From contig CAJFQZ010000004.1 in NCBI GenBank assembly GCA_904419285.1, positions 53,489 through 117,488 on the forward strand: 64,000 bases of DNA, read 5' to 3'. Position numbers and translations under genes: made by a program. The notes beneath the pieces were generated by a model. It was not told the DNA's origin and ran no database searches. It worked only from the letters and a program-made list of their open reading frames with translations. This DNA comes from Lachnospiraceae bacterium UBA1818 (GTDB taxonomy: Bacteria; Bacillota; Clostridia; Lachnospirales; Lachnospiraceae). Shown here in pieces: positions 1 through 64,000 of this stretch (its first letter is position 1; each line of letters starts with the position of its first letter).

Positions 1-244
1 CCAGCTGGGACAGGCGCGGGGAGTGAAGCGCGCGCTTGTCAAGATGGCTGACTGCATCCAGAAAGATGCGGTAGATCCGTCGCAGAAAGTTCTCGCTGTC
101 GCCCACTGCAACTGTCCGGAACGGGCAAAAGAGGTGAAAGACCTCCTTCTGGAGCGGTTGAAGGTGAAGTCCAGTTTTATTGTGGATACCGCGGGGATCA
201 GCACGATGTATGCGAATGACGGCGGGATAATTGTTGTATTATAG
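1..244 (+). CDS. DegV family fatty-acid-binding protein, C-terminal fragment
   Basis: The reading frame is open from the left edge (first full codon at base 2) and ends at 244, so only about 80 C-terminal residues are present and the start lies outside the window. The tail resembles the second DegV domain: a segment reading VLAVAHCNCPERAKEV (the family usually has a hydrophobic strand, then H, then a 'pe.A..l' helix) and a final region ending in YANDGGIIVV, where DegV proteins have a conserved Gly-rich strand. DegV proteins bind a single fatty acid and supply fatty acid kinase (FakB role). That assignment comes from the family only. The partial length keeps confidence moderate. Confidence 0.6.
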   Translation, partial: QLGQARGVKRALVKMADCIQKDAVDPSQKVLAVAHCNCPERAKEVKDLLLERLKVKSSFIVDTAGISTMYANDGGIIVVL

Positions 245-299
245 CTGATTTTGTGTTAAAATAGCTATAATTCAGCGTGACGGAAGGAGTAACGGCAAA

Positions 300-536
300 A
301 TGAGTCAGGAAAAAGTAGACAGATATAAGAAGGAAAAGGCAAACCGGAAGCAGACCATGCGGAAAGAGCGGATGATGAGCATAGTCCGCAAGACAGTTCT
401 CGCTGTTGTGGCGGTGGCGCTGGTTGCATGGCTTGCATATTCAGCGTATGATATCCATGAGTCGAACAAGGAGAGAGCAGTTGCAGAAGTGAACTACAGT
501 GCGGTTACTGATTATCTGAACAGTCTGTCCGAATAG
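300..536 (+). CDS. Small single-pass membrane protein, unknown function
   Basis: A 78-residue protein preceded by AAGGAG at 284-289. The first 26 residues are highly basic (K/R-rich), followed by one hydrophobic helix (about residues 29-48, VRKTVLAVVAVALVAWLAYS) and a short acidic tail, suggesting a type II or N-in anchor with about 30 residues outside or inside. I recognise no domain. It sits 55 bp after the DegV fragment in the same direction and is closed by a strong terminator at 578-618, so it is probably the last gene of the DegV transcript. Codon usage looks like its neighbours. Confidence 0.6.
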   Translation: MSQEKVDRYKKEKANRKQTMRKERMMSIVRKTVLAVVAVALVAWLAYSAYDIHESNKERAVAEVNYSAVTDYLNSLSE

Positions 537-577
537 GAAAACACGCCTCTGCGGAGGGTGAAAACAGCGTAAACACA

Positions 578-618
578 AAATATGGGGTACAAGGAATTTC
601 CTTGTACCCCATATTTTT
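578..618 (+). terminator. Intrinsic terminator after the small membrane protein
   Basis: Arms 578-596 and 598-616 are a perfect 19-bp inverted repeat around one central base, and the right arm runs into TTTTT. The run of A on the other side means it could also work for minus-strand transcripts. It isolates the upstream genes from the dcw promoter at 695. Confidence 0.9.
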
Positions 619-694
619 GTTTTGCCCGGAAATCCTGCAGGATTCAGTGCTTTGCGGCAGGTCTGCTGAAACATGAAAATTTCAAAAAAGGGGG

Positions 695-723
695 TTGAAA
701 AAGGGAACGCAGTGGTTTACAAT
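695..723 (+). promoter_or_regulatory. Sigma-A-type promoter of the mraZ/dcw operon
   Basis: TTGAAA at 695-700, a 17-bp spacer and TACAAT at 718-723. It is the only good promoter between the terminator at 578-618 and mraZ at 806. MraZ boxes begin inside its spacer and cover the -10, which fits autorepression. Confidence 0.7.
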
Positions 724-776
724 GGGGACAAGTGGTGAGAAGTGGTGGACAGTGGCATAAAGTGGGGAGCGATGTG
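711..776 (+). promoter_or_regulatory. MraZ operator: row of AGTGG boxes at exact 10-bp spacing
   Basis: AGTGG occurs at 711, 731, 741, 751 and 761, with a variant AATGG at 721 and a further GTGG at 774. The 10-bp period puts all boxes on one face of the helix. MraZ is known to bind direct GTG-rich repeats upstream of its own gene in other bacteria. The first two boxes overlap the promoter spacer and -10 element, so MraZ binding should block RNA polymerase. Confidence 0.85.
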
Positions 777-805
777 GAGGCTCACATTTAGAGAAAGGGT
801 TCCGG

Positions 806-1243
806 ATGTTATTAGGAGAGTTTAACCATAGCATTGATGAAAAGGGCAGACTCATCATCCCGGCCAAGCTTAGGGATGATCTGGGAGACAGTTTCGTGAT
901 CTGTAACGGACTGGAAGGATGCCTTTTTGTCTACTCTCAGGAAGAATGGAACAAATTCGTTGCCGAGCTTGAAACCTTACCACGGATGAACAAGGATGCC
1001 AGAATTTTCAAACGGTATTTCTTCGGAAGCGCTTCGGAGGGCAGTTTTGACAAGCAGGGGAGAGTGCTTGTGCCGCCGTCGCTGAGGAAAGCGGCTCACC
1101 TGGAGAAAGACGTGGTCCTGGTGGGAGTCCAGGATCGTGTTGAGATCTGGGATAAGGCTCTCTGGGAAGAGCGCAGCCAGGTCAGCGAGGAAGATCTGGA
1201 CGCGATTGCAGAGAGGATGGAGGCCATCGGGATCAGGATCTGA
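806..1243 (+). CDS. mraZ: Transcriptional regulator MraZ
   Basis: A 145-residue protein, the usual MraZ length. It has two AbrB-like SpoVT/MraZ domains: residues about 1-50 (start MLLGEFNHSIDEKGRLIIPA) and about 75-125 (SFDKQGRVLVPPSLRK), each with the 'D.kGR...P...R' core. MraZ forms a ring-shaped oligomer that binds tandem GTGG repeats and represses the division and cell-wall operon. Those repeats are visible at 711-776. It is the first gene of the dcw cluster, 51 bp before rsmH. Start chosen at the ATG that opens the first domain. Confidence 0.97.
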   Translation: MLLGEFNHSIDEKGRLIIPAKLRDDLGDSFVICNGLEGCLFVYSQEEWNKFVAELETLPRMNKDARIFKRYFFGSASEGSFDKQGRVLVPPSLRKAAHLEKDVVLVGVQDRVEIWDKALWEERSQVSEEDLDAIAERMEAIGIRI

Positions 1244-1294
1244 TGGGTATCTTCTCGCATTTCTGTGAAAAAATAACAGCACAAGGAGGAAATC

Positions 1295-2236
1295 ATGGCA
1301 TTCGAGCACACATCAGTCCTGCTGCATGAGACAGTGGACGGGCTTAACGTCAGACCGGACGGCATTTATGTTGATGCAACGCTGGGCGGAGGCGGACATG
1401 CTTCTGAAGTGTGCAGACGTTTAAGCGACAAGGGGAGATTAATTGGAATAGACCAGGACGCCGATGCGATCGAGGCAGCGGGAAAACGCCTGGAAGGCTT
1501 CGGGGAGAAGGTCACGATAATCAGGAGCAATTATTGTGATATGAAGCCAAGGCTCCATGAGCTGGGAATTGACAGAGTCGACGGCATCACGCTGGATCTG
1601 GGAGTTTCCTCCTATCAGCTGGATACGGCAGAACGAGGATTTTCCTACCGTGTGGACGCACCGCTTGATATGCGGATGGACCGGCGGCAGAAGATGACGG
1701 CGAGAGACATTGTCAATGACTACAGCGAAGCGGAGCTTTACCGCATTATCCGCGATTACGGGGAAGACAGATTTGCAAAGAATATTGCGAAGCATATCGC
1801 GGCTGAGCGGGAGAAAGCGCCGATCGAGACAACGGGACAGCTGAATGAGATCATACGGCATGCGATTCCGATGAAGGTGCAGAAGACATCCGGCCATCCG
1901 TCGAAGAGAACGTTTCAGGCGATCCGGATCGAGCTGAACCATGAACTCGATGTGCTGAAGGATTCGCTGGATGACATGATCGACATGTTGAATCCGGGGG
2001 GACGGATCTGTATCATTACATTTCATTCGCTGGAGGACAGGATCGTAAAAAGTGCATTCCGCAAGAATGAGAATCCGTGTACCTGTCCAAGTTACTTTCC
2101 GGTCTGTGTCTGTGGGAAGACATCTAAAGGGAAAGTGATCACAAGAAAGCCCATCCTTCCGTCGGAGGAAGAGATGGCGGCGAACAGCCGATCCAAGAGC
2201 GCAAAACTGAGGATCTTTGAACGGGGTTCGCTTTAA
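1295..2236 (+). CDS. rsmH: 16S rRNA (cytosine(1402)-N(4))-methyltransferase
   Basis: A 313-residue protein, standard RsmH/MraW length, with an AAGGAGG site at 1283-1289. The SAM-binding motif I is [10 protein letters not shown] (about residue 27), followed by [10 protein letters not shown], the [11 protein letters not shown] motif and the late [12 protein letters not shown] motif, all typical of the family. The C-terminal region contains a [13 protein letters not shown] cysteine cluster. The enzyme N4-methylates C1402 in the ribosomal P site in the cytoplasm. It is co-transcribed with mraZ, the usual pairing. Confidence 0.98.
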
Positions 2237-2359
2237 GGGAGTATTTGAGACATAATCTGCACAGGCTTTTAGAGGGAAGCACGTGCAGGAACAACAGCAT
2301 CCGGCAGGGAAGGGGAGAGCCCGAAAGGATGGATGAGACTGGGAAAGGAGCTTTTCGCA

Positions 2360-2905
2360 ATGGCGGCAGGAAGACGTACATCGGATTACAGAAGAAGAAA
2401 TATTTCAAGTATGGACCGGAGACAGTTCTATGTGTACGGAAGTGCGGTGCAGCAGGCGGAGGCTCTGCCGAAGAGAAGACCGGAGACACACAGGAGAAAG
2501 GCTCCGCAGCATGTGAGCCGCCAGGTGGTGAGAAACAGGAACCGGGCGATGAATATCAATCCGGCGTATGCGGTATTTCTTGTTGCCGCAGCGTTCTGCG
2601 CAGTTTTCCTCTGTGTGATGTATCTGAGGCTGCAGTCAGAAGTGGTGAATCATTCGGAAAACCTTACCACTCTGCAGGAGGATCTCGCGAATCTTACAGA
2701 GGCAAACAATACAGCGTACAACGCGGCTGAGGATTCTGTCAATCTGGAAGAGATCCGCGACAAGGCCATGAATGAGATGGGCATGGTATACGAGTCACAG
2801 GGAAACGTGATCGAATATGAAAGCCCGGCCAGCGGTTATGTAAAACAGTATGACAGCATTCCGGAGGACGGTGTGCTTGCCCAGTCACAGGATATTTCAA
2901 ATTAA
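2360..2905 (+). CDS. ftsL: FtsL-like cell division protein
   Basis: The start at 2360 is preferred because GGAAAGGAG at 2342-2350 lies 9 bp before it; an ATG at 2333 has no good site. The 181-residue product has a basic cytoplasmic N-terminus (about 60 residues), one transmembrane helix (INPAYAVFLVAAAFCAVFLC) and an extracytoplasmic heptad-like coiled-coil stretch (LQSEVVNHSENLTTLQEDLA), the layout of FtsL. FtsL joins DivIB and DivIC in the septal complex that activates FtsW and its PBP. The call rests on topology and position between rsmH and the PBP gene, since FtsL sequences are poorly conserved. The acidic C-terminal tail of about 50 residues is longer than in Bacillus FtsL. Confidence 0.75.
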   Translation: MAAGRRTSDYRRRNISSMDRRQFYVYGSAVQQAEALPKRRPETHRRKAPQHVSRQVVRNRNRAMNINPAYAVFLVAAAFCAVFLCVMYLRLQSEVVNHSENLTTLQEDLANLTEANNTAYNAAEDSVNLEEIRDKAMNEMGMVYESQGNVIEYESPASGYVKQYDSIPEDGVLAQSQDISN

Positions 2906-2917
2906 GGATTATTGAAA

Positions 2918-4933
2918 ATGGCTGGAAGAAAAAGAAGAAAAAACAGATTTGAGTTTTTGACGAAAAAATTTCCAATCAGAATGCAACGGAAGCTGGTAAT
3001 GCTATTTATGGCAGTTATACTGGCTTTTGTTGTTCTTATCGGCAGGATTACCTGGATCAATGTCACAAAGGGCAGCAGGTATACGAAGATCGTGCTGGAT
3101 CAGCAGAACTATGACAGCAGGACGATCCCCTATAAGCGCGGCGACATCGTGGACCGCAACGGGACGAAGATCGCAACCAGTGAACGTGTCTATAATGTGA
3201 TCCTGGATGTGGTCGTTATGACGGATAAGGAAGAGTATATTGAACCTACCATCGAAGTGCTCAGGGACTGCTTCGGCATTGACGAGCAGAAGGTGAGGGA
3301 CGTGATCAAAGAGCGCCCGGACACAAGATATGCGGTCCTGGCGACGGATGTGGACTACGAGACTGCACAGCGGTTCAAAGAGATAGACGAGGACGATGAA
3401 AACTATCCGAATGTGCAGGGGGTATGGCTGGAAGACGACTACACAAGAACATATCCCTACGGTTTCCTTGCAAGTGATGTGATCGGGTTTACATACTCGG
3501 GAAATGCAGGAGCGATCGGGATAGAGAGCGCCTACAATGACGTCCTTAACGGCACAGACGGAAGAGAGTACGGGTACTTTGACAGCGATTCTTCCGTGGA
3601 AAGAACGGTGAAGGCTGCAAAAAACGGAAACACAGTTGTGTCAACGATCGACGTGACGCTTCAGAGTATTGTGGAAAAATGCATCCTTGAGTTCAATGAA
3701 GCCCATGCCGGCGAGGCGAGAGAGGGAGAGCCGGGAAGCAGGAATACGGCAGTGATCATCATGAACCCGAATACAGGTGAGATCCTTGCCGAGGCATCTT
3801 ATCCTAATTTCGATCTCAATGATCCGAGAAATCTGTCCATCCTTTACACAGAAGAAGCGTGGGATGCCATGAGTGAGGATGAGCAGCTCGACGCCATGAG
3901 TGAGCTGTGGCGCAACTTCTGTGTCAGCGACGCTTTTGAACCGGGATCTACGATGAAGCCGTTTACTGTAGCGGCGGGGCTGGAGACCGGGACATTGACG
4001 GGCGATGAGACTTATTACTGCGGAGGATCGCTGGAGGTGGGCGGCGTGAATATCGGCTGCCATCTGCGGAGCGGCCACGGGACAGAGACGGTCCAGGATG
4101 CTGTGGCTAATTCCTGCAATGTTGCGCTGATGAATATGGCTGAGGCGATCGGAGTGGAAAATTTTACGAAATACCAGCATATCTTCGGATTCGGAGAGTA
4201 CACGGGCATTGACCTCCCGGCGGAGGCGGACACCTCGGCTCTGCTCTTTACGGCGGATACGATGACGCCCATCGACCTGGCGACAAACTCCTTCGGACAG
4301 AGCTTCAATGTGACGATGACACAGATGGCGTCTGCGTTCTGTTCTCTGATCAACGGAGGATATTATTATGAACCTCATGTGGTAAAGCAGATCCAGGATG
4401 AGGATGGCAGCGTGATAGAGACAAAGGATCCGGTGCTTTTGAGAAAAACCGTTTCCTCTGAGACTTCGGAACAGATCAAGACATATCTGAAGGCAGTAAT
4501 GGATTATGGAACCGGCCAGAGGGCGCAGGTAGAAGGATATGACATCGGCGCCAAGACGGGGACTGCGGAAAAGCTGCCCCGGGGCAATGGAAATTATCTT
4601 CTTTCCTATATCGGCTATGCTCCGCAGAAGAATCCGGAAGTTATGATCTATGTTGTCATTGATGAGCCGAACGCAGAGTCCCAGGAGAACAGCGCGCTTG
4701 TCCTGGACCTGTCAAAGCGGATCATGGAGGAGGCTTTCCCGTATCTCGGTATTACTACCATCGAGGAGAGTGAGGCTGAGGAAGCGCAGACCGGAGCAAG
4801 CTTCGGCGAGACAGAATATTCAGACTACGACTCAGAGTATGAGGATACTTACGATAATCCGGACGGAGCCTACATTGATGAAAATTACGATCCGGACCTG
4901 GATGACTGGGCTGACACAGACACAGGCGAATGA
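2918..4933 (+). CDS. Class B penicillin-binding protein (FtsI/SpoVD type)
   Basis: A 671-residue protein with a short basic N-terminus, one transmembrane anchor (about residues 22-45), a PBP dimerisation domain beginning near KRGDIVDRNGTKIA, and a C-terminal transpeptidase. Catalytic motifs: SxxK as STMK (Ser344), SxN as SCN (Ser399), and KTG with Lys546. It cross-links septal peptidoglycan on the outer face of the membrane. No PASTA domains are visible; the C-terminus is instead an Asp/Glu/Tyr-rich tail of about 60 residues. An in-frame TTG at 2912 is an alternative start, but the ATG at 2918 is better placed after AAGGATT (2904-2910). Whether it is the vegetative FtsI/PBP2B or the sporulation SpoVD cannot be told from sequence. 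It is the first of two tandem class B PBPs. Confidence 0.9.
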   Translation: MAGRKRRKNRFEFLTKKFPIRMQRKLVMLFMAVILAFVVLIGRITWINVTKGSRYTKIVLDQQNYDSRTIPYKRGDIVDRNGTKIATSERVYNVILDVVVMTDKEEYIEPTIEVLRDCFGIDEQKVRDVIKERPDTRYAVLATDVDYETAQRFKEIDEDDENYPNVQGVWLEDDYTRTYPYGFLASDVIGFTYSGNAGAIGIESAYNDVLNGTDGREYGYFDSDSSVERTVKAAKNGNTVVSTIDVTLQSIVEKCILEFNEAHAGEAREGEPGSRNTAVIIMNPNTGEILAEASYPNFDLNDPRNLSILYTEEAWDAMSEDEQLDAMSELWRNFCVSDAFEPGSTMKPFTVAAGLETGTLTGDETYYCGGSLEVGGVNIGCHLRSGHGTETVQDAVANSCNVALMNMAEAIGVENFTKYQHIFGFGEYTGIDLPAEADTSALLFTADTMTPIDLATNSFGQSFNVTMTQMASAFCSLINGGYYYEPHVVKQIQDEDGSVIETKDPVLLRKTVSSETSEQIKTYLKAVMDYGTGQRAQVEGYDIGAKTGTAEKLPRGNGNYLLSYIGYAPQKNPEVMIYVVIDEPNAESQENSALVLDLSKRIMEEAFPYLGITTIEESEAEEAQTGASFGETEYSDYDSEYEDTYDNPDGAYIDENYDPDLDDWADTDTGE

Positions 4934-4952
4934 TCGGAAAAGAAATATGAAT

Positions 4953-5009
4953 AACCCTGCAAAAGAGATAATAAATTGTAGAAATATCTTTTGCAGGGTT
5001 TGTTTTGTT
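4953..5009 (+). terminator. Terminator-like hairpin between the two PBP genes
   Basis: Left arm 4953-4970 pairs with right arm 4985-5000 (16 base pairs with a 2-nt bulge and a 14-nt loop), followed by TGTTTTGTT. It has all parts of an intrinsic terminator, yet it ends one base before the favoured ATG (5010) of the second PBP. If translation starts at the alternative in-frame ATG at 4947, ribosomes would run through the hairpin and could melt it, which would make it an attenuator. Confidence 0.65.
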
Positions 5010-6734
5010 ATGAAGAATAAGACTTATAATAAGAAGAAAATCCTTGTGGTGTTTCTGTGTGCGGTAGTCATGATCTTCAGTCTGATCGGCAGGCTTGTCT
5101 ATCTTATGATCTTCGACGCAGAATATTATCAGGAGCTGGCCCAAGACCTCCACGAGCGCGAACGGGAGATCAAGGCGGCGCGGGGAGAGATCGTGGACAG
5201 GAACGGCGTGGTCCTGGCGACCAATAAAACAGTGTGCACCATCTCCGTGATCCACAGCCAGATTGAAGATCCTGACCGGGTGACAGAGGTGCTGGCTTCA
5301 GAACTTGGGCTTGATGCAGCAGAAGTGCGAAAAAAAGTAGAGAAGGTTTCCTCCATGGAGAAGATCAAGACGAATGTGGAGAAGGAGACAGGAGACCGGA
5401 TCAGGAATTATGATCTTGCAGGAGTGAAGGTGGACGAGGATTATAAGAGATACTATCCATACAATGAGCTGGCTTCTAAAGTCCTCGGGTTTACAGGGGG
5501 CGACAATCAGGGAATCATCGGCCTGGAGGTAAAATATGAAGCATATTTAAAAGGAAAGAACGGAACCATCCTGACTACCACTGACGCCAGGGGGATCGAG
5601 CTGGACGGGGTGGCGGAGGACAGGATCGAACCGGTCGCCGGGGAGACGCTGAAGGTGAGCCTGGACTACAATATTCAGTCGTACTGTGAACAGGCGGCGC
5701 TGAAGGCAATGGAGGAGAAACAGGCGGACAGTGTCTCCATCCTGCTCATGAACCCGCAGAACGGGGAAATCTACGCCATGGTAAATGTGCCTGAATTCAA
5801 CCTGAACGACCCTTATGAACTGAATACGGGGGTGGATGTGGAAACACTGTCTGATGAGGAACTCCAGGATCAGCTCAACCAGATGTGGAGGAACGGGTGC
5901 ATCAATGATACTTATGAGCCCGGATCTACATTCAAGATCATCACCTCTTCCGCCTGCCTGGAGGAGGGTGTCGTGTCGCTGGACGACACCTTCATGTGTC
6001 CCGGTTACCGCATTGTGGAGGACCGGAAGATCCGCTGCCACAAAGTGGGAGGGCATGGGAGCGAGACATTTGTACAGGGTATCCAGAACTCGTGTAATCC
6101 GGTGTTTATCGACATCGGCCTGCGGCTTGGCGCAGAGAAGTTCTACGACTATTTTGAAAAATTCGGACTTCTCAGCCTGACTAATGTAGACCTGCCGGGC
6201 GAGGCGGGGACGATCATGCATAAAAAAGAAGATATCGGGACCGTGGAGCTTGCCACGATGACGTTCGGACAGTCCTTTCAGATCACGCCGATCCAGCTTG
6301 CCACCACGGTGAGCTCCATCGTAAACGGGGGCAGGCGGATCACCCCTCATCTCGGGATGGCGGTCCTTGACAGCGGCGGAGAGGTGATCGAGGAGTTCGA
6401 GTACGAGGTGCAGGAGGGAATCGTCTCGGAGAAGACGTCCGAGACGATGCGTACGCTCCTGAAAAGCGTAGTCGAGGAAGGATCGGGAAAGAACGGGTAT
6501 ATTGAAGGCTACTCTATTGGAGGAAAAACTGCAACCTCGCAGACGCTTCCCCGCAGCGCTAACAAATATATCGCCTCGTTTCTCGGATTTGCCCCGGCGG
6601 AAGATCCGGTGATCCTGGGGATGGTCGTGATCCACAATCCCCAGGGCGTGTACTACGGCGGCACGATCGCAGCCCCTGTGCTGAGGAGTATTTACGACAA
6701 TGTCCTTCCCTATCTCGGGATTGAAAAAAGCTGA
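5010..6734 (+). CDS. Second class B penicillin-binding protein, KTA instead of KTG
   Basis: A 574-residue class B PBP. The basic start MKNKTYNKKK leads into one transmembrane helix (about residues 10-32), then a dimerisation domain (RGEIVDRNGVVLATN) and a transpeptidase domain with STFK (Ser306) and SCN. The third motif reads GGKTATSQ (Lys506), so the usual KTG glycine is alanine. It is a paralogue of the upstream PBP without the acidic tail. Septal or spore peptidoglycan cross-linking is likely, with FtsW or SpoVE as partner. The start is uncertain: the ATG at 4947 follows GGAAAAG and would add 21 residues; the ATG at 5010 lies right after a terminator-like hairpin and has only a weak AGGG at 4995-4998. 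Confidence 0.88.
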   Translation: MKNKTYNKKKILVVFLCAVVMIFSLIGRLVYLMIFDAEYYQELAQDLHEREREIKAARGEIVDRNGVVLATNKTVCTISVIHSQIEDPDRVTEVLASELGLDAAEVRKKVEKVSSMEKIKTNVEKETGDRIRNYDLAGVKVDEDYKRYYPYNELASKVLGFTGGDNQGIIGLEVKYEAYLKGKNGTILTTTDARGIELDGVAEDRIEPVAGETLKVSLDYNIQSYCEQAALKAMEEKQADSVSILLMNPQNGEIYAMVNVPEFNLNDPYELNTGVDVETLSDEELQDQLNQMWRNGCINDTYEPGSTFKIITSSACLEEGVVSLDDTFMCPGYRIVEDRKIRCHKVGGHGSETFVQGIQNSCNPVFIDIGLRLGAEKFYDYFEKFGLLSLTNVDLPGEAGTIMHKKEDIGTVELATMTFGQSFQITPIQLATTVSSIVNGGRRITPHLGMAVLDSGGEVIEEFEYEVQEGIVSEKTSETMRTLLKSVVEEGSGKNGYIEGYSIGGKTATSQTLPRSANKYIASFLGFAPAEDPVILGMVVIHNPQGVYYGGTIAAPVLRSIYDNVLPYLGIEKS

Positions 6735-6850
6735 CCGATGGGTTATACTGTATTGGAATTCAGCCGTGCGGCAGGAGAAAGGCGGGCAGCCGTACAGTCC
6801 GGCGCGGCTGAAATTGTTGATAGAGACAAAAGAGATGAAGAGGTGGATTT

Positions 6851-7807
6851 ATGAGCAGTCATGTAGTGATTCCGGTATTGATCTCATTTGCGGTGAGCCT
6901 TGTGCTGGGCCCTGTGGTCATACCGTTTTTGCGGAAACTGAAAATGAAGCAGACAGAGCGTGTGGAAGGGGTTCAGTCTCATCTGAAGAAAGCGGGGACT
7001 CCTACGATGGGGGGAATCATAATCCTCGCGGCTATTATCGTGACGTCCCTGTTTTATGTGAAGGACTATCCGAAGATCATCCCGGTGCTTTTCCTGACAG
7101 TGGCGTTCGGCCTGATCGGCTTTCTCGATGATTACCTGAAGGTCGTCCTGAAGCGTTCCGACGGTCTGCTCCCGATGCAGAAGATGGCGCTTCAGATCGT
7201 TGTGACGGCGGTCTTCGCATTCTATATCGTGAAAGTGGCACATATCCCGCTGACCCTGCTTGTCCCGTTTTCCGGAGGATTCTACTGGGATATCGGATGG
7301 CTGGCGGTTCCGGTCCTTTTTGTTGCCGTGATCGGGACGGTCAACGGCACGAATTTTACGGACGGACTGGACGGTCTGGCATCAAGTGTAACGGTTCTCG
7401 TGGCAACCTTCTTTACTGTTGTGGCGGTCGGAACACAGAGCGGCATTGAGCCGATCACCTGCGCGGTCGTAGGGGCGCTGCTGGGATTCCTTCTGTTTAA
7501 CGTATATCCTGCCAGCGTGTTCATGGGAGATACGGGTTCGCTTGCTCTGGGCGGATTTGTGGCAGGAACTGCGTATATGATGCAGATGCCGCTGTTTATC
7601 ATCATTGTCGGATTTATCTATCTGGTAGAAGTGGCTTCTGTAATACTTCAGGTTACTTATTTTAAGAAAACCGGGGGAAAGCGCCTGTTTAAGATGGCTC
7701 CGATCCACCATCACTTTGAGCTGTGCGGATGGTCGGAGACAAGAGTGGTCGCTGTATTTTCCGTGATCACGGCGCTTCTCTGCCTGATCGCATTAATGGG
7801 GGTATAG
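6851..7807 (+). CDS. mraY: Phospho-N-acetylmuramoyl-pentapeptide-transferase
   Basis: A 318-residue polytopic membrane protein with about ten hydrophobic helices, the usual MraY size. Signature motifs are MGGIIIL, the Mg-binding FLDDYLK, NGTNFTDGLDGLAS, FMGDTGSLALGGF and PIHHHFEL. It transfers phospho-MurNAc-pentapeptide to undecaprenyl phosphate to make lipid I on the inner membrane face. It lies 116 bp after the second PBP with AAGAGGTGG just before the ATG, and 3 bp before murD, so the two are translationally close. The product of the later ligase gene murF, normally a neighbour, is not encoded here. Confidence 0.98.
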   Translation: MSSHVVIPVLISFAVSLVLGPVVIPFLRKLKMKQTERVEGVQSHLKKAGTPTMGGIIILAAIIVTSLFYVKDYPKIIPVLFLTVAFGLIGFLDDYLKVVLKRSDGLLPMQKMALQIVVTAVFAFYIVKVAHIPLTLLVPFSGGFYWDIGWLAVPVLFVAVIGTVNGTNFTDGLDGLASSVTVLVATFFTVVAVGTQSGIEPITCAVVGALLGFLLFNVYPASVFMGDTGSLALGGFVAGTAYMMQMPLFIIIVGFIYLVEVASVILQVTYFKKTGGKRLFKMAPIHHHFELCGWSETRVVAVFSVITALLCLIALMGV

Positions 7808-7810
7808 AAA

Positions 7811-9181
7811 ATGGATATCAGAGAAAAGAAAGTACTTGTATTCGGTTCCGGGATCAGCGGGGAATCTGCCTGCCGTCTCCTTCTCAGGGAAGGTGCGGAG
7901 GTTGTTCTCTATGACGGGAACGACCGGCTGGACCGGGAAGAGATCCTGGCGAAGATATCGCCTGAAGAAGGACAGAATGTGGAGATCCTGCTCGGCGAAC
8001 TTACGGGACAGCAGCTGGAAGGACTTCTGGACGAGCTTTCGCTTGTAGTCATGAGTCCGGGGGTTCCGACCGATCTTCCGATCGTGGAGCAGATGCGCGC
8101 GCACGGGCTCCCGATCTGGGGAGAGATCGAACTAGCCTACGTGTTCGGCAGAGGAGATGTTCTGGCAATTACAGGGACGAACGGGAAGACGACGACAACA
8201 GCCCTGCTTGGCGAGATCATGAAAAATTATAAGGACAGTGTCTTTGTGGTTGGAAATATAGGCAACCCCTATACGAGCGCCGCTTGGGAGACCACGGAGG
8301 AATCGGTCGTGGTGGCGGAGATCAGCAGCTTTCAGCTGGAGACGATACATACATTCCACCCGAAGGTGAGCGCTGTCCTGAATATCACGCCGGACCACCT
8401 GAACAGGCATCACACGATGCAGGCATATATTGAGGCGAAAGAGCGGATCGCGGAGAACCAGACGGCAGAGGATGTGTGTGTCCTGAACTATGAGGACGAG
8501 GAGACCAGGGCATTCGGAGAAAAAACGGGCGCGCAGGTTCTATATTTCAGCAGCCGGCGTAAACTGAAAAAGGGAGTTTATCTTGAGGATGGGAATATCA
8601 TCTGTGATATCGATGAGAAGATCCCTGTGTGCAGTGTAGATGAACTGAATATTCTGGGCACGCACAACCACGAAAATGCGATGGCAGCGGTCGCTATGGC
8701 CTATGCCTATGGCACGCCGATGGAGATCATCCGGAAGACGCTGAAGGAGTTCCAGGGCGTGGCGCACCGGATCGAATTTGTCGCGGAGAAGAACGGTGTG
8801 GCGTATTATAATGATTCCAAGGGGACGAACCCGGACGCCGCGATCAGAGGCATCCAGGCGATGAACCGTCCTACGGTCCTGATCGGAGGCGGCTATGACA
8901 AAGAGTCTTCCTACGATGAGTGGATCCAGGCTTTTGACGGAAAGGTGAAGAAACTGGTCCTTCTCGGAGCAACCCGGGAGAAGATCGCCCAGACTGCGAG
9001 AAGGCTCGGATTTAACGAGATCGAGATGGCAGATACATTTGAAGAGGCATTTGCAAAGTGCGTAGAGTGTGCGCAGCCCGGAGACGCAGTGCTTCTGTCT
9101 CCGGCATGTGCGAGCTGGGGCATGTTTAAAAATTACGAAGAACGCGGAGATAAATTCAAAGAACTTGTAAATCAGCTGTAG
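7811..9181 (+). CDS. murD: UDP-N-acetylmuramoyl-L-alanine--D-glutamate ligase
   Basis: A 456-residue Mur ligase. The N-terminal Rossmann domain begins VLVFGSGISGES. The central ATPase domain has the P-loop ITGTNGKTTT (about residue 118), the NITPDHLNRH motif and the DSKGTNPDA motif, followed by the C-terminal ligase domain (VLIGGGYDKESS). It adds D-glutamate to UDP-MurNAc-L-Ala in the cytoplasm. Only 3 bp separate it from mraY and 14 bp from ftsW, indicating one operon. Confidence 0.98.
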   Translation: MDIREKKVLVFGSGISGESACRLLLREGAEVVLYDGNDRLDREEILAKISPEEGQNVEILLGELTGQQLEGLLDELSLVVMSPGVPTDLPIVEQMRAHGLPIWGEIELAYVFGRGDVLAITGTNGKTTTTALLGEIMKNYKDSVFVVGNIGNPYTSAAWETTEESVVVAEISSFQLETIHTFHPKVSAVLNITPDHLNRHHTMQAYIEAKERIAENQTAEDVCVLNYEDEETRAFGEKTGAQVLYFSSRRKLKKGVYLEDGNIICDIDEKIPVCSVDELNILGTHNHENAMAAVAMAYAYGTPMEIIRKTLKEFQGVAHRIEFVAEKNGVAYYNDSKGTNPDAAIRGIQAMNRPTVLIGGGYDKESSYDEWIQAFDGKVKKLVLLGATREKIAQTARRLGFNEIEMADTFEEAFAKCVECAQPGDAVLLSPACASWGMFKNYEERGDKFKELVNQL

Positions 9182-9195
9182 GGAGTGGATTTTTA

Positions 9196-10281
9196 TTGGA
9201 GCGTTCTGTGAAGAAACGGCGGTATGACGATACGCTGCTTGTGACAGTGCTGATCCTGGTTGGGATCGGCCTGGTCATCCTGTACAGCACCAGTGCCTAT
9301 AATGGGCAGGTGAAGTTCCATGATTCTCTGTATTATCTGAAGAAGCAGGGATTCGCCACTCTTCTGGGGCTTGCGGGGATGGCTGTGACCGCGAAGATCG
9401 ACTACCACAGATGGGTGCCGCTGGCAGTGCCGGGGTATCTGGCGGCGATCCTCCTTTCCGTTGCCGTCATGTTCTTCGGAGATGAGTATAACGGGTCCAA
9501 AAGATGGCTGTCTTTGGGCCCGCTTTCTTTTCAGCCTTCGGAGTTTGCAAAAGTGGCTGTCATCCTGTTCCTGGCATGGCTGGTCAGCAGAAATGTCAGG
9601 AGAATGGGAAAGTTCTCGACGCTGGTCCTGGTGATGCTCTCCGTGCTGCCCATCGTCGCACTTGTCGGCGCGAGCAATCTGAGCACTGCGATCATCATCC
9701 TGGGGATCGCGGTGATCGTCGTTTTTACGGCAAGTCCGAAGTACTCCCAGTTTATCTGGATGGGGACGGCAGGGATCGGATTCATGGCGGTCTTTCTGGC
9801 GCTGGAGAGCTATCGGCTTGAGCGTCTGGCGATCTGGAGGAACCCGGAGAAGTACGAGAAAGGCTACCAGACGCTCCAGGGACTTTATGCGATCGGAAGC
9901 GGAGGCCTGTTCGGGAGAGGACTTGGAAACAGTGTGCAGAAGCTGGGGTTTCTTCCTGAGGCACAGAATGACATGATATTTTCCATTATCTGCGAAGAAC
10001 TGGGCCTGGCAGGAGCCTCGGTGATCGTCCTGCTGTTCCTTGTACTGATCTGGCGTTTCTTTGTGATCGCGACCAAGGCGAAGGATCTGCTCGGGGCGCT
10101 GATCGCATCAGGGGCGATGGCCCATATGATGATCCAGGTGATCCTGAATATCGCAGTCGTGACGAATACGATCCCGAATACGGGGATCACACTGCCGTTT
10201 ATCAGCTATGGAGGGACATCTGTTGTGTTTCTGCTTCTGGAAATGGGGCTTGTCCTGAGCGTGTCCAATCTGATAGAATAG
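9196..10281 (+). CDS. ftsW: FtsW/RodA/SpoVE family lipid II polymerase
   Basis: A 361-residue protein with about ten transmembrane helices. SEDS hallmarks are FGDEYNGSKRWLSLGP, QPSEFAKVAVI, the GLGNSVQKLGFLPEAQNDM loop containing the catalytic Asp region, and TLPFISYGGTS. SEDS proteins polymerise lipid II into glycan with a class B PBP partner; two such PBPs lie upstream. The start is TTG at 9196, 10 bp after GGGAG at 9181-9185. It could be the vegetative FtsW or the sporulation SpoVE, since one gene may serve both. murG, which often follows in this position, is absent. Confidence 0.93.
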   Translation: MERSVKKRRYDDTLLVTVLILVGIGLVILYSTSAYNGQVKFHDSLYYLKKQGFATLLGLAGMAVTAKIDYHRWVPLAVPGYLAAILLSVAVMFFGDEYNGSKRWLSLGPLSFQPSEFAKVAVILFLAWLVSRNVRRMGKFSTLVLVMLSVLPIVALVGASNLSTAIIILGIAVIVVFTASPKYSQFIWMGTAGIGFMAVFLALESYRLERLAIWRNPEKYEKGYQTLQGLYAIGSGGLFGRGLGNSVQKLGFLPEAQNDMIFSIICEELGLAGASVIVLLFLVLIWRFFVIATKAKDLLGALIASGAMAHMMIQVILNIAVVTNTIPNTGITLPFISYGGTSVVFLLLEMGLVLSVSNLIE

Positions 10282-10331
10282 TACCATCGCCTGTATCTAG
10301 AGTCTTTTTCGGCGGTGCAAGGAGGAATACC

Positions 10332-11072
10332 ATGAAGAAAAGAAAGCACAGGAGAAAAGCATGGAAGATCGTGCTGGCAGTGCTGGCGGTCGTGATACTG
10401 TTCGCCGCGATCGTAGTGTTCGGTTTCCGGACCCGGTCGATCGAGGTGGAGGGCAATGAATATTACGGCGAGAGCTCGATCCTGGCATGGATAGAGAACG
10501 ATAAGCTGTCGGTCAATACCTTATATCTTTTCTTGAAATACGATTATCTCGGGGCGGATGTGCCCACGGCAGTGGAGAGCATGACGGTCTCACTGAAGAA
10601 TCCCTGGACGGTCCACGTGACAGTCCGGGAGAAGGAAATGCTTGGATATGTAGATTATGACGGCGCTTTCCTGTATTTTGACAGGGACGGAACAGCGTGT
10701 CTGCGGACGAAGGAAGTCCTGGACGGAGTTCCCCACATTGAGGGGCTCGTATTTGACGTATCAAAGGTGGAGCTGGGGAGCGTGCTCCCTGTGGAGGACA
10801 GCGGCATATTCCGGAGGATCATGGACGCGACTGTATATATTGCAAAATACAGCCTTGTCCCGGACAGGGTCGTCTGTGTTGACAGCGGTATCGCACTGTA
10901 TTTCGGCAGCGTGGAAGTACTGCTCGGAGAGGATAATTATGAAGCGCGGCTCGCACAGGTGGAACCGATCCTGAAAAAGATCGCGGAACTCTATCCGGAT
11001 ACGGCCGGTACGCTGCACCTTGAGAATTACGATGATTCGTCGTCAGCGATCAGGTTTGTACCTGCTGTCTAA
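10332..11072 (+). CDS. divIB: Cell division protein FtsQ/DivIB
   Basis: A 246-residue bitopic protein: a very basic cytoplasmic start (KKRKHRRKAWK), one transmembrane helix (about residues 13-35), then a POTRA domain (RSIEVEGNEYYGESSI) and a beta domain. This is the DivIB/FtsQ layout. It works outside the membrane in the FtsL-DivIC complex. AAGGAGG at 10319-10325 gives a clear start. It follows ftsW by 50 bp and precedes ftsZ, the usual dcw order once the missing murG and murB are allowed for. Confidence 0.88.
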   Translation: MKKRKHRRKAWKIVLAVLAVVILFAAIVVFGFRTRSIEVEGNEYYGESSILAWIENDKLSVNTLYLFLKYDYLGADVPTAVESMTVSLKNPWTVHVTVREKEMLGYVDYDGAFLYFDRDGTACLRTKEVLDGVPHIEGLVFDVSKVELGSVLPVEDSGIFRRIMDATVYIAKYSLVPDRVVCVDSGIALYFGSVEVLLGEDNYEARLAQVEPILKKIAELYPDTAGTLHLENYDDSSSAIRFVPAV

Positions 11073-11099
11073 AAAATCAGAAAAATAAGAAAAAATCTA

Positions 11100-11128
11100 T
11101 TGATTATTTGCCAAAAAGACTTTATTAT
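11100..11128 (+). promoter_or_regulatory. Promoter ahead of ftsZ
   Basis: TTGATT at 11100-11105, 17-bp spacer, TATTAT at 11123-11128, within an AT-rich 136-bp gap between divIB and ftsZ. It would give ftsZ extra transcription beyond read-through from the dcw operon. Confidence 0.55.
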
Positions 11129-11208
11129 ATACTTATTGAATTATAGCGTTCAATCAAAAAAATCGGGATGTATAAGAAATTAATAAGACGACAAAGGAGG
11201 AAATACTC

Positions 11209-12387
11209 TTGTTAGAAATTAAAACCAACGAATCGGAAGCGGCTGCAAGAATAATTGTTGTCGGAGTAGGCGGAGGCGGAAACAACGCCGTGAACCGCAT
11301 GATCGATGAACAGATCGCAGGCGTAGAATTTATCGCAGTGAATACAGATAAGCAGGCACTGCAGCTCTGCAAGGCACCGACACTGATGCAGATCGGAGAG
11401 AAACTTACGAAAGGTCTTGGCGCCGGGGCACAGCCGGAGGTAGGAGAGAAAGCGGCGGAGGAAAGCTCCGAAGAGATCTCAGCAGCTCTGAAGGGCGCAG
11501 ACATGGTATTCGTCACCTGTGGTATGGGCGGCGGAACCGGAACAGGTGCAGCACCTGTTATTGCACGCATCGCAAAGGAGCAGGGAGCACTGACGGTAGG
11601 AGTCGTGACAAAGCCTTTCCGTTTTGAGTCCAAGACAAGGATGCAGAATGCTCTTACAGGAATTGATAAATTAAAGGAAAACGTTGATACGATCATCGTC
11701 ATACCGAACGATAAGCTTCTCGAAGTCGTTGACAGACGGACAACAATGCCGGAAGCACTGAAGAAGGCGGACGAGGTCCTTCAGCAGGGTATTCAGGGTA
11801 TCACAGACCTGATCAATGTTCCGTCACTGATCAACCTTGACTTTGCTGATATCCAGACTGTCATGAAAGATAAAGGAATCGCACATATCGGAATCGGTTC
11901 CGGGCGTGGAGATGACAAGGCGCTTGAAGCAGTCAAAGAGGCTGTTGCGAGCCCGCTGCTTGAGACAACGATCCAGGGCGCATCCAACGTCATCGTCAAT
12001 GTATCCGGTGATATCACTCTTATGGATGCATCCGATGCAGCAGATTACGTTCAGGAGCTTGCAGGAGAGAGCGCAAGCATTATCTTTGGTGCAATGTATG
12101 ATGATACGAAGTCTGATGAATGTACGATCACTGTCATTGCTACAGGCTTACATAATGTAGGCGGCAGCGCTTCCAAGTTAAAGGCAAGACTGGAAGGACA
12201 GAAGAAAGTCGGTTCAGTGGTACCGGGCGAGGGACGTACGGCAGGCTCACATGACGCGGAGAGAAGAAGCTACGGGACAGGCGCTGCAAGACAGCAGGGC
12301 GGAACGATGCCTACGCTTCAGCCGAGAACACCGTCCAGCACAGTAAAAGAGCAGACGATCAAGATTCCGGATTTCTTTAAGAAATAG
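11209..12387 (+). CDS. ftsZ: Cell division GTPase FtsZ
   Basis: A 392-residue tubulin homologue. The nucleotide-binding motif is [11 protein letters not shown], the tubulin signature is [14 protein letters not shown], and the T7 synergy-loop region is [12 protein letters not shown]. The variable linker (about residues 315-380) ends in a conserved tail IKIPDFFKK, the peptide that binds SepF/FtsA/ZapA-type partners. FtsZ polymerises into the cytokinetic ring at mid-cell and at the polar septum during sporulation. The start is TTG at 11209, 8 bp after AAAGGAGGAAA. No ftsA precedes it, so membrane tethering probably relies on a factor encoded elsewhere, such as SepF. Confidence 0.98.
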
Positions 12388-12414
12388 GCGGACATGCATA
12401 CAATATGATTTTGA

Positions 12415-12445
12415 AGGGAACTGTCAGAGGACAGTTCCCTTTTTC
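12415..12445 (+). terminator. Intrinsic terminator after ftsZ
   Basis: An 11-bp perfect stem (12415-12425 with 12430-12440) and a 4-nt loop, followed by TTTTT. It separates the dcw transcript from the sporulation locus. Confidence 0.9.
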
Positions 12446-12589
12446 TGTATCAGGGACGGATCTGAAGGATGCTCCCTCCGAACAGAATTTCTGATCCGTT
12501 TTCCTGAAGTGGAATACTTATATCCTTCGAAAGAAATTATTTTATCTAATGTAACAGTTCAGTCCTTCGGCGGGTTCCCGTCAGAGCTG

Positions 12590-12655
12590 TGTCGAAATAT
12601 ATTTCCGGCGGAATGCCATCATCTGACAAATTTCAAACAATCCCTGTCTTATAAT
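12590..12655 (+). promoter_or_regulatory. Putative Spo0A-controlled spoIIG promoter
   Basis: A perfect -10, TATAAT (12650-12655), sits 21 bp from a CTGACA -35-like hexamer (12623-12628), too far for ordinary sigma-A. A Spo0A box TGTCGAA is at 12590-12596, and a near match reads TTTGTCAGA on the minus strand over 12622-12630. The B. subtilis spoIIG promoter is known for the same wide spacing and for activation by Spo0A at boxes near the -35. The gap 12446-12687 holds nothing else I can identify. Confidence 0.6.
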
Positions 12656-12687
12656 GAATCTCATACAAAGGAGAAAGAAGGTGAGGC

Positions 12688-13473
12688 ATGTACTATGAAC
12701 TTTATATAGACGTGTTGTTCCTGGAAAATTTCATGATGGACAGTCTGCTCCTTTTAGCTGTAAATCGTGTACTGAAATGCGGCCGTTCTTACGGACGTAT
12801 CTTTCTGGGAGGCGCGCTGGGAAGCACGCTTACCTGTCTGGTGATCGCGGTTCCGTTTCCGGCAGTCATCAAACTGGTCTTTTTTCATATCGTGATCAAC
12901 AGCCTGATGATAACCGCAGGGTTGAAGATCAGCAGTATAGTGCAGTTTGTAAAAGCATTTATCCTGCTGTATCTTGCTGCGTTTGTATTCGGCGGGATTC
13001 TGCAGGCATTCCGTCCGTACATCCGTTATGCGGGTCTGTTTTACGCGGCAGCAGTGTTGTGCTATTTTGTGTTTTCAAAACTGTGGAATGTGGCGGCAGC
13101 GCTGTTCAGAAAAGACAGGGATATCCTGGAGGTGACGGTCTACACGGAGCAGGGGGGATATCTGATGCGGGCACTCCTGGATACGGGAAACGTGCTGACA
13201 GATCCGGTCACAGGAGAGCCGGTATGCATCCTGGATCCGGATTCTGCCAGGGGTATGTTCGAATCTGCGGAACAGATGCAGGGATTCCGCTATATCCCTT
13301 ACCGGTGCGTGGGAGGAGAGAGTATTATGAAAGTTTTCAGGGCTGAGAAGATGTGTGTTCGAGGAGACGGTGAAACGTGGGTAGAGGAGCCGCTTCTCGG
13401 AATCGGCGAGAGCAGTCTCTGTGAGCATGGCGGCTACCAGATGATCCTGAATCCGGACATATTTGTGCGCTGA
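12688..13473 (+). CDS. spoIIGA: Sigma-E processing peptidase SpoIIGA
   Basis: A 261-residue protein with five hydrophobic helices in the first 135 residues (start MYYELYIDVLFLENFMMDSL) and a C-terminal aspartic-protease-like domain with the catalytic motif LLDTGNVLTDP (about residue 167). SpoIIGA sits in the asymmetric septum on the mother-cell side and cleaves pro-SigE when signalled by SpoIIR from the forespore. It is somewhat shorter than the B. subtilis protein (about 309). It lies directly upstream of sigE, as in other spore formers, behind the promoter at 12590-12655. Confidence 0.95.
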   Translation: MYYELYIDVLFLENFMMDSLLLLAVNRVLKCGRSYGRIFLGGALGSTLTCLVIAVPFPAVIKLVFFHIVINSLMITAGLKISSIVQFVKAFILLYLAAFVFGGILQAFRPYIRYAGLFYAAAVLCYFVFSKLWNVAAALFRKDRDILEVTVYTEQGGYLMRALLDTGNVLTDPVTGEPVCILDPDSARGMFESAEQMQGFRYIPYRCVGGESIMKVFRAEKMCVRGDGETWVEEPLLGIGESSLCEHGGYQMILNPDIFVR

Positions 13474-13580
13474 GCCAGAGCGGATGCAGATACAGAAGAA
13501 AGCAGCGCAAGATACATTTCTGAACAGAGAACGGCCGGAAGAAAATGAATACTTGGATGATTGGGAGGAAGAATAAAAGA

Positions 13581-14321
13581 ATGGTTGTAAAAGTAGCAGT
13601 ACCGCAGCAGTTTAAACTGAAAGTGATACCGGACATCAGATCTCTGCTCTTCGGCGGGCAGAAGGAGATCCACTATATCGGAGGAACGGAGATCCTGCCG
13701 CCCCCGCTGGAGGGGACAAAAGAGACGGAGGTGATCCGGAGGCTTGGGACAGAGTACGATGAAGAAGCCAAAAAGACACTGATCGAGCACAATCTGCGCT
13801 TGGTCGTATACATAGCGAAAAAGTTCGATAATACAGGAGTCGGCGTGGAGGATCTGATCTCCATCGGAACGATCGGACTGATCAAGGCAATCAATACGTT
13901 TAATCCGACGAAGAAGATCAAGCTTGCCACTTATGCGTCCCGGTGCATTGAAAATGAGATTCTGATGTATCTGAGAAGGAACAGTAAGACGAAGATGGAG
14001 GTCTCGATCGACGAGCCGCTCAATGTGGACTGGGATGGAAATGAACTCCTGCTCTCGGACATTCTGGGAACAGAGGAGGATACGATCTATCGTGACCTGG
14101 AAAATGAGGCGGAGCGAAGACTTCTTATCCGTGCGCTGAACAAGCTGAGCAGCAGGGAAAAGCTGATCGTCCGGATGCGTTTCGGCCTGGACGATCCTGA
14201 CGGGAAGGAGAAAACGCAGAAGGAGGTGGCGGATCTGCTCGGGATCTCACAGTCCTATATTTCGCGTCTCGAGAAAAAGATCATGCAGAGGCTGAAGCGG
14301 GAAATGGTCAGATATGAATAG
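13581..14321 (+). CDS. sigE: RNA polymerase sporulation sigma factor SigE (pro-form)
   Basis: A sigma-70 family protein of 246 residues from the ATG at 13581, which follows GGGAGG at 13563-13568; an ATG at 13545 would add 12 residues. An N-terminal prosequence of about 25-30 residues precedes the conserved [14 protein letters not shown] segment where pro-SigE is cleaved by SpoIIGA. Region 2 reads [16 protein letters not shown] and [13 protein letters not shown]. Region 4 ends with a helix-turn-helix, [21 protein letters not shown]. SigE drives early mother-cell transcription. It follows spoIIGA by about 100 bp in the same transcript. Confidence 0.96.
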
Positions 14322-14331
14322 AGGGAGTTTG

Positions 14332-14380
14332 GATTCCGCACCTGAGGGACAGAAAACTGTGCCTGCAGGTGCGGAATCTT
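14332..14380 (+). terminator. Hairpin terminator after sigE
   Basis: A 13-bp perfect outer stem (14332-14344 with 14366-14378) encloses an inner stem AGGgACAG/CTGTgCCT, giving a very long hairpin, with only a short T stretch behind it (TCTT). It is probably a terminator between sigE and the beta-CASP gene; a TACAAT -10-like element follows at 14413-14418. Confidence 0.7.
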
Positions 14381-14450
14381 CTGAAAACAGGTGTATTCTG
14401 CATCTGAAAATGTTACAATAAAAGAAAAATAAAAAGGGTTGGTGAGGCTT

Positions 14451-16055
14451 ATGAAGCTTACTTTTGTTGGAGCGGCCCATGAAGTTACGGGAAGCTGTCA
14501 TTTCCTTCAGGCGGCGGGAAAGAACATACTGATCGACTGTGGAATGGAGCAGGGACCGGATCTGTATGAGAATCCGGGGCTTCCGATCCCGGAGAATGAG
14601 GTTGACTATGTCTTTCTGACACACGCCCATATCGACCACTCCGGTATGCTTCCGAGACTGGCAAAGCGGGGATTTAAAGGTCAGATCTTCGCCACATTTG
14701 CGACAGCGGATCTCTGCAATATCATGCTCCGCGACAGTGCGCATATCCAGGAGTTCGAGGCGGAGTGGAGAAACAGAAAAGGGAAACGTGCCGGCCGTCC
14801 GGAGTATGAACCGGTCTATGTAATGCAGGATGCCCTGGATGCGATCGAGATGCTCGTACCCTGTGAATACGGCGAGCGGATCACGATCTGCGATGGCGTT
14901 CAGATCAGGTTTACCGACGTGGGACATCTCCTCGGTTCAGCAAGTATTGAAGTTTGGGTGACGGAAAAAGGCGTGACGAAGAAGATCGTGTTTTCCGGCG
15001 ATGTGGGAAATACGGATCAGCCGATCATAAAGGATCCCACCTATACCGAAGCGGCGGACTATGTGGTGGTAGAGTCGACCTACGGGAACCGGATCCATTC
15101 CGCCGAAAAGCCGGATTATCTTGGAGACTTTACAAGGATCATCCGGGAGACTTTTGACCGGGGTGGAAATGTAGTCATTCCTTCCTTTGCGGTGGGCAGA
15201 ACACAGGAGATGCTCTACTTTATCCGCGAGATCAAGGAAAAAAGGCTGCTCAGCGAATATCAGGATTTTGAGGTGTACCTGGACAGCCCGCTTGCGATCG
15301 AGGCGACCAAGGTCTTTACGAAGAACATGAGGGACTGCTTTGACGAGGAAGCGCTGGCGCTTGTCAATGCGGGAGTGAACCCGCTTGTTTTCCCGGGACT
15401 TCACACTTCAACTACCAGCGATGATTCCAAGATGATCAATTTCATCGAGAAGCCGAAAGTCATCATATCAGCTTCCGGAATGTGTGATGCGGGAAGGATC
15501 CGTCATCATCTGAAGCATAATCTCTGGAGGCCGGAATGTACGATCCTCTTTGTGGGGTATCAGGCGGCAGGAACGCTCGGGCGGCGTCTGCTGGAGGGAG
15601 AGAAGAACGTCAAACTCTTCGGCGAGCCGATCGAAGTACATGCCCGGATCGAGAGCCTTCACGGTGTCAGCGGTCATGCGGATATGAACGGACTTCTGAA
15701 CTGGATCGGCGGGTTCAGGACACCCATAGAACGAGTTTTCGTTGTACACGGTGAGGATACGGTGACAGAGGAGTTTGCGAAGACAGTGGAGGAGCGGTTC
15801 GGATATAAGGCATGGGCTCCATTTCCCGGCTGTGAAGCGGACCTTCTGTCCAACGAGATCGTAAATGAAGGCGTACGCATTCCCGTCAAGGCGAAAAAAG
15901 CGGCTCAGCGCAGGGCGGATACGGCGTTCGACCGTCTTGTGGAAGCAGGAAAGAGGCTTCTTGACATTATTTACAGCAACGAAGGTCTGTCCAACAAGGA
16001 CAAGGCGAAATTCGAGAGTCAGATCAACAATCTCGCCGATAAATGGGAGATGTAG
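14451..16055 (+). CDS. Beta-CASP metallo-beta-lactamase-fold ribonuclease-like protein
   Basis: A 534-residue protein. The N-terminal metallo-beta-lactamase domain has the zinc motif THAHIDHSG (about residue 60) and the strand FSGDVGN. A beta-CASP insert follows, with SASGMCDAGRIRHHL, and a C-terminal RMMBL segment with VSGHADMNGLL. This is the arrangement of CPSF73/YsdC-type RNA nucleases, without the KH domains of archaeal forms. It probably cleaves RNA; the substrate is unknown. The ATG at 14451 is preferred over an upstream TTG because GGTGAGG precedes it and the domain starts there (MKLTFVGAAHEVTG). It is unusual that it separates sigE from sigG. Confidence 0.88.
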   Translation: MKLTFVGAAHEVTGSCHFLQAAGKNILIDCGMEQGPDLYENPGLPIPENEVDYVFLTHAHIDHSGMLPRLAKRGFKGQIFATFATADLCNIMLRDSAHIQEFEAEWRNRKGKRAGRPEYEPVYVMQDALDAIEMLVPCEYGERITICDGVQIRFTDVGHLLGSASIEVWVTEKGVTKKIVFSGDVGNTDQPIIKDPTYTEAADYVVVESTYGNRIHSAEKPDYLGDFTRIIRETFDRGGNVVIPSFAVGRTQEMLYFIREIKEKRLLSEYQDFEVYLDSPLAIEATKVFTKNMRDCFDEEALALVNAGVNPLVFPGLHTSTTSDDSKMINFIEKPKVIISASGMCDAGRIRHHLKHNLWRPECTILFVGYQAAGTLGRRLLEGEKNVKLFGEPIEVHARIESLHGVSGHADMNGLLNWIGGFRTPIERVFVVHGEDTVTEEFAKTVEERFGYKAWAPFPGCEADLLSNEIVNEGVRIPVKAKKAAQRRADTAFDRLVEAGKRLLDIIYSNEGLSNKDKAKFESQINNLADKWEM

Positions 16056-16166
16056 GGCAGCTTTTGTCAAGGTCTAAAAGTTTATAAAATTTTCGGGCGT
16101 TTCGAATATCTTAAAGGCAGAGTGAGAATCATTCTAAGTAGAAAATGGCTTAGGAGGATTCTTACA

Positions 16167-16949
16167 ATGATGGTAAATAAGGTTGAACTGTGCGGGGTAA
16201 ACACATCAAAGCTTCCGCTCCTGAAGGAGGAGGAAAAGGAAGCGCTGTTTGCCCGGGTTCAGGCAGGGGACGAAGAGGCGCGGGAAGAGTACATCAAGGG
16301 AAATCTGAGGCTGGTCTTAAGTGTGATCAAGCGATTTGACGGGAGCAATGAGAATGCGGACGATCTGTTCCAGATCGGATGCGTGGGACTGATGAAGGCG
16401 GTGGATCATTTCGATCCCACAAGGATGGTCAAGTTCTCCACCTACGCGGTGCCCATGATCATAGGGGAGATCCGCAGATATTTAAGGGACAACAGTTCTA
16501 TCCGGGTGAGCAGATCCTTAAGAGATACCGCGTATAAAGCGATCTACGCCAAGGAGGGGTATATCCGCCGTCATATGAAGGAGCCTACCGTGCAGGAGAT
16601 CGCAGATGAGATCGGCATTTCCAAGGAGGATGTAGTGTTCGCTCTCGATGCTATCCAGGCTCCCATGAGCCTGCATGAACCGGTGTACAGTGACGGAGGC
16701 GACGCCCTGTATGTGATGGACCAGGTGAGCGACAAGAAAAACAAGGAGGAGAACTGGGTCGAGGAGCTTTCTCTTGAGGCTGCGATGGAGCGGCTGAACG
16801 AGCGGGAGAGATACATCATAACGCTCCGCTTTTTTGAGGGAAAGACGCAGATGGAAGTGGCGGAGCAGATCAACATCTCCCAGGCGCAGGTGAGCCGTCT
16901 GGAGAAAAATGCACTGAAGGTCATGCGGCAGTATCTTCTCGGTGAGTAG
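16167..16949 (+). CDS. sigG: RNA polymerase sporulation sigma factor SigG
   Basis: A 260-residue sigma-70 protein whose start (MMVNKVELCGVNTSKLPLLK) matches the SigG N-terminus of Bacillus closely. Region 2 contains NLRLVLSVIKRF, DLFQIGCVGLMKAVD and KFSTYAVPMIIGEIRRYLRD; region 4 ends with AEQINISQAQVSRLEK. SigG directs late forespore transcription. AGGAGG at 16152-16157 lies 9 bp before the ATG at 16167, so an in-frame ATG at 16122 is rejected. It is separated from sigE by the beta-CASP gene. The 111-bp upstream gap has no promoter I could assign to sigma-F or sigma-G with confidence. Confidence 0.96.
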   Translation: MMVNKVELCGVNTSKLPLLKEEEKEALFARVQAGDEEAREEYIKGNLRLVLSVIKRFDGSNENADDLFQIGCVGLMKAVDHFDPTRMVKFSTYAVPMIIGEIRRYLRDNSSIRVSRSLRDTAYKAIYAKEGYIRRHMKEPTVQEIADEIGISKEDVVFALDAIQAPMSLHEPVYSDGGDALYVMDQVSDKKNKEENWVEELSLEAAMERLNERERYIITLRFFEGKTQMEVAEQINISQAQVSRLEKNALKVMRQYLLGE

Positions 16950-17034
16950 AAGGAAAGCGGAGGAAGGTATTGAAATTTTCAGAGCTTCATACTATGATAT
17001 GGGTGAAATACAAAAGAAGATTATGGAGGAAGCC

Positions 17035-17691
17035 ATGTATAAAGCATGTATATTTGATCTTGACGGAACTTTGACGAATACACTGGATTCTCTGACATAT
17101 TCAGTTAATGAGACCATGAAGGAGATCGGCCTTCCGCAGATCACGGAAGATCAGTGCCGGATGTTTGTCGGCAACGGCGCAAAAGTCCTCATCGAGAAGA
17201 CTCTCCGCGCGGGAGGAGATACATCTCTTGCACACTTTGATGAGGCGATGGCAGCATATCAGAGGATCTTTGACGTAAACTGCACATATCATGTATCACC
17301 TTATCCCGGGATTGCGGAGATGCTGGGAGAGATGAAGGCTATGGGACTTAAGCTGGGAGTGCTCTCAAATAAGCCTGACAGACAGGCAGTGCACGTTGTC
17401 CGGGCAATATTCGGCGAAAACGTATTTGACCGGGTGCAGGGACAGCGGGAAGGCACTCCGAGAAAGCCGGATCCGACGGCAGCGCTCCAGATCGCATCCT
17501 CGTTCGGCGCTTCTCCGGAGGAGACGGTCTACATCGGGGATTCAGAGGTGGATGCAGCTACCGGCAGAGCAGCCGGGATGAAGACGATCCTTGTCGCCTG
17601 GGGATTCCGCGGAGCAGAAGCCCTCAGAGCCGGAGGAGCGGAATGCATTGTTGATTCAACAGATGAGATCATGGATATCATAAGAGGATAA
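17035..17691 (+). CDS. HAD superfamily hydrolase, phosphoglycolate phosphatase-like
   Basis: A 218-residue HAD subfamily IA enzyme. Motif I is CIFDLDGTLTNTLDS with the nucleophile and acid Asp pair, motif II is GVLSNKP, motif III the lysine of RKPDPTA, and motif IV VYIGDSEVDAATG. A helical cap lies between motifs I and II. It probably dephosphorylates a small phosphoester such as phosphoglycolate or a pyrophosphate; the substrate cannot be read from sequence. GGAGGA just before the ATG at 17035 supports this start over an upstream in-frame ATG at 16942. It forms a pair with the small gene 12 bp downstream. Confidence 0.9.
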   Translation: MYKACIFDLDGTLTNTLDSLTYSVNETMKEIGLPQITEDQCRMFVGNGAKVLIEKTLRAGGDTSLAHFDEAMAAYQRIFDVNCTYHVSPYPGIAEMLGEMKAMGLKLGVLSNKPDRQAVHVVRAIFGENVFDRVQGQREGTPRKPDPTAALQIASSFGASPEETVYIGDSEVDAATGRAAGMKTILVAWGFRGAEALRAGGAECIVDSTDEIMDIIRG

Positions 17692-17703
17692 GGAGGGAGC
17701 GGG

Positions 17704-17967
17704 ATGAACGGTTACAGTGAAGAATGTCTGAAGACTTTCCTGAAGGAGCAGGGACGGCTGTTTGACGAACCTGTGGCAGAGACCCTGGAGGAGGCGGAAG
17801 CTTTTCTCGAAGACTGTATGGCAGTGATAGTGGATTCTCTGGCTGAGGTGAGGGAATACTTTGAGGAGAGCGGCGCGGATGTGGATCACATGACAGAAGA
17901 AGAGCTGGAGGATGCATCCGAGGTGTTTGCGCTCCCGGACGGGACTTATCTGATCGTAGAGGGATGA
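17704..17967 (+). CDS. Small acidic protein, unknown function
   Basis: An 87-residue, strongly acidic, helical protein with GAGGGAG before the ATG. Its middle (residues about 22-75) is Glu/Asp-rich with leucines at helical spacing, and it ends in a short hydrophobic strand, TYLIVEG. There is no signal peptide or membrane helix, so it is cytoplasmic. I recognise no family. The 12-bp distance to the HAD gene and the terminator at 18032 make it the last gene of that transcript. Confidence 0.6.
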   Translation: MNGYSEECLKTFLKEQGRLFDEPVAETLEEAEAFLEDCMAVIVDSLAEVREYFEESGADVDHMTEEELEDASEVFALPDGTYLIVEG

Positions 17968-18031
17968 GAGGAACAGGCGCATTCCGGCGCCCGGAAATCT
18001 TGAAAAGTCAAGAAAATACCAGACAGCAGCA

Positions 18032-18060
18032 AGCCGCAGTTTATTCGACTGCGGCTTTGT
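18032..18060 (+). terminator. Terminator between the HAD unit and a convergent gene
   Basis: A 9-bp perfect stem (18032-18040 with 18048-18056) and a 7-nt loop, followed by TTTGTTT on the plus strand. The loop contains the stop codon of the convergent minus-strand gene, whose own 3' end is thus within the structure. Confidence 0.8.
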
Positions 18061-18475
18061 TTACGGCTTCTTTTATAGCGTCCAGTATCATCTGTGAAGT
18101 ATACGGGGTATCCTCCGGAAGTGTTATGTTGTCCAGCGACTGGGTCTCATAGACCTGCTCGGCGATGTCTTCTATGGCCGGCTGGATGAGCGGGAACATG
18201 GTCGCGACTGTCTCATCCAGATTTGAAAAGCGGATGGAATTGATGCGGGATTCGTCTACGGATACCTCCACTTCCAGGTTTGCGTTATTCAGCGTGAGCG
18301 AGGATGTATAAATACCCGGAGTATACTGTTTCTGTGCGGCCGTTTCTTTTGTCCCGCCGTCCGGCCGGAACATGACGGCAAGGAGGATGATGAGCAGTAT
18401 CCCCAGTGCTGCGAACACGGCAGTATAAATGATTTCTTTCATGTGCAGGACAATGATCTTTGTCTTGGAACCCAT
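18041..18475 (-). CDS. Membrane-anchored protein with an FMN-binding-like domain
   Basis: A 144-residue protein on the minus strand with GGGAGG 7 bp before the ATG. It has a short cytoplasmic head, one transmembrane helix (about residues 15-38, YTAVFAALGILLIILLAVMF) and an extracellular domain. The segment YTPGIYTSSLTLNNANLEVE, followed by VSVDESRINSIRF, resembles the opening of FMN-binding (RnfG/NqrC-like) domains, which read 'y.pG.Y.g.......v.V.V...kI..i'. The usual flavin-attachment SGAT/T motif is not evident, so flavin binding is doubtful. It is monocistronic and convergent to the HAD operon. The function is unknown. Confidence 0.6.
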   Translation of the reverse strand: MGSKTKIIVLHMKEIIYTAVFAALGILLIILLAVMFRPDGGTKETAAQKQYTPGIYTSSLTLNNANLEVEVSVDESRINSIRFSNLDETVATMFPLIQPAIEDIAEQVYETQSLDNITLPEDTPYTSQMILDAIKEAVNKAAVE

Positions 18476-18574
18476 AGAGTTACCTCCCTGTCTGCTTCGC
18501 TGTTCGTTCTCATGACTCTCAGCTGTTTTTTATAAGTGTATGACAGGAAATGGGAAAATATTCACCGCTTTTGC

Positions 18575-18603
18575 GTGACAAACATTGAGCCATGCTGTAA
18601 AAT
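18575..18603 (+). promoter_or_regulatory. Promoter of pth-mfd
   Basis: GTGACA at 18575-18580, 17-bp spacer, TAAAAT at 18598-18603, 36 bp before the pth start. The opposite strand of this gap would hold the promoter of the divergent gene, but no clear match was found. Confidence 0.6.
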
Positions 18604-18639
18604 AGAGTGCGATTCTTAACTGGAGAAAGGATGAGTTGA

Positions 18640-19221
18640 ATGTTTATTATAGCCGGTCTGGGCAATCCCACAAAGGAATATGAAGGGACAAGGCACAATG
18701 TAGGATTTGATGTAATAGACAGGCTGTCTGAGAAATATAATATAGCTGTGGATACAAAGAAGCACCGTGCGCTGATCGGGAAGGGAATGATCGCAGGACA
18801 GAAGGTCATCCTCGCAAAACCTCAGACGTATATGAACCTGAGCGGGGAGAGCATCAGGAGCCTCCTTGACTATTATAAAGTGGACGAAGAGCATGAGCTG
18901 CTCGTTATCTATGACGATGTAAGTCTCGGAGTGGGGCAGCTTCGGATCCGTGCCAAGGGAAGTGCAGGAGGACACAATGGGATCAAGAACATTATCGCCC
19001 ATCTCGGCGGACAGGTGTTCCCGAGGATCAAGATCGGTGTAGGAGAGAAGCCGCCGAAATATGACCTTGCAGACTATGTCCTTGGGCATTTTTCAAAGGC
19101 GGAGAAGGTCTTGATGGATGAGGGATACGACAATGCGGTCCGGGCAGTGGAGATGATCGTCTCCGGTGATATCGAGGGCGCAATGAATGAATACAACAGA
19201 AAGAAGAAAGAGGAAAAGTAA
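18640..19221 (+). CDS. pth: Peptidyl-tRNA hydrolase
   Basis: A 193-residue enzyme of normal length. The N-terminal signature is AGLGNPTKEYEGTRHNVGFD with the catalytic His of TRHNVG; further motifs are KPQTYMNLSGES, the catalytic Asp strand IYDDVSLGVG, and GSAGGHNGIKNI. It cleaves peptidyl-tRNA released from stalled ribosomes, recycling tRNA in the cytoplasm. It is followed within 20 bp by mfd, the same order as in Bacillus, so the two form an operon. Confidence 0.98.
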   Translation: MFIIAGLGNPTKEYEGTRHNVGFDVIDRLSEKYNIAVDTKKHRALIGKGMIAGQKVILAKPQTYMNLSGESIRSLLDYYKVDEEHELLVIYDDVSLGVGQLRIRAKGSAGGHNGIKNIIAHLGGQVFPRIKIGVGEKPPKYDLADYVLGHFSKAEKVLMDEGYDNAVRAVEMIVSGDIEGAMNEYNRKKKEEK

Positions 19222-19239
19222 AAGGGCAGGGTGAGGAGT

Positions 19240-22200
19240 ATGCAGGCTTTTTTGGCCCCGCTGGGAGAACTGGCGGACTACCAGGAAATGCTGAAAAACA
19301 GAAGAAAAGGTGAAGGGATCATCCAGGTGGCAGGATGTGTGAACTCCCAGAAGACCCACCTGATGTATGCGCTTGGCGATGGCTGTGAATACAGAGTCAT
19401 CGCTTTTTCGAGTGAGGAAAAGGCAAAGAAGGCGTTTGAAGAATACCGGTTTCTGACAGATAATGTATACATGTATCCCGCAAGAGACCTGCTGTTCTAT
19501 CATGCGGATATCAAGGGAAAACTGCTGACTGACCGGAGGATGGAGGTCCTCAGGGCACTGCTGGAGAAAGAGCCGGGGACGGAGATCACGGTGATCACGA
19601 CAATGGATGCATTTCTGGACGGACTGCCGTATCCTGAGGAAGTCCGGGGACAGCGGATCAAGGTCGCGGGAGGAGATACCATCGATTTCACTGACTTTCA
19701 GTCAAAGCTGTCAGAACTCGGATATGAGAGGGAGAGCCAGATCGAGGGGCCGGGACAGTTTGCCGTGCGAGGGGGCATTCTGGACGTCTTCCCGCTCACG
19801 GAAGAGCTGCCGGTCAGGATTGAACTCTGGGGTGATGAGATTGATTCGATCCGGAGCTTTGACGTGGAAAGCCAGCGATCCGTGGAGAATCTGGAGGAAG
19901 TGACGATCTATCCCGCGGCGGAGAACTGGGAGAAGGGTCTGGGCAATGTCTCTTTTCTCGATTATTTTCCGAGAGAGAAGACGCTTCTTTTCCTGGATGA
20001 ACCGCTCCGGCTCCAGGAAGAAGGAGAGTCGGTCGAAGAAGAGTATTTCCACAGCAGGGAGAGCCGGATGGAAGCTGGGATGGAGGAAGAAGAGGAAGGT
20101 CTCACTGTGTTTGAGACTAAATCGGTCATAGAGAAGATGAACCGGTACAGCGGCTTCGGCTTTACCACGCTGGAGTCGAAGTGCGGCATGTTCAGGGTGC
20201 GGGAGTCCTACAGCATCCAGGCAAAGGGCGTGAACCCGTATAACGGCAGCTTTGAGCTGCTGACCCGGGATCTCAAGCGGATGAAGCGGAACGGATACCG
20301 TGTGGTCCTCCTCTCAGGGTCAAGGACCAGGGCAAAGCGCCTGGCGGAGGATCTAAGAGACTATGATCTGAGCAGCTTCTACAGCGAGGACATGCAGCGC
20401 CAGGTCAACCCGGGAGAGATCATGGTGTCCTGCGGATATGTGGCGGAAGGCTACGAGTATCCCATGCTTAAGTTCGTCGTGATCGCAGAGTCGGATATCT
20501 TCGGGAGGAAAAAGAAAAAGAAGAGACGGCGCCGTGCATACGAGGGGCAGAAGATCCAGGACTTTGCAGAGCTCAAACCCGGCGACTATGTGGTCCATGA
20601 GAACCACGGACTTGGGATCTATCAGGGCATCGAGAAGATGGAAGTAGATAAAGTCACGAAGGATTATATGAAGATCTCCTACGCGGAGGGCGGAATCCTC
20701 TACATCCCGGTGGCACAGATGGATCTGATCCAGAAGTATGCCGGGGCGGACGCGAAGAAGCCGAAGCTGAACAAGCTTGGAACGGCTCAGTGGGGAAAGA
20801 CAAAGAGCCAGGTGAAGAAGGCTGTCCAGGCTGTGGCGAAGGATCTTGTGGAGCTCTATGCTGCCCGGCAGCAGTCAGAAGGATTTGTCTATGGGCCGGA
20901 CACGGTCTGGCAGAAAGAATTCGAGGAGATGTTTCCCTTTGAGGAGACAGAGGACCAGCTCCAGGCTATTGAGGATACAAAGCATGATATGGAGAGCACG
21001 AAGATCATGGACCGTCTGATCTGCGGGGATGTGGGATACGGAAAGACAGAGATCGCCATCCGCGCCGCGTTCAAGGCGGTCCAGGAGGGAAAGCAGGTAG
21101 TCTATCTGGTTCCCACCACGATCCTTGCCCAGCAGCACTATAATACGTTTGTCCAGAGACTGAAGGATTTCCCGGTCCGCATTGACCTTCTGTGCAGGTT
21201 CCGGTCTTCATACCAGCAGAAGAAGACTGTGGAGGACCTGAAGAAAGGGCTTGTGGACATCGTCATCGGCACCCACCGGGTACTGTCGAAGGACGTCGAG
21301 TATAAGGATCTGGGGCTTCTCATCATTGACGAGGAGCAGCGGTTCGGCGTGACCCACAAGGAAAAGATCAAGAAACTCCGGGAGAATGTGGACGTACTGA
21401 CGCTCACAGCGACGCCGATCCCGCGGACGCTCCACATGAGCCTGATCGGGATCCGGGACATGAGCGTCCTGGAAGAGGCTCCCATGGACCGGATGCCCAT
21501 CCAGACTTATGTGATGGAGTACAATGATGAGATGGTCCGGGAGGCGGTCGAGAGAGAGCTCTCCCGCGGCGGACAGGTGTACTATGTCTACAACCGCGTC
21601 AGCGATATCGCGGAGGTGGCGGAGCGCATCCAGAAGCTTGTCCCGGAGGCGAATGTCTCTTTCGCCCACGGGCAGATGAACGAACGCCAGCTGGAAGATA
21701 TCATGTATGATTTCATCAACGGGGACATTGATGTGCTGGTGTCCACCACAATCATTGAGACCGGGCTGGATATCCCCAACGCGAACACCATGATCATCCA
21801 GGACGCAGACCGGTTCGGCCTCTCCCAGCTCTATCAGCTGCGAGGGAGAGTGGGGCGCTCCAACAGGATGGCATATGCCTTTCTTCTCTACCGCAGAGAT
21901 AAGCTCTTAAAAGAGGTGGCGGAGAAGCGTCTTGCCGCCATCCGGGAGTTCACGGATCTGGGCTCTGGGATCAAGATCGCCATGCGGGATCTTGAGATCA
22001 GAGGAGCTGGAAATCTTCTCGGAGAAGCCCAGAGCGGACACATGGAAGCAGTGGGATATGACCTCTACTGCAAGATGCTCAACGAGGCGGTGCTTCAGCT
22101 GAAAGGGACCGGGGAGGAAGAGAACTACACCACTACCATCGATATCAACATTGATGCATATATTCCGGAATCTTATATTAAAAATGAATATCAGAAGCTG

Positions 22201-22596
22201 GATGTGTACAGAAGGATCGCTGCCATCGAGACGGAGGAAGAGATGGACGATATGACGGAGGAATTGATCGACCGGTTCGGCGATATCCCGAAGAAGGTTC
22301 AGCAGCTCCTTCATATCGCGGCGCTGAAAGGCCTGGCTCACTCTGCCTACGTGACGGCAGTGGAGCAGAAAGGGCAGGACTATAAGTTTACCATGTATGA
22401 GAAGGCGAAGATCGATCCGCAGAAGATCCCCGCGCTTCTCCAGGCCTACAGGAACTCGCTCGTCTTCCGTGCGGAAGAACCGCCGTATTTTCTGTATCAG
22501 AAGCGGGGGAGGAGCGGAAAAGAGACGGGACAGGACGTGCTCCAGCTGCTGAGGAAGATCCTGGAGGATATCCGCAGCCTGCGGATGGATCAGTAG
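19240..22596 (+). CDS. mfd: Transcription-repair coupling factor
   Basis: An SF2 translocase of about 1118 residues. The UvrB-homology region lies in the first 330 residues ([11 protein letters not shown]). A basic linker ([11 protein letters not shown]) comes next, then the RNA-polymerase-interaction domain ([20 protein letters not shown]), the helicase core with Walker [19 protein letters not shown] box, [13 protein letters not shown], and the TRG motif with [14 protein letters not shown], and a C-terminal autoinhibitory domain. Mfd removes RNA polymerase stalled at lesions and recruits UvrA. The ATG at 19240 has GGTGA 5 bp before it; a GTG at 19231 is an alternative start. It is co-transcribed with pth. 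Confidence 0.97.
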
Positions 22597-22631
22597 AAGC
22601 TTACAGCATAATGAAAAGATTTTTAGATACT

Positions 22632-22668
22632 AAAAGTTCAGCCGGAAGGAAAGGGCTGAACTTTTATT
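22632..22668 (+). terminator. Intrinsic terminator after mfd
   Basis: A 12-bp perfect stem (22632-22643 with 22654-22665) and a 10-nt loop; the right arm ends in TTTT and is followed by ATT. Confidence 0.88.
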
Positions 22669-22696
22669 CTGAATATGTATATTTTGTGATTTCCAC

Positions 22697-22725
22697 TTGT
22701 TAGAATGCCCAAAACGGAGTATAAT
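22697..22725 (+). promoter_or_regulatory. Promoter of the foldase lipoprotein gene
   Basis: TTGTTA at 22697-22702, 17-bp spacer, TATAAT at 22720-22725. It lies between the mfd terminator and the start at 22787. Confidence 0.65.
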
Positions 22726-22786
22726 ATTCGAGAATGTTATGAGCATTCTGACAGGATGTTCAAATATGTGTACTTAGGAGGATGTT

Positions 22787-23938
22787 ATGATGCGATTAGG
22801 AAAAAGGGCGGCAGTTGTTACGGCTGCGGGTGTTCTGGCAGCGGCGTCCGTGACGGGCTGCAGCGGCTCTATCGATACAGATGCGGTGGTGGCTACAGTC
22901 GGCGATGAGGACATCACGCTGGGGGTTGCCAATTTCTATGCCAGACTTACACAGGGAGAATACGAGACTTACTATGCGTCCATGATGGGGATGACAGCGG
23001 AAGATATGTGGGCTCAGGAGTATGATGAGGACAATACATTTGAGGAGCAGACAAAGGACAGTATTATGGAGAGTCTGGAAGATATGTATGTGCTCTCGCA
23101 GCATGCGTCGGATTATGATATTGCACTGACAGAGGATGAGGAGAATGCGATTTCCGATGCTGCAGATCAGTTTGACGCAGACAATACGGATGAGGCGAAA
23201 GAGGCTGTATCCGGTTATAAGAAAGATATCGAAAAAGTGCTTGAACTCATCACGATCCAGAATAAGATGGATGGCGCGATGAAGGAAGGCGTGGATGAAG
23301 AAGTCTCAGATGAAGAGGCTGCTCAGAAGAGTATGCAGTATGTACTCTTTTCCTATACGACGACAGATGATTCTGGAAATTCAACGGAACTGACAGATGA
23401 TGAGAAGGCGGCACTCAAGACAACAGCACAGGGACTGGTGGACAGAGTGAGAGCCGGCGAGGACTTTGCGGCAGTGGCGGAAGAGCTTGGCGTTGAGGCG
23501 CAGACCGCAACTTTTGATTCCGAGAGTACAAGTCCGAATGAAGATCTGATCGCAGCGGCAGATGCGCTGGCAAATGAAGGCGATGTGACAGAGCTCGTCG
23601 AGACGGACAATGGAATTTATGTGGGTGAGCTGACCAGCCTTCTTGACCGGGAAGCTACTGACGCAGAGAAAGAGACGATCGTTGAACAGCGCAGGCAGGA
23701 TCAGTACGATTCACTTCTGAAAGATTGGAAGGACGCAGTCAAGATCGAAGTGAATGACAGAGTATGGAAGAAAGTAGACTTCATTGATCAGGGAGTCACA
23801 ATCGTAACTCCGGAGGAAAATACCGATACATCCGGAGATTCCGGAAACGCTGCGGATGGAAATACAGATGCAGCAGACAGCGGCACTGCAGATGAGAGCG
23901 GAAGTACGGATGACGGAGCAGACAGCAGCGCAGAATAG
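22787..23938 (+). CDS. PrsA/SurA-like peptidylprolyl isomerase lipoprotein
   Basis: A 383-residue exported lipoprotein. The signal peptide ends in a lipobox, SVTGCSG, with Cys at about residue 25. A SurA-like N-terminal helical domain follows (ATVGDEDITLGVANFYARL), then a parvulin-type region beginning MQYVLFSY with the helix VRAGEDFAAVAEELG. The final 40 residues are low-complexity Asp/Ser/Thr/Gly/Ala, probably disordered. It should assist folding of exported proteins outside the membrane. The parvulin domain is divergent, so isomerase activity is uncertain. AGGAGG at 22776-22781 supports the ATG at 22787 or the adjacent ATG at 22790. It is monocistronic. Confidence 0.82.
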   Translation: MMRLGKRAAVVTAAGVLAAASVTGCSGSIDTDAVVATVGDEDITLGVANFYARLTQGEYETYYASMMGMTAEDMWAQEYDEDNTFEEQTKDSIMESLEDMYVLSQHASDYDIALTEDEENAISDAADQFDADNTDEAKEAVSGYKKDIEKVLELITIQNKMDGAMKEGVDEEVSDEEAAQKSMQYVLFSYTTTDDSGNSTELTDDEKAALKTTAQGLVDRVRAGEDFAAVAEELGVEAQTATFDSESTSPNEDLIAAADALANEGDVTELVETDNGIYVGELTSLLDREATDAEKETIVEQRRQDQYDSLLKDWKDAVKIEVNDRVWKKVDFIDQGVTIVTPEENTDTSGDSGNAADGNTDAADSGTADESGSTDDGADSSAE

Positions 23939-23959
23939 AACCGATAAGACAGAAAAAAG

Positions 23960-23990
23960 AGGCGCCGGGATCTTCCCGGCGCCTTTGTTC
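23960..23990 (+). terminator. Intrinsic terminator after the foldase gene
   Basis: An 11-bp GC-rich perfect stem (23960-23970 with 23974-23984) and a 3-nt loop, followed by TTGTTC, 22 bp after the stop codon. Confidence 0.88.
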
Positions 23991-24051
23991 TGTAGATAAA
24001 GAAGGACCAGAGCGAAAAGATATGCGTTCCGCGCCGGTTCTTCTGATCATT

Positions 24052-24537
24052 TTAGATGTATTCCAGTTTCTCAAAGTAGTGCATCAGGATATCAGCACAG
24101 TTCTCAACTCCGAGCTCGGATGTGTCGAGGATCATGTGGTAGTCGTTTACATCACCCCATGTCTTCCCCGTATGTTCGTAATAGTAAGAAGCTCTCTCTT
24201 CATCAGTTTTCTCAACTTTTTCCTTTGCATCTTCGTAGCTCAGACCGTCTTTTTCCATGATCCTGTGAATACGATCCTCCTTGTCGGCGCATACAAAGAT
24301 ATTCAGGACGTTCATGCGGTCCTTCAGGATATCAGAGGCACACCGTCCGAGGATGATACAGGGCTTTTCGGCAAGCTTTCGTATCGCTTCGGCTTCGCTT
24401 TCATACATGTGGTCATTGAGTTTTTCCTCGATATAAGCTTTGTCATATACAGGAATACCCAGTCTCTCGGAGAGCTCTCCGGCAATGATGCTCGCTCCCG
24501 TACCGAAACGGCGGCTCATAGTGATAACTAATTTCAT
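24052..24537 (-). CDS. Cytidylate kinase-like family protein, compact form
   Basis: A 161-residue P-loop kinase-like protein. The start MKLVITMSRRFGTGASIIAG matches the cytidylate-kinase-like family pattern 'ITISR.fGsGg..ig', though the P-loop reads RRFGTGAS and lacks the usual GK pair. Later elements typical of the family are IPVYDKAYIEE, PCIILGRCASDIL (the GR.ad strand) and VFVCAD followed by a basic RIHRIMEKDGL lid. The family is usually about 200 residues; here the helical segment after YDK is much shorter. The substrate is unknown. It lies 46 bp behind fprA on the same strand, with GAAGGAGGA before its ATG, so they are probably co-transcribed. Confidence 0.75.
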   Translation of the reverse strand: MKLVITMSRRFGTGASIIAGELSERLGIPVYDKAYIEEKLNDHMYESEAEAIRKLAEKPCIILGRCASDILKDRMNVLNIFVCADKEDRIHRIMEKDGLSYEDAKEKVEKTDEERASYYYEHTGKTWGDVNDYHMILDTSELGVENCADILMHYFEKLEYI

Positions 24538-24583
24538 AGGAACTCCTCCTTCGTAAACAGAATAAAATGTAAAGCATTTATTA

Positions 24584-25786
24584 TTATAACACTTCTTCTG
24601 CGATTTGTCTGCTGACAGATTTTAACTCTTCAAGCTGTGCGTCCTTCAGGGATGATTTGATCGTCACACTGGTATCCAGCAGCGTCATGTTCTTCATCTC
24701 TGCGACCTTGGCAGTGATCAGTTTGGTGGACTGGGGAGCCCATGTACCGTTTCCGAGGACTGCTACAGTACGGTTCTGGAGCGCGAGAGCCTTCATGTCT
24801 TCCAGATAGTTGTCCATCAGCGGGTAGATGCCGTTGTTGTAGGTCGGCGCAGCGAGGACGATGTGGCTGTACTTGAAGCTGTCCGCGATCAGTTCGGATA
24901 CATGAGTCTTGGAGATGTTATGCATCCGGATATCCTTAACACCTTCCTCAGCCAGCATTGCGGCGAAGACATCCGCCATGTTCTCTGTATTTCCGTACAT
25001 GCTCGCATATGCGATCATGACGCCTTTTACTTCCGGTTCGTATCTGCTCCATGTGTCATATTTCCCGATGATGTAGTCAAGGTCTGTTCTCCAGATGGGA
25101 CCGTGCAGCGGGCAGAGCATCCGGATATCAAGAGAAGCGGCTTTTTTCAGGACGTTCTGGACCTGCATGCCGTATTTGCCGACGATGTTTGTATAGTAGC
25201 GGCGGGCTTCATCGAGCCAGTCTCTGTCAAAATCAACTTCATCGTTGAAAATATTTCCGTTCAGCGCTTTGAAAGTTCCGAAAGCGTCTGCAGAGAAGAG
25301 TACTTTGTCTGTCTCGTCATAGGTCATCATTGCTTCCGGCCAGTGGACCATCGGCGCCATTACAAAGTGGAGAGTGTGCTTTCCTGAGGAGAAAGTGTCG
25401 CCCTCTTTGACTGTGATCGTCCTGCCCTCCAGATCAAAACTGAAGAACTGGCTGATCATCGGGAAGGTCTTTGCGTTTCCGATGATCTGTACTTCCGGAT
25501 AGCGGAGAACAAGATCCTCGATCATGGCGCAGTGGTCCGGCTCCATGTGGTTTACCACAAGGTAATCCAGCGTCCGGCCGTTCAGTACAGCCTGAACATT
25601 CTCAAGGAACTGGCGTCCTACGGCGTAGTCCGCAGCATCGAAGAGTACAGTCTTCTCGTCCATCAGCAGATAGGAGTTGTAGGAAACTCCGTCAGAGAGA
25701 GGGAAGATATTCTCGAATAATTCGATCCTGCGGTCGCTGGCTCCCACCCAGTACAGGTCTTCAGTTACTTTTCTGAAACAGTGCAT
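24584..25786 (-). CDS. fprA: FprA-family A-type flavoprotein
   Basis: A 400-residue protein: an N-terminal metallo-beta-lactamase domain with the di-iron motif NHMEPDHCAMIED and a C-terminal flavodoxin domain with the FMN loop YASMYGNTENMAD. Such proteins reduce oxygen to water or nitric oxide to N2O, using rubredoxin or similar donors, and protect strict anaerobes. AAAGGAGG lies about 8 bp upstream of the ATG at 25786; an upstream in-frame ATG at 25834 is rejected. It is divergent from the ArsC/Spx-like gene and followed by a kinase-like gene. Confidence 0.95.
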   Translation of the reverse strand: MHCFRKVTEDLYWVGASDRRIELFENIFPLSDGVSYNSYLLMDEKTVLFDAADYAVGRQFLENVQAVLNGRTLDYLVVNHMEPDHCAMIEDLVLRYPEVQIIGNAKTFPMISQFFSFDLEGRTITVKEGDTFSSGKHTLHFVMAPMVHWPEAMMTYDETDKVLFSADAFGTFKALNGNIFNDEVDFDRDWLDEARRYYTNIVGKYGMQVQNVLKKAASLDIRMLCPLHGPIWRTDLDYIIGKYDTWSRYEPEVKGVMIAYASMYGNTENMADVFAAMLAEEGVKDIRMHNISKTHVSELIADSFKYSHIVLAAPTYNNGIYPLMDNYLEDMKALALQNRTVAVLGNGTWAPQSTKLITAKVAEMKNMTLLDTSVTIKSSLKDAQLEELKSVSRQIAEEVL

Positions 25787-25851
25787 AATAAAATTCCTCC
25801 TTTGATCCTTATCTGTAACTAAATGTATGTACAAAAACTTTGATCGACTCT

Positions 25852-25879
25852 ATTCTAACATAAAAGAAAAATTTGACAA
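25852..25879 (-). promoter_or_regulatory. Promoter of fprA
   Basis: Read on the minus strand: TTGTCA (25879-25874), 16-bp spacer, TAGAAT (25857-25852), about 66 bp before the fprA start. Confidence 0.55.
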
Positions 25880-25962
25880 GATAGGAATCGCCTTTGCGAT
25901 ACTGTTCACACTGTACTCATGGACGGCAATGCCTTTGCCCGGTGCGGACGGCAATATCCCGC

Positions 25963-25991
25963 TTGACATATCATCACAGTTTCTGCACAAT
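25963..25991 (+). promoter_or_regulatory. Promoter of the ArsC/Spx-like gene
   Basis: TTGACA at 25963-25968, 17-bp spacer, CACAAT at 25986-25991, 41 bp before the ATG at 26033. Confidence 0.6.
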
Positions 25992-26032
25992 AGGAGAAGG
26001 AGATCTTATCTCTGAAAGGAAAGGAGAAAATA

Positions 26033-26386
26033 ATGTTATTTGTATATTATCCAAAATGCAGTACGTGCATGAAGGCAAAGAAATGGCTGGATGAGAATGG
26101 ATTGGAGTATGAACTGAGAGATATCAGGACGGAGAACCCGTCAGCGGATGAAGTGGGAACGTGGTATCGGAAGAGCGGTCTTCCGCTCAAGCGTTTTTTT
26201 AATACCAGCGGAAATCTGTATAAGGAGATGAAGCTTAAGGACAGGCTTCCGGAGATGAGCGAAGAAGAACAGCTTCAGCTTCTGGGAACGGACGGAATGC
26301 TTGTAAAGCGTCCTATTGTGGTGGATGGAGATACCGTGCTTGTCGGATTCCGGGAGAAAGAATGGGAGATACTGGTGCGGAAGTGA
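26033..26386 (+). CDS. ArsC/Spx family thioredoxin-fold protein
   Basis: A 117-residue protein with an N-terminal CSTC redox pair (residues 9-12) in the context YYPKCSTCMKAKKWLDE, and the ArsC-family motifs SGLPLKRFFNTSGN and KRPIVVDGD. This is the YffB/Spx-like branch. A role as an RNA-polymerase-binding regulator (Spx) or thiol reductase cannot be told apart. The position opposite fprA, an oxygen or NO detoxification gene, is consistent with redox stress. A strong ribosome site (AAAGGAG) precedes the ATG. The MoxR gene starts 36 bp downstream on the same strand. Confidence 0.85.
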   Translation: MLFVYYPKCSTCMKAKKWLDENGLEYELRDIRTENPSADEVGTWYRKSGLPLKRFFNTSGNLYKEMKLKDRLPEMSEEEQLQLLGTDGMLVKRPIVVDGDTVLVGFREKEWEILVRK

Positions 26387-26422
26387 TCCGGACGAACGGG
26401 AAGAGCAGAAAGGAGAATTCAG

Positions 26423-27388
26423 ATGTCAGGGGAAGAACAATGGGCATGGCAGGTGATCGACGAGGTGGAGAAGGCCGTGGTCGGGAAAAGAGAGATCCTG
26501 ACGAAGATCATGACGGCGATTCTTGCAGGAGGACACATTTTAATAGAAGATATTCCCGGTACGGGAAAGACCACCATGGCCCTGGCATTTTCCAGAGCTA
26601 TGGGGCTGGAGGTGAAGCGCGTGCAGTTTACACCGGACGTGCTGCCGTCAGATCTGACGGGTTTTACGATCTTTCAGAGAGAGACAGGGCAGTTTGTCTA
26701 TCAGCCGGGAGCAGTGATGTGCAATCTGCTGCTTGCGGATGAGATCAACAGGACGTCACCAAAGACGCAGTCTGCGCTGCTCGAGGTCATGGAAGAGCAT
26801 CAGGTGACGGTTGACGGGGTAACGAGAAAGACCGGAGACCCGTTTATTGTCCTTGCGACAGAGAATCCGGTCGGATCCGCCGGAACACAGCTTCTGCCCG
26901 AATCTCAGCTGGATCGTTTTATGATCTGTGTCAGCATGGGCTATCCTACACTGGAGGAAGAGGTCAGGATCCTGAGAAGGAGTCAGGGAAGTATGCAGTC
27001 AGGCGAACGGATCACAGACAGTGTTCAGCCGATCCTGGACGCGCCGCTGCTCCTCAGACTCAGGAAGAGCGCGGGAGAGGTTTATGTACATGAACTGATC
27101 TACCACTATATCGCGGAGCTTGCGCAGGCGACCAGACAAAATGAATGGGTCGAACTGGGACTGAGCCCGAGAGGGACTGTCGCCCTCACGGCAATGGCGA
27201 AAGCGCGCGCATATCTGAAGGGGCGTGCATTTGTGATCCCTTCCGATGTGGCGGATGTTTTCCCGGATGTGGCATCCCACAGGCTGATCCTGAACATGAA
27301 GGCGAAGGTTGGCCGCGTCAGGATGGACGAACTGATACGGCAGGTGGCCGAGAGCGTGCCTCAGCCGTCTGTAAAAAAGAGGCGCTAG
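26423..27388 (+). CDS. MoxR-family AAA+ ATPase
   Basis: A 321-residue AAA+ ATPase. Walker A is EDIPGTGKTTMA (about residue 42), Walker B LLLADEINRTSPKTQSALLE, sensor 1 VLATENPVGSAGTQLLPESQ with the arginine finger region LDRF, and a C-terminal lid with LGLSPRGTVAL. MoxR proteins act as chaperone-like motors, usually encoded with DUF58 proteins; one starts 3 bp downstream. With the transglutaminase gene this gives the common MoxR-DUF58-TGase trio. Confidence 0.95.
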   Translation: MSGEEQWAWQVIDEVEKAVVGKREILTKIMTAILAGGHILIEDIPGTGKTTMALAFSRAMGLEVKRVQFTPDVLPSDLTGFTIFQRETGQFVYQPGAVMCNLLLADEINRTSPKTQSALLEVMEEHQVTVDGVTRKTGDPFIVLATENPVGSAGTQLLPESQLDRFMICVSMGYPTLEEEVRILRRSQGSMQSGERITDSVQPILDAPLLLRLRKSAGEVYVHELIYHYIAELAQATRQNEWVELGLSPRGTVALTAMAKARAYLKGRAFVIPSDVADVFPDVASHRLILNMKAKVGRVRMDELIRQVAESVPQPSVKKRR

Positions 27389-27391
27389 AAA

Positions 27392-28447
27392 ATGTGGAAG
27401 AGAATAACTGGTTATCTTGCAGTACTGATCCTGGTCATATACCTTTATTTTATGTATGACGAGACAGTGATCTCAGGAATACTTGTTCTGACAGTCCTCT
27501 ATCCGATATGCGCAGGGACCTTTCTTCTGCTGGTCAGAAAAAAAATCAGCGCGGAGCTGGACAGGGTGCCTCCTGTGGGAGAAAAGGGAAAACGCATCCG
27601 CTCCGGGGCAACGGTCAGAAGCAGTTCCCGAACAGTTTCCGTCCGCTGTGAAGTACTGATCTCAGTGAGGAACAGGATTTCCGGAAGGAAGATAAGGCGG
27701 AGGTATCAGGGAGTCCTTGCGCCGGGACAGACAGAGACATTCTGGTGTGAATCTTCGTCAGAATTCTGCGGAAATATGGAAGTGGAGCTGGAGTCTGTCA
27801 GAATCTGCGACATGTTCGGGATTTTCTATATAAATCGTTCTGTGCGCAGCAGGGCGTCTGTGAAGATCATGCCTGAATTGCGGCTCATGCCTCTGGAGAT
27901 CACCAGGGCAGTCAGAGAGTTCCGGACAGACTCGGACGAATACTCCGGGGAGAAGAAGGGGGATGATCCGTCCGAACTTTTTCAGGTCCGGGAATACCGT
28001 GTCCAGGACTCTGTAAGGGATATCCACTGGAAGCTGAGCGCAAAAGAAGAGGAGCTTATGGTAAAGGAACACGGACTTCCCCTCGGATGCAGCGTGCTCG
28101 TGTGGATCGATCTGCCGGAAAAGGAGACGTCGGCAGCAGGATTTTCGAAACTCCTGGAGACAGCTGCATCTCTGTCGGTCTCTCTTGCGGAGCAGAGGTG
28201 CATTCATCTTGCAGCCTGGTATGAAGAAAAGAATGAAAGGATCGGAATGCGGCGGGTCAAGGATGAGAAGTCCGCCTGGGAGATGATCTGGCAGCTGACC
28301 GAGATCGAACCGTATCGGGATCCGGCCAGGAAGCAGATCTGTTTCGAAGATACATTCCGGGGGCATGAATTTGCTGCCACGGTGACCATAGACGGACAGG
28401 GGGTCCTCAGGAAGAATGGAGAGATCCCTGAACTACTCCGGCTGTGA
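27392..28447 (+). CDS. DUF58 domain-containing membrane protein
   Basis: A 351-residue protein with two N-terminal hydrophobic helices (residues about 5-22 and 28-48), a beta-rich extracytoplasmic or cytoplasmic segment, and the DUF58 core near residues 195-230. There the motif VREYRVQDSVRDIHWKLSAK corresponds to the family's 'R.Y..GD..R.I.W...Ar'. DUF58 is a von Willebrand-factor-A-like domain thought to be a MoxR client. The expected GD pair is QD here. It starts 3 bp after moxR and is followed by the transglutaminase gene, so the three should be co-transcribed. Confidence 0.88.
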   Translation: MWKRITGYLAVLILVIYLYFMYDETVISGILVLTVLYPICAGTFLLLVRKKISAELDRVPPVGEKGKRIRSGATVRSSSRTVSVRCEVLISVRNRISGRKIRRRYQGVLAPGQTETFWCESSSEFCGNMEVELESVRICDMFGIFYINRSVRSRASVKIMPELRLMPLEITRAVREFRTDSDEYSGEKKGDDPSELFQVREYRVQDSVRDIHWKLSAKEEELMVKEHGLPLGCSVLVWIDLPEKETSAAGFSKLLETAASLSVSLAEQRCIHLAAWYEEKNERIGMRRVKDEKSAWEMIWQLTEIEPYRDPARKQICFEDTFRGHEFAATVTIDGQGVLRKNGEIPELLRL

Positions 28448-28540
28448 ACAGGCAGGGATGCGGGCGGATGAAGGGAAAATGCAGAAGAGAAAGACGGATG
28501 CGGTCAGAGCAGGCGGTGTTATGACATGGAGAGGATAAGG

Positions 28541-30625
28541 ATGCGGAAAAAGAAGAAAATGTTATCCGGCGTTCGTTCCGGAATCACAGTGTACGGCGGC
28601 CTGCCGGGGAAAAACAGGGCAGGACAGCAGGACGGGAGTGCATGGGTTCTGAATGCGGTCAGCGTCTGTCTTCTTGCCGCAGCATGGTGGAATGCTGTCC
28701 TTTCAGTTTTCCCCTTCGATATCAGCAGAGCCTGGCTGTACGGATGCCTTGCGGCAATTGCAGCGGCGCTGAACCTTCTGCACAGAAAAGCGGGCAGGCG
28801 CACTGCGGTCTGTATTTTTCTTTTGTCAGGCGTCCTGATCGCAGCCGGATGCCTCGTGGCTTCGTATGTTCCGCTGCAGGCAGGGGCACGGACAGTGGGA
28901 GCGGCAGCAGCGGCTGCCACGATCCCGCTGCTTGAATCGTGGACGCTGGTGAAAAAGACCGGCCGTGGAAAGGCGGCTGCCGGACTCCTGATCCCGGTTC
29001 CGCTGATCGCCGCCGCCTGCGCTGGCAGTTTCCAGCCGGCAGTCCCGTGCTGGCTTCTTCTGATCGCCGGAGGATTCTATTTTGCGTCGGGCAGCGGCAT
29101 GGCCGGACATAGGAGCGGCATCAGCGCATGGATCCGGTCCTGCGCTGTCCTGGCGGTCCTCTGCCTGGCTGCTGTCCTGTCTGCTTCGGCAGGGCGTCTG
29201 CTGGACATCGGGCGGAGTGCTCCGGGAGGATATTATCAGGAGGGAAGAGACTGGTTCAGCACGGGGATCGCAGAACGGCTGGAGCGGATGGTTTCGGGAC
29301 TGACACCGGATGAGACCGGGGAGGAAACGGACTCTTCCGTGGAGAATCCGCAGGCAGAACCTGAGAATGGGCAGGAAGTACAGGAAGAGATCCCGGAACG
29401 AGAGACGGACCAGGGAATGCCGGAGGAAGACGGCGGGATGGAGGATCTGAACAGCCTTTCCAGATATACTCCCACAGATGCTGCAGTGGGCGATGTTACA
29501 GTGGACGAAAGGCCCAGCGGCACAGTTTATGTGCCGGAGCATTACGGTATAACCTATACCGGGAACGCCTGGATCGATATGGAAGATTACGGCCAGAGAA
29601 ACTGGGAGACTGTATATGGAAGCGGACAATATGTGGATACTTCGGCGCCGGAAACACTTCTGGAAGCCTGCCAGAGCTATCCGTCAGATCTGTCTGAGCT
29701 GGAGGGACTGATCGGCAGCGGATGGAATACAGGTTCCATTGAGTCAGTGGGCAGGGAGATCGACAGAGAATTTGCCCTGCGCGCGGTATATGACACAGCG
29801 CCGGGGGCAACTCCTCAGGATGAAGATTTCGTCGAATATTTCCTGTTTGAGAGAGGGCGGGGATTCTGTGTCCATTTTGCGTCTGCCGCTGTGCTTTTGT
29901 ATCGGATGAGCGGATATCCGGCGAGATATGTGAGCGGCTATGCTGTGCCCGCGTCAGCGTTCCGGGAGACGGAGAACGGGGAGTATCAGGCACAGATCGA
30001 CGGGACCATGGGACATGCCTGGGCTCAGGTATATGATGGGCAGACGGGAGTGTGGCTCAATGAAGAACATACTCCGTCGAGAGCCGCTTCAAGTACAGAG
30101 CAGAACACGGATATCCCTCAGCCGGACAGCGGGGGGAGAGAGAATGCGGAGCCGGAGGGACAGAACGACATTGCCAGAGCCGCGGAACGGCTGCTCACAG
30201 GTCTCCTTATACTGGCGGCTGTGATCCTGACGGTCCTCGTGCAGGCGGGTATCCGCCGTAGAAGGCTGAGACGGAAATTCTCAAGAAAAAGGAACGGTGA
30301 GGGGATCATCTGTATGTATGACAGCATTCTGAGCACCTCGAAATTTATCGGCTGCAGCAGCGGAAAGATGCCGGATGAGGAGCTGACCGGACGGCTCAGC
30401 GAAGAATTCCCCGAGATCACTGCCAGAGAATGGAAATGGATGGAAGAGCGGACGCTGGAGAGTATGTTTTATCATCTTGAAAAAGAGGAAGATGAGTGGA
30501 AGAAAATGGCGGAGCTGTACTGCAGATTCCAGTGGGCTGCGCGCGGCAGAATGAACCGCAGAAAGAGATGGATGTACGATTATATCAGCTGCTGCGGATG
30601 TGTATACAAGTATACGGACAAATGA
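28541..30625 (+). CDS. Transglutaminase-like membrane protein
   Basis: A 694-residue protein from the ATG at 28541, chosen because GGAGAGG ends 6 bp upstream; an ATG at 28526 is possible. About six transmembrane helices occupy residues 30-220. An extracellular region follows with an acidic Glu/Pro linker (about 255-300), and then a transglutaminase core: Cys443 in GRGFCVHFASA and His492 in MGHAWAQVYDG. The usual WvpvDPTP Asp is replaced in WLNEEHTPS (Glu508/Glu509). A last transmembrane helix (about 555-575) leads to a cytoplasmic tail of about 115 residues. It probably modifies or cleaves surface proteins; the substrate is unknown. Third gene of the MoxR-DUF58 unit. Confidence 0.9.
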   Translation: MRKKKKMLSGVRSGITVYGGLPGKNRAGQQDGSAWVLNAVSVCLLAAAWWNAVLSVFPFDISRAWLYGCLAAIAAALNLLHRKAGRRTAVCIFLLSGVLIAAGCLVASYVPLQAGARTVGAAAAAATIPLLESWTLVKKTGRGKAAAGLLIPVPLIAAACAGSFQPAVPCWLLLIAGGFYFASGSGMAGHRSGISAWIRSCAVLAVLCLAAVLSASAGRLLDIGRSAPGGYYQEGRDWFSTGIAERLERMVSGLTPDETGEETDSSVENPQAEPENGQEVQEEIPERETDQGMPEEDGGMEDLNSLSRYTPTDAAVGDVTVDERPSGTVYVPEHYGITYTGNAWIDMEDYGQRNWETVYGSGQYVDTSAPETLLEACQSYPSDLSELEGLIGSGWNTGSIESVGREIDREFALRAVYDTAPGATPQDEDFVEYFLFERGRGFCVHFASAAVLLYRMSGYPARYVSGYAVPASAFRETENGEYQAQIDGTMGHAWAQVYDGQTGVWLNEEHTPSRAASSTEQNTDIPQPDSGGRENAEPEGQNDIARAAERLLTGLLILAAVILTVLVQAGIRRRRLRRKFSRKRNGEGIICMYDSILSTSKFIGCSSGKMPDEELTGRLSEEFPEITAREWKWMEERTLESMFYHLEKEEDEWKKMAELYCRFQWAARGRMNRRKRWMYDYISCCGCVYKYTDK

Positions 30626-30645
30626 CAAATTCTTTTATTCCACCA

Positions 30646-30675
30646 TTGCATGTTACAGAGCAATGATGATATAAT
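30646..30675 (+). promoter_or_regulatory. Promoter of the DUF5717-DUF5716-TPR operon
   Basis: TTGCAT at 30646-30651, 18-bp spacer, TATAAT at 30670-30675, about 60 bp before the first gene. This suggests the three genes are controlled separately from the MoxR unit. Confidence 0.6.
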
Positions 30676-30734
30676 TCATAGTAGCGTTCTTTTGCCGTTT
30701 GGGCAGGAACAAGTATTGTGAGTAGGTGACGGAT

Positions 30735-33700
30735 TTGAAGAATAAGATCAAACGATTTGCAAAAGGGGATTTCCACATTCCCCAGCCGGATATAATATTC
30801 CCGGAGACCCACATTGTAATGCGGGTCGGGGAAGGCGAAGAATATAAAGGAAGCTTTTCTCTCCAGAATCAGGGAGAGGGCACGATAAGAGGACTGGTCT
30901 ATCCGTCTTCCTACCGTGTGCGCTGCGCGGAACAGGGCTTTGACGGGAATCCGGTGAACATATCATATACATATGACGGCCGGGGACTTGTACCGGGGCA
31001 TGTGGAGCACGGAAAGTTTACGATCGTCTGCAACGGGGGCGAATACGATATCGCATTTACCGCGATCATTGAGAAGCCGTTTGTCATGACTTCTTACGGA
31101 AAGGTGCAGAGCCTTGAGGATTTCAAGAAGCTGGCGTTCCGCGATGCGGCGGAGGCGGAGAAGCTGTTCCGTTCAAGAGATTTCTATGAGATCCTGAAAT
31201 ATGAAGATGTGAGGATACAGGCTCTCTACGACAATATGCGCAAGTGGGAACTGGACCAGCACGGGCTGGAAGAATTCCTTGTCGGCTGCAAGCAGAAAGA
31301 GAAGATCTTCCTCACTCTTGAGGAAGAGAGCCGCGCGTTCATGTCTTTAACGGAGGCGCGCAAGGAGACGTTTACGATCAAAAAGAATACATGGGGATAT
31401 CTGGAGATCGATGTGCGCACTATAGGCGATTTTCTCTATGTAGAACATACCCATATCACAACAGAAGAATTTATAGGAAATTCCTACCGCCTGGAGTATT
31501 TTATCACGGTGGAGAATCTGCATGCCGGGAGTAATTTCGGACAGGTGATCCTTGAGACGCCGTATGAGACTCTTACGTATGAAGTCGTGGTCGAGAAAAA
31601 TGTCAGCCGCGATGAGGAACGGAGGGAGAATCGGAAGGAGTTTGCCGGCATTCTGCGGGGATATCTAAATTATGAAGGGGGAAGGACAGATCTTCAGACA
31701 TGGTCGGAGGACGCTCTGAAGCGGATCGGCCGTCTGCGGGAGGCGGACAGCAAGAATGAGTTCTATCTCCTGATCCACGCCCATATCTGTCTGATCGGCG
31801 GAAGGCCAAATGAAGCGAAGATGCTTCTGGAGTCTTACAATTATAACCGCTTTGCGATCGGCAGGGATGTGGAACTGAGTTCTTATTACCTCTATCTGAC
31901 AACGCTGCTCAGCAACGATACGCTTGCACAGCGCAGGGTCGCGGAGGAACTGTCGCGGTCGTTCATGAAACATCCGGACAGCTGGCGGATTCTCTGCATG
32001 CTGGTGGAAGTGGACTCGGAATATAAAATCTACAGCGAAAGGCTCCGGGCTCTGGAAAAGCAGTTCTATGAGGAACGCTCCCACAGTATCTGGTTTTATC
32101 TGCAGGCGTTCCGCTGTTTCCGGGAGAAGAGCTCTTCCCTGAAAAAGCTGGGGATGTTTGAGGTGAGGGTCCTGCTGTTCGCGGTAAAATATAAGCTGAT
32201 GACAAAGGAACTGGCATTGTATACAGCCAATCTGGCGAGCCAGATGAAAGTGTTCGACAAACATCTGTACCAGGTGCTTGTCCTTGCCTATGACATGTAT
32301 GAGGAATCGATGATCCTCACGGCGATCTGCACACTGCTCATCAAGGGAAACTGTATGGACGGCTGCTATTTCAAATGGTACGAGAAAGCGGTGGAATCTG
32401 AGCTTAAGATCGCCCAGCTCTATGAATACTATATGGCGGCTGCGCGTCCGGATCAGTTCCACAAGCCGCTCCCGCGTTCTGTATACCTGTATTTCATGCA
32501 TGGGAATTCGCTGGATTATCATAAATGTGCCTTCCTTTATTCAAATCTGATCACTTATGAGGATGAGACAAGCGAGATCTACGCCCACTACAGGGACGAG
32601 ATGGAGGCGTTTGCGTGGAGCCAGCTGGAACGCAGGAATGTGGATGAACAGCTCCGGATCATTTACAAGAGATTTCTTGTGGAGTCGGCCATGAATACGG
32701 AGAGGATCCGGGCACTTTACGATATCTGCCATGCATACTGGATCACTACGAAGGTGCCCAATATGAAATATGTCCATGTGATCGCCGAGGATGGAACGAT
32801 TACACAGAAGGCGCCGTACCTGGAAAATGGTACAAGAGTATTCTTGTATGCAAAGACGGACCGGCTTGTGTGGGAGGCTAAGGATGGCAGACATTATACC
32901 GACTCCATCCCATATGAGAGTAAAAGGCTGTTCTATGAGCTGCGCTATATGGACTTGTGCAGAAAATATCTGAACGGGCTGATGAAAAACAGGCACAATG
33001 AGGAAAAGGAAGAACTTACTCTTGACATCGTAAAAGAGAAGGGACTGGAGAATTATCCTGAGGAAGAGATCTTCAGCCTGTGTACGAAGAATATCCGCGA
33101 GAATAATTATGAAAACGATGATTTCCTTACATATGTCTGCTTTGACCTGTTTAAAAAGCATCAGTATGACAAGGTGATCCTCACTTATCTTGCAAACTAT
33201 TACTGCGGAGCAACGCTTGACATGAAGAGGCTCTGGAGGGAAGCGCGGGATTATGAGGTGCATACACATAAACTTACGGAGCGGATCCTGACCCAGATGC
33301 TGTTTTCGGAGGAGCTTTTCCAGGAAGCCCAGATCTTCGAGGAATACTATGAAGAAGGTGCATATTACCGCCTCCAGCAGGCTTATCTCGCATATGTGTC
33401 ACGAGAATACGTGGTGGAGGAGCGGAAGATCGGGCGGAGCGTGATCGATATCATCTGCCGGGAATATGAAAAAGGAGAGACAACCATCGACATCTGCAAG
33501 CTGGCAGTCCTCAAATACTATTCCACAAGAGAATACAGCTCGCAGACCCGGAAGACACTGAAGAAATTCCTTCAGGAGCTCTGCGGAAAGCAGATCTATT
33601 TCCCGTTCTTCCTGGCATATGAAAAGGACTGGCTGATCGAGCTTCAGCTCTGGGACAAGGTGCTGATCGAGTACAAAGGACAGAAGGGCAGCCGGGTCAT

Positions 33701-34028
33701 GCTGTACTATCAGCTTCAGAAAGGCGGACAGGAGCCGGCGGACTATTCAACAGAAGTGCTCAGCCCGATGTATGAAAATCTCTATGTAAAGAAGTTCGTC
33801 CTCTTTGCAAATGAGAAGCTGAGATACTATTTTAAGGAGACAATAGACGGCAACTCCTACCGGAGCGACAAAGAGACCTGCGTCAGGGATGTCACAGAAG
33901 GGGAGCCGGGAAGATACGGGAGGATCAACGATATCCTTCTGGAAAAGGATAAGAACGAACGCGAAAAGAAGATGCGGGATTACGCGCTGGAAGACGCAGT
34001 GGCGGTCCACATGTTCGAGCAGTATTAA
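30735..34028 (+). CDS. DUF5717-like giant protein: beta-sandwich domains plus helical repeats
   Basis: A protein of 1097 residues from the TTG at 30735, which has AGGTGA 5 bp upstream; a GTG at 30726 lacks a site. There is no signal peptide or membrane helix, so it should be cytoplasmic. Two beta-sandwich-like domains occupy residues about 20-105 (IVMRVGEGEEYKGSFSLQNQ) and about 210-295 (GYLEIDVRTIGDFLYVE). The remaining 800 residues are helical with paired amphipathic helices typical of TPR/SEL1-like solenoids and many Tyr, Glu, Arg and Lys residues. I associate it with the DUF5717 family of Lachnospiraceae. Only 15 bp separate it from the Hsp70-like gene. The function is unknown; a scaffold role is inferred. 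Confidence 0.75.
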   Translation: MKNKIKRFAKGDFHIPQPDIIFPETHIVMRVGEGEEYKGSFSLQNQGEGTIRGLVYPSSYRVRCAEQGFDGNPVNISYTYDGRGLVPGHVEHGKFTIVCNGGEYDIAFTAIIEKPFVMTSYGKVQSLEDFKKLAFRDAAEAEKLFRSRDFYEILKYEDVRIQALYDNMRKWELDQHGLEEFLVGCKQKEKIFLTLEEESRAFMSLTEARKETFTIKKNTWGYLEIDVRTIGDFLYVEHTHITTEEFIGNSYRLEYFITVENLHAGSNFGQVILETPYETLTYEVVVEKNVSRDEERRENRKEFAGILRGYLNYEGGRTDLQTWSEDALKRIGRLREADSKNEFYLLIHAHICLIGGRPNEAKMLLESYNYNRFAIGRDVELSSYYLYLTTLLSNDTLAQRRVAEELSRSFMKHPDSWRILCMLVEVDSEYKIYSERLRALEKQFYEERSHSIWFYLQAFRCFREKSSSLKKLGMFEVRVLLFAVKYKLMTKELALYTANLASQMKVFDKHLYQVLVLAYDMYEESMILTAICTLLIKGNCMDGCYFKWYEKAVESELKIAQLYEYYMAAARPDQFHKPLPRSVYLYFMHGNSLDYHKCAFLYSNLITYEDETSEIYAHYRDEMEAFAWSQLERRNVDEQLRIIYKRFLVESAMNTERIRALYDICHAYWITTKVPNMKYVHVIAEDGTITQKAPYLENGTRVFLYAKTDRLVWEAKDGRHYTDSIPYESKRLFYELRYMDLCRKYLNGLMKNRHNEEKEELTLDIVKEKGLENYPEEEIFSLCTKNIRENNYENDDFLTYVCFDLFKKHQYDKVILTYLANYYCGATLDMKRLWREARDYEVHTHKLTERILTQMLFSEELFQEAQIFEEYYEEGAYYRLQQAYLAYVSREYVVEERKIGRSVIDIICREYEKGETTIDICKLAVLKYYSTREYSSQTRKTLKKFLQELCGKQIYFPFFLAYEKDWLIELQLWDKVLIEYKGQKGSRVMLYYQLQKGGQEPADYSTEVLSPMYENLYVKKFVLFANEKLRYYFKETIDGNSYRSDKETCVRDVTEGEPGRYGRINDILLEKDKNEREKKMRDYALEDAVAVHMFEQY

Positions 34029-34043
34029 GGAGGACAGCTTTCC

Positions 34044-35327
34044 ATGGGACAAGGCAATATAATAGGATATGAGATAAATGAAAAGACCTGCCAGATCAGT
34101 TTTTACAATGAGCGGCAGATGGAGCCGGAGACCCTGGAGGTGGATGCGGACAATTACCAGATCCCTCTGATCATCGGGAAGCTGAGAGATACATGGGCAT
34201 ACGGAAAGGAAGCTAAAAGGCTCGTATCGATCAAAGAAGGCTACACTGTGACAAGGCTTCTGAGCAGGAGCCTTGCCGGAGACAAGGTCGAGCTTGGAGA
34301 AGAGACCTACGATGCGGTATGGCTGCTGTCCCGGTTTATCGAGATGTCGCTGCAGTCCTTTCCACAGATCGACGGGATCGTGTTTACTGTCCCGTCACTG
34401 ACCGAGGAACTGGCGCATCTGCTCCGCGGGATCGCGGTGCGTATGGAGATAGACAAAAGGCACATTTTCATCCAGGACTACAAAGAGAGTTTCTGTAATT
34501 ATCTGTTTTATCAGCCGAAAGAGCTGTGGCAGTACGATGCGGCGCTGTTCTGCTGTGACAGAAATGAGATCAAAGCATACATGCTCCGCAGGCTGAAACC
34601 CGGGCTCGGCGGAGGAAAGACGACTTTTGTGACAGTGGATGAGGTCGCCAGCGCTCACATGAAGGAACTTGCCATGGTCTATCCGGTGCTCAACGAGGAT
34701 AAGGCGAAGGAGGCGGACGCCATGTTCTCCAGATTTATTGAGAGTGTATTCGACAAGCGGATCGTCTCGTCTGTTTTCCTTACGGGAGAAGGATTTGAGA
34801 ACAACTGGTATCCCAGATCTCTCAGGGTGCTCTGCAACGGGCGCCGCGCGTTCATCGGAAATAATCTGTACAGCAAGGGCGCGTGCTATACGGCTTACAG
34901 GAAGCTGTACATGCACATTGAGAATCCGGTCTACCTGTCGGAGGACAAACTGACCGATCAGATCACAGTCAATATGCGGGTGGACGGACAGGAGATGTGG
35001 TATCCGATCGTATCCTGGGGAACACACTGGTACGAGTCCAACAACCAGTGGGAGGTGCTCATGGAGGATGTGGAAGACATTGAGTTCCATGTGGAGTCAC
35101 TGATCCAGGGGACGATGAGGACAGAGAAGATCTCGCTGGACAAGTTCCCGAAAAGGGCAGAGTATTCCATGCGCCTGCAGATGGAGACTCTTTTCCTCGA
35201 CGAGAAAACCTGTAAGATCACAGTGAAGGACGTAGGATTCGGAGACTTTTTCCTGCCAACGGATTTTCAGGCAGAAAAGATCATTCACTTAGGAGGAAAT
35301 GATGGGAAATTTAATTCTTTGTCATGA
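34044..35327 (+). CDS. DUF5716-like protein with a divergent Hsp70/actin-type fold
   Basis: A 427-residue protein, AAGGAGGA upstream of the ATG. The order of elements follows an Hsp70: a phosphate-1-like strand GNIIGYEINEKTCQISFYN, then YGKEAKRLVS, then IVFTVPSLTEELAHLLRG with IFIQDYKES, then a second-lobe strand AALFCCDRNEIKAYML, an adenosine-motif-like VFLTGEGFENNW, and the KGACYTAYRK helix. A C-terminal beta-rich part ends in ITVKDVGFGDFFLPTD, like an Hsp70 substrate-binding domain. The acidic and Gly-rich catalytic residues are largely missing, so ATPase activity is doubtful. The fold call is inference. The end overlaps the next gene by 26 bp, implying coupled translation. Confidence 0.7.
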   Translation: MGQGNIIGYEINEKTCQISFYNERQMEPETLEVDADNYQIPLIIGKLRDTWAYGKEAKRLVSIKEGYTVTRLLSRSLAGDKVELGEETYDAVWLLSRFIEMSLQSFPQIDGIVFTVPSLTEELAHLLRGIAVRMEIDKRHIFIQDYKESFCNYLFYQPKELWQYDAALFCCDRNEIKAYMLRRLKPGLGGGKTTFVTVDEVASAHMKELAMVYPVLNEDKAKEADAMFSRFIESVFDKRIVSSVFLTGEGFENNWYPRSLRVLCNGRRAFIGNNLYSKGACYTAYRKLYMHIENPVYLSEDKLTDQITVNMRVDGQEMWYPIVSWGTHWYESNNQWEVLMEDVEDIEFHVESLIQGTMRTEKISLDKFPKRAEYSMRLQMETLFLDEKTCKITVKDVGFGDFFLPTDFQAEKIIHLGGNDGKFNSLS

Positions 35328-36069
35328 TAAGCATGCGACACATCCGTATGAGATCACAAGGATCCACTGCAGGATATTTACGATCGAGGAGCTGTGCTTC
35401 TATCTGTGCAACAATCTCTATCTGATAGACTATACGATCATGAATGAACAGCTCTGCACCTGGATCGAAGAAGAGATCGGCATGAAGGAGCTGGCTGACA
35501 GCCTCAGAGATGTGCTCCGCCTGAGGGGGTCCGTGGAAAAGTTCGTGCTGACCATCCTGAAAGCGTCGAGGATCTACAGAGAGCCGCAGATGATACATAT
35601 TCAGAATGTGCTTGAGCATCTGAAGAACCAGAGGGACATCGAGAGACAGAAATACAAGGGAGACAATCTTCTTGAGAGCGGCGAGATCGAGGAGGCCATC
35701 CTCGTGTACCAGTCGATCCTGAATCAGGAGAAAGACGAGAGCGTGGATGAAAAGTTCTACGGCAAGATCTATGCAGGGCTCGGCGCTGCCTACGGACGCC
35801 TTTTCCTTTATCAGGAATCGGCCCGCATGTACGACAGAGCTTATCAGATCTGCGAGGACAAGGCGCTTCTGAAGCCTTATCTGTACGCATCCTACAAGTA
35901 CATGTCGCTGGAAGAATATCATATTCTGATCACAAAGCATGAGGATTATATGGAAGTGAACGCGCAGATGCGGCGGGAGATCGATGAGATCAAAGAAAAT
36001 CTCCAGGTCGAGCCGACGCCGGTCCTGCTGGAAAAATGGAAGCGGCAGCACCGCAGGAGCCACTCCTGA
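35302..36069 (+). CDS. TPR-like protein, third gene of the Hsp70-like operon
   Basis: A 255-residue cytoplasmic protein. The ATG at 35302 lies 5 bp after AGGAGG (35291-35296); the adjacent ATG at 35299 is too close. The N-terminal 110 residues are an uncharacterised mixed domain (LILCHDKHATHPYEITRIHC, CFYLCNNLYLIDY). Residues about 125-215 form two or three TPR-like helical pairs, with GDNLLESGEIEEAILVYQSI and YAGLGAAYGRLFLYQESARM. The C-terminus is basic. It overlaps the end of the DUF5716-like gene by 26 bp, so expression is coupled. It may be the adaptor of this three-protein set. Confidence 0.75.
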   Translation: MGNLILCHDKHATHPYEITRIHCRIFTIEELCFYLCNNLYLIDYTIMNEQLCTWIEEEIGMKELADSLRDVLRLRGSVEKFVLTILKASRIYREPQMIHIQNVLEHLKNQRDIERQKYKGDNLLESGEIEEAILVYQSILNQEKDESVDEKFYGKIYAGLGAAYGRLFLYQESARMYDRAYQICEDKALLKPYLYASYKYMSLEEYHILITKHEDYMEVNAQMRREIDEIKENLQVEPTPVLLEKWKRQHRRSHS

Positions 36070-36095
36070 TAGAGAGAGGAAAAAGAAAAAAGTCC

Positions 36096-36129
36096 ACTGC
36101 CGGCGGGCTCTGCCTGCCGGCAGTTTTTC
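36096..36129 (+). terminator. Intrinsic terminator after the TPR gene
   Basis: A 9-bp perfect GC-rich stem (36096-36104 with 36116-36124) and an 11-nt loop, followed by TTTTT. Confidence 0.88.
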
Positions 36130-36200
36130 TGCAGGGATCAGAGCCTGACGGCAGGGTCCGGGAAAGCTCTGAGAGCGCGGGGCTGACGGGGAAGAAAGAT

Positions 36201-36229
36201 TTGACAGCAGTCCGGCCGTGTGGTAGAAT
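36201..36229 (+). promoter_or_regulatory. Promoter of the amino acid ABC transporter operon
   Basis: TTGACA at 36201-36206, 17-bp spacer, TAGAAT at 36224-36229: a near-consensus housekeeping promoter 82 bp before the first gene. Confidence 0.75.
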
Positions 36230-36310
36230 ACAACGGTACTTTATCATGGTGCAGTGACTCATCGGTAGAGAAAAAAAGTAATGCCGGCTATCCGGCAGTG
36301 GGAGGAGAAC

Positions 36311-37120
36311 ATGAAAAAAAGAATCGTAAGTGTATTATTATGTGCGGCAATGGCTGTTTCCATGCTGGCAGGCTGCGGCTCAGGAAAGAATGCGTCCGGA
36401 GACGGTTCGGAGAGCAGCGATATGGAATATGTAAAGGACAAAGGCACGCTTGTCGTGGGTATCACCAATTTCGAGCCAATGGATTATAAGGATGAGAACG
36501 GAGACTGGATCGGGTTCGACGCAGATCTGGCAAAGGCGTTCGCGGAGAGCCTGGGCGTCGATGTGGAGTTCGTGGAGATCGACTGGGACAACAAGATCCT
36601 TGAGCTGGAAGGCAAGACCATCGACTGTGTATGGAACGGAATGACGCTGACGGAAGAAGTGACAAGTTCCATGGAATGCACGGATGCGTATCTCGAGAAT
36701 GCCCAGGTTGTCGTTGTGCCGGCGGATGTGGCAGACAAGTATCAGGATGAGGACAGCCTTGCAGATCTGAGCTTTGCCGCTGAGGCGGGAAGCGCCGGAG
36801 AAGAAGAGCTTGAGGCAAGAGGATTGAATGTGACGCCGGTGACAGCACAGGCGGATGCCCTTATGGAAGTTGAGGCGGGCACCTCTGATGCAGCGGTGAT
36901 CGACCTGCTCATGGCGGCGGCAATGATCGGAGAGGGCACAAGCTATGCAGATCTTACATATACAGTATCCTTAAACAGTGAGGAATACGGAGTCGGATTC
37001 AGAAAAGGCTCTGATCTGGCGGATGAGCTGAATGATTTCTTTACTGCATCCTATGAGGACGGAAGCATTCAGAAGCTGGCAGAACAGTATGGTGTGCAGG
37101 CTGCGCTGATCCAGCAGTAA
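36311..37120 (+). CDS. Polar amino acid ABC transporter, substrate-binding lipoprotein
   Basis: A 269-residue lipoprotein: a signal peptide (KKRIVSVLLCAAMAVSML) with lipobox LAGCGSG (Cys at about residue 22), then an SBP_bac_3 fold opening with GTLVVGITNFEPMDYKDENG and containing GFDADLAKAFAESLG. It binds an amino acid outside the cell and delivers it to the permease. The family fold suggests a polar amino acid such as cystine, glutamine or arginine, but the ligand is not resolvable. The ATG at 36311 follows GGAGGAGA. The permease gene starts 28 bp downstream and the ATPase gene follows. Confidence 0.95.
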   Translation: MKKRIVSVLLCAAMAVSMLAGCGSGKNASGDGSESSDMEYVKDKGTLVVGITNFEPMDYKDENGDWIGFDADLAKAFAESLGVDVEFVEIDWDNKILELEGKTIDCVWNGMTLTEEVTSSMECTDAYLENAQVVVVPADVADKYQDEDSLADLSFAAEAGSAGEEELEARGLNVTPVTAQADALMEVEAGTSDAAVIDLLMAAAMIGEGTSYADLTYTVSLNSEEYGVGFRKGSDLADELNDFFTASYEDGSIQKLAEQYGVQAALIQQ

Positions 37121-37148
37121 AATATAAAGTTACGGACGGAGTAATGTC

Positions 37149-37829
37149 ATGACATTTTCAGAACAGTTTCCAATCGTTGTTCAGGCGCTGAACACAGGAT
37201 TCCTTCAGACTTTAAAGCTGTTTTTTGTGACGCTTCTCGGGGCGATCCCCCTTGGTCTGATCATTTCCTTCGGGACTATGTCCCGTTTCAAACCGCTCAG
37301 TTATTTTGCGAAGATCATTGTATGGATCGTCAGGGGGACTCCTCTGATGATTCAGCTTCTGATCATCTATTTTATGCCGGGACTGCTGGGCAACAACATC
37401 TGGGGAGGCGGTGAGAGCGGGCGCTTTCTCGCGGCTTCGGTCGCTTTTATCTTCAACTATTCCTGCTATTTTTCGGAAATTTACCGGGGCGGGATCCAGG
37501 GCGTGCCGAAGGGACAGGAGGAGGCCGGCCTCGTGCTCGGCATGACGAAGAGCCAGATCTTCTTTAAGATCACGCTCCTTCAGATGATCAAGCGGATCGT
37601 GCCGCCCATGTCCAACGAGATCATCACACTGGTGAAAGATACATCACTTTCCCGCATCATCGCGCTTCAGGAGGTCATCTGGGCGGGACAGTCTTTCCTG
37701 AAGGGAAATCAGGGGATCGCAGGCGTGATCTGGCCGCTGTTCTTTACAGCAGTGTACTATCTGATCTTTAACGGCATCCTGACCGTCCTTCTGGGACGTC
37801 TTGAGAAAAAACTGGAGTATTTCAGATAG
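37149..37829 (+). CDS. Amino acid ABC transporter permease
   Basis: A 226-residue HisM/GlnP-type permease with about five transmembrane helices. The first reads QTLKLFFVTLLGAIPLGLII. The HEAA-like coupling motif appears in YRGGIQGVPKGQEEAGLVLG, and IVRGTPLMIQLLIIYF is the usual 'RGTPl.vQl' signature. It forms the membrane channel with the binding protein upstream and the ATPase 12 bp downstream. Only one permease gene is present, so the channel should be a homodimer. Confidence 0.96.
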   Translation: MTFSEQFPIVVQALNTGFLQTLKLFFVTLLGAIPLGLIISFGTMSRFKPLSYFAKIIVWIVRGTPLMIQLLIIYFMPGLLGNNIWGGGESGRFLAASVAFIFNYSCYFSEIYRGGIQGVPKGQEEAGLVLGMTKSQIFFKITLLQMIKRIVPPMSNEIITLVKDTSLSRIIALQEVIWAGQSFLKGNQGIAGVIWPLFFTAVYYLIFNGILTVLLGRLEKKLEYFR

Positions 37830-37841
37830 GAGGCGGAGCAT

Positions 37842-38627
37842 ATGGCGATTTTGGAAGTACAGCATGTGAGTAAAAGTTTTGGAAATACGGAAGTCCTGAA
37901 AGATATCAGCTTTTCACTGGAAAAGGGAAAGGTACTGTCGCTGATCGGTTCGTCGGGAAGCGGGAAAACAACGCTCCTGCGCTGTCTCAATTTTCTTGAG
38001 AGGCCGGACGGCGGAGTGATCCGTGTAAACGGAGAGACGCTGTTTGATGCGGAGGACCCTGAGACAAGACAGGAGAGTGAAATCAGAAGAAAACGGCTTC
38101 ATTTCGGGCTGGTATTCCAGTCCTTCAACCTTTTCCCGCAGTATACGGCGCTTCAGAATGTAACGCTGGCGAAAGAGCTTCTGGAGAAGGAGAAGCCTGA
38201 TTACAAATCGAGAAAGAAAGAGATCCATGCAGAGATCGAGGCGGAGGGAAAGCGTCTCCTGACGCAGATGGGACTTGCCGACCGAATGGACAATTATCCG
38301 CATCAGCTCTCAGGAGGACAGTGCCAGCGTGTCGCGATCGCAAGGGCGCTTGCGCTGAAGCCGGATATCCTCTGTTTTGACGAGCCCACTTCCGCGCTGG
38401 ATCCGGAGCTGACAGGGGAGGTCCTGAAAGTGATCCGGGGACTGGCAGATCAGGAGACGACCATGATCATCGTGACTCATGAGATGGCCTTCGCGCGGGA
38501 TGTGTCGAGCCATGTGATCTTCATGGACGACGGGCGGATCCTGGAGCAGGGAACACCGGAAGAGGTGTTCGGCAGCCCGAAACAGGAGCGCACAAAGCAG
38601 TTCCTGTCCCGCTATACACAGGGATAA
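37842..38627 (+). CDS. Amino acid ABC transporter ATP-binding protein
   Basis: A 261-residue ATPase. Walker A is GSSGSGKTTLLRCLNFLE, the Q-loop LVFQSFNLFPQYTALQNV, the signature LSGGQCQRVAIARALA, Walker B DILCFDEPTSALDPE, and the switch His is in VTHEMAFA. The signature has Cys where LSGGQQQR is usual, a harmless position. It is a GlnQ/HisP-type PAAT ATPase that powers the upstream importer. It starts with AGGAGG 12 bp after the permease and ends the operon; no clear terminator follows. Confidence 0.97.
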   Translation: MAILEVQHVSKSFGNTEVLKDISFSLEKGKVLSLIGSSGSGKTTLLRCLNFLERPDGGVIRVNGETLFDAEDPETRQESEIRRKRLHFGLVFQSFNLFPQYTALQNVTLAKELLEKEKPDYKSRKKEIHAEIEAEGKRLLTQMGLADRMDNYPHQLSGGQCQRVAIARALALKPDILCFDEPTSALDPELTGEVLKVIRGLADQETTMIIVTHEMAFARDVSSHVIFMDDGRILEQGTPEEVFGSPKQERTKQFLSRYTQG

Positions 38628-38753
38628 GACAGAGGGGCGGATATCGCTGCAGTAATAAGCAGCATGACAATAAACGAGAAGAATTATAAGAGATACTAAT
38701 AAAAAATCTTCTGATAAATTAATAAACACCGGAAAATAGGGGCAGAGGGAATG

Positions 38754-38782
38754 TTGATTTTCCTTCTGCCTTATATTATAAT
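38754..38782 (+). promoter_or_regulatory. Promoter of purF with an overlapping inverted repeat
   Basis: TTGATT at 38754-38759, 17-bp spacer, perfect TATAAT at 38777-38782. An 11-bp near-perfect inverted repeat, GGCAGAGGGAA (38740-38750) and TTCCTTCTGCC (38760-38770), straddles the -35 and could be an operator or an upstream terminator. No purine riboswitch core was found in the leader. Confidence 0.65.
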
Positions 38783-38826
38783 CGGATTTGTGATATTGCT
38801 ATCAACCAGATAAGGAGTTGACCTAC

Positions 38827-40254
38827 ATGTGTGATTTTGAGAAAACTACTACCGGTCTCGGCGAAGAATGCGGTGTGTTCGGCGCCTATGATCTGGATGG
38901 AAAGGATGTCGCAGCATCCATATATTATGGACTGTTTGCACTTCAGCACAGAGGGCAGGAAAGCTGTGGAATCGCTGTGACAGATACCTATGGACAGAGA
39001 AAGGTCCTCTCGAAGAAAGGACTCGGACATGTTGATGATGTATTTAAGGAAGATACACTGGCGGAGCTGAAGGGGAACCTGGGAGTCGGCCATGTGCGGT
39101 ATTCGACGGCAGGCGGGACCAGAGTGGAGAATGCACAGCCGCTTGTCATCAATTATGTAAAGGGAACGCTTGCCATCGCCCATAATGGAAATCTTGTCAA
39201 TGCCATCGAGCTTAGGAAAGAGCTGGAATATACAGGAGCCATCTTCCAGACAACGATCGACTCGGAGGTGATCGCCTACCATATCGCCAGAGAGAGACTC
39301 AATACCTCAAAAGCCGAGGATGCGGTGAAGAACGCTATGAAAAAGATCAGAGGCGCTTATGCCCTTGTGGTCAGCAGCCCGAGAAAGATGATCGGCGCGA
39401 GAGATCCCTTCGGACTCCGCCCGCTCTGTATCGGAAAGCGGGACAATACGTATTTCCTGGCATCCGAGAGCTGCGCGATCGCAGCCGTGGACGCGGAGTT
39501 CATCCGCGACGTACGCCCGGGAGAGATCGTCAGCATCACAAAGGACGGCATCACATCGGATATGAGCATGGCTCTTCCGAAGGAGAAAGAGGCAAGATGC
39601 ATCTTTGAATATATTTACTTCGCACGGACAGACAGCACCATTGACGGGGTGAACGTATATCATTCGCGGATCACCGCGGGAAAGGCGCTTGCCCAGTCCT
39701 ATCCGGTTGAGGCGGATCTTGTGGTGGGTGTGCCGGATTCCGGACTTGTGGCCGCGAAAGGGTATTCAGAGGAATCAGGAATCCCCTACGGCATGGCATT
39801 CCACAAGAACAGTTATGTGGGAAGGACATTCATCAAGCCGAAGCAGAGCGACCGGGAATCCAGTGTGAAGATCAAACTGAATGTGATCCCCGAAGTCGTG
39901 AGAGGAAAACGGATCGTCATGGTGGATGATTCCATCGTGCGCGGAACGACCTGTGCCAATATTATTAAGATGCTGAAGAAAGCGGGGGCACTGGAGGTCC
40001 ATGTCCGTATCAGCTCACCGCCGTTTCTGTACCCGTGCTACTTCGGGACGGACGTGCCGTCCAATGAACAGCTGATCGCCCATTCCCATACGACAGAGCA
40101 GATCCGCCAGATGATCGGCGCGGATTCGCTGGGATATATGGAGGTGGCGAAGCTGAAGGATATGGTTGGGGATCTCTGCTACTGTGATGCATGCTTCACA
40201 GGAAAATATCCTATGGAAGTACCGGGCAGGGATATCAGTTTTGCATTTGAGTGA
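38827..40254 (+). CDS. purF: Amidophosphoribosyltransferase
   Basis: A 475-residue enzyme. A short propeptide (about 14 residues) precedes EECGVFGAYD, whose Cys is the N-terminal nucleophile exposed by self-cleavage. The glutaminase domain contains GHVRYSTAGG; the phosphoribosyltransferase domain has the PRPP motif VMVDDSIVRGTT; cysteines near the end (GDLCYCDACFTGKYP) fit the Fe-S cluster form of Bacillus PurF. It catalyses the first committed step of purine synthesis. The ATG at 38827 is 9 bp after AAGGAG; a TTG at 38818 is too close. purB follows after 33 bp. Confidence 0.96.
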   Translation: MCDFEKTTTGLGEECGVFGAYDLDGKDVAASIYYGLFALQHRGQESCGIAVTDTYGQRKVLSKKGLGHVDDVFKEDTLAELKGNLGVGHVRYSTAGGTRVENAQPLVINYVKGTLAIAHNGNLVNAIELRKELEYTGAIFQTTIDSEVIAYHIARERLNTSKAEDAVKNAMKKIRGAYALVVSSPRKMIGARDPFGLRPLCIGKRDNTYFLASESCAIAAVDAEFIRDVRPGEIVSITKDGITSDMSMALPKEKEARCIFEYIYFARTDSTIDGVNVYHSRITAGKALAQSYPVEADLVVGVPDSGLVAAKGYSEESGIPYGMAFHKNSYVGRTFIKPKQSDRESSVKIKLNVIPEVVRGKRIVMVDDSIVRGTTCANIIKMLKKAGALEVHVRISSPPFLYPCYFGTDVPSNEQLIAHSHTTEQIRQMIGADSLGYMEVAKLKDMVGDLCYCDACFTGKYPMEVPGRDISFAFE

Positions 40255-40287
40255 TTAGTGTCATTTTTAAGAAAAGGAGAGAAACTT

Positions 40288-41721
40288 ATGAGTAATGATC
40301 GTTATGTGAGCCCGCTTTCTGAGCGTTATGCAAGCAAGGAGATGCAGTATATCTTCTCCCCGGACAAGAAGTTCCGGACCTGGAGAAGGCTGTGGATCGC
40401 TCTGGCGGAGACAGAGAAGGAACTGGGACTGAATATTACGGATGAGCAGATCGAAGAGCTGAAAGCGCACGCCGATGATATCAATTATGATGTGGCTAAG
40501 GAAAGAGAGAAGATCGTCCGCCACGACGTTATGTCCCATGTGTACGCTTACGGAGTGCAGTGCCCGAAGGCAAAAGGAATCATCCACCTCGGCGCGACTT
40601 CCTGTTATGTGGGAGACAATACGGATATCATCATCATGTCCGAAGCGCTGAAACTGGTGCGCAGAAAGCTGGTCAATGTGATCGCGGAGCTGGCAAAGTT
40701 CGCGGATGAGCAGAAGAGCCAGCCGACGCTCGCATTCACACATTTTCAGCCGGCACAGCCGACCACGGTGGGAAAACGGGCTACTCTCTGGCTGCAGGAG
40801 TTTGAGATGGATCTGGAGGATCTGGATTATGTGCTTGGAAGTCTGAAGCTTCTTGGCTCGAAGGGAACGACAGGAACACAGGCAAGCTTCCTTGAACTGT
40901 TTGACGGGGATCAGGAGAAGATAGACAGGATCGATCCGATGATCGCGGAGAAAATGGGATTCAAGGCGTGCTATCCGGTCTCCGGGCAGACGTATTCCAG
41001 AAAAGTGGATACGAGAGTGCTGAATGTTCTGGCAGGCATCGCGGCGAGCGCACATAAATTTTCCAACGATATCCGTCTGCTCCAGCACTTGAAAGAGGTT
41101 GAAGAACCTTTTGAGAAGACACAGATCGGTTCTTCTGCAATGGCGTACAAGAGAAATCCGATGAGAAGCGAGAGGATCGCGTCACTTTCCAGATATGTGA
41201 TGATCGATGCTCTGAATCCTGCTGTCACATCAGCGACACAGTGGTTTGAGAGAACGCTTGATGATTCGGCGAACAAGCGCCTGAGCGTGCCGGAGGGCTT
41301 CCTTGCCATCGACGGCATTCTGGATCTCTGCCTGAACGTGGTGGACGGACTGGTCGTCTATCCGAAGGTGATCGAGAAACATCTGATGTCTGAGCTGCCT
41401 TTCATGGCTACAGAGAATATCATGATGGACGCGGTAAAGGCCGGCGGTGACAGACAGGAGCTTCATGAGCGGATCAGAGAGCTCTCCATGGAAGCAGGAA
41501 AGAATGTGAAGGAAAAAGGCCTTGACAATAACCTTCTCGAGCTGATCGCGGCGGATCCGGCATTTAATCTCAGCCTTGATGAGCTGAAGAAGACCATGGA
41601 TCCTTCCAAGTATGTGGGACGTGCAAAGGAGCAGGTTGAGGCATACCTGAACAATGTGATCAACCCTCTTCTGGAAGAGAATAAGGATATCCTGGGAATA
41701 AAAGCAGAGATCAATGTATAA
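40288..41721 (+). CDS. purB: Adenylosuccinate lyase
   Basis: A 477-residue fumarase/aspartase superfamily enzyme. The conserved signature is SSAMAYKRNPMRSERI (about residue 290); the catalytic-His stretches are HDVMSHVYA and TSCYVGDNTD, with THFQPAQPTTVGKR. It splits SAICAR and adenylosuccinate, releasing fumarate. The length is closer to the longer animal-type form than to the 430-residue Bacillus form. AAAAGGAGA precedes the ATG at 40288. It is co-transcribed with purF, although the intermediate pur genes are not here. Confidence 0.96.
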   Translation: MSNDRYVSPLSERYASKEMQYIFSPDKKFRTWRRLWIALAETEKELGLNITDEQIEELKAHADDINYDVAKEREKIVRHDVMSHVYAYGVQCPKAKGIIHLGATSCYVGDNTDIIIMSEALKLVRRKLVNVIAELAKFADEQKSQPTLAFTHFQPAQPTTVGKRATLWLQEFEMDLEDLDYVLGSLKLLGSKGTTGTQASFLELFDGDQEKIDRIDPMIAEKMGFKACYPVSGQTYSRKVDTRVLNVLAGIAASAHKFSNDIRLLQHLKEVEEPFEKTQIGSSAMAYKRNPMRSERIASLSRYVMIDALNPAVTSATQWFERTLDDSANKRLSVPEGFLAIDGILDLCLNVVDGLVVYPKVIEKHLMSELPFMATENIMMDAVKAGGDRQELHERIRELSMEAGKNVKEKGLDNNLLELIAADPAFNLSLDELKKTMDPSKYVGRAKEQVEAYLNNVINPLLEENKDILGIKAEINV

Positions 41722-41755
41722 AAATGACATAAAATGAAGCATGGATGAAAAATGC

Positions 41756-41792
41756 AAAGGAATGTTGCAAAAGATTGCGGCATTCCTTTTTC
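41756..41792 (+). terminator. Intrinsic terminator after purB
   Basis: A 15-bp stem (41756-41770 with 41775-41789, two G-U pairs) and a 4-nt loop, ending in TTTTT. Confidence 0.85.
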
Positions 41793-41856
41793 TCTGGTAC
41801 CTTATCCTGGAAAAAACTGGAAAATTTTGTCCGTTATGGTCAGTGGTGTGGAAAGG

Positions 41857-42882
41857 ATGGGTGCTCAGAAGATGGAGAATTGTGAGAATGTGTTTGTAGT
41901 TCGTAACGATGCAGGATACTCGGCAAACTGGCTCAGGAGGATCGCGTTCCTCCTGGTGTTCAGTCTGCTGGCAGCCGGAGCGGAACGCTGCTTCCCTCTG
42001 GTGGTCCAGGACCCTGCCGGGAGAGCAGAGGATAACAGGACAGTTCCGGAGGAGACAGTTCCGCTCTCTGAAGCCGGAATGAATTCTGCTGAAGGCTTCC
42101 CGGGACCTGTGGAGGACGGTGTAGATCCGGAAACAGTCCGTCCTGTCTCCACAGCAGATGTTTACGCAGACACATATCCGACGGATCCGGTCTCTGCGGC
42201 GGGAGCGGCGGAGATAAGCGGGGCGCTGCCTTGTCCGGATGCTCCGGAAAATGCAGAAGGAATCATTCCCGGCAGCAGGGAACCGGATATTCCGGTCTCT
42301 CTGCCGACTGCGGCTGAAGATGGCACTGCCGGGGAAGAGGACGCCGTGTCTCCCGGGATACCTTCCGACGGCAGGGCGGAAAACGGAGAAACCGCGGAGG
42401 AAACTGCCGGATCTGTCAATACAGTGGGCGGCTTTCTCGTGGATGAAGCCGGCATGATCTGCGGGATCGCCGACGCTTCGGCAGCTGTGGACGACGGAGT
42501 TCTGATTCTTCCGTCCGAGGGGTGTACCGGCATAAAGACGGGAGCATTTCTGGAGGCGCCGGCCGGAATCGTCGAAGTATATCTCCCGGAAAATATCGCA
42601 GTTATCGAGACAGGCGCTTTCCTCGGACTGACCGAGGTGGAATGGTATGAGGCGGAAGCGGAGAACGGTGAATATTATACGGAAGACGGAATCATTTTCT
42701 CAGAAAACGGGACCTGTATCCTTGCCTTTCCTCCGGGGAGGACCGGCATTTATCCGGTTCCTGCACAGGTGACTGCGTTCGCTGACGATGCATTTGCCGG
42801 GGCAAGGATAGAGAAACTGATCACCGTGGAGTGCGGCCTTACAGATACGGGAAATCTGCCGGAAAGTATTGCCGTCATGTAA
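41857..42882 (+). CDS. Surface protein with BspA-type leucine-rich repeats
   Basis: A protein of about 341 residues. The N-terminus is cytoplasmic, followed by one transmembrane helix (about residues 27-47, RRIAFLLVFSLLAAGAERCF). About 150 residues rich in Pro, Glu, Ala, Gly and Thr form a disordered stalk. The last 110 residues carry two or three LRR_5/BspA-like repeats (KTGAFLEAPAGIVEVYLPEN, VIETGAFLGLTEVEWY, FADDAFAGARIEKLI). Such repeats occur on surface adhesins; the function here is unknown. The start is uncertain: ATGs at 41836 and 41872 are in the same frame. An ATG at 41752 is rejected because it falls in the purB terminator. Monocistronic. Confidence 0.7.
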   Translation: MGAQKMENCENVFVVRNDAGYSANWLRRIAFLLVFSLLAAGAERCFPLVVQDPAGRAEDNRTVPEETVPLSEAGMNSAEGFPGPVEDGVDPETVRPVSTADVYADTYPTDPVSAAGAAEISGALPCPDAPENAEGIIPGSREPDIPVSLPTAAEDGTAGEEDAVSPGIPSDGRAENGETAEETAGSVNTVGGFLVDEAGMICGIADASAAVDDGVLILPSEGCTGIKTGAFLEAPAGIVEVYLPENIAVIETGAFLGLTEVEWYEAEAENGEYYTEDGIIFSENGTCILAFPPGRTGIYPVPAQVTAFADDAFAGARIEKLITVECGLTDTGNLPESIAVM

Positions 42883-43003
42883 TGCTCCGGACCGGAAAAT
42901 CGGATCTTTTGTTTGTTGAAGTATCCTCCGACTTGTTCTATAATAAGAAAAAGAACTGCGGGCAGCACTTTTGCATATCGTGCGGCCGGAAGGAGGGGAT
43001 CTT

Positions 43004-43756
43004 GTGAGAGATAAAAATATACTGCAGGTTTTAAGAGACAGCAGGTACACTGTTGTGCTGAGCGGGGTGGAGATGCTCAAGGAAAGCGGGTATCCTCTGC
43101 TTCGGGACGGGGAAGAATCCTACGAGATCGAGGAAAAATACGGATATTCTTTTGAGGAGATATTCAGCAGCAGTTTCTATTCAGCCCGGAAGGAGCGTTT
43201 TTTCAAGTTTTATAAGGAAGTGATCCTGAAGGCGGCTGAAATCCCGCCGGGAGAGGGATTCCGCGCTCTGAAGCAGCTTCAGGACTACGGGCTGATCCAC
43301 TCGATCATCACGAGGCGGATCGCGGGCCTGGAGGACAGAGCCGGCTGCAGCAATGTGATCAATCTCAAAGGAACGGTCTTTCACAACACATGCCCGAACT
43401 GCGGCAGAGAGTATTCCATGGAATATGTAAGAGATGCAAAAGGTGTTCCTCTCTGTGAGAAATGCCTTGTGGCGATCCGCCCGGATGTGTGTCTGTTCGG
43501 CGAGATGATCGACAACGGACTGATGACCCGGGCGGCAGAAGAGATCGAGAAGGCGGACGTCCTTCTTGTGCTTGGATCGAGCCTGCATTCTCCGCTGTGC
43601 AGCCAGATGCTTCAGTATTACAGCGGGACAAATCTGATTCTTGTCACAGAGTCAGAGCATTATTCGGACCAGCAGGCGGATCTCATCTTCTACGGACAGA
43701 GCGATGAGTTCCTCGGCAGACTGGTCGAAGAATATAAAAAACAAGAGAAAGGCTAG
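43004..43756 (+). CDS. Sirtuin-fold protein lacking NAD-binding and catalytic residues
   Basis: A 250-residue Sir2 homologue (GTG start, GGAGGGG upstream). The overall order is preserved: VVLSGVEMLKESGYPLLRD aligns with the GAGIS..SGIPDFR motif, but GAG is GVE and Phe is Leu. ITRRIAGLEDRAG aligns with TQNIDGLH..AG, but Q, N and D are R, R and A. NLKGTVFHNTCPNC aligns with the catalytic-His motif xLHG, but the His is Lys122. The zinc site CPNC...CEKC and the RPDVCLFGE and LGSSLHSP strands are kept. It is therefore a folded protein unlikely to deacylate proteins, perhaps a ligand sensor. It lies just upstream of gltX (25 bp). Confidence 0.8.
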   Translation: MRDKNILQVLRDSRYTVVLSGVEMLKESGYPLLRDGEESYEIEEKYGYSFEEIFSSSFYSARKERFFKFYKEVILKAAEIPPGEGFRALKQLQDYGLIHSIITRRIAGLEDRAGCSNVINLKGTVFHNTCPNCGREYSMEYVRDAKGVPLCEKCLVAIRPDVCLFGEMIDNGLMTRAAEEIEKADVLLVLGSSLHSPLCSQMLQYYSGTNLILVTESEHYSDQQADLIFYGQSDEFLGRLVEEYKKQEKG

Positions 43757-43781
43757 TGTATCATACTAGAATTGGAAAATC

Positions 43782-45239
43782 ATGAGCAAGAAAATTAGAA
43801 CAAGATTTGCGCCGAGCCCGACAGGCCGGATGCATGTGGGAAACCTTCGTACAGCACTGTACGCATACCTGATCGCAAAACACGAGGGAGGCGATTTTAT
43901 CCTCCGTGTGGAAGATACAGATCAAGAAAGATTTGTCGAAGGGGCGCTTGATATTATTTACCGGACTCTGGAGAAGACAGGACTCGTCCACGACGAGGGA
44001 CCGGACAAAGACGGAGGATACGGCCCTTATGTACAGAGTGAGAGGAATGCCTCAGGACTGTATCTTAAGTATGCAAAGCAGCTTGTGGAGCAGGGGGACG
44101 CTTACTATTGTTTCTGTGACAAGGAGCGTCTGGAATCTTTAAAGACTTCCGTCTCTGAGGACGGGACAGACATCGTAGTCTATGACAAGCATTGTCTCGG
44201 ACTGAGCAGGGAAGAGGTGGAAGCGAACCTTGCCGCAGGCAAGCCCTGGGTGATCCGCCTCAATGTCCCAAACGAGGGCGAGACTACATTCCACGATGAG
44301 ATCTATGGCGATATCACGGTTCCGAACAGCGAGCTTGACGATATGATCCTGATCAAGTCGGACGGATTTCCTACCTATAATTTTGCTAATGTTGTGGATG
44401 ATCATCTGATGGGGATCACACATGTGGTGAGAGGCAACGAGTATCTGTCATCAGCGCCCAAGTACAACAGGCTTTATGAGGCTTTCGGATGGGAGGTGCC
44501 GGTCTACGTGCACTGTCCATTGATCACGGATGAGAATCATAAGAAGCTGAGCAAGAGATGCGGACACTCTTCCTATGAAGACCTGATCGAACAGGGCTTT
44601 GTTTCCGAGGCGGTCGTTAATTTTGTCGCGCTTCTGGGCTGGTGTCCTCCGGACAACCGGGAGATCTTCTCTCTTGAGGAGCTGGTGGAAGTGTTTGACT
44701 ATCATCATATGAGCAAGTCGCCGGCTGTCTTCGACACGACGAAACTGAAATGGATGAACGGAGAATATCTGAAGGCGATGGATTTCGACCGGTTCTATGA
44801 GCTTGCGGAACCGTATATCCGGGAGGTTGTCACAAAGGACTATGATCTGAAGAAGATCGCGGCACTCGTGAAGACAAGGATCGAGATCCTGCCGGATATC
44901 CGGGAGCAGATCGATTTCTTTGAGGAAGTGCCGGATTATGACACGTCTCTCTACAATCATAAGAAGATGAAGACAGATCCGGAAAAATCGCTGGAGCTGC
45001 TCCGGGAGGTGCTCCCGCTCCTAGAGGCGCAGGAGGACTACAGCAACGATGCTCTGTTTGAGATGCTCAAGGCTTTTGCGGGAGAAAAAGGCTATAAGAT
45101 CGGGTATGTGATGTGGCCGATCCGGACGGCTGTGTCGGGCAAACAGAATACACCGGGCGGCGCCACAGAGCTTATGGAAGTGCTCGGAAGAGAAGAGTCT
45201 GTGAAGCGGATCCGGGCCGGAATCGAAAAACTCAGCTAG
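43782..45239 (+). CDS. gltX: Glutamyl-tRNA synthetase
   Basis: A 485-residue class I synthetase. The HIGH-type motif is [20 protein letters not shown], and the KMSKS-type motif is [15 protein letters not shown]. The C-terminal anticodon-binding domain fits the bacterial form. The Cys/His zinc loop typical of Proteobacteria is replaced by CFCDKERLE. It charges tRNA-Glu, and in clostridia lacking GlnRS it may also misacylate tRNA-Gln for GatCAB. It lies between the sirtuin-like gene and the helicase gene, 12 bp upstream of the latter, and all run in one direction. Confidence 0.97.
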
Positions 45240-45251
45240 GAAAGGAACGGT

Positions 45252-47084
45252 ATGGGATTTAATCAGGCACAGAAGAAAGCAGTCAGTCATGGGGAAGGTC
45301 CCTGCCTCGTACTTGCGGGTCCCGGTTCGGGGAAGACGCTCACCATTGTGAACAGAATTAAATATCTGATTGAAGAGTATAAAGTAAGGCCAGAAGAAAT
45401 TCTGGTCGTTACTTTTACCCGTTTTGCGGCTGCGGAGATGAAGAGCAGGCTCTGCGCGCTCATGGGGAAGCAGACTCTGCCGGTGACAGTGGGGACTTTT
45501 CACGGCATCTACTATGGGATCCTGAAATGGGCGTACAGGATGGGACAGCAGAATATCCTTTCCGAAGAGGAAAAATATCAGATCCTGCGGTCCGCGGCGG
45601 GAAAGCAGAAGATGGAGGTCTTTGACGAAGAAGACTTTATACAGGACATCGCGGCGGAGATCGGAAAGATCAAGAATAACAGGATCGATCCGGATGAATT
45701 TGTATCAGAAAAGTGCAGTGCGGACGCTTTCCGTGAAATATACAGGGAGTACGAGCGGCAGAGAAAGAAACTCCGAAAGATTGATTTTGACGATATGCTC
45801 GTGCTCTGCTGTGAACTGTTCACATCCCGCCCGGATGTGCTTGCGGCATGGCAGAAAAAGTTCCGCTATATCCTGATCGATGAGTTTCAGGATATTAACA
45901 GGATCCAGTATGATGTGATCCGGATGCTTGCCCTGCCGGAGAACAATCTGTTTGTCGTCGGAGATGATGATCAGGCGATCTACGGCTTCCGGGGAGCGGA
46001 CTCGTCTCTGATGTTCCGTTTCCGTGAGGATTATCCGGAGGCAGCACAGATCCTGCTCGGTACGAACTACCGCTCGACAGCGAATATCGTAAGGAATTCT
46101 CTGAAAGTGATCGAACATAATGAACACCGGTTCCAGAAGGATCTTAAAGCGTCCAGGGATAATGGCGCATGTATCCACGTGCAGGAACTGAAAGATCCGA
46201 ATGAGGAGGCACAGTATATTCTGGATGAGATTGAAAAGAAGGAGCAGGAGGGGACGGCACCTGAGAAGATCGCAGTCCTTTTCCGGATCCATACAGATGC
46301 GCGTCCCGTTGTAGAGGCGCTTCTGGAGAGACATATTTCTTTTCAGATGAAGGAACATCTGCCCAATCTTTATAATCATTTTATCGGGAAGGACATTCAG
46401 GCTTATTTCCGGCTGGCTCTGGGAGAACGGAAACGGCAGGATTTCCTTCAGGTCATGAACCGGCCGAAGCGGTATATCGGGCGGGACAGCCTTTCGGGAA
46501 ATACCGTCTCCTTTGAGGAAATCCGCAAGTTCTACTGTGACAGGGAATGGATGATGGACCGGGTCGATCAGTTTGAGTGGGATGTGAAGATGCTGAAGAA
46601 GATGGCGCCTTATGCTGCCATTCAGTATATTCGGAAACGGATCGGTTATGACGACTTCCTGAAGGACTATGCACTGACGCACAATGTGAATAAGGCAGAT
46701 CTCTTCGATGTCCTCTCTGAGATAGAAGAGGCGGCAAAGCCATATGCCTCCATCGAGGACTGGTTTGTCCATGTCCAGGAATATACGGAGATGCTCCGGC
46801 TGAAAGAACGGCAGAGGAGCCTGAAGCAGGAAGGGGTCAGACTGATGACCATCCATGCCGCAAAGGGGCTGGAATTCGACGCTGTATTCCTCATTGAGGC
46901 GAATGAGGGCAGGATACCGTACAAAAAGGCGAAAACAGAGAAAGAAACAGAGGAGGAGAGAAGGCTCTTCTACGTGGCGATGACGCGGGCAAAAGATCTG
47001 CTGAAGATCTGCTATGTGAAAACAAAAAACGGAAAGGAGGTTTCTCCTTCCCGCTTTGTAGAGGAACTGCTCGAAGAGGATTAG
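45252..47084 (+). CDS. UvrD/PcrA-type ATP-dependent DNA helicase
   Basis: A 610-residue SF1A helicase. Walker A is GPGSGKTLTIVNRI, motif Ia VTFTRFAAAEMKSR, motif II LIDEFQDINRIQ, motif III GDDDQAIYGFRGAD, motif IV TNYRSTANIV, motif V MTIHAAKGLEFDAVF and motif VI VAMTRAKD. It is shorter than PcrA (about 740) because the 2B domain and C-terminal tail are reduced. It unwinds DNA 3'-5', in repair or replication restart. Its stop codon overlaps that of the convergent DUF1292 gene by 4 bp. Confidence 0.93.
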   Translation: MGFNQAQKKAVSHGEGPCLVLAGPGSGKTLTIVNRIKYLIEEYKVRPEEILVVTFTRFAAAEMKSRLCALMGKQTLPVTVGTFHGIYYGILKWAYRMGQQNILSEEEKYQILRSAAGKQKMEVFDEEDFIQDIAAEIGKIKNNRIDPDEFVSEKCSADAFREIYREYERQRKKLRKIDFDDMLVLCCELFTSRPDVLAAWQKKFRYILIDEFQDINRIQYDVIRMLALPENNLFVVGDDDQAIYGFRGADSSLMFRFREDYPEAAQILLGTNYRSTANIVRNSLKVIEHNEHRFQKDLKASRDNGACIHVQELKDPNEEAQYILDEIEKKEQEGTAPEKIAVLFRIHTDARPVVEALLERHISFQMKEHLPNLYNHFIGKDIQAYFRLALGERKRQDFLQVMNRPKRYIGRDSLSGNTVSFEEIRKFYCDREWMMDRVDQFEWDVKMLKKMAPYAAIQYIRKRIGYDDFLKDYALTHNVNKADLFDVLSEIEEAAKPYASIEDWFVHVQEYTEMLRLKERQRSLKQEGVRLMTIHAAKGLEFDAVFLIEANEGRIPYKKAKTEKETEEERRLFYVAMTRAKDLLKICYVKTKNGKEVSPSRFVEELLEED

Positions 47085-47386
47085 TCAAGCTCATCCAGAT
47101 CGATGTCCCCGAAATCCTGCTCTTCCATCCAGTCATTGAATGCATTCGAGGCAAGCTCGAACTCAGCGTCATCCAGGATGTTTTCAAGACCCGGTTCCTC
47201 CTCCTCGCCATTGTCGATATAACGGTACAGATAGACCTGGCTGTCCTCGTCATCACCGTTCTCATCAAGAGGGAGAAGCGCGATGTAATCCCGGCTGTCC
47301 GCCTCAAAAATGCCAAGTACTGCGCATTCAAGTTCTTCATCGTTGTCCAGTGTCAGTGTGACAGTGATCGATTCGTTTTCATTCAT
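47081..47386 (-). CDS. DUF1292 family protein
   Basis: A 101-residue, very acidic protein on the minus strand: ESITVTLTLDNDEELECAVL, then YIALLPLDENGDDEDSQVYLY, a pattern of the DUF1292 (YrzB-like) family, followed by about 40 helical residues with an Asp/Glu-rich tail. The ATG at 47386 has AAAAGGAG about 8 bp upstream. The family is widespread in Firmicutes and functionally unknown. It is convergent to the helicase gene, overlapping it by 4 bp, with no terminator between the two. Confidence 0.88.
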   Translation of the reverse strand: MNENESITVTLTLDNDEELECAVLGIFEADSRDYIALLPLDENGDDEDSQVYLYRYIDNGEEEEPGLENILDDAEFELASNAFNDWMEEQDFGDIDLDELD

Positions 47387-47494
47387 TGATCTTTCTCCTT
47401 TTAATTGAAGTAATGGGGTTACCGGAGGCTGTGTTCTCCTGTATTCTGATGTTAACAAAAAGGACTGAAAAAAGCAACCCCGGAAGCGTTTCTA

Positions 47495-47522
47495 TTGACA
47501 TTCCTTTGAAACCGGGTAGAAT
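47495..47522 (+). promoter_or_regulatory. Promoter of the binding-protein/GlgX-like operon
   Basis: TTGACA at 47495-47500, 16-bp spacer, TAGAAT at 47517-47522, about 53 bp before the ATG at 47575. Confidence 0.7.
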
Positions 47523-47574
47523 GTAAAGTGGTTGAAAATGTTTATGGAAAATAAAAAATGAGAAGGAGTATCAG

Positions 47575-48570
47575 ATGAAAAAAAGAGTGTTGCTGCTTTT
47601 TCTGACGGCAGCCTGCGCCGCGTCGATGTTATCCGGATGCAAGAAAAATGTGGGTACGCCGGAGGATAACGCGGTAGTGGAGGAACCGGAGGGAGAAGAG
47701 AATGAGGAGGAGAGCGGTCGTCTCTTTGGATACAGCTGCATTGATCTGTCCAATCCTTTTTATGAGACGCTCGGAGAGTCGATCCAGACATCGCTGGAAG
47801 AGCAGGGCGACCGGCTGATGACCAAAGATCCGAAAGCAGATTCGGACACCCAGATCGCGCAGATACAGGAGATGATCGATGAAGGCGTGGACGCTGTATT
47901 TCTCTGTCCGGCAGACTGGGAAGAGATAACTCCCGCTCTGGAAGCTCTTGACCAGGCGGATATCCCTGTCATTAATCTCGATACAGAAGTAAAAGAGATG
48001 GATTATATCGATGCATTTGTGGGATCCGACAACCGGAACGCAGGATATGTCTGCGGCCAGGATCTGGCTGAGAATAAGCCGGACGGAGGCAGGATCGTGA
48101 TCGTGGAAAGCCCTTCGGTCAACTCTGTAAACGAGAGGATCACCGGTTTTGAGGAAGCCATTGCCAACAAAGGCTTTGAGGTCGTACAGCGGATCGATGC
48201 GGGAGATGATGCGGGAGAGGTCAAGGCGGCCATGTCAGAGCTGCTGAAGAGCGGAGAGCAGATCGATGCGGTCATGTGTGGAAACGACCGGATGGCGGAG
48301 CAGGTGCTGCAGGCACTCAGTGAGGCCGGTGACAGAAAACCGCTGGTGTACAGTGTAGACGGATCTCCGGTGACCAAGTCTGCGCTGGCTGATCCCGACA
48401 GCCCGATGCAGGGAGTGGGAGCGCAGTCCCCGATCAATATGGGGAAAACTGCTGTAAAAGTGGCTTCCGCCGTACTGGAGGGCGGCGCTTTTTCAAAAGA
48501 GACCTATGAGGAGACATTCTTTATCGGTCGGGACAATGTTGAGATGTACGGAACAGACGGCTGGCAGTAG
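47575..48570 (+). CDS. Orphan sugar-type substrate-binding lipoprotein
   Basis: A 331-residue periplasmic-binding-protein (type 1, ribose/galactose class) lipoprotein. The signal peptide ends in lipobox SMLSGCKK (Cys at about residue 22). An acidic Glu-rich linker (about residues 32-46) is followed by the fold: YSCIDLSNPFYETLGESIQ, DEGVDAVFLCPAD, FVGSDNRNAGYVCGQDL and VMCGNDRMAEQVL. No permease or ATPase gene is adjacent, so it may feed a transporter encoded elsewhere or a sensor kinase. The GlgX-like gene starts 14 bp downstream. Confidence 0.87.
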   Translation: MKKRVLLLFLTAACAASMLSGCKKNVGTPEDNAVVEEPEGEENEEESGRLFGYSCIDLSNPFYETLGESIQTSLEEQGDRLMTKDPKADSDTQIAQIQEMIDEGVDAVFLCPADWEEITPALEALDQADIPVINLDTEVKEMDYIDAFVGSDNRNAGYVCGQDLAENKPDGGRIVIVESPSVNSVNERITGFEEAIANKGFEVVQRIDAGDDAGEVKAAMSELLKSGEQIDAVMCGNDRMAEQVLQALSEAGDRKPLVYSVDGSPVTKSALADPDSPMQGVGAQSPINMGKTAVKVASAVLEGGAFSKETYEETFFIGRDNVEMYGTDGWQ

Positions 48571-48584
48571 GAAAGGAAAAGTAT

Positions 48585-50342
48585 ATGAAAAAAGCGAAGG
48601 GAAGTCCGCAGCCTTTTGGGGCGGTCGTAAGAGGGAACAGGGTGAATTTTGCAGTGCAGGTACCGCAGGGAAAGTCGTGTGAGCTTCTGCTGTACAGAGC
48701 AGGCAGGACTTCACCGGAACAGTGCTTTGAGATGCCGGAAGAGGAAGGAATAGGAGAAGTAAGATTTCTTGCAGTCGAGGATATTGATGCTGATAAATAT
48801 GAATATAATTACAGGATCGGCAGAAAGATCTGTGTAGATCCCTACGTGCGGGAAGTGGCCGGAAAGGAACACTTCGGCCAGAAGAAGGATGTTCAGAAAC
48901 ATCAGGTGCGCGGAAAACTTGTCTCACCGGAATATGACTGGGAAGGCGATACACGGCTCCATCTTCCGTGGAATGAGGTGGTGGCATACAGTCTTCATGT
49001 CAGGGGATTTACAAAGCACACCTCTTCAAAAGCCGCGCACAAGGGAACTTTTCAGGGAGTGATCGAGAAGATCCCGTATCTGAAGGAACTTGGCGTCAAT
49101 CAGATCCAGTGCATGCCGGTCTATGAATTTGAGGAGTGCGACAGCGGCCATATAAATTACTGGGGATACGGCGCCGGATTTTATTTTGCGCCCAAAGAAT
49201 CCTATGCGGCGGGAAAGAATGCCTCTGCTGAGCTGAAGGATATGGTAAGGGCATGCCATGCTGAGAAGATCGAGGTGGTGCTGGAAATGCCATTCCAGGC
49301 CGGGATCTCCGTGCAGACAGCGCTTGAATGCCTGAGGTTTTATATGCTGGAGTATCATATCGACGGATTTGTGGTGAATCCATATATCATCCCCTGGGAC
49401 ATTGTCAGCAGTGACCCGTTCTTGAAAGATATAAAGATCATGCGGAAAGACGACGGTTTCCAGAACGTTATGAGGCGTTTCCTGAAAGGAGACGAAAATA
49501 TGGTCAATGATGTCATCTGGGCGCTGAAGCACAATTCTTCCGCTGACGGAAAATGCAATTATATCACGGGACATACAGGATTTACCCTGTGGGATCTGGT
49601 CTCCTATGACGGAAAACACAATGAGGCGAACGGTGAGAGGAACACTGACGGTCCGGACTACAATTACAGCTGGAACTGCGGGGCGGAGGGACCGAGCAGG
49701 AAGAAGGCGGTCATGGCACTTCGGAAAAACCAGGTGCGGAATGCATTTTACCTTCTTCTCACGGCCCAGGGGACTCCCTGCCTGCTCGCAGGAGATGAAT
49801 TCTATAATACCCAGAAGGGAAACAACAATGTCTACTGTCAGGACAATGAGACGGCATGGGTCAACTGGAGCAGACTGAAGACAGATGATTCGCTGTTCAG
49901 ATATGTGAAGGCTCTGATCGCGTTCAGAAAGGCGCACGCATGCCTCCACCGCAGAGAAGAACTCAACGGAATGGACAGGACAGCGTGCGGCATGCCGGAT
50001 GTCTCCTATCACGGGGAAAATGCATGGAAAGTCAAGGCTGAGGTTGCGAGCCGCCAGCTCGGCGTGCTCTATGCAGGTGTGGAGCCGGGGGACGAGCCCT
50101 GCTTCGCAGCCTACAATATGCACTGGCTCCCTCACGAATATGCGCTTCCGTCTCCCGGGAAAGGAAAGATGTGGTATCTGGCGGCTGATACGGAGAGGGG
50201 CGTGCTTGAGAAGCCGGAGCTTCTCGTTGAGCAGAAGAGCATAGAATTAAAAGAGAGGAGCATTGCGCTTCTGGTAGGCAGAGAGAAGGCAGAGGAAAAG
50301 AATGAAAGCAGTAAAACATTTCTGCACAATCACGAAACATAA
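48585..50342 (+). CDS. GlgX/isoamylase homologue with all three catalytic acids replaced
   Basis: A 585-residue GH13 protein with an N-terminal CBM48-like domain (residues about 8-110) and a TIM barrel. Substrate-binding stretches are well conserved: DLVSYDGKHNEANGE, SWNCGAEGP, LLAGDEFYNTQKGNNNVYCQ. The catalytic positions are not: the nucleophile strand GFRFD reads GFVVN (Asn265), the acid/base strand IAEPWD reads IMRKDD (Arg287), and the HDG transition-state Asp is Thr331 in GHTG. The NHT loop is also lost (VVLEMPFQ). It cannot be a normal debranching enzyme; a glycan-binding or regulatory role is inferred. No signal peptide. It overlaps the next gene by 41 bp. Confidence 0.85.
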   Translation: MKKAKGSPQPFGAVVRGNRVNFAVQVPQGKSCELLLYRAGRTSPEQCFEMPEEEGIGEVRFLAVEDIDADKYEYNYRIGRKICVDPYVREVAGKEHFGQKKDVQKHQVRGKLVSPEYDWEGDTRLHLPWNEVVAYSLHVRGFTKHTSSKAAHKGTFQGVIEKIPYLKELGVNQIQCMPVYEFEECDSGHINYWGYGAGFYFAPKESYAAGKNASAELKDMVRACHAEKIEVVLEMPFQAGISVQTALECLRFYMLEYHIDGFVVNPYIIPWDIVSSDPFLKDIKIMRKDDGFQNVMRRFLKGDENMVNDVIWALKHNSSADGKCNYITGHTGFTLWDLVSYDGKHNEANGERNTDGPDYNYSWNCGAEGPSRKKAVMALRKNQVRNAFYLLLTAQGTPCLLAGDEFYNTQKGNNNVYCQDNETAWVNWSRLKTDDSLFRYVKALIAFRKAHACLHRREELNGMDRTACGMPDVSYHGENAWKVKAEVASRQLGVLYAGVEPGDEPCFAAYNMHWLPHEYALPSPGKGKMWYLAADTERGVLEKPELLVEQKSIELKERSIALLVGREKAEEKNESSKTFLHNHET

Positions 50343-50847
50343 GATCCTGGTCATGAAGGAGTGCTTCCGGGTCGGACTGTACAGACAGGGGCTCCTCCAT
50401 GACCTGTCAAAATACAGCTGGACAGAGTTCCGCGTGGGCTGCAGATATTATCAGGGAACAAGAAGCCCGAATAATGCGGAACGGGAAGACCGGGGGTATT
50501 CATCTGCATGGCTTCACCACAAAGGCAGGAATAAGCATCATTATGAATACTGGCTGGATTACAGTCTGGACGGAAGCGGGACATTGACCGGGATGAAAAT
50601 GCCGGTCAGATATGTTGCAGAGATGTTCCTGGACCGGATCGCAGCAAGTAAGGTCTATAAAGGGGCGTCTTATAAGGACAGCGACCCGCTGGACTATTAC
50701 AGGAACGGGAAGGCAGCCGGGCTGATGCATCCTGAAACCAGGGAACTTCTGGAAAAGCTTCTCCTCATGCTTGCAGAAGAAGGGGAAGAGAAAACATACC
50801 GTTATATAAGGGAAGTAGTCCTGGGAAAAAAGCAGCCGGACCTCTGA
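50302..50847 (+). CDS. DUF5662 family protein
   Basis: A 181-residue cytoplasmic protein with many conserved histidines: ITKHKILVMKECFRVGLYRQ, LLHDLSKYSW and WLHHKGRNKHHYEYW, which together look like a metal-binding helical site related to HD-type phosphohydrolases. I associate this pattern with DUF5662. It starts 41 bp inside the end of the GlgX-like gene, in another frame, with GAGGAAAAG before the ATG, so the two are translationally coupled. A strong terminator follows. No substrate is known. Confidence 0.8.
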   Translation: MKAVKHFCTITKHKILVMKECFRVGLYRQGLLHDLSKYSWTEFRVGCRYYQGTRSPNNAEREDRGYSSAWLHHKGRNKHHYEYWLDYSLDGSGTLTGMKMPVRYVAEMFLDRIAASKVYKGASYKDSDPLDYYRNGKAAGLMHPETRELLEKLLLMLAEEGEEKTYRYIREVVLGKKQPDL

Positions 50848-50863
50848 AAGAATCAGAATGCAG

Positions 50864-50907
50864 GAACAGGCAGGAAGAGATTGAAAGTCTTCCTGCCTGT
50901 TCTTTAT
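50864..50907. terminator. Bidirectional terminator between the DUF5662 gene and luxS
   Basis: A 14-bp perfect stem (50864-50877 with 50889-50902) and an 11-nt loop, followed by TTTAT on the plus strand. It lies between two convergent genes and can serve both. Confidence 0.85.
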
Positions 50908-50967
50908 GCCCCGGCATTCTTTTCCGGGAATGTTTCTTCGAAAATCGTTCTTGTCCAGAAAACGTTC

Positions 50968-51453
50968 TTATTCGGGATATACAAGCCGTTCTTCGGTGAT
51001 GTCTGTGAGGACTTCCCTGAGATAACGGGCAGCGAGCCAGCGCGCCATCGGCAGGTTCATGTCGAGATAGTTCCCGCAGTCCTTCGGGGATGCGCCGGGG
51101 ATCTCACCCTCATAGCCGGCGATGAACTCGAACATCTCTTTCATCAGCGGAACGATATCAGCGGAAGTATAATCTCCGGCCAGCAGCAGATAGAATCCGG
51201 TGCGGCATCCCATGGGGCCGAAGTAGAGCACCTTATCGGAGAAAGTCTCATGGTTTCGGAGAAATGTAGCTCCCAGATGCTCGATCGTGTGGACTTCCGC
51301 CGTATTCATGACAGGTTCGTCATTCGGGCTTGTCATGCGGATGTCGAAGGTGGTGATGACAGTATCTCCTGCCATATCTTTGCGCGAAACATAGAGTCCG
51401 GGAACAAGCCGGATATGATCGATCGTGAAACTTGTGATTTTTTTCATTTCCAT
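50968..51453 (-). CDS. luxS: S-ribosylhomocysteine lyase
   Basis: A 161-residue LuxS on the minus strand. The zinc site is HTIEHLGATFLRNH (HxxEH) plus the Cys of KDCGNYLDM; FGPMGCRTGFYLL carries the catalytic Cys. It converts S-ribosylhomocysteine to homocysteine and the AI-2 precursor DPD in the activated methyl cycle. A second ATG two codons later is an alternative start. No pfs or metE-type gene is nearby. Its promoter (51615-51644) implies a leader of about 155 nt. Confidence 0.97.
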   Translation of the reverse strand: MEMKKITSFTIDHIRLVPGLYVSRKDMAGDTVITTFDIRMTSPNDEPVMNTAEVHTIEHLGATFLRNHETFSDKVLYFGPMGCRTGFYLLLAGDYTSADIVPLMKEMFEFIAGYEGEIPGASPKDCGNYLDMNLPMARWLAARYLREVLTDITEERLVYPE

Positions 51454-51614
51454 AACAGTCAGTCCTTTCTTTTTCCTGCCGCCGGTTCTGCGCGCGGCAG
51501 AGAAGCAATCTGTGTTTTTGCGGGCACTGGAGAATGTTTCAGCAGAAAGTGAGAAGTATTTCCGCAGGTGGTTTCCTGTCCCGTCCGGTTCAGCAATGTG
51601 CGCTTCCGCTTTCC

Positions 51615-51644
51615 ATTATAGCCTTTTCTCCCGAGGCTTGGCAA
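51615..51644 (-). promoter_or_regulatory. Promoter of luxS
   Basis: Read on the minus strand: TTGCCA (51644-51639), 18-bp spacer, perfect TATAAT (51620-51615). The transcript would begin near 51608, leaving about 155 nt of untranslated leader. Confidence 0.65.
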
Positions 51645-51765
51645 GAGCCGGCGATATTTTCCCGGCTGGGATACAGAGGTATTGCTCTGAGTGAGATACG
51701 GGGATGGGTTCCGGAGCGGGACGCATTCCGGACTACAGCCCGGGAGAAATCTGTGGCGTGTGCGA

Positions 51766-51794
51766 TTGACGCGGGAGAGAAAAGCAACTATACT
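51766..51794 (+). promoter_or_regulatory. Promoter of the histidine phosphatase gene
   Basis: TTGACG at 51766-51771, 17-bp spacer, TATACT at 51789-51794, about 49 bp before the ATG. Confidence 0.65.
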
Positions 51795-51842
51795 GTAAGG
51801 CTGTAGGAGAAAATAAAACAGGAGCGGAAGGAGAACTGCGCT

Positions 51843-52487
51843 ATGATGCTATATATTGTGAGACACGGAGAGACTGACTGGAACAGGATGAAGAAGGTAC
51901 AGGGGCATACCGATATCCCGCTGAATGACTATGGCCGTCATCTCGCAGAAGAGACTGCGGAGGGAATGAAGGAGATCAGGCTTGACCTGGGATTTACCAG
52001 CCCTCTGAAGCGCGCCAGGGAGACAGCGGAGATCATCCTTGCAGGAAGAAATATCCCGCTGATCGATGAAGAGCGGATCAAAGAGATCGGTTTCGGGCGG
52101 TATGAGGGAATGTTCAGCGGAGGAGAAAACCGGGATCCGGAGAGCGATGCGTTCAACCGCTTTTTCTCGGATACCGGAAATTACATTCCACCGGAAGACG
52201 CCGAGACTGTTCCGGAACTCTACGAGAGGACAGGTGCATTTCTTAAAGAGCTGTGCGCCAGGGAAGATCTTGCAGGAAAGAATATCCTGGTTTCCACTCA
52301 CGGAGCCGCTATGACTGCCCTCCTGAACCGGATCAAAGGAAATCTGTCCGTGGCCCATTTCTGGAAAGATGAGGTGCCGCCGAACTGCTCTGTGACCATG
52401 GTGGAAGTCAGAGACGGAAAGCCCAGGATCATAAAAGAGGGAGTTATTTTCTACAAAGAGAAGGTACGGAGATGGAAGGCGGTATAA
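51843..52487 (+). CDS. Histidine phosphatase family protein
   Basis: A 214-residue phosphoglycerate-mutase-like enzyme. The catalytic motif is YIVRHGETDWNRMKKVQGH with the phosphohistidine, then TSPLKRARETAEIIL, GFGRYEGMFSGGE, and the second His in VSTHGAAMTALLNR. It could be a phosphatase of small metabolites (alpha-ribazole or phosphosugar type) or a mutase; phosphatase is more likely from the length. AAGGAG lies 9 bp before the first of two adjacent ATGs. Its stop codon TAA is the first three bases of the repeat element that follows. Confidence 0.92.
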   Translation: MMLYIVRHGETDWNRMKKVQGHTDIPLNDYGRHLAEETAEGMKEIRLDLGFTSPLKRARETAEIILAGRNIPLIDEERIKEIGFGRYEGMFSGGENRDPESDAFNRFFSDTGNYIPPEDAETVPELYERTGAFLKELCAREDLAGKNILVSTHGAAMTALLNRIKGNLSVAHFWKDEVPPNCSVTMVEVRDGKPRIIKEGVIFYKEKVRRWKAV

Positions 52488-52722
52488 ATTCGGGCTTGGC
52501 GGGCAGGTTTCTGATCCGACTCACATCCGAAACCGGCAGGCGTGAGTATGCCGAAGTCATATTCTGTGATGAGGGGGCGGGGGATTCAGGCTCCGTTCCG
52601 AAGAATAAGAAAAACTAAAAGCTTCGAAAGATGGCTAAAAGCAATCCGAAAAACAGCACAACTCGCTGGCGCTCAGACAATACTGTTTTTCGGATAAAAC
52701 TTACCTTACAAACCCGGATTTA
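52485..52722. repeat. Inverted-repeat element, copy A, sharing stop codons with both neighbours
   Basis: The 238-bp element starts TAAATTCGGG and its right end, read on the minus strand, starts TAAATCCGGG: imperfect terminal inverted repeats of about 30 bp. The first TAA is the stop of the histidine phosphatase and the other the stop of the convergent ABC-F gene. Inside, 52644-52656 and 52683-52695 form a 13-bp perfect hairpin with CTCGCTGGCGCTCAGAC in the loop. Blocks CATCCGAAA (52524) and TTCAGGCTCC (52585) recur at matching offsets in copy B at 63887. It has no coding capacity. It probably serves as a bidirectional terminator; REP- or MITE-like origin is inferred. Confidence 0.75.
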
Positions 52723-54354
52723 GTCTTCTTCTTCAGTCTGTACGGAATAGGTCTGTCTCTTTCTTGCCATCTCGTCGCTCTCAAGATACTCGTCGTATGT
52801 GGTGATCTTGTCGATGAGGTGTCCGCCTGGCACGATCTCCATAATGCGGTTTGCAGTCGTCTGCACGATCTGGTGGTCTCTTGAGGTAAAGAGCAGGACG
52901 CCCGGGAATTTGATCAGACCGTTGTTGAGCGCGGTGATCGATTCCATGTCAAGATGGTTGGTCGGCTCGTCCAGCAGCAGCACATTGGCGCCAGAGATCA
53001 TCATCTTGGACAGGAGACAGCGGACCTTCTCGCCTCCGGATAACACTTTGAGACGTTTCACGCCGTCCTCTCCGGAGAAAAGCATTCTTCCCAGGAAGCC
53101 GCGGACATAAGTGGCGTCCTTATTTTCCGAATACTGGGTGAGCCATTCGGTGATCGTGTAATCGCTGTCGAACTCACTGCCGAAATCCTTCGGGAAGTAA
53201 GCCTGGGAGGTGGTGATCCCCCACTTGTAGGTTCCCTCGTCCGGCTCCATTTCGCCGATCAGGATCTTGAAGAGCACAGTCTTGGCAAGCTCATTGCTTC
53301 CCACGAAAGCGACCTTGTCGTCATGTCCGAGAGTGAAGGTGATATTGTCCAGCACCTTCTCGCCGTCGATCGTCTTGGAGAGCCCTTCCACGGTGAGGAC
53401 TTCATTTCCGATCTCACGGTTCGGGCGGAAGTCGATATAAGGATACTTTCGGCTGGAAGGCTTGATCTCATCGAGCTGGATCTTTTCAAGGGCGCGCTTT
53501 CTGGAAGTCGCCTGTTTGGATTTTGAAGCGTTGGCGCTGAAACGGGAAATGAATTCCTGGAGCTCTTTGATCTTTTCTTCTTTCTTTTTGTTGGCTTCCT
53601 TCATCTGGCGGATCAGAAGCTGGCTGGACTCATACCAGAAATCGTAGTTTCCGGCGTAGAGCTGGATCTTGCCGTAGTCAATATCCGCGATCTGCGTGCA
53701 GACCTTGTTCAGGAAGTAGCGGTCATGGGATACCACGATGACCGTGTTCTCGAAGTTTATCAGGAACTCCTCGAGCCACGCGATCGCATCCAGGTCCAGG
53801 TGGTTGGTGGGCTCGTCGAGCAGGAGGATGTCCGGGTTGCCGAACAGAGCCTGCGCAAGGAGAACTTTGACTTTCTCCGGGCCGGTGAGGTCCTTCAGAT
53901 ATTTGTAATGGAGGTCTGTTTCAATTCCGAGTCCGTTCAGCAGAGAGGCAGCGTCAGACTCCGCTTCCCATCCGTTCATTGTCGCAAACTCTGCCTCCAG
54001 CTCGCTTGCTTTGATCCCGTCTTCATCGGTGAAATCTTCTTTCGCATAGATCACTTCCTTTTCCTTCATGATCTCGTAGAGACGGGCGTTCCCCATGATC
54101 ACAGTATCGAGTACCGGATACTCGTCATATTTGAAATGATCCTGCTGAAGGAAGGAGAGACGCTCTCCGGGAGTGATGCTGACATCGCCCTGGGTGGGCT
54201 CAAGCTGTCCGGACAGGATCTTCAGGAAAGTAGACTTTCCCGCGCCGTTGGCGCCGATCAGACCGTAGCAGTTCCCTTCTGTGAATTTAATGTTGACATC
54301 TTCAAACAGCGCTTTTTTTCCGACGCGCAGTGTAACGTTGTTTGCACTAATCAT
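52720..54354 (-). CDS. ABC-F family ATPase (YkpA/YbiT-like)
   Basis: A 544-residue soluble protein with two ABC domains joined by a lysine-rich helical linker (about residues 240-305, KEANKKKEEKIKELQEFIS). Domain 1 has Walker A IGANGAGKSTFLKIL, a signature LTGPEKVKVLLAQ and Walker B ILLLDEPTNHLDL. Domain 2 has LSGGEKVRCLLSK and LLLDEPTNHLDM, but its Walker A region reads VGSNELAKTVLF and lacks the GxGK glycine. ABC-F proteins bind the ribosomal E site and regulate translation or give antibiotic protection. No transmembrane domain. It has its own promoter at 54447-54475; its stop lies in the repeat element. Confidence 0.92.
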   Translation of the reverse strand: MISANNVTLRVGKKALFEDVNIKFTEGNCYGLIGANGAGKSTFLKILSGQLEPTQGDVSITPGERLSFLQQDHFKYDEYPVLDTVIMGNARLYEIMKEKEVIYAKEDFTDEDGIKASELEAEFATMNGWEAESDAASLLNGLGIETDLHYKYLKDLTGPEKVKVLLAQALFGNPDILLLDEPTNHLDLDAIAWLEEFLINFENTVIVVSHDRYFLNKVCTQIADIDYGKIQLYAGNYDFWYESSQLLIRQMKEANKKKEEKIKELQEFISRFSANASKSKQATSRKRALEKIQLDEIKPSSRKYPYIDFRPNREIGNEVLTVEGLSKTIDGEKVLDNITFTLGHDDKVAFVGSNELAKTVLFKILIGEMEPDEGTYKWGITTSQAYFPKDFGSEFDSDYTITEWLTQYSENKDATYVRGFLGRMLFSGEDGVKRLKVLSGGEKVRCLLSKMMISGANVLLLDEPTNHLDMESITALNNGLIKFPGVLLFTSRDHQIVQTTANRIMEIVPGGHLIDKITTYDEYLESDEMARKRQTYSVQTEEED

Positions 54355-54446
54355 TCTGAAATCTCCTTAAATTGAATCCTGTTTAAAACAGATGCCTGCA
54401 GTGCAGAAAAAGGCCGCACATAGGGCATCCGGGAGTACCAACGCTT

Positions 54447-54475
54447 ATATTAACACGGCGGACATGACATGGCAA
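54447..54475 (-). promoter_or_regulatory. Promoter of the ABC-F gene
   Basis: Read on the minus strand: TTGCCA (54475-54470), 17-bp spacer, TAATAT (54452-54447), about 93 bp before the ATG at 54354. Confidence 0.6.
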
Positions 54476-54581
54476 GGTTTGGTTCAAAAAGTTTCAAAAT
54501 AAAAAATGACTGAAACAGAGGCATATACGGAGCGGCGCCGGGGGACTTCTGTCCTTCTGAAAGAAGTTTCCGAAATCGGGT

Positions 54582-54609
54582 TTGCGAACAGGGGAAAACG
54601 TTATATAAT
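54582..54609 (+). promoter_or_regulatory. Promoter of the patatin-ppk1 operon
   Basis: TTGCGA at 54582-54587, 16-bp spacer, perfect TATAAT at 54604-54609, about 56 bp before the patatin gene. Confidence 0.6.
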
Positions 54610-54664
54610 ACCAGTATCGGGTCCATCGGGGATTCGGTGAGCAAGCATGAAAAGAGGAATAAAC

Positions 54665-55528
54665 ATGGATATAAAAAAAGCGACAATGGTACTGGAAGGA
54701 GGCGCCACCAGAGGGGTGTTTACGTCAGGCGTCCTGGATCTGCTGATGGAGAAAGGGATCTATACGTCCCATGTCATCGGTGTCTCAGCGGGAGCATGCA
54801 ATGCGCTGGACTATGTGTCGGAGCAGCCGGGCCGCACCCGCGACTGTATGATCCCGGCGGATAAGAGCGGGAACTATTATTACGGTCTGAGGGACTTCGT
54901 GAAGGAAAGAAGTGTCATGAACATGGACCTGATCTTCGACAAGTACCCGAACGAACTGATCCCCTTTGACTTTGACACTTATTTCAATTCTGAGATCGAG
55001 TGTGAGCTTGTCACGACCAACTGTCTGACGGGAAAAGCGGAGTATATGACCGAGCGGAGCAACAGAGAGCGTCTGCTCAAGGTATGCCGGGCGTCCTGCA
55101 GCATGCCTCTTCTTACTCCGATCGTAAACGTGGATGACGTCCCATATCTTGACGGAGGGCTGGCGGATTCAGTGCCGATCCGAAGGGCGCAGGAGATCGG
55201 AAATGAGAAGATCGTGGTGATTCTGACCAAGAATGCAGGCTACAGGAAAAAGACAGTTTCTAAGGGGCTGGAGAAGATCTACCGAAGGGCATACCGCTCC
55301 TATCCGAACTTGGTGAGGACGATACTCCGCAGGAGTTTTGAATACAATAAGACGATGAACCATCTTGACCAGATGGAAAAACGCGGTGAGGTCTTTATCC
55401 TCCGGCCCCAGGTGAAGCCGGTGGCCCGCCTGGAGAGAAACAGGGAGACACTGCTGGCATTCTATGAGCATGGATACAGCCTTATGGAGCGCAAACTGGA
55501 CGATCTGATGGAATATCTTGAAAAATAG
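54665..55528 (+). CDS. Patatin-like phospholipase family protein
   Basis: A 287-residue protein with the three patatin elements: the oxyanion loop LEGGATRGVFTSGVL, the nucleophile elbow GVSAG (serine near residue 42) and the catalytic Asp in LDGGLADSVP. It should be an intracellular or membrane-associated lipid acyl hydrolase. The ATG at 54665 follows AGAGGAA; an in-frame ATG at 54647 has no clear site and adds six residues. It is followed 17 bp later by ppk1, so the two are co-transcribed. Confidence 0.92.
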   Translation: MDIKKATMVLEGGATRGVFTSGVLDLLMEKGIYTSHVIGVSAGACNALDYVSEQPGRTRDCMIPADKSGNYYYGLRDFVKERSVMNMDLIFDKYPNELIPFDFDTYFNSEIECELVTTNCLTGKAEYMTERSNRERLLKVCRASCSMPLLTPIVNVDDVPYLDGGLADSVPIRRAQEIGNEKIVVILTKNAGYRKKTVSKGLEKIYRRAYRSYPNLVRTILRRSFEYNKTMNHLDQMEKRGEVFILRPQVKPVARLERNRETLLAFYEHGYSLMERKLDDLMEYLEK

Positions 55529-55545
55529 GAAAAGGAGAGAAGCAG

Positions 55546-57654
55546 ATGACGGAAATTTTGGATTATACCCAGAACCGGGAGCTTTCGTGGCTCAGATTTA
55601 ACCAGAGAGTTCTTGAAGAGGCGCGGGATGAGACAGTCCCGCTCATGGAGAGAATGAAATTCGTCGCCATCTTTACGAGCAATCTCGATGAATTTTTTAT
55701 GATCCGCGTGGGCAGCCTTTATGATATGGCTGCCGCGGACGGAAAAAAGCAGGACACCAGATCAGGCATGACACCAAGGCAGCAGCTGGATGCAATCTAC
55801 CGGACAGTTGCACCGCTTTATAAGGAAAGAGATAAGACCTATGCGGAGATAAAGAAACAGCTGAAGCCTTACGGCGTCTGCGGGCTGGATTTCAAGGAAC
55901 TTGAGCAGTCGGAGAAAAAATATGTCAAGAAATATTTCAAGGAGCAGGTGCTCCCGGTCCTGTCGCCCCAGATCGTAGATGCAAACCATCCATTTCCCCA
56001 TCTGCTCAACAAGGAGATCTATGTGGTAGCGAACCTGAAGAACGGGAACAAGTCCATGATGGGAATCGTGCCGGTGCCCCAGTATATCTCGGATATTCTG
56101 TATCTGCCCGGGTATGATATCCGCTATATCAGGATGGAGAAGGTACTCACAGAGTATCTGGAGCTGGTATTTGACCAGTATCAGGTATCGGATAAGAATT
56201 ATATCTGCGTGACAAGAAATGCGGACGTCTCGCCGGACGACGAGGCGTTTGCGGATAATGAGGATTTCCGGGATATCATGCAGGAAACTCTCCACAAAAG
56301 AAGGAGGATGGCGGTGGTAAGGCTTGAGACCGCCAGCCCTCTGAGCAAAGAGATGGAAAAATACTTCTGTGACAGATTTAAGATCCAGCCGGAATGCATT
56401 TTCCGGACCAAGATGCCGATGAAGCTTGCCTTCATGTTCGGCATTGCCGACAAGCTTCCGGAATCCATGAAGCGGTCTCTGGTCTATGAACCGTTCACGC
56501 CTCAGCCGGCCGCCATGCTGGCGCCGGGCAGTGTGATGGAGCAGGTGAAGAAAAAGGATGTGCTCCTCTCTTACCCGTATGAGAGCATGGAGCCTTTCCT
56601 GCAGCTGATCAAGGAGGCGGCTTCAGATCCGGATGTCATGACGATAAAGATCACGATCTACCGGCTGGCGAAAAAGGCAAGGCTTGTGGAATATCTGTGC
56701 GCGGCAGCGGAAAACGGCAAGGAGGTCACCGTTCTGATCGAGCTGAGGGCAAGATTCGACGAACAGAACAATATTGAGTGGTCCGAGCGGATGGAAGAGG
56801 CAGGATGCCGCGTGCTCTATGGATTTGAGGGATATAAGGTGCACTCTAAGATCTGCCTCATTACATACAGGAACAGAAATGAGATCCGGTATATCACACA
56901 GATCGGCACAGGAAATTACAATGAGAAGACAGCCAAGATGTACACGGATTACTCACTGCTGACATCCAGCCAGCAGATCGGGGAGGACGCGGCCGTGTTC
57001 TTCAAGAACATGTCCATCGGCAATCTGCACGGAGAATACCGGCATCTGATCGTATCCCCTTCCGGGCTGAAGCGGAAGGTCCTCTCTCTTATGGACGAAG
57101 AGATCCGCAAAGGAGAGAACGGAAGGATCGTGATGAAGATGAATTCCGTGACCGACATGGATTTCATCAGAAAGACAGCAGAGGCTTCCCGGGCCGGAGT
57201 TAAGATCGATCTGATCGTCCGGGGGATCTGCTGCATCCTTCCCGGAATACCGGGCAGGACAGAAAATCTCCGGGTCACCAGCATTGTGGGCAGATTCCTG
57301 GAGCACCCGAGAGTATTCATCTTCGGAAGCGGTCCCGAGGCAAAGATCTATATCGGATCAGCGGACATGATGACCCGCAATACGGAGAAGCGGGTGGAGG
57401 TAGCATGTCCGATCTATGATGAAGAGATCAAAAGACGGCTGAAGCACTGCCTGAAGGTCATGCTCTCGGACACTCTGAAGGCGAGAGAGATGACGCAGGA
57501 CGGCTCATACAGAAAGAAAGAGTCCGGCGGGCAGCAGATCGATGCACAGGAAGTGTTCATGAAAGAGGCGGTCAACGCCCGGCGCCCCGCGGAGCAGAAA
57601 AAAGGAAAAGAAGGGCTGCTGCGCAGAGTATTCGGCCTGTTCAGGAGACATTGA
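55546..57654 (+). CDS. ppk1: Polyphosphate kinase 1
   Basis: A 702-residue enzyme. The N-terminal domain begins YTQNRELSWLRFNQRVLEEA and contains SNLDEFFMIRVGSL. The two phospholipase-D-like catalytic domains carry the autophosphorylated His in GYKVHSKICLI, the ATP-site LRARFDEQNNIEWS and the second motif YIGSADMMTRNTEKRVEVA. It makes or uses polyphosphate from ATP. It starts 17 bp after the patatin gene and is followed by galM 25 bp later. The basic C-terminal tail of about 50 residues is not part of the core. Confidence 0.97.
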   Translation: MTEILDYTQNRELSWLRFNQRVLEEARDETVPLMERMKFVAIFTSNLDEFFMIRVGSLYDMAAADGKKQDTRSGMTPRQQLDAIYRTVAPLYKERDKTYAEIKKQLKPYGVCGLDFKELEQSEKKYVKKYFKEQVLPVLSPQIVDANHPFPHLLNKEIYVVANLKNGNKSMMGIVPVPQYISDILYLPGYDIRYIRMEKVLTEYLELVFDQYQVSDKNYICVTRNADVSPDDEAFADNEDFRDIMQETLHKRRRMAVVRLETASPLSKEMEKYFCDRFKIQPECIFRTKMPMKLAFMFGIADKLPESMKRSLVYEPFTPQPAAMLAPGSVMEQVKKKDVLLSYPYESMEPFLQLIKEAASDPDVMTIKITIYRLAKKARLVEYLCAAAENGKEVTVLIELRARFDEQNNIEWSERMEEAGCRVLYGFEGYKVHSKICLITYRNRNEIRYITQIGTGNYNEKTAKMYTDYSLLTSSQQIGEDAAVFFKNMSIGNLHGEYRHLIVSPSGLKRKVLSLMDEEIRKGENGRIVMKMNSVTDMDFIRKTAEASRAGVKIDLIVRGICCILPGIPGRTENLRVTSIVGRFLEHPRVFIFGSGPEAKIYIGSADMMTRNTEKRVEVACPIYDEEIKRRLKHCLKVMLSDTLKAREMTQDGSYRKKESGGQQIDAQEVFMKEAVNARRPAEQKKGKEGLLRRVFGLFRRH

Positions 57655-57679
57655 CAATTCATTTTACAAGGAGGAAAAA

Positions 57680-58729
57680 ATGGATAAACTGACAGTAAGA
57701 CAATTCGGAATGACAGAAAAAGGAGAGAAGGCCCGGCTGTATACAATGAAAAATGACGCAGGCACTTCCGTGTCTGTCACAGATTACGGCGCGGCCCTGG
57801 TCAGCGTTAAGGTGAAGGGAAAGGGCGGTGCTTTGCTGGACGTGGTGCTCGGATACGATGACGCGGCGGGATATGAGAGAGGCGGCGCATCCATCGGGGC
57901 CACGGTCGGAAGGAGCGCCAACCGGATCAAGGGCGCGCAGATAGAAATTGACGGAAAGTCCTATACCCTGGATAAAAACGATGGCGGGAACAACCTCCAC
58001 AGCGGACTGGACTATTATAACAAACGCCTCTGGGAGACGGCAGAGAATGAGGATGACCATGTGACATTCCTGCTTCACAGCCCGGACGGCGATCAGGGAT
58101 ATCCGGGCGCACTGGATATGCGCGTGACCTACAGTCTGGATGAGGAGAACCTGCTCACGATCCATTACGAGGCCGTGCCGGACAAGGACACGGTGATCAA
58201 TATGACCAACCACAGTTATTTCAACCTGAACGGACATGACAGCGGAAGCGTGCTGGGACATTCGGTCATGCTGGATGCGGACGCCTTCACTCCTGCGGAC
58301 GAGGAGTCGATCCCGACCGGTGAGATCCGTCCGGTGGACGGCACTCCCATGGATTTCAGGACGCCGAAACAGCTGGGCGCGGAGATCGACGCGGACTATG
58401 AGCCGCTGCGTTTCGGTGGAGGCTACGATCATAACTGGGTATTGAAAAATGAAAATGGATTTGATAAAGTAGCAGAAGTGACGGCTGATAAAAGCGGCAT
58501 AAGGATGGAAGTCTGGACGGATCTTCCGGGAGTACAGATGTATACTGCAAACTTCCTGGACAATGAGCCGGGAAAGGACGGGGCGGTCTATGGAAGCCGG
58601 AGTGCGGTCTGCCTGGAGACACAGTATTATCCGGACGCTGTCCACCATGACAATTTCCCGGGACCGATCTGCCGCGGGGGCGAGAAGTACGATACCCGGA
58701 CAGCTTACCGCTTTGTGCCGTGCGAGTAA
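57680..58729 (+). CDS. galM: Aldose 1-epimerase
   Basis: A 349-residue galactose mutarotase-like protein. Family motifs are GASIGATVGRSANRIKGAQ, NNLHSGLDYYNKRLWE, the catalytic His of NMTNHSYFNLNGH, GYDHNWVL, and the catalytic Glu near CLETQYYPDAV. It interconverts alpha and beta anomers of hexoses. AAGGAGG precedes the ATG. There are no other gal genes nearby; its neighbours are ppk1 and topB. Confidence 0.95.
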   Translation: MDKLTVRQFGMTEKGEKARLYTMKNDAGTSVSVTDYGAALVSVKVKGKGGALLDVVLGYDDAAGYERGGASIGATVGRSANRIKGAQIEIDGKSYTLDKNDGGNNLHSGLDYYNKRLWETAENEDDHVTFLLHSPDGDQGYPGALDMRVTYSLDEENLLTIHYEAVPDKDTVINMTNHSYFNLNGHDSGSVLGHSVMLDADAFTPADEESIPTGEIRPVDGTPMDFRTPKQLGAEIDADYEPLRFGGGYDHNWVLKNENGFDKVAEVTADKSGIRMEVWTDLPGVQMYTANFLDNEPGKDGAVYGSRSAVCLETQYYPDAVHHDNFPGPICRGGEKYDTRTAYRFVPCE

Positions 58730-58760
58730 AGCATAGACAGGACAGACAGAATCAGACTAT

Positions 58761-60845
58761 ATGGGAAAATCATTATACATCGCGGAGAAGCCCAGTGTGG
58801 CGCAGGAGTTCGCGAAAGCTTTAAAACTGAATACAAAGAGGCGGGACGGTTATCTGGAATCTGATACGGCGGTGGTGACCTGGTGTGTGGGGCATCTTGT
58901 CACGATGAGCTACCCGGAGGAGTACGATCCGTCGCTGAAGCGGTGGAGCCTGGATACACTTCCGTTTATCCCTTCAGAATTTAAATACGAGGTCATCCCC
59001 GGCGTTGCAAAACAGTTTCAGATCGTCAGCGGCCTGCTCAACCGGGAGGACGTGGATACGATCTATGTGTGCACCGACTCCGGGCGGGAGGGAGAGTACA
59101 TATACCGGCTTGTAGAGCAGGAAGCGCATGTCACAGGGAAAGAGCGCCGTCGGGTGTGGATCGATTCCCAGACAGAAGAAGAGATCCTGCGGGGGATCCG
59201 GGAGGCAAAGGACCTTTCAGAATATGACAATCTGGGCGCATCCGCCTACTTAAGGGCAAAGGAAGACTATCTGATGGGAATCAATTTTTCCCGCCTGCTG
59301 ACGCTGAAATACGGGAACAGCATTTCTTCCTATCTGCACACAAAATATGCGGTTGTCTCTGTGGGCAGAGTCATGACCTGCGTACTGGGAATGGTCGTCA
59401 GAAGGGAGAGAGAGATCCGGGATTTTGTCAAAACTCCGTTCTACCGTGTGATGAGCGCCATCGACGCATCAGGCCGGGAGTTCGAGGGGGAGTGGCGGGC
59501 AGTCAGGGGATCGCGGTACTTTGAATCTTTTGACCTGTATAAGGAGAACGGGTTTAAGAAGAGGGAGAAGGCGGAGGAGCTGATCCATTATCTGAAAGAA
59601 GAGGAGCCGCTCCTGTGCGAGATCCGCTCTATTGAAAAAAAGAAGGAAAAGAAGAATCCGCCCCTTCTCTATAATCTGGCAGAGCTTCAGAACGACTGCT
59701 CGAAGAGGTTTAAGATCAGCCCGGATGAGACGCTCAGGATTGTGCAGGAACTGTATGAGAAGAAGCTGGTGACCTATCCGAGAACGGACGCCAGAGTACT
59801 CTCTACCGCGGTGGCGAAGGAGATCACGCGCAATCTCAACGGCCTGTCAAAATACCCTATGGCCGGACCTTATCTGAAGGATATCCTTGGATTCGGAAGC
59901 TATAAGGATCTGGCAAAGACACGCTATGTGAATGATAAGCAGATCACAGATCACTATGCCATCATTCCCACGGGCCAGGGGCTTGGAGCGCTGAAATCCG
60001 TCTCCGCCGTGTCCCATAAGGTGTATGATTTGATCGTCAGGAGATTTCTGAGCATCTTCTATCCTCCGGCGGTGTATCAGAGAGTGGCGATCACCACACA
60101 GATCAGAGGCGAGAGCTTCTTTTCGGGGTTTAAAGTGCTGGCAGAGGAGGGATATCTGAAAGTGGCCGGGATCCCCCAGCAGAGAAAAAAATCTGGCAGT
60201 GACCCGCGGGAGGACGCGCAGGCCGCGCCGGATCCGGCCGGAGAGCAGGATGCAGAGAACCAGAATCCTGACACAGCGCTTTTTGAGGCGGTACGGAACT
60301 TGAAAAAGGGGATGAAGCTTCCGGTAAGATCGCTTGACATCAAAGAGGGAGAGACCTCGCCGCCGAAGCGGTATAATTCCGGTTCAATGATCCTCGCCAT
60401 GGAAAATGCCGGACAGCTTATCGAAGATGAAGAACTCCGGGCTCAGATCAAGGGCAGCGGGATCGGCACCAGTGCAACCCGGGCGGAGATCTTAAAGAAA
60501 CTGATCCATATCAAGTATCTGGCGCTGAATAAGAAGACACAGATCATTACGCCTACCCTCCAGGGAGAGATGGTGTATGATGTGGTGGATCACTCAATCC
60601 GGTCGCTTTTGAACCCGGAGCTTACGGCAAGCTGGGAGAAGGGGCTTACCTATGTGGCGGAGGGCAGCATCACACCGGATGAGTATATGGTGAAGCTGGA
60701 TCACTTCATCACCAGCCGGATTGTCGGCGTCAAAGGGCTCAACAATCAGTATCAGATGAGAGCCTGTTATGACAGGGCGGCAGAGTATTATAAGAAAGGC
60801 AGCGGAAAAACTTCCTCTGCCGGCAGAGCAAAAAAAGAAGAATAA
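58761..60845 (+). CDS. topB: DNA topoisomerase III (type IA)
   Basis: A 694-residue type IA topoisomerase. The toprim domain begins SLYIAEKPSVAQEFAKAL with TDSGREGEYIYRLVE; the active-site Tyr is in KLVTYPRTDARVLS; GIGTSATRAEILKKLIH is the conserved domain III motif. No zinc-finger tail is present, as in TopB. It relaxes or decatenates DNA through a single-strand break. An insert of about 35 residues rich in Asp, Pro and Ala (near residues 475-505) interrupts the core. It follows galM by 31 bp and precedes the beta-helix gene by 34 bp. Confidence 0.95.
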   Translation: MGKSLYIAEKPSVAQEFAKALKLNTKRRDGYLESDTAVVTWCVGHLVTMSYPEEYDPSLKRWSLDTLPFIPSEFKYEVIPGVAKQFQIVSGLLNREDVDTIYVCTDSGREGEYIYRLVEQEAHVTGKERRRVWIDSQTEEEILRGIREAKDLSEYDNLGASAYLRAKEDYLMGINFSRLLTLKYGNSISSYLHTKYAVVSVGRVMTCVLGMVVRREREIRDFVKTPFYRVMSAIDASGREFEGEWRAVRGSRYFESFDLYKENGFKKREKAEELIHYLKEEEPLLCEIRSIEKKKEKKNPPLLYNLAELQNDCSKRFKISPDETLRIVQELYEKKLVTYPRTDARVLSTAVAKEITRNLNGLSKYPMAGPYLKDILGFGSYKDLAKTRYVNDKQITDHYAIIPTGQGLGALKSVSAVSHKVYDLIVRRFLSIFYPPAVYQRVAITTQIRGESFFSGFKVLAEEGYLKVAGIPQQRKKSGSDPREDAQAAPDPAGEQDAENQNPDTALFEAVRNLKKGMKLPVRSLDIKEGETSPPKRYNSGSMILAMENAGQLIEDEELRAQIKGSGIGTSATRAEILKKLIHIKYLALNKKTQIITPTLQGEMVYDVVDHSIRSLLNPELTASWEKGLTYVAEGSITPDEYMVKLDHFITSRIVGVKGLNNQYQMRACYDRAAEYYKKGSGKTSSAGRAKKEE

Positions 60846-60879
60846 AATTGCCGGAAAACGGCGGAAAAGGAGAAGAAAG

Positions 60880-61551
60880 ATGGAAGCATTGACAGTAAAG
60901 GAACTCTATACACTGGATGAGACGATCGCAAAGGATATTTTTGACGGGGTGACCTATCCGTGGGAAGTCCTTCCGAAGATCAGCAGCTTTATCCTGAAGC
61001 TGGGTGAGACGCTCAGCAGCGAGGAGTACGAGAAGCGCGGAGAGAATGTCTGGATCGCGAAGTCAGCGAAAGTCGCTCCGACGGCATTTATCAACGGTCC
61101 TGCGATCATCGGAAAAGATGCAGAGGTGCGCCACTGTGCATTTATCCGCGGAAACGCCATCGTCGGTGAGGGTGCGGTCGTGGGAAATTCTACGGAGCTT
61201 AAAAATGTGATCCTGTTCAATAAGGTCCAGGTCCCGCACTACAACTATGTCGGAGATTCGATCCTCGGTTATAAGTCCCATATGGGAGCAGGCTCCATCA
61301 CGTCAAACGTAAAATCCGATAAAAAGCTTGTCGTCGTGAAGACACCGGAGGGCAGCATAGAGACCGGCATGAAGAAATTCGGTGCGATGCTCGGGGATGA
61401 AGTAGAAGTTGGATGCGGAAGCGTCCTGAATCCGGGAACCGTTGTGGGAAGCAACAGCAATATCTATCCGCTCTCCTCCGTACGCGGATTTGTTCCGGGT
61501 CACAGCATTTATAAAAAACAGGGTGAGGTCGTGAAAAAGATTGAAGACTGA
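60880..61551 (+). CDS. Left-handed beta-helix (hexapeptide repeat) protein, GlmU-C-like
   Basis: A 223-residue protein starting at the ATG at 60880 (AAAAGGAGAAG upstream). After a helical head of about 60 residues it has hexapeptide repeats of the [LIV]GxxxX type: AFINGPAIIGKDAEVRHCAF, IVGEGAVVGNSTELKN, NYVGDSILGYKSHMGAG and GSVLNPGTVVGSNSNIYP. This forms a left-handed beta-helix as in the acetyltransferase half of GlmU, but with no nucleotidyltransferase half. The family is often annotated as UDP-N-acetylglucosamine pyrophosphorylase, a misleading name here. The substrate is unknown. Confidence 0.8.
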   Translation: MEALTVKELYTLDETIAKDIFDGVTYPWEVLPKISSFILKLGETLSSEEYEKRGENVWIAKSAKVAPTAFINGPAIIGKDAEVRHCAFIRGNAIVGEGAVVGNSTELKNVILFNKVQVPHYNYVGDSILGYKSHMGAGSITSNVKSDKKLVVVKTPEGSIETGMKKFGAMLGDEVEVGCGSVLNPGTVVGSNSNIYPLSSVRGFVPGHSIYKKQGEVVKKIED

Positions 61552-61625
61552 TCTGCCGCTGATTCTTGTTTCAGGCATCAGCGCCGGAGCGGCGGGTGCC
61601 GCCGTGGGTTCAGCAGATCCGTTTT

Positions 61626-61654
61626 TTGTCTTTCCAATTCTGCTGATTTATAGT
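61626..61654 (+). promoter_or_regulatory. Promoter of mgsA
   Basis: TTGTCT at 61626-61631, 17-bp spacer, TATAGT at 61649-61654, about 118 bp before the mgsA start. The rest of the gap 61552-61772 shows nothing clear. Confidence 0.5.
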
Positions 61655-61772
61655 ATCATAATTACTGTAGCAATGGGATTTCCTGCATCCATCCGTTTTC
61701 GGACGATGGAGCAGAGTGTTTGGTGACGGGCAGCAGTGCCTGTCTGCTGTGAAACTGACAGGAGGCTTAGAT

Positions 61773-62249
61773 ATGCTGAATGACAACTATGTAACAATGG
61801 AGATCGAGAAAGCAAAACACATTGCGCTGGTCGCGCATGACGGAAAGAAGAAAGAGCTGGTCGAGTGGTGCGACCGCAACAAGGATGTGCTGAAAAGCCA
61901 TTTCCTGTGCGGTACAGGTACAACAGCGCGCCTCATCTCAGAGCGCACGGGACTTCCGGTCAAAGGATACTGCAGCGGCCCTCTGGGCGGTGATCAGCAG
62001 ATCGGCGCCAAGATCGTGGAAGGCCAGATCGATTTCATGATCTTTCTCTGGGATCCGCTGGAGGCACAGCCTCATGACCCGGATGTAAAAGCGCTTCTCC
62101 GCATTGCGGTAGTCTATGATATTCCGGTTGCAAACAATCTTGCAACGGCGGACTTTATGCTGAATTCAAAGTATATGAATGAGCCGTACAGCCGCAGGAT
62201 CGAGAATTTTAACAAGATGATCCAGGAAAGAGTAAATAAGATGAAATAG
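61773..62249 (+). CDS. mgsA: Methylglyoxal synthase
   Basis: A 158-residue enzyme, ATG at 61773 with GGAGG 7 bp upstream. Motifs are IALVAHDGKKKELVEW, CGTGTTARLISERTG, SGPLGGDQQIGAKIVEG with the catalytic Asp, and FLWDPLEAQPHDPDVKALLR, all typical of MgsA. It converts dihydroxyacetone phosphate to methylglyoxal and phosphate, a bypass of lower glycolysis in phosphate-limited or sugar-excess cells. No glyoxalase gene is seen here. A hairpin follows at 62267-62293. Confidence 0.96.
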   Translation: MLNDNYVTMEIEKAKHIALVAHDGKKKELVEWCDRNKDVLKSHFLCGTGTTARLISERTGLPVKGYCSGPLGGDQQIGAKIVEGQIDFMIFLWDPLEAQPHDPDVKALLRIAVVYDIPVANNLATADFMLNSKYMNEPYSRRIENFNKMIQERVNKMK

Positions 62250-62263
62250 CAGTGAATTATGTG

Positions 62264-62293
62264 TTGACACGGGCGTTATGCCCGTGTTATTCT
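62264..62293 (+). promoter_or_regulatory. Promoter of the symporter gene with a hairpin in its spacer
   Basis: TTGACA at 62264-62269, 18-bp spacer, TATTCT at 62288-62293. A perfect 8-bp hairpin, ACACGGGC/GCCCGTGT (62267-62274 and 62280-62287), lies within the promoter. It may also be the terminator of mgsA, since the right arm is followed by TATTCT. Confidence 0.6.
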
Positions 62294-62312
62294 ATGGGAA
62301 ATTACTTTAACA

Positions 62313-62335
62313 CTTTAAAGCGTAACGCTTTAAAG
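62313..62335 (+). promoter_or_regulatory. 23-bp palindrome, putative operator of the symporter gene
   Basis: Arms CTTTAAAGCGT and ACGCTTTAAAG are perfectly inverted around one central A. It lies just downstream of the promoter and 28 bp before the ATG, a place where a repressor dimer would block initiation or elongation. The core, AAAGCG..CGCTTT, is similar in shape to LacI- or GntR-type sites, but no regulator gene is adjacent. Confidence 0.6.
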
Positions 62336-62362
62336 CGAATAAGCAAAGGAAGGGAAAGAAAG

Positions 62363-63889
62363 ATGGGGATCAAAATTGTACTGCTTATTGTGTTTTTTGC
62401 TGTGATGGTGGGAGTGGGGATCTATTCGAGACGTCATGCTGCCAGTGTGGACGGATTCGTTCTGGGAGGGCGCTCTGCCGGTCCGTGGCTCACCGCATTT
62501 GCCTATGGCACATCTTATTTCTCTGCTGTCGTCTTCGTAGGATATGCCGGGCAGTTCGGATGGAAATACGGAATCGCCAGCACATGGATCGGAATCGGAA
62601 ATGCGGTGATCGGAAGTCTGCTCGCCTGGGTAGTCCTCGGGCGGAGGACCAAGGTCATGACGCAGCACCTGGGTTCCAGGACCATGCCGGATTTCTTCGG
62701 AGAGCGCTACGACAGCAAAGCGCTGAAAGTCATGGCATCTGTGATCGTTTTCGTATTTCTTATACCGTACACTGCTTCTGTGTACAATGGGCTGTCTCGT
62801 TTGTTTGAAATGGCATTCAGTATTCCGTATACCTGGTGTGTTATCGCGATGGCCCTGTTTACTGCCGTGTATGTGATCCTGGGAGGATATATGGCGACAG
62901 CGATCAATGACTTTATACAGGGAATCATCATGCTTGCCGGGATCGTGGTTGTGATCGCCGCTGTTCTGAACGGCCAGGGCGGCTTCATAAATGCAGTCTC
63001 GGAGATGGCGCAGATCCCCAGTGATGTGGCAGTCACAGCGGGACAGCCGGGCGCGTTTACCTCGTTCTTCGGACCGGATCCGGTAAACCTTCTGGGCGTT
63101 GTCATCCTGACTTCTCTGGGCACCTGGGGACTGCCGCAGATGATCGGAAAGTTTTACGCCATAAAGGACGAAAAATCTATCAATACCGGGACAGTCATTT
63201 CCACTGTATTCGCGATCGTTGTGTCAGGAGGATGCTATTTCCTCGGCGGATTTGCCCGCCTGTTCGACTCTCCGGCGATCTACGATGATACGACGGGTGC
63301 GGTCGTGTACGACAGTATCATCCCATATATGCTGTCCGCGCTGCCGGATATTCTGATTGGGATCGTGGTCGTGCTTGTACTTTCGGCGTCCATGTCGACG
63401 CTGTCATCTCTTGTGCTGACCTCCAGCTCTACATTGACGCTGAATCTGCTCAAGGATAATGTGATCAAAAAGATGAGTGAGAAGAAGCAGATCGTCACCA
63501 TGCAGCTTCTGATCGTGTTCTTCATTGTGGTATCCGTGGTGATCGCGCTTAATCCGCCGACCTTTATCGCGCAGCTTATGGGAATCTCATGGGGAGCTCT
63601 GGCAGGCGCATTCCTCGCCCCCTTCCTGTATGGGCTTTACTGGAAGGGCGTTACGAGAGCCGGCGTCTGGTCAGGCTTTATTGCCGGGATCGGCATCACG
63701 GTCTCCAATATGTTCATCGGCTACATCGCATCCCCGATCAACGCGGGAGCCGCGGCCATGATCGCCGGCCTGATCGTCGTGCCGGCTGTCAGCCTGTTTA
63801 CGCCAAAGCTGAAGAGGGAGAAAGTGGATGAGATCTTCACATGCTACGACGAGAAAGTGACGATCACGAAGAAACGCTCCCTGCAGTAA
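62363..63889 (+). CDS. Sodium:solute symporter family protein
   Basis: A 508-residue SSS-family transporter with about 13 transmembrane helices. The start at 62363 follows AGGAAGGGAAAG; an in-frame ATG at 62252 is rejected since the promoter and palindrome lie between. Motifs are DGFVLGGRSAGPWLTAFAYG and YFSAVVFVGYAG, then WGLPQMIGKFYAIKDEKS, which fit the SSS sodium-site helices. The substrate is probably a small organic acid, sugar or amino acid (proline/pantothenate-like); it cannot be fixed from sequence. Its TAA stop is part of the second repeat-element copy. Confidence 0.9.
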   Translation: MGIKIVLLIVFFAVMVGVGIYSRRHAASVDGFVLGGRSAGPWLTAFAYGTSYFSAVVFVGYAGQFGWKYGIASTWIGIGNAVIGSLLAWVVLGRRTKVMTQHLGSRTMPDFFGERYDSKALKVMASVIVFVFLIPYTASVYNGLSRLFEMAFSIPYTWCVIAMALFTAVYVILGGYMATAINDFIQGIIMLAGIVVVIAAVLNGQGGFINAVSEMAQIPSDVAVTAGQPGAFTSFFGPDPVNLLGVVILTSLGTWGLPQMIGKFYAIKDEKSINTGTVISTVFAIVVSGGCYFLGGFARLFDSPAIYDDTTGAVVYDSIIPYMLSALPDILIGIVVVLVLSASMSTLSSLVLTSSSTLTLNLLKDNVIKKMSEKKQIVTMQLLIVFFIVVSVVIALNPPTFIAQLMGISWGALAGAFLAPFLYGLYWKGVTRAGVWSGFIAGIGITVSNMFIGYIASPINAGAAAMIAGLIVVPAVSLFTPKLKREKVDEIFTCYDEKVTITKKRSLQ

Positions 63890-64000
63890 ATTCGGGTTTG
63901 CAAGGTAAGTTTTATCTCAGAATATCATCCGAAAACAGGGAAAGCTGCCGGGAGAATTCCTTCTGCGATAAGAGGAGGGCGGCTTCAGGCTCCATTCCAT
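63887..64000. repeat. Inverted-repeat element, copy B (cut by the window edge)
   Basis: It begins TAAATTCGGG, its TAA being the stop of the symporter gene, as in copy A. It matches copy A's left end at CATCCGAAA (63926), the TTCTGxGATxAG block (63961) and TTCAGGCTCC (63984), at nearly the same offsets (39, 74-77 and 97-100). Its first 30 bp (GGGTTTGCAAGGTAAGTTTT) match the inverted right end of copy A even better. The right half lies beyond the window. Confidence 0.7.

Follow-up and report, generated by a model that had tools for sequence, protein, structure and literature searches.

Gene content and conservation of the locus

The window, by which we mean the whole 64,000-nucleotide stretch of DNA that was analysed, carries three closely spaced genes that encode a giant DUF5717 protein, a DUF5716 protein and a TPR protein, preceded by a promoter-like site and closed by a terminator-like hairpin (Table 1). 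The tight packing agrees with the first-pass annotation, as the giant and DUF5716 genes are 15 bp apart and the DUF5716 and TPR genes overlap by 26 bp (29 bp if the TPR gene starts at the ATG at 35299). The giant gene could also begin at a GTG at 30726, giving 1100 aa, and we favour the TTG because it matches the family N-terminus MKxxIxxLxKGxF; likewise the ATG at 35302 is favoured for the TPR protein because it matches the family start MGxLILC.

Table 1. Coordinates of the genes and signals of the locus (window positions)
Feature	Position	Strand	Description
Promoter-like site, extended -10	30646..30675	+	TTGCAT-N18-TATAAT with TG before the -10 (from sequence)
Giant protein gene	30735..34028	+	1097 aa from TTG; DUF5717_N + DUF5717
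DUF5716 gene	34044..35327	+	427 aa; DUF5716_C
TPR protein gene	35302..36069	+	255 aa from ATG 35302; 256 aa from ATG 35299
Intrinsic-terminator-like hairpin closing the unit	36096..36124	+	13 pairs, 10 of them G-C, followed by a T run

The promoter-like site is missing from a general promoter scan because its first hexamer is weak. By a rule drawn up once the window's site was known, similar sites are found in 17 of 20 upstream regions (the window and 19 relatives) versus 9.65% of 2000 random 150-base stretches, which is consistent with the earlier proposal that the unit has its own promoter. Inspection by eye shows no signal peptide in the window proteins. All three genes are genuine, lie next to each other and evolve under purifying selection, with dN/dS at 0.02-0.07 in three of six comparisons, where dS is itself about 3 and near saturation, and dS saturated in the other three. 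A MoxR-DUF58-transglutaminase trio lies upstream in the window (26423-30625) and was considered as a further part of the system; BLAST recovered it in none of the 20 relatives' stretches, the MoxR matches in L084 and L085 reaching just 23-24% identity, and we rejected it.

The first-pass annotation had proposed checking co-occurrence of the three genes across Lachnospiraceae and had named their routine separation as evidence against a system. DUF5716_C and DUF5717 each match in 244 of 250 Lachnospiraceae genomes and both match in 243, with one domain only in two genomes (67% and 68% complete) and neither in five; three of these five are at least 93% complete, so the gene set cannot be essential everywhere. 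Separation of the genes is not routine: among the matches listed, a subset of the 244 genomes, the giant and DUF5716 genes are adjacent in 64 of 65 pairs, and the one real exception is G337 (5% contamination), where the giant is found on a different contig from the DUF5716, TPR and coiled-coil genes. In G307, outside the 65, the giant and DUF5716 genes sit on two contigs as the result of a contig break. All 20 relatives examined have the giant, DUF5716 and TPR genes as neighbours in that order, with ORFs chosen by a longest-non-overlapping rule that at first masked DUF5716 in L067. Flanking genes recognised by eye in these relatives are purine, tRNA-synthetase and transport genes.

In 107 of the 250 Lachnospiraceae genomes there is a fourth gene, whose product is a coiled-coil protein that, judged by eye, seems to have two membrane helices. 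Among the matches listed (a subset of the 107) it begins 739-1235 bases past the DUF5716 match on the same strand in 64 of 64 cases, and this distance leaves room for the TPR gene between the two. The coiled-coil protein has no match in the window's genome and was not found in 143 of the 250, and its homologues sit after the TPR gene in three sister-family loci. What stands of the three-gene system proposed earlier is that the genes travel together; it is not a closed system, because of this fourth gene and because the set corresponds to part of the larger cluster described below.

The giant protein matches Pfam PF18984 (E 8.6e-210) and PF18983 (E 2.7e-101), its DUF5717_N and DUF5717 domains. 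Its N-terminal region may form a beta-sandwich, and what follows may be a helical, TPR-like solenoid; the best match of the giant profile in the PDB is the TPR protein PA4667, a weak one at E 0.049. The TPR protein of the window gives weak Pfam TPR matches, below the cut-offs, and the profile of its family matches TPR structures in the PDB with a best E of 1e-39, in agreement with the earlier assignment of the third protein as TPR-like. Ahead of its TPRs is a conserved N-terminal region of ~110 aa. None of the three window proteins has an NCBIfam match above the cut-off, and Pfam lists both DUF5716 and DUF5717 as families of unknown function, in line with the first-pass remark that neither has a described function. 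In the accessible text of the open-licence literature we found no mention of DUF5717, and DUF5716 is named once, in a study of another subject.

A multi-Hsp70 cluster in sister families

The principal result concerns DNA beyond the window, namely a larger cluster that other families of the order carry. Its gene order, g-a-X-b-c-d-t, comprises the giant (g), Hsp70a, a GrpE-domain protein (X), the DUF5716 orthologue b, Hsp70c, Hsp70d with a vWA domain, and a TPR protein (t). A scan of genome contigs with the GrpE-like segment returned 48 loci, all of them contiguous pieces of this order and 22 of them complete, where gene labels are best BLAST hits, unmatched ORFs are ignored, many contigs are short and one of the pieces consists of just one gene. 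In L106, L110, L120 and L133 the genes behind b are unrelated or on the opposite strand, and L053 has c with no d behind it. Among the sources of the loci are Defluviitaleaceae, Vallitaleaceae and 'Candidatus Epulonipiscium' bins, and Defluviitalea phaphyphila provides a cultured example; Defluviitalea and Lachnospiraceae both fall within Lachnospirales in the NCBI taxonomy. By the titles and abstracts of the matches listed, the open-licence literature holds no recognisable description of this cluster.

In L052, Pfam places DUF5717 across two genes and assigns HSP70 to Hsp70a (E 6.8e-70). The giant is likewise split into two genes (about 390 and 900 aa) in 25 of the 33 sister-family loci with a labelled giant. 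In the same locus b matches DUF5716_C (E 4.8e-18) and HSP70 (E 5.7e-12) together, Hsp70c matches HSP70 (E 1.4e-60) and also DUF5716_C (E 6.9e-11), and Hsp70d matches HSP70 followed by vWA; 32 of 32 Hsp70d sequences keep the DxTxS motif of the vWA metal site. The X protein of L052 has no Pfam match above the cut-off. The C-terminus of X nonetheless carries a GrpE domain, since PF01025 is matched by 8 of 8 X proteins (best E 3.7e-15) and X matches GrpE chains in the PDB (4ani, E 4.4e-6). A longer homologue of the TPR protein (about 386 aa) closes the cluster, and its L052 copy has several TPRs.

The cluster resembles the DnaK/GrpE machine in that it joins intact Hsp70s (a, c and d) to a GrpE-domain protein. 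It differs in that a, b and c are mostly 456-572 aa and appear to be without an alpha lid, d carries a vWA domain, the GrpE domain is the last part of a protein that measures about 500-650 aa, and no J-domain protein was seen by Pfam among the eight L052 cluster proteins scanned.

A sample of the phylum has DUF5716_C in 4 of 299 genomes, all four Lachnospiraceae, and a sample of the order has it in 89 of 196, of which 22 are Lachnospiraceae. In the order sample X occurs in 68 of 196 genomes and in none of the 22 Lachnospiraceae; outside Lachnospiraceae, 64 genomes have X together with DUF5716_C, three have DUF5716_C only and four have X only. Many sister-family genomes of this sample show DUF5716_C matches in a pair of neighbouring frames, one of about 520 aa and the other of about 550 aa, and in Lachnospiraceae PF18980 gives a single match in 239 of 244 genomes and two in the remaining five.

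DUF5716 compared with intact Hsp70s

The window's DUF5716 protein matches PF18980 (E 1.1e-101). Aligned with hhalign, the Lachnospiraceae DUF5716 profile meets that of the intact Hsp70c at 99.7% (E 3e-25, 411 columns) and that of its sister-family orthologue b at 100% (E 1.7e-49, 419 columns), with controls against the TPR and giant profiles at 0.7% and 0.2%. Against the PDB, the Lachnospiraceae profile matches DnaK in the first lobe only (E 5.7e-5) and the b profile matches DnaK over columns 22-500 (E 3.4e-22). The alignment to Hsp70c runs nearly end to end, and the C-terminal end of DUF5716 aligns with the substrate-binding beta region of Hsp70c. An alpha-helical lid (SBD-alpha) is not recognised in DUF5716, judged by length and coverage only, as the protein has 427 aa and the Hsp70c alignment reaches near both C-termini; Hsp70c of L052 itself covers just positions 1-489 of the 599 in the Pfam HSP70 model.

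Three motifs of the Hsp70 ATPase were then compared, namely phosphate 1 (DxGTT), the catalytic lysine and phosphate 2 (GGGTxD). Each is kept in 0 of 38 Lachnospiraceae DUF5716 sequences, some of them near-identical and after 4 of 42 had been dropped for a doubtful frame or end, and in 0 of 44 b sequences. The same motifs are kept in 36 of 36 Hsp70c, in 32 of 32 Hsp70d and in 37-39 of 40 Hsp70a sequences, two of the 40 being truncated. In a site-by-site comparison of a smaller set, the AKxxLS region of the nucleotide lobe is also missing in 20 Lachnospiraceae members. These sequence profiles support the view that nearly all of DUF5716 derives from Hsp70 and that its ATPase motifs are gone, as the first-pass annotation had suspected of its Hsp70-like middle protein; since none of the 44 b sequences keeps the motifs, b is, by this measure, already dead within the large cluster. 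In trees, b and the Lachnospiraceae DUF5716 proteins fall on one side of a branch, apart from the other Hsp70s, with support 100. That b descends from c is a guess, because the Hsp70c profile ranks b inconsistently against the own DnaK: b scores above it in L049, L050 and L047 (206-248 vs 195 bits) and below it in L052, L058 and L051.

An Hsp70 relative that has lost its ATP motifs beside helical repeats invites comparison with CnuD of the CoCoNuT systems, which, in the available part of its description, is an Hsp70-like unit that has degenerate ATP motifs, is joined to HEAT-like repeats and has been suggested as an RNA binder (PMC11090510). That DUF5716 likewise binds RNA or ribosomes strikes us as very unlikely, given that CnuD belongs to restriction operons with a McrB-type GTPase and nucleases, as that part of the source describes them (PMC11090510), while Pfam recognises no McrB GTPase, nuclease or other CoCoNuT component among the three window and eight L052 proteins, and given that DUF5716 is mostly single-copy and of near-constant presence.

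The nearest published theme that we found is the HSP70/GrpE group of the GAP1-N2 GTPase conflict systems, in which, in the accessible text of Kaur et al. 2020 (PMC7159879), HSP70, GrpE, a second Hsp70 and a repeat (FNIII-TPR) protein are encoded together. Besides this likeness, four of seven L052 cluster proteins (a, c, d and t) partially match the PADLOC candidates PDC-M61B or PDC-M71B (E 4.6e-5 to 8e-9), in places where any Hsp70 or TPR protein could match; the three window proteins have no match in PADLOC-DB 2.0.0 at E 0.001. In the published systems, as far as that text goes, a GTPase and GAP1 are central, the second Hsp70 is without a peptide-binding domain and occurrence is variable and sporadic (PMC7159879), whereas here the three window and eight L052 proteins have no GTPase or GAP1 match in Pfam, DUF5716 keeps the peptide-binding domain and is without the ATP motifs, and both DUFs occur in 243 of 250 Lachnospiraceae genomes, unlike sporadic defence islands. 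We disfavour a defence or conflict system and give it hardly any credence.

Missing members in Lachnospiraceae and the proposed role

The GrpE-like X was found in none of 250 Lachnospiraceae genomes; 135 of them had weak matches, none with an E below 1.3e-9, in frames that span 91-360 aa and mostly measure about 180-290, as would housekeeping GrpE. Hsp70d was found in none of 150 genomes, an empty result that carries no weight by itself and is read with local control scores of 1154-1375 bits for true d and 297 for own DnaK, and Hsp70a in none of 61, with positive controls found in 10 of 10 sister-family genomes. Hsp70c appears to be absent too, judging from the mostly single PF18980 matches and from the list of Hsp70s in the window's own genome, which comprises two of DnaK type and one weaker match, MreB-type in appearance by eye, all of them away from this locus. 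On these searches, Lachnospiraceae keep what are, by their motifs, only the cluster members without an intact ATPase.

The direction of this difference was approached through the trees and the taxonomic spread. The trees do not reject b as a single clade (p-AU 0.169), and loss in Lachnospiraceae is the simpler guess because the large form spans many families of the order. That Lachnospiraceae lost the enzymes is no more than likely.

Hsp70 relatives can serve others of their kind, and the eukaryotic Hsp110/Sse1 is established as an Hsp70 descendant of altered ATPase function that acts as a nucleotide exchange factor. By analogy, DUF5716 could be a co-chaperone that binds housekeeping DnaK and either speeds its nucleotide exchange or holds clients for it, with the giant and TPR proteins as client adaptors, and the two DnaK-type Hsp70s elsewhere in the window's genome and the failure to find the cluster's own GrpE-like protein in any of the 250 genomes would suit such a role. 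Hsp110, however, binds ATP and has an extended alpha domain, and it is longer than DUF5716, whereas DUF5716 at 427 aa has neither the nucleotide motifs nor the AKxxLS region and sits beside DUF5717 and TPR partners, and we regard this explanation as unlikely.

The three proteins could also have given up chaperoning and form a static structural assembly, perhaps on the inner side of the membrane or within a complex for division or the envelope, in which DUF5716 would serve as a rigid block. The apparent membrane helices of the coiled-coil protein in 107 of 250 genomes (beside the set in 64 of 64 among the matches listed) point this way, as do the scaffold-like appearance of the giant and TPR proteins and the finding of no ATPase member in Lachnospiraceae. 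Against this idea, searches for the coiled-coil protein came up empty in the window's genome and in 143 of 250, DUF5716 retains a substrate-binding-like region, and the neighbours recognised by eye in the 20 relatives are the purine, tRNA-synthetase and transport genes named above. We think such an assembly rather improbable.

The reading that we prefer, and hold to be somewhat probable, is that what the locus encodes is the core of an Hsp70-type machine without its ATPases, a scaffold or holdase that is independent of ATP and related to the multi-Hsp70 cluster. The scaffold of the large form would consist of giant, dead Hsp70 and TPR protein, and on it Hsp70a, c and d could bind and release clients using ATP, the GrpE-like protein would reset these three, and the vWA domain of Hsp70d may act as an adaptor; the coiled-coil protein, where present, might tether the assembly to the membrane. 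In Lachnospiraceae, where the locus has no ATPase member that we could find, unlike the DnaK/GrpE machine, the scaffold would operate without ATPases of its own, the dead Hsp70 would be a fixed subunit that grips a partner or client through its substrate-binding-like domain, and turnover, if any, would fall to housekeeping DnaK/GrpE. Points that weigh against this reading are that the eight L052 proteins scanned include no J-domain protein, that some sister-family loci have a broken cluster, and that five of the 250 Lachnospiraceae genomes have neither DUF. A physical complex, the beta-sandwich domains and the chaperone function are what we infer, and the first-pass interpretation as a whole is partly supported.

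The more specific proposal, to which we give slightly less than even credence, is that Lachnospiraceae run an ATP-free remnant of a four-Hsp70 cluster, having discarded three intact Hsp70s and a GrpE-like factor and kept an already dead Hsp70, the giant solenoid and the TPR protein in nearly every sampled genome, so that the dead subunit, rather than the enzymes, would be the conserved heart of the machine.

If the preferred reading is true, it predicts that DUF5716 does not bind ATP, that DUF5716, DUF5717 and the TPR protein form a stable complex, and that deletion has a phenotype in culturable species. Two families of unknown function would become parts of an Hsp70-derived assembly, and bacteria would gain a chaperone cluster beyond DnaK, HscA and HscC, the bacterial Hsp70s named in the abstract of a 2021 review, the accessible portion of whose main text has no mention of Willebrand, vWA, Clostridi-, Firmicutes or paralog (PMC8215388). 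If Lachnospiraceae did lose the enzymes, a dead Hsp70 that has outlived three intact paralogues would be a natural experiment on what the Hsp70 fold can do without ATP.

Organisation of the giant gene and exceptional genomes

In the window's family, the giant of the three-gene set is encoded by a single long gene. Among the sister-family loci, 33 have a gene labelled as the giant (genes g, L087-L132), and in 25 of these it consists of two open reading frames of ~390 and ~900 aa; in loci L087, L130 and L131 it is apparently a single long gene. In one genome (G337, loci L144 and L145) the giant is located away from the genes for the DUF5716, TPR and coiled-coil proteins, with all four genes still present.

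Four genomes of the order (G589, G610, G667 and G677) carry X, the GrpE-like protein of the large cluster, without a DUF5716_C match, and here b, the DUF5716 orthologue, may have been lost or may be too divergent for such a match. The three-gene form also occurs at locus L060 of a genome that is coded to a family other than the window's and has 5% contamination (G702), which may represent either misbinning or a genuine second case.

Upstream neighbours and DnaK-type genes

The MoxR protein encoded upstream of the set narrowly exceeds the Pfam bpMoxR cut-off (27.7 vs 27 bits), and by BLAST the MoxR-DUF58-transglutaminase trio was found upstream of the set in 0 of 20 relatives. Because its match is split over two frames close to the start, the first DnaK-type gene of the window's own genome (G000) may be frameshifted or misassembled.

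Locations of the features discussed
Feature	Location	Remark
MoxR ATPase, DUF58 and transglutaminase genes	window 26423-30625	directly upstream of three-gene set
TPR protein, N-terminal region	window 35302-35640	first ~110 aa
First DnaK-type gene	G000:C7:8250-9898	L062, L063, L065; ~6-8 kb between the two
Second DnaK-type gene	G000:C7:16067-17788	as above
Hsp70a, sister-family example	L088:6747-8423	ends in D-x-L-Y

Termini of the TPR protein and Hsp70a

The N-terminal region of the TPR protein (ILC...EELCYY...) is conserved family-wide and, judged by eye, is similar to that of the sister-family TPR protein; no Pfam match was found in this region for either the window protein or its homologue at the sister-family locus L052. 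At the extreme C-terminus of the sister-family Hsp70a, 24 of 40 sequences carry D-x-L-Y, an ending reminiscent of EEVD-type tails, which are docking sites for TPR proteins.
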